From NCBI GenBank assembly GCA_030630935.1, contig DAOVMD010000106.1, positions 1 to 8,593 of the forward strand: a stretch of 8,593 nt of DNA, read 5' to 3'. This document shows, one piece after another, positions 1-8,593 of the stretch. The position numbers were made by a program, and so were the translations under genes. Under the pieces are notes generated by a model, which saw only the letters and a program-made list of their open reading frames with translations, was not told the origin of the DNA and ran no database searches. Every line of letters starts with the position of its first letter. Position 1 is the stretch's first letter. This DNA is from Candidatus Mcinerneyibacteriota bacterium. Lineage in GTDB: Bacteria > AUK180 > JAQVHJ01.

Positions 1-394
1 ACCTTTCTTCATCACCTTCAGGTTGATCCCAGGCATATCGATGATAGCCAGTATTAATTATAAGGACATCGCCTTCTTTAACTTCGACCCTGTCTTCAAT
101 ATCTTTAGAAGTATAGATACCGTAGTCTTCTGCGATATCGGAAATATCAACCACTACACCATCATGAATAAGAAGATCCAGCGGGAGACTTGCAATGTCC
201 TTACCATGAGTACAGAAATGTAATGGTCCGTCCAAATGAGTTCCCACATGATTGCTGGTTGTAATAATTTGACCATTCGCACCGGAGTGAGTTAATCTTT
301 TAAAGAACCTGGTTGTTAACGGCTCATAAGTTGGCCAAGCCGGGGTTAAGACACTAATTGGCTGTGTCAAGTCGTACATTTTGTTAAATACCAT
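1..394 (-). CDS. Cyclase / kynurenine formamidase-family metal hydrolase (N-terminal 131 residues, cut by window edge)
   Basis: The minus strand is open from an ATG at 394 to the left edge with no stop, giving 131 residues that begin MVFNKMYDLTQPI. Metal-dependent hydrolases of this family (PF04199: kynurenine formamidase, isatin hydrolase) hydrolyse N-formyl or cyclic amides. The hallmark metal-binding signature HxGTHxDxPxH is intact at residues 49-59 (H49, H53, D55, H59), and the early PAWP segment (residues 18-21) sits where family members carry an active-site tryptophan. Family proteins are usually about 210-260 residues, so roughly the C-terminal half lies outside. The first ATG is chosen because a near-perfect AAGGAGGT site lies 6 nt upstream; M6 would also be a typical family start. 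It follows the CoA-transferase gene by 18 nt and is probably the next gene of the same operon. Its substrate cannot be read from sequence; a cyclic amide or ureide is my inference from the neighbours. Confidence 0.9.
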   Translation of the reverse strand, partial: MVFNKMYDLTQPISVLTPAWPTYEPLTTRFFKRLTHSGANGQIITTSNHVGTHLDGPLHFCTHGKDIASLPLDLLIHDGVVVDISDIAEDYGIYTSKDIEDRVEVKEGDVLIINTGYHRYAWDQPEGDEER

Positions 395-400
395 AGAAAA

Positions 401-408
401 ACCTCCTT
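401..408 (-). promoter_or_regulatory. Strong ribosome binding site for the cyclase-family gene
   Basis: On the minus strand this reads AAGGAGGT, almost the full anti-16S consensus, followed by TTTTCT and the ATG at 394. It is the best Shine-Dalgarno site in the window and fixes the start of the truncated hydrolase gene. It lies in the 18-nt spacer after the CoA-transferase stop codon. Confidence 0.85.
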
Positions 409-412
409 ATTT

Positions 413-1624
413 TTAAATTACTTTTTCTTTTCTTAATCTTTTAATTTCCTTAGTTGAATAGCCTAAACTTTTCAGGATTCTTTCTGTATCCTCTCCAAGA
501 TCAGGCGCTGGTTTTTTATGCTTTTCATCTTTCAGGATATTCATTTTAATAGGGTTCCCCGCCATCTTCATTGTGCCGAAGTCCTTATCTTTTGCATCAA
601 TTATCATATTTCTTGCGAGGACTTGCGGATGAGTGAAAACCTTTTCAATATCATTAATTGTACTTGAAGGAATCTGAAGGCTATCAAAGATTTCTATCCA
701 CTGCTCAGTTGATTTTTCGTTCATAATATCATCTAATAATGGAATTAATTGTTCCAAATGCTCAGTTCTCAAGTCATTTGTCTCAAACTCCGGCATCTCC
801 AATAACGCTTCCCTATCAATTGCTTTACAAAATTTCACCCATAATTTATCATTACCAATTGCAACAATAATATGTGAATCCTTAGTACTAAATGCCTGGA
901 ACGGAGTAATTGATGGATGTCTTGTCCCTAATGGTTTTGGAGATTCCCCGGAAACAATATATCGAACAATTGCATTCTCCAGGATTGCTATTTGAGAATC
1001 AAGCATTGCCACGTCGATAAAGGCTCCTTCCCCAGTTTTCTGCCGGTTGAATAGTGCGGTCATAATTCCAATTACAGTAAATAACGCAGCTGTAATATCA
1101 CCAATTGAACTGCCAACTCTAACCGGTGGTCCATCGGGATTCCCGGTTATACTCATAAGACCACCCATCGCCTGAACTATCATATCATAGGCAGGAAAAT
1201 TTGAATAAGGCCCTGAATGCCCGAATCCGGAACACGCAGCATAGATTATTTTTGGATTAACTTTTTTCAATTCATCATAATCAATACCCAATTTTTTTGT
1301 TGTTCCGGGCCGATAATTTTCCACGACTATATCAGCATCTATAATCATCTTTTTTAGAATCTTAACTGCTTCGGGTTTCTTTAAATTTAAGGTCATACTT
1401 TCTTTGCCACGGTTAATAGAAAAGAAATATCCGCTTTTATCTTCAATAAAAGGACCAAAGTGCCTTGCATCATCCCCAACACCCGGCATCTCAACTTTAA
1501 TTACTTCAGCTCCAAGATCTGCAAGTACCATGGTAGTATATGGACCTGCAAGAACTCGAGTCAAATCAATAACTTTGATCCCCTTTAATGGCTGTTTAGT
1601 TTTGGTTGATTGCTTTTTTGACAT
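413..1624 (-). CDS. Class III (CaiB/BaiF) CoA-transferase
   Basis: This 403-residue protein matches the usual length (about 380-430) of family III CoA-transferases such as formyl-CoA:oxalate, carnitine and succinyl-CoA-dependent transferases. These move CoA between two carboxylic acids through an aspartyl-anhydride/thioester intermediate. Visible signatures are the N-terminal GIKVIDLTRVLAGP (residues 15-28), LADLGAEVIKVE (34-45), ENYRPGT (102-108), a GFGHSGPY loop (133-140), and GSSIGDITAALF (171-182), where D176 is the expected catalytic aspartate. A lysine-rich tail of about 12 residues precedes the conserved start; the first ATG is still preferred because GGAG lies 6 nt upstream. The gene begins 20 nt after the DUF1116 stop and ends 18 nt before the cyclase-family ATG, so it is operonic. 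The acyl donor and acceptor cannot be read from sequence. Its neighbours suggest a small acid released by carbamoyl transfer, such as oxamate or oxalate, but that is inference. Confidence 0.93.
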   Translation of the reverse strand: MSKKQSTKTKQPLKGIKVIDLTRVLAGPYTTMVLADLGAEVIKVEMPGVGDDARHFGPFIEDKSGYFFSINRGKESMTLNLKKPEAVKILKKMIIDADIVVENYRPGTTKKLGIDYDELKKVNPKIIYAACSGFGHSGPYSNFPAYDMIVQAMGGLMSITGNPDGPPVRVGSSIGDITAALFTVIGIMTALFNRQKTGEGAFIDVAMLDSQIAILENAIVRYIVSGESPKPLGTRHPSITPFQAFSTKDSHIIVAIGNDKLWVKFCKAIDREALLEMPEFETNDLRTEHLEQLIPLLDDIMNEKSTEQWIEIFDSLQIPSSTINDIEKVFTHPQVLARNMIIDAKDKDFGTMKMAGNPIKMNILKDEKHKKPAPDLGEDTERILKSLGYSTKEIKRLRKEKVI

Positions 1625-1644
1625 TTTTTACTCCGTAGTTGTTT

Positions 1645-2886
1645 TTACTTAATATATTTTCCAGAAAATTTAATCAATGCATCTTTAAATACTGCTTCGG
1701 GAGGAAAAGTTAATCCAGCCCCCACTTGCCCTACACCAGGGTCTTTGTGAGCAATTCCCGTATTTATCCTTGGTAGAATTCCTGTCTCAACAACCTTTGT
1801 AATATCTACACCTGTCGGAGTACCCCTAAAATTGAAAGCAGGAATTTTATATGAATCGTTTTCGCCTACAGTAATTTCATACATTTTCAGTGTATAATTC
1901 ATTGCATCTTGTACAGTTCCGCCTACAAACCCGACAATTGCGGGAGCAGCCGCCATCGCAAATGCTCCAATACCCATTGTTTCTGTAATTGTGGAATCGC
2001 CAATATCCGGATTCGCATCAGCTTCAGTAAATCCGGGTAAATATAACCCTTCCACCGGTTGCGCAGGTCCTGCAAACCATTCTCCGGGTAACCCGGCAAT
2101 TCTAATACCTAAGTCCGTACCATTTCTGGCCATAACAGTCATTATTGAACAACCTTCAGTTCCATCAATTACCATTGTCGTTGCCTTGGCTGCAGGCATT
2201 GTAAGATTCAGAAAGAAATGATCATTACCGTCAATAAACCTGAATACTTCAGCTTTTACCTTCTCTTCAATATCAAGTTCTATCAGGGTGGGTCCAATCA
2301 TTCTTAAAAATAATGATGTTCCGGCACGATTACGGTTATGCCCTTCATCACCCATCTGTAAAGCTTGTGCAATTACAGGTTTTAAGGCAATCCCGCCAAG
2401 GTTCTTTATTATTTGCTTTAGAACCGGGAAAAGTACTGTTTCCAGCCATTTTAACCTATCAATTACTTCCTGTGAATTAGCACCATACCTTAGAACTTTT
2501 CCTAACCCTTCATTTAGAGTGCAATATGCTTTATTTCCAAATGTCTTATTCTCAACTATCCAAACGGGCATACTGGGTGAAATTACCCCGGCCATTGGCC
2601 CGACAGAATCATGATGATGGCAAGGATCAAATTTAATTTTACCTGACTCGAGTAGTTTTTCCGCTTCAGAAGAATCCTTTGCCTTACCTTCATAAATAAG
2701 AGCTCCAATCATTGCTCCCTTCATCGGACCGCACATCCGAACCCAAGTGATTGGTGGTCCCGCGTGCAGAAGCATATCCTCATTAAATTCAGGAATCACA
2801 TCCCGGGCAATTGCAAGATCTATCACAACAGGTTCTGCTGAAAGGATTTTTTTTAAGGCGTCTTCGTTTATTTTATTAAAATTCAT
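1645..2886 (-). CDS. allG: DUF1116 protein, AllG/YlbE-like subunit of oxamate carbamoyltransferase
   Basis: This 413-residue protein is nearly the same length as E. coli YlbE (AllG, about 419). With FdrA (AllF) and YlbF (AllH), YlbE forms the oxamate carbamoyltransferase of anaerobic allantoin degradation, which phosphorolyses oxalurate to oxamate and carbamoyl phosphate. DUF1116 features visible here are an N-terminal NKINEDALKKIL segment, LLHAGPPI (residues 39-46), MCGPMKGAMIGALIYEG (51-67), a histidine cluster CHHHDSVGPMAGVISPSMP (89-107) and EGHNRNRAGTSLF (181-193). The glycine/alanine-rich C-terminal half is typical and I see no signal peptide. The reading frame extends upstream to a TTG at 2898, but I start at the ATG at 2886 because GGAG lies 6 nt before it; the intermediate ATG at 2892 would abut that site. 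The gene is separated from the FdrA C-terminal piece by about 160 nt and followed after 20 nt by the CoA-transferase. Function in this host is inferred from the family; the actual carbamoyl substrate may differ. Confidence 0.92.
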   Translation of the reverse strand: MNFNKINEDALKKILSAEPVVIDLAIARDVIPEFNEDMLLHAGPPITWVRMCGPMKGAMIGALIYEGKAKDSSEAEKLLESGKIKFDPCHHHDSVGPMAGVISPSMPVWIVENKTFGNKAYCTLNEGLGKVLRYGANSQEVIDRLKWLETVLFPVLKQIIKNLGGIALKPVIAQALQMGDEGHNRNRAGTSLFLRMIGPTLIELDIEEKVKAEVFRFIDGNDHFFLNLTMPAAKATTMVIDGTEGCSIMTVMARNGTDLGIRIAGLPGEWFAGPAQPVEGLYLPGFTEADANPDIGDSTITETMGIGAFAMAAAPAIVGFVGGTVQDAMNYTLKMYEITVGENDSYKIPAFNFRGTPTGVDITKVVETGILPRINTGIAHKDPGVGQVGAGLTFPPEAVFKDALIKFSGKYIK

Positions 2887-3048
2887 TTGCATCTCCAAGA
2901 TTATTAAGCATGTAAAACAAAGGAAAACTATTCAAACATTCTACTATCGCTTTAAAATTAAATATTATTATCAAACTTCCTGAATTAAAACATTCAACTC
3001 CGTATATGCTTCTATCCATTTCAATCTTCATGCAGAATTCTCCATTAT
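2887..3048 (-). other. AT-rich intergenic spacer inside the carbamoyltransferase gene set
   Basis: This is the longest stretch without a confident gene. It separates the FdrA C-terminal piece from the DUF1116 gene, whereas the other spacers in the block are 75 nt or less. I see no convincing hairpin terminator. A 51-codon reading frame runs on the minus strand from an ATG at 3031 to a TAA at 2878-2876, overlapping the first codons of the DUF1116 gene in another frame. A GGAG sits 8 nt before its ATG. The predicted peptide has no motif I recognise and an AT-driven composition, so I do not call it a gene. A TTGAAT box with AT-rich sequence downstream could be a weak internal promoter, but no consensus -10 element lies at good spacing. 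Confidence 0.5.
2893..2896 (-). promoter_or_regulatory. Ribosome binding site that decides the DUF1116 start
   Basis: The minus strand reads GGAG here, then ATGCAA, then the ATG at 2886. The six-nucleotide spacing favours 2886 over the upstream ATG at 2892 (zero spacing) and over the TTG at 2898, which overlaps the site itself. Confidence 0.65.
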
Positions 3049-3240
3049 TTATTCTCCGTCTTTAATCTTATTTATAATATCTAATAACCTCTTATCCCCA
3101 CCTGCCGGTGACCGCCAATCCATATTGATTGATTGACCTTCTGCATTCTTTATGGCATCATGGAATAATTCTACTCCAATATTTAAAACTACAAGTTTTG
3201 ATTGAAAAAGTTTATTGATCTTTTCAGTGTTTATTTTCAT
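3049..3240 (-). CDS. Detached C-terminal domain of FdrA (63 residues)
   Basis: This small protein contains LVVLNIGVELFHDAIKNAE (residues 17-35) and MDWRSPAGGDKRLLDIINKI (40-59). From memory, E. coli FdrA ends with a closely similar stretch: VINIGL..F, then W.PVAGGNKKL..LLERL. I therefore read it as the last part of FdrA encoded as its own gene. Sizes agree: 504 plus 63 residues is 567, against about 555 for intact E. coli FdrA. Its ATG overlaps the FdrA stop as ATGA, with AAGGG about 6 nt upstream inside the end of fdrA, so it is probably translated by coupling and assembles with the larger part. An in-frame TAA lies just before its ATG, so it has no longer start. It could be a natural gene split, a product also made as a fusion by slippage on the adjacent A6 run, or an artefact of one missing A. 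No independent function is known to me. Confidence 0.8.
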   Translation of the reverse strand: MKINTEKINKLFQSKLVVLNIGVELFHDAIKNAEGQSINMDWRSPAGGDKRLLDIINKIKDGE

Positions 3241-4751
3241 TTTTTACCCTTTAATATTTCGTTTGCAAAGTATATCATTGAAATGTGAGACTCAAAGATA
3301 TGTACTCCAACATCCCTAAGTTTCGATACTTGCATGTTTTTATCCTGAAAATCCAAATCAGTCCCGAGTACATACGCAAGTATAATTTTTTCACCCTTCT
3401 CCTTCTTCAAAACCGGTAATAAAGCCCCTGCCATATCTTCATGAGACCCTGATCCAAGGACAATATCTAATAAAATCACACCTGTTTCCGGATCGGTTAA
3501 CTCCTGCTCCAACTTTTCAATCCTGGATTCGGGGTCGATCATGGGATGCGGGCGGCCCCTTGTAAAGAAATCATCACCAAGGTCAATGATAGTGTTATCT
3601 TTCGAATTCAAGGGGTTTTCAAGCTTGTATTCTGGTTTATAATGAATATTTGAATAGACTTTATTCCCCGATTTCTCAAGATTCACAATCGCTTCATCGG
3701 CAAGAGTTCCACCTGTATATAAACCCCTGATAAATTTTCCGGTCTTGAGCTCTGGAATATCAAATTCTTCAAATTGAAGATTAAAAGTCTCTAAATCTTT
3801 TTTATCCCTGTTCCCTTTTAATAATTCAACAGCAAGTCCGGCAGTATGACTTAAGTTTTTAGCAATGAAAACATTATTATTATCTGACTTCAAGTTAGAA
3901 TGGATAAAGTACAGAACAAAAGGCATTTCTGATTCCTTTAACATGTTCATAATATCTTCTGCAACTTCAGGAGCCGGCGGTTTGGAGATGAGAACAATAA
4001 CTTCAGTTTCGGGATCATTTATGAGTGCGGTGATTGCAGTTTTCATTGTAATCCCGCCTACTTCAGAAGATAGGTCTCGCCCGCCAATGCCAATCGCCTG
4101 TGAAATGCCTTCACCTAAATTATGAATCTCACACGTTACAGCTTGTAACCCGGTTCCCGATGCTGAGATTAAACCAATTTTACCTTTTCGTACTTTATTC
4201 GCAAAGCCTAATGGGATTTCATTAATGATTGAAGTTCCACAATCCGGACCCATTACCATCAATCCTTTCTCAAGCGCTAATTTTTTAATTTCAATCTCCT
4301 CAGAAATTGTGACATTATCAGAAAATATCATAACATTTTTCCCTTCCCGAAGAGCATTCTTAGCTTCCCACGATGCATGCTCACCCGGAAGTGAAATTAA
4401 AATAAAGTTTATATCAGAATAAATCTTCAGGGCTCCTTCAATGGATCTCGGCGAATACTCATCACTAATACCGGAGTCCTTGAGGCTTAATATCTCATCA
4501 AATTTCTCTAAGATCACTTCGGTTGATAAGGAGTCTACTAATTCAAAATAGATAATTAAATCAAGACTCGTGGCATCTGAAAAATCCTGTTCATTTAATC
4601 CCATGTCTATCAGAAATTGCTTATTTGCATCTGAACCCATAATTAACTGGGCATCTTCAACACCTTCGTCCTTTCGTAATATACCTGAAATGCGCATTAG
4701 CTCAACAGAATCGAAGTAACTATTCTTCCTGATTAAAATATGTTTTTTCAT
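3237..4751 (-). CDS. fdrA: FdrA/AllF-like acyl-CoA synthetase-family protein, oxamate carbamoyltransferase subunit (lacks the C-terminal end)
   Basis: This 504-residue protein follows the FdrA pattern, which is related to the CoA-binding and ligase domains of succinyl-CoA synthetase. In E. coli FdrA (AllF) is a required part of the oxamate carbamoyltransferase acting on oxalurate. Conserved blocks are MGSDANKQFL (residues 38-47), FSDNVTISEEIEIK (143-156), VMGPDCGTSI (166-175), GLISASGTGLQ (193-203), AIGIGGRDLSSEVGG (219-233), SKPPAPEV (256-263), LYTGGTLADEA (344-354), IIDLGDDFFTRGRPHPMIDP (388-407) and LLDIVLGSG (427-435). The glycine-rich loops are expected nucleotide/CoA-type binding turns, and I see no signal peptide. 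The ATG lies 3 nt after the DUF2877 stop; only a weak AGG precedes it, so translational coupling is likely. The family's last 55 or so residues are missing here and appear in the next gene, which overlaps the stop as ATGA. This organism may use a substrate other than oxalurate. Confidence 0.94.
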   Translation of the reverse strand: MKKHILIRKNSYFDSVELMRISGILRKDEGVEDAQLIMGSDANKQFLIDMGLNEQDFSDATSLDLIIYFELVDSLSTEVILEKFDEILSLKDSGISDEYSPRSIEGALKIYSDINFILISLPGEHASWEAKNALREGKNVMIFSDNVTISEEIEIKKLALEKGLMVMGPDCGTSIINEIPLGFANKVRKGKIGLISASGTGLQAVTCEIHNLGEGISQAIGIGGRDLSSEVGGITMKTAITALINDPETEVIVLISKPPAPEVAEDIMNMLKESEMPFVLYFIHSNLKSDNNNVFIAKNLSHTAGLAVELLKGNRDKKDLETFNLQFEEFDIPELKTGKFIRGLYTGGTLADEAIVNLEKSGNKVYSNIHYKPEYKLENPLNSKDNTIIDLGDDFFTRGRPHPMIDPESRIEKLEQELTDPETGVILLDIVLGSGSHEDMAGALLPVLKKEKGEKIILAYVLGTDLDFQDKNMQVSKLRDVGVHIFESHISMIYFANEILKGKK

Positions 4752-4754
4752 AAC

Positions 4755-5669
4755 TTATTGCCTGATTTTTAAATTATAATTTTCAAGAAATAACAAAACT
4801 CCTGTAAATAAATCTTCCCCTGAACTGTGACCATACTCTTCTATCTTAAGGAATTCTTTCTTAAATCGCAGAGTTGAATAATTAAATATCAGCTTAAATA
4901 TTCTTATTAGAATCCATGGTAAATACCCCTTCTGTATTCCGGATAATGTATGTGACGATATGCTTGATAAATACTTTTTTACCTCGTTTAATTCGGAAGT
5001 TATGCCATATGTATTATAGTATTGCTTTAATAATAAAGCGGTTGTAATAAATCCAATGAAGAGGTCGTCTCCGGATGGTGTTAATCCTGGACCTAAACCT
5101 ATTATTGATAAGATATTCTTTTTAATTAAGTCAGAGTCTTTAAGCTTAATTGAAACACGGATTCTATTAAAGAAATCCAGGTATTTCTCCTGTAAACGAT
5201 TCTCGAAATTAGAATATGTATCAATTGTTCTTTTGAATAAGTAAACCTTGAGAAGGGAGGATTTCAACGGAATTTGAGTTAGTTCTTCTCGAATTTTTCT
5301 AATATTTTTATTTACTTTCTCAAAATCCAAGCAGCTGATCTGTAAAATATCGAAACTATTATCAACGATTTCAGCATCTGAATAATCCAACTCCAGGTTC
5401 CGGAAGAATATTTTATTATCCTTAACTACTCCAGACTTCCCTAACTTTTCTATAAAAATATCTTTTAATCTTCTTCCATTTTCAATGTACATTCCATTTG
5501 TAGGTAAGTACTTATTATTAAAGTTAATGTTTAACATATCTTGGTTATTTAGTATTATATTGGTCGAATTAATATAAACCTTTTGTATTCTTGCGGTGTA
5601 ATATGTATTTGAATTAATTGAGAAAAGTTTTGTAACAGTTGTTACCGGAAAGGAATATTGTTTTCTCAT
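4755..5669 (-). CDS. allH: DUF2877 protein, AllH/YlbF-like subunit of oxamate carbamoyltransferase
   Basis: This 304-residue protein carries the DUF2877 hallmark GLGPGLTPSGDD at residues 191-202, followed by a hydrophobic helix (FIGFITTALLL), and a second conserved glycine motif, GHSSGEDLFTG, at 280-290. In E. coli the DUF2877 protein YlbF (AllH) works with FdrA and YlbE in oxamate carbamoyltransferase. The N-terminal 180 residues are poorly conserved, rich in Lys, Asn and Ile, and recognisable only by position. The protein is somewhat longer than E. coli YlbF (about 271). I see no signal peptide; the hydrophobic stretch in the C-terminal half is too short and polar-flanked to call a membrane protein. 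The ATG has GGAG 5 nt upstream and follows a probable terminator hairpin. It ends 3 nt before the fdrA ATG. E. coli has the order fdrA-ylbE-ylbF; here the DUF2877 gene comes first. A partly independent start of transcription is possible but no good promoter is visible. Confidence 0.88.
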   Translation of the reverse strand: MRKQYSFPVTTVTKLFSINSNTYYTARIQKVYINSTNIILNNQDMLNINFNNKYLPTNGMYIENGRRLKDIFIEKLGKSGVVKDNKIFFRNLELDYSDAEIVDNSFDILQISCLDFEKVNKNIRKIREELTQIPLKSSLLKVYLFKRTIDTYSNFENRLQEKYLDFFNRIRVSIKLKDSDLIKKNILSIIGLGPGLTPSGDDLFIGFITTALLLKQYYNTYGITSELNEVKKYLSSISSHTLSGIQKGYLPWILIRIFKLIFNYSTLRFKKEFLKIEEYGHSSGEDLFTGVLLFLENYNLKIRQ

Positions 5670-5697
5670 TATACTCCGAATAAAGTGTTCAATCTAG

Positions 5698-5731
5698 AAA
5701 AAAGTTGGGTGGTACAAATCAAGCACCACCC
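5698..5731 (-). terminator. Probable intrinsic terminator or attenuator after the molybdenum subunit gene
   Basis: On the minus strand GGGTGGT pairs perfectly with ACCACCC (5731-5725 with 5713-5707). An inner G-T wobble and a C-G pair extend the stem to 9 bp around a TTGATTT loop. The stem is followed by AAC and then six T residues (5703-5698), as in a rho-independent terminator in the direction of transcription. The three-base gap before the T run makes it imperfect. It begins 11 nt after the hydroxylase stop and lies about 28 nt before the DUF2877 ATG, leaving almost no room for a separate promoter. Partial read-through is therefore likely. Confidence 0.7.
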
Positions 5732-5742
5732 GATATAAATAA

Positions 5743-8079
5743 TTATTTTTTCTTTTTATCTTTAATATGTTTCAGAATATTTTCGGATGTTAACGGTAGA
5801 TCTTTTATCCTGACTCCAATTGCGTCAAATATTGCATTTGCCAGAGCAGGTGGAATTGATATCATAGGATGTTCCCCTATCGCTCTTGCTCCAAAAGGTC
5901 CGCCTTCATCAGGGGTCTGAACAAAAATAGATTCAACTTTATCAGGGATATCAGCCGCTGTTAAAATTTTGTAATCTACGAAGCTTGCATTTTGAAGTTT
6001 TCCATCTTTATACTTTAACTCTTCAAGAACTGCTGAACCCAGTCCCTGGATAATTCCACCGATAACCTGACCCCGGGCAGTTGAAGGATTTATAACTGTT
6101 CCCAGGTCAAATGCCCCAAGAAGTTGAAGGATTTTCATTTCACCAGTATCCGTATCCACTTCAACCTCCGCTCCTTCACAACCGAAAGTCCAGTCCGCCG
6201 CAGCATGACCCTGACCGGTTTTCTCATCAAGGTTTGTCAGGTAAGGAGTAAATGTTCCAGTCGCCTGAATTGGTCCCCCAATCGTATGTCCATCTGGATA
6301 TTGATATCCCATAATAATTTTTGGGAGCGGGATATTTTTCGATGGGTCATTTTTTATAAAGACTTTCTCGCCGTCAACTTCCAGGTCAACCGGGTCAACT
6401 TCGAGAACTTGTGATGCAATTTCTTTAATTTTTATATGAGCTAAGTCAACCGCATTTATAATTGCATTCCCGGTTGCCCAGGTTATCCTTGACGCAACAG
6501 TCTGCCATTCATAAGGTGAGAAATCGGTATCGGGTAAGCCTGACGGTTGAATCTTGTCAAAGGACATCTTCAATCTCTCAGCAGCAATTTGAGTTAAGGC
6601 GGTTATACACCCTTGCCCAATTTCCATACCTGAGAACTGAAGACCAACAGTAGCGTCTTCATTGAATTTTATTACCGCAGCTGAAGTTGCATTTGTCGGC
6701 ATTGCAGGAGCTTTTTCCAAAACTGCAAGCCCCATGCCCCGTTTAATATTCTTTGGAAGGGTTTTATCTTTCTTCTTCCTGTTCTTCCAGTCAAGTGCAT
6801 CAGCAACTTGATTTATGCACTCGATCATATTACCGGTATGCTCTGTAATCTCTTCACCCATTGAATTTATTGAGCCTGGTTTTAAAACATTTAATCTTCT
6901 GAACTCAGCCGGGTCCATCTTCAATTCATGTGCAATTATATCCATCTGTGATTCAATCGCCCAATGTAATTCACCATGGCCAAAACCTCTGAATGCTCCA
7001 CCCACAAGGTGATTTGTATAAACACCATAGGTATCCCCTTTGATGTTTTCTATGTCATAAGGACCGGGACAGGTATATCCTGCTGCACGTACGACATTTG
7101 TACCGTACTCAGCATACGCACCACCATCAAAGACATACTCAATCTCTTCCGAAATAATTCGACCGGCTTTTGTCACACCTGTCTTAACTCGAGCTCTCAG
7201 CCCCTGCCGGACAGTTGTTCCAAGAAAAACTTCTTCTCTTGAGAAGATTAGTCTAATCCATTTACCTTTAATTTCATTTGATAATGCTACAACTAATGGT
7301 TCCATGTTTATTCCGGCTTTACCGCCAAATCCACCACCTACATAAGGTACAATTACTCTGACATCTTTATGCGAAAGTTTGAAAGCGTATGCAATTAAAT
7401 TTCTAAGGGTGAACGGAGATTGTGCAGATGAATAAACGGTTAATTTACCGTTTTGCTCCCAACGTGCAATTGCGCCATGGGGCTCCATCGGAACATGCTG
7501 AATTTGGGGAAGCCTGAATTCATTCTCAAAAATTAAATCAGCATTCTTAAACCCTTCTTCCACATCACCTTTTCGTAATTTGAAATGATTAAATATATTC
7601 GTATCCTTCTTCGGATAATAAATGGGGAGATATTCATAATTAATTAAATCCGGATGAACAAGGGTTTTCTCGCCATTTAAAGCTTCTTCAATCGTGTCTG
7701 TATAATCAAGTTCTTTATATTCAACTTCTATAAGATCAAGGGCTTCTTGGGCGATATCTTCAGAGATCGCTGCAACTGCCGCAACCGGTTCACCCATAAA
7801 CCTTACTTTTCCCGTAGCAAATACCGGACGGTCAACAAGATATAATCCCATTTTATATGGACATTTCCCGGCATGTGTCACGGCAAGGACTCCGGGAAGT
7901 TTCTCTGCTTTACTAACATCTAAATTCAGAATCTCTGCATGCGGATGCGGACTGCGTAATACCTTACCAAATAACATTCCCGGAAATGTAATATCCCCGA
8001 TATATTGAGCTGAGCCCGTAGCTTTATAAAATGCATCATAGCGGGGAATATCTTTCCCAATTACCTTATATTCACTCAT
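5743..8079 (-). CDS. Xanthine dehydrogenase-family molybdopterin-binding (large) subunit
   Basis: This 778-residue protein has the full length of stand-alone molybdenum subunits (about 750-800). It binds the molybdopterin cytosine dinucleotide (or molybdopterin) cofactor and hydroxylates an aromatic or heterocyclic carbon with water as oxygen source. The N-terminal a/b-hammerhead domain covers residues 1-125 (GDIxxPGMLFGKVLRSPHPHA; FMGEPVAAVAA). Cofactor and active-site motifs are PMEPHG (197-202), GGGFGGK (248-254), GGAFRGFG (360-367), GQG (488-490) and AIGEHPMIS (733-741), where E736 is the expected catalytic glutamate. AFRGFG separates it from the AYRCSFR loop of aerobic CO dehydrogenase. 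Position 255, just after GGK, is Ala where bovine xanthine oxidase has purine-binding Glu802; R331 seems to match Arg880. The start codon is 1 nt after the iron-sulfur subunit stop, and AAGGAG in the last codons of that gene serves as its ribosome site. The C-terminus is lysine-rich. Substrate is undetermined; a nitrogen heterocycle is likely. Confidence 0.95.
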   Translation of the reverse strand: MSEYKVIGKDIPRYDAFYKATGSAQYIGDITFPGMLFGKVLRSPHPHAEILNLDVSKAEKLPGVLAVTHAGKCPYKMGLYLVDRPVFATGKVRFMGEPVAAVAAISEDIAQEALDLIEVEYKELDYTDTIEEALNGEKTLVHPDLINYEYLPIYYPKKDTNIFNHFKLRKGDVEEGFKNADLIFENEFRLPQIQHVPMEPHGAIARWEQNGKLTVYSSAQSPFTLRNLIAYAFKLSHKDVRVIVPYVGGGFGGKAGINMEPLVVALSNEIKGKWIRLIFSREEVFLGTTVRQGLRARVKTGVTKAGRIISEEIEYVFDGGAYAEYGTNVVRAAGYTCPGPYDIENIKGDTYGVYTNHLVGGAFRGFGHGELHWAIESQMDIIAHELKMDPAEFRRLNVLKPGSINSMGEEITEHTGNMIECINQVADALDWKNRKKKDKTLPKNIKRGMGLAVLEKAPAMPTNATSAAVIKFNEDATVGLQFSGMEIGQGCITALTQIAAERLKMSFDKIQPSGLPDTDFSPYEWQTVASRITWATGNAIINAVDLAHIKIKEIASQVLEVDPVDLEVDGEKVFIKNDPSKNIPLPKIIMGYQYPDGHTIGGPIQATGTFTPYLTNLDEKTGQGHAAADWTFGCEGAEVEVDTDTGEMKILQLLGAFDLGTVINPSTARGQVIGGIIQGLGSAVLEELKYKDGKLQNASFVDYKILTAADIPDKVESIFVQTPDEGGPFGARAIGEHPMISIPPALANAIFDAIGVRIKDLPLTSENILKHIKDKKKK

Positions 8080-8080
8080 T

Positions 8081-8563
8081 TTATTGCTCCTTATTTGATT
8101 TCATTTCTTTTGCAGCTGCGGTAATCGCTTCAATTATTTGAACATAACCTGTACAGCGGCAAAGGTTTCCACTAATCGCAACCTTAATCTCGTCTTCGGT
8201 CGGGTCAGGATTTCTCTTTAAGAATTCATAGGTCGTTAGAATCATTCCGGGTGTACAGAACCCGCATTGGATTGCACCTTTCTCAATAAATTGCTTCTGG
8301 ATAGGATGTAAATTATCCCCATCTGATAACCCTTCAATCGTAAGGATCTCAGAACCATCCGCTTCAACCGCTAAAACCATACAGGAATTAATAGCTTTTC
8401 CATCCATAATAATTGTACAGGCCCCGCATTCGCCCGCACCACATCCTTCTTTTACACCTATATATCCTAGATCGTCGCGTAATACACTTAGAAGACTGCG
8501 CTTTGATTGAACTCTAACGTCATAGGAGATCCCGTTTACTTTTAATTTAATTGTGTGTTCCAT
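8081..8563 (-). CDS. Xanthine dehydrogenase-family [2Fe-2S] iron-sulfur (small) subunit
   Basis: This 160-residue protein has the typical length of the small electron-transfer subunit of molybdenum hydroxylases, carrying electrons from the molybdenum centre through two [2Fe-2S] clusters. The N-terminal plant-ferredoxin-like domain holds Cys41, Cys46, Cys49 and Cys61 (GCGAGECGACT, then NSC). The C-terminal all-helical domain holds Cys100, Cys103, Cys135 and Cys137 (QCGFCTPGM and GNLCRCTGY). All eight ligands are present, so both clusters should form. The start at 8563 has AGGAG about 9 nt upstream. There is no signal peptide, so the enzyme is probably cytoplasmic. It is translationally coupled to the molybdenum subunit 1 nt downstream. 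The usual third subunit, an FAD protein, is not in the window; it may be upstream of 8593 or elsewhere. Confidence 0.96.
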   Translation of the reverse strand: MEHTIKLKVNGISYDVRVQSKRSLLSVLRDDLGYIGVKEGCGAGECGACTIIMDGKAINSCMVLAVEADGSEILTIEGLSDGDNLHPIQKQFIEKGAIQCGFCTPGMILTTYEFLKRNPDPTEDEIKVAISGNLCRCTGYVQIIEAITAAAKEMKSNKEQ

Positions 8564-8593
8564 ATTAATTTATTCTCCTGTATTTGTTAATTG

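Follow-up and report, generated by a model that had tools for sequence, protein, structure and literature searches.

A probable operon for oxidative uracil breakdown built from AllFGH-type, molybdenum hydroxylase and PF04199 hydrolase genes

Which compound is degraded by an operon that joins the three genes of an oxamic transcarbamylase to a molybdenum (Mo) hydroxylase, a CoA-transferase and a cyclase-family hydrolase is the question raised by the window analyzed here, an entire contig (C80) of 8593 bases from a metagenome-assembled genome (MAG) of 3.16 Mb that is 80% complete. The co-directional genes occupy the minus strand and are arranged as FeS, Mo, AllH, AllF, AllG, CaiB and cyclase, all with Pfam scores above the curated cut-offs (Table 1). 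The initial annotation had placed FdrA, DUF1116 and DUF2877 in one block and named a Mo hydroxylase, a class III CoA-transferase and a cyclase-family hydrolase as their partners; the three genes are indeed contiguous and above their model cut-offs, and Pfam supports every partner. An eighth gene, absent from that annotation, encodes a 63-aa protein that resembles the C-terminus of E. coli FdrA. The cyclase gene is truncated by one contig end. The FeS gene lies 30 bases short of the other, and in relatives the FAD subunit is found at exactly that place.

Table 1. Genes of the window, with proposed roles and supporting matches
Feature	Position	Strand	Support
2Fe-2S subunit, molybdenum hydroxylase	8081..8563	-	Fer2_2 115 bits, Fer2 31 bits
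Molybdopterin subunit, hydroxylase; proposed uracil hydroxylase (uracil to barbiturate)	5743..8079	-	MoCoBD_1/2
AllH (DUF2877), transcarbamylase subunit	4755..5669	-	PF11392 57 bits, cut-off 25
AllF (FdrA) subunit	3237..4751	-	Ligase_CoA/CoA_binding; NF004760 FdrA 473 bits, cut-off 433
63-aa mini subunit, free-standing FdrA C-terminal domain	3049..3240	-	FdrA C-terminus match; without Pfam model
AllG (DUF1116) subunit	1645..2886	-	PF06545 329 bits, cut-off 27
Class III (CaiB/BaiF) CoA-transferase; proposed malonate CoA-transferase	413..1624	-	PF02515 CoA_transf_3 432 bits
PF04199 cyclase-family hydrolase, first 131 aa only; proposed barbiturate ring-opening enzyme	2..394	-	PF04199 96 bits

The window quite probably carries most of an operon for the oxidative breakdown of uracil (perhaps thymine) with energy conservation. 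Each reaction is predicted from gene content, conservation and linked pyrimidine genes, and the window operon is expected to share the substrate of its orthologues. The Mo/FeS/FAD hydroxylase would oxidize uracil to barbiturate, and the PF04199 hydrolase would open barbiturate to ureidomalonate (N-carbamoyl-malonamate) in place of the unrelated classical barbiturase. AllF, AllG and AllH, together with the 63-aa mini subunit, would move the carbamoyl group to phosphate, yielding malonamate and carbamoyl phosphate and replacing ureidomalonase, and carbamate kinase would form ATP from the carbamoyl phosphate. Malonamate would be deamidated to malonate by a nitrilase-family or amidase-family enzyme. 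The CaiB CoA-transferase would then produce malonyl-CoA, which some relatives may decarboxylate with a Na+-pumping decarboxylase. As a general scheme, the sequence of oxidation, ring opening, carbamoyl phosphorolysis and CoA activation proposed earlier is supported by gene content and conservation.

The gene arrangement is conserved far beyond chance. The cyclase is present in 69 of the 80 nearest AllG loci at a median gap of 57 bp, and none of the remainder have full flanks. A survey of 386 genomes found the cyclase in 26 of 46 AllG loci, 23 of which also contain the Mo subunit. This very strong co-occurrence, the lack of which had been named beforehand as evidence against the reading, shows a conserved pairing of AllG with PF04199 and CaiB/BaiF proteins. 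Genes for allantoinase, allantoate amidohydrolase and ureidoglycolate dehydrogenase, set beforehand as evidence against an operon independent of allantoin, occur in none of 95 cyclase-linked loci (about 91 without duplicates), and a search of the MAG gave no allantoinase above the cut-off. The cluster recurs across many bacterial phyla, mostly in anaerobe-type lineages.

Among the transcarbamylase subunits, AllF matches the structure of E. coli FdrA (3DMY, E 3e-74) and AllG matches a solved relative (3CLQ, E 6e-131). Phosphorolysis by AllFGH is established for oxalurate, an analogue of ureidomalonate that is one carbon shorter (PMC11326118). The window AllG, 74% identical to AllG of loci L013-L015, falls within the cyclase-linked clade, and AllG of E. 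coli, the oxalurate enzyme, falls outside it. The mechanically called AllG reading frame begins with TTG at 2898; the ATG at 2886 has GGAG ahead of it and, from a reading of the sequence, is the probable start. The ATG of the 63-aa reading frame overlaps the AllF stop codon, and a Pfam search matched its product to no model. The FdrA C-terminal domain, seen in 120 of 124 loci, elsewhere forms the end of E. coli FdrA or the start of AllG.

Residues 1-131 of the window cyclase are 78% identical to a complete homologue in L015 and conserve the motif H-x-G-T-H-x-D-G-x-x-H; the remaining 3' part of the gene is absent from the MAG assembly. Contig C137 has a nitrilase homologue (54% identity to that of L015), which was considered as a continuation of the operon and was rejected, there being no cyclase remnant upstream of it. 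Isatin hydrolase and kynurenine formamidase are similar to the cyclase model and share with it the PF04199 fold and the metal-binding motif H-x-G-T-H-x-D-x-x-x-H, but identity to solved members is only about 20%. Full-length cyclases of L015 and L059 score 45 and 57 bits against the arylformamidase/kynurenine formamidase model TIGR03035, below its cut-off of 223, and no tryptophan or indole genes were seen in the linked loci. No solved or characterized PF04199 barbiturate hydrolase was found.

Linked genes give the clues to the substrate. For the linked NCS2 permeases the nearest relative is UraA or RutG and rarely XanQ, and two of them pass the curated cut-off for uracil permease (574.7 and 574.5 bits vs. 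477). All 46 readable linked permeases share E241, Y288 and E290 with UraA; in E. coli XanQ, the latter two are F and Q. E241 and E290 of UraA hydrogen-bond uracil (PMC5539350). The locus of Maledivibacter halophilus M1 (L059) encodes a cytosine permease (520 bits, cut-off 326) and a cytosine deaminase (541 bits, cut-off 483), and L120 has genes for a uridine phosphorylase (293 bits, cut-off 280) and a cytosine-deaminase-like protein. Three loci (L024, L026 and L030) contain Na+ (methyl)malonyl-CoA decarboxylase sets with an MmdA-type carboxyltransferase, a biotin carrier and a Na+-pump beta subunit; MmdA-type genes occur in few loci only and score below the MmdA model cut-off, and the MAG gave only distant carboxyltransferase matches for methylmalonyl-CoA decarboxylase. 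Carbamate kinase lies inside the operon of L034, L076, L078, L088 and L090. The initial annotation had advised looking for this enzyme beyond the window, and the MAG encodes it on a separate contig, adjoining a carbamoyltransferase-like gene.

The linked UraA-type permeases, cytosine and uridine salvage genes and (methyl)malonyl-CoA decarboxylase sets are the reason for preferring uracil to the parabanate and oxalurate named earlier as substrates, an assignment that they do not support. According to that assignment, a hydantoin-type ring would be oxidized to parabanate, the cyclase would open it to oxalurate, AllFGH would form oxamate and carbamoyl phosphate, and CaiB would activate oxalate as oxalyl-CoA. 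It agrees with the known action of E. coli AllFGH and with the resemblance of the cyclase fold to isatin hydrolase, whose substrate has neighbouring carbonyls, as parabanate does. In addition, the best NCBIfam match of CaiB is CoA:oxalate CoA-transferase (NF008511) at 378 bits, below the cut-off of 522, which favours a C2 acid and counts against the uracil reading. Nevertheless, oxalyl-CoA decarboxylase is linked to none of the cyclase-linked loci, and AllG belongs to a clade distinct from that of E. coli. Moreover, Mo hydroxylases usually hydroxylate an unsaturated carbon beside nitrogen, such as C6 of uracil, and not the sp3 carbon of hydantoin. The parabanate route is unlikely.

It is likewise improbable that the operon is a module common to several ureido acids, used for uracil by some lineages but, in the one that carries the window, for a different N-heterocycle. 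Searches for a uracil permease gave no match in the MAG (80% complete) or in its near relatives G002-G005, and the loci nearest to the window are without a pyrimidine-specific gene, so that the substrate is transferred to the window by orthology. Downstream modules also differ among loci, comprising CaiB with an amidase or nitrilase, a GNAT-fold protein with thiolase and DUF35, or a decarboxylase set. Against this, close orthology within one clade ties the cyclase, AllFGH and Mo proteins of the window to those of the other loci, and uracil could derive from nucleosides or RNA turnover.

The uracil dehydrogenase of the classical pathway is a Mo/FAD/FeS enzyme; the window has the Mo and FeS subunits of a hydroxylase that would act on uracil, and the FAD gene is seen in the loci of relatives. 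In the MAG, the FAD subunit was not found, the best match being only 35% identical. The solved chain nearest to the Mo subunit is the alpha chain of 4-hydroxybenzoyl-CoA reductase. The best NCBIfam match of the Mo subunit is XdhA at 559 bits, and none of the curated XdhA, PucD, XdhB and Se-dependent XDH models, with cut-offs of at least 780, was reached; by the curated criterion it is therefore not a xanthine dehydrogenase. Active-site residues common to the whole family would not distinguish uracil from xanthine. The FeS subunit is under the cut-off of every NCBIfam equivalog. A purine route, with a xanthine dehydrogenase and the other genes degrading a purine-derived ureido acid, is very unlikely. 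In its favour, xanthine dehydrogenase models score best or well for both subunits, and several Clostridial loci contain PucR regulators, which commonly accompany purine catabolism. Against it, the Mo subunit misses the cut-offs by far, allantoin genes are lacking in the cyclase-linked loci and the permeases are of the uracil rather than the xanthine type.

The classical oxidative pathway converts uracil via barbiturate and ureidomalonate to malonate and urea by means of barbiturase and ureidomalonase (PMC3758960). The proposed route has the same substrate, initial oxidation, intermediates and malonate product. It differs in that ring opening would be due to PF04199 instead of the AtzD/barbiturase family, the carbamoyl group would be kept as carbamoyl phosphate instead of being lost as urea, malonate would be CoA-activated, and the cluster occurs mostly in anaerobe-type lineages. 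The AtzD/TrzD family (PF09663) was found in 0 of 27 AllG genomes in a search without a positive-control match. E. coli AllFGH, which works with the carbamate kinase AllK (PMC11326118), has the same three-gene set, and its phosphorolysis of an N-carbamoyl amide acid is comparable to that proposed here, but the window cluster has cyclase and Mo hydroxylase partners instead of allantoin genes, a separate gene for the FdrA C-terminal domain and, as proposed, ureidomalonate instead of oxalurate as substrate. The reductive uric acid cluster of E. coli, with the YgeW carbamoyltransferase and YqeA kinase, is also an anaerobic nucleobase breakdown that passes from a ureido compound via carbamoyl phosphate to ATP, but with another carbamoyltransferase family, a purine substrate and reductive chemistry (PMC12507026). 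In nitrifiers, allFGHK also occurs without upstream allantoin genes and sometimes near a cytosine permease, but beside biuret/triuret genes and read as oxalurate use; the accessible part of that source describes no operon with Mo hydroxylase and cyclase (PMC12625717).

The proposed uracil route and gene combination are not described in the literature found among open-licence PMC papers, and the novelty rests in the combination of parts. Somewhat more likely than not, this is a widespread, undescribed anaerobe-type uracil route with PF04199 as a second, unrelated barbiturase, a four-component AllFGH that phosphorolyses ureidomalonate, one ATP per uracil by way of carbamoyl phosphate and, in some lineages, a Na+ gradient from decarboxylation of malonyl-CoA; in at least one lineage (L120), an aldehyde ferredoxin oxidoreductase-type protein (probably tungsten) would replace the Mo enzyme. 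If true, Spirochaetes, Clostridia and many uncultured lineages, in which the known barbiturase route had been considered rare (PMC3758960), would have a genetic basis for breaking down pyrimidines oxidatively. The route would also add a second family of barbiturate-opening enzymes and widen the reach of AllFGH from allantoin to pyrimidines. It would show how uracil could be fermented with direct ATP formation, and would correct annotations as oxamate carbamoyltransferase, acyl-CoA synthetase or xanthine dehydrogenase. The presence of the cluster in a named strain, M. halophilus M1, makes the hypothesis testable.

The window is one complete contig (C80) of a fragmented metagenome-assembled genome (MAG), and its genes, whose families were compared with curated cut-offs, form a single run on the minus strand. 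A 63-aa open reading frame (ORF), whose start overlaps the stop codon of AllF (ATGA), adds to the gene list of the initial annotation.

Genes of the AllFGH block in the window
Feature	Position	Strand	Remark
FeS subunit	8081-8563	-	
Mo subunit	5743-8079	-	
AllH	4755-5669	-	
AllF	3237-4751	-	
63-aa ORF	3049-3240	-	matches E. coli FdrA C-terminal tail
AllG	1645-2886	-	start is ATG 2886 or TTG 2898
CaiB	413-1624	-	
PF04199 cyclase	2-394	-	first 131 codons only

The FdrA C-terminal domain of about 60 aa, for which there is no Pfam model, was seen in 120 of 124 loci including the window, and in none of the other 4. The domain shifts between genes, lying at the AllG N-terminus in most loci (79), in a free-standing gene in 32, as in the window, at the AllF C-terminus in 8, including E. 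coli, and in a 167-codon ORF in 1. The enzyme probably requires this domain, and the 63-aa ORF is best seen as a fourth enzyme component.

The initial annotation had described a block devoid of classical allantoin genes and had suggested a survey for recurrent pairing with PF04199 and CaiB/BaiF proteins; the lack of allantoin genes and the pairing were both borne out. Among the 80 loci whose AllG proteins are closest, chosen on AllG similarity alone, the cyclase was present at 69 (median gap to AllG 57 bp), the Mo subunit at 49, and CaiB and an NCS2 permease at 41 each; contig flanks were incomplete at all 11 loci lacking the cyclase. Because selection by similarity to the window was to be avoided, PF06545 was also searched in 386 diverse genomes, 45 of which carry AllG at 46 loci. 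The cyclase was found at 26 of these, was absent from 11 despite at least 3 kb on each side, and was censored at 9. The Mo subunit occurred at 23 of the 26 cyclase-bearing survey loci, and AllB, AllC and AllD at none of them. In the AllG tree, whose deep branching order is limited by long branches, the cyclase-linked proteins fell into two neighbouring groups of 82 and 9 rows, both well supported, to which L120, a locus from a small genome of the survey, is added; E. coli and the allantoin-type or other contexts lay outside all of these, and 3 label changes were observed and 17.7 expected by shuffling. The tally of 95 cyclase-linked loci holds four duplicates (L139-L141 equal L015, L014 and L013; L100 equals L043).

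The substrate is better named by the neighbouring genes than by the enzymes themselves. The NCS2 permeases of cyclase-linked loci, a few of them fragments, were closest to E. coli UraA in 33 cases, RutG in 8 and XanQ in 3. Two exceeded the 477-bit cut-off of the curated uracil permease model (L027, 574.7; L078, 574.5), and for L034 this was the best model with a score below the cut-off. The UraA residues E241, Y288 and E290 were present in all 46 readable linked permeases; in XanQ the positions of Y288 and E290 hold F and Q. E241 and E290 of UraA hydrogen-bond uracil (PMC5539350). In Maledivibacter halophilus M1 (L059), a cytosine permease and a cytosine deaminase, both above cut-offs, directly follow the cyclase and CaiB. 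The row of genes at L120 runs from AllH, AllF and AllG through an aldehyde ferredoxin oxidoreductase-type gene and a cytosine-deaminase-like one (420 bits, with a cut-off of 438) to the cyclase and uridine phosphorylase (293, cut-off 280). Cytosine-deaminase-related amidohydrolases below the cut-off occur at L044 and L048. In addition, a PreA/dihydroorotate-dehydrogenase-like protein with an Fe-S domain (L059:17737-18876) adjoins the cytosine genes and may be a sign of a parallel reductive step.

In the best reading of the operon, for which we infer all reactions, uracil would be oxidised to barbiturate, the ring opened to give ureidomalonate, and this split into malonamate and carbamoyl phosphate, with malonamate passing via malonate to malonyl-CoA. 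Ureidomalonate is oxalurate with one additional CH2. The oxalurate reaction of AllFGH is known (PMC11326118), as are uracil oxidation to barbiturate and barbiturate hydrolysis to ureidomalonate (PMC3758960). The metal motif HxGTHxDGxxH is kept in all cyclase members, and isatin hydrolases and kynurenine formamidases were the matches of an AlphaFold model of the cyclase, which has a modest pLDDT of 77 and is weak around the motif. Barbiturase (PF09663) was found in 0 of 27 AllG genomes by a search run without a positive control. Neither the MAG (80% complete) nor its near relatives G002-G005 showed a uracil permease, and pyrimidine-specific neighbours were missing at the loci closest to the window; the substrate of the window operon is for this reason one that we infer from orthologues.

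On the product side, genes for a carboxyltransferase of MmdA type, a biotin carrier and the beta subunit of a Na+-pump decarboxylase lie near AllF, AllG and the cyclase at L024, L026 and L030, and parts of the set occur nearby or at contig ends at L022, L019 and L028. These sets fit malonyl-CoA or methylmalonyl-CoA, and no oxalyl-CoA decarboxylase homologue was found among the cyclase-linked loci. An amidase or nitrilase-family enzyme is frequent beside CaiB, which is what a need to deamidate malonamate would predict. Carbamate kinase lies within the operon at L034, L076, L078, L088 and L090; that of the MAG is on another contig (G000:C321:1-4803, L094), adjoining an ornithine/aspartate carbamoyltransferase-like gene.

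Operon variants were also observed. Fifteen of the 80 nearest loci lack CaiB and instead carry a GNAT-fold protein (no Pfam match; structure model pLDDT 87) and a thiolase, in most cases together with a DUF35 protein; thiolase and CaiB never co-occur in this set. The GNAT-fold/thiolase/DUF35 genes replace CaiB and the amidase at L027, L033, L043, L049, L051, L055, L078 and L087, among others. YqeB, YqeC, XdhC and MobA, genes tied to the maturation of molybdenum (often selenium-dependent) hydroxylases, occur in many Clostridial loci. The aldehyde ferredoxin oxidoreductase-type protein of L120 (10778-12673), probably a tungsten enzyme, stands in this pyrimidine form of the operon where other operons carry the Mo hydroxylase. 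A conserved protein of about 360 aa with a weak PRTase-CE (phosphoribosyltransferase-like) match sits in or near the AllFG operon at L120 (8204-9286), L107, L109, L121, L126 and L136.
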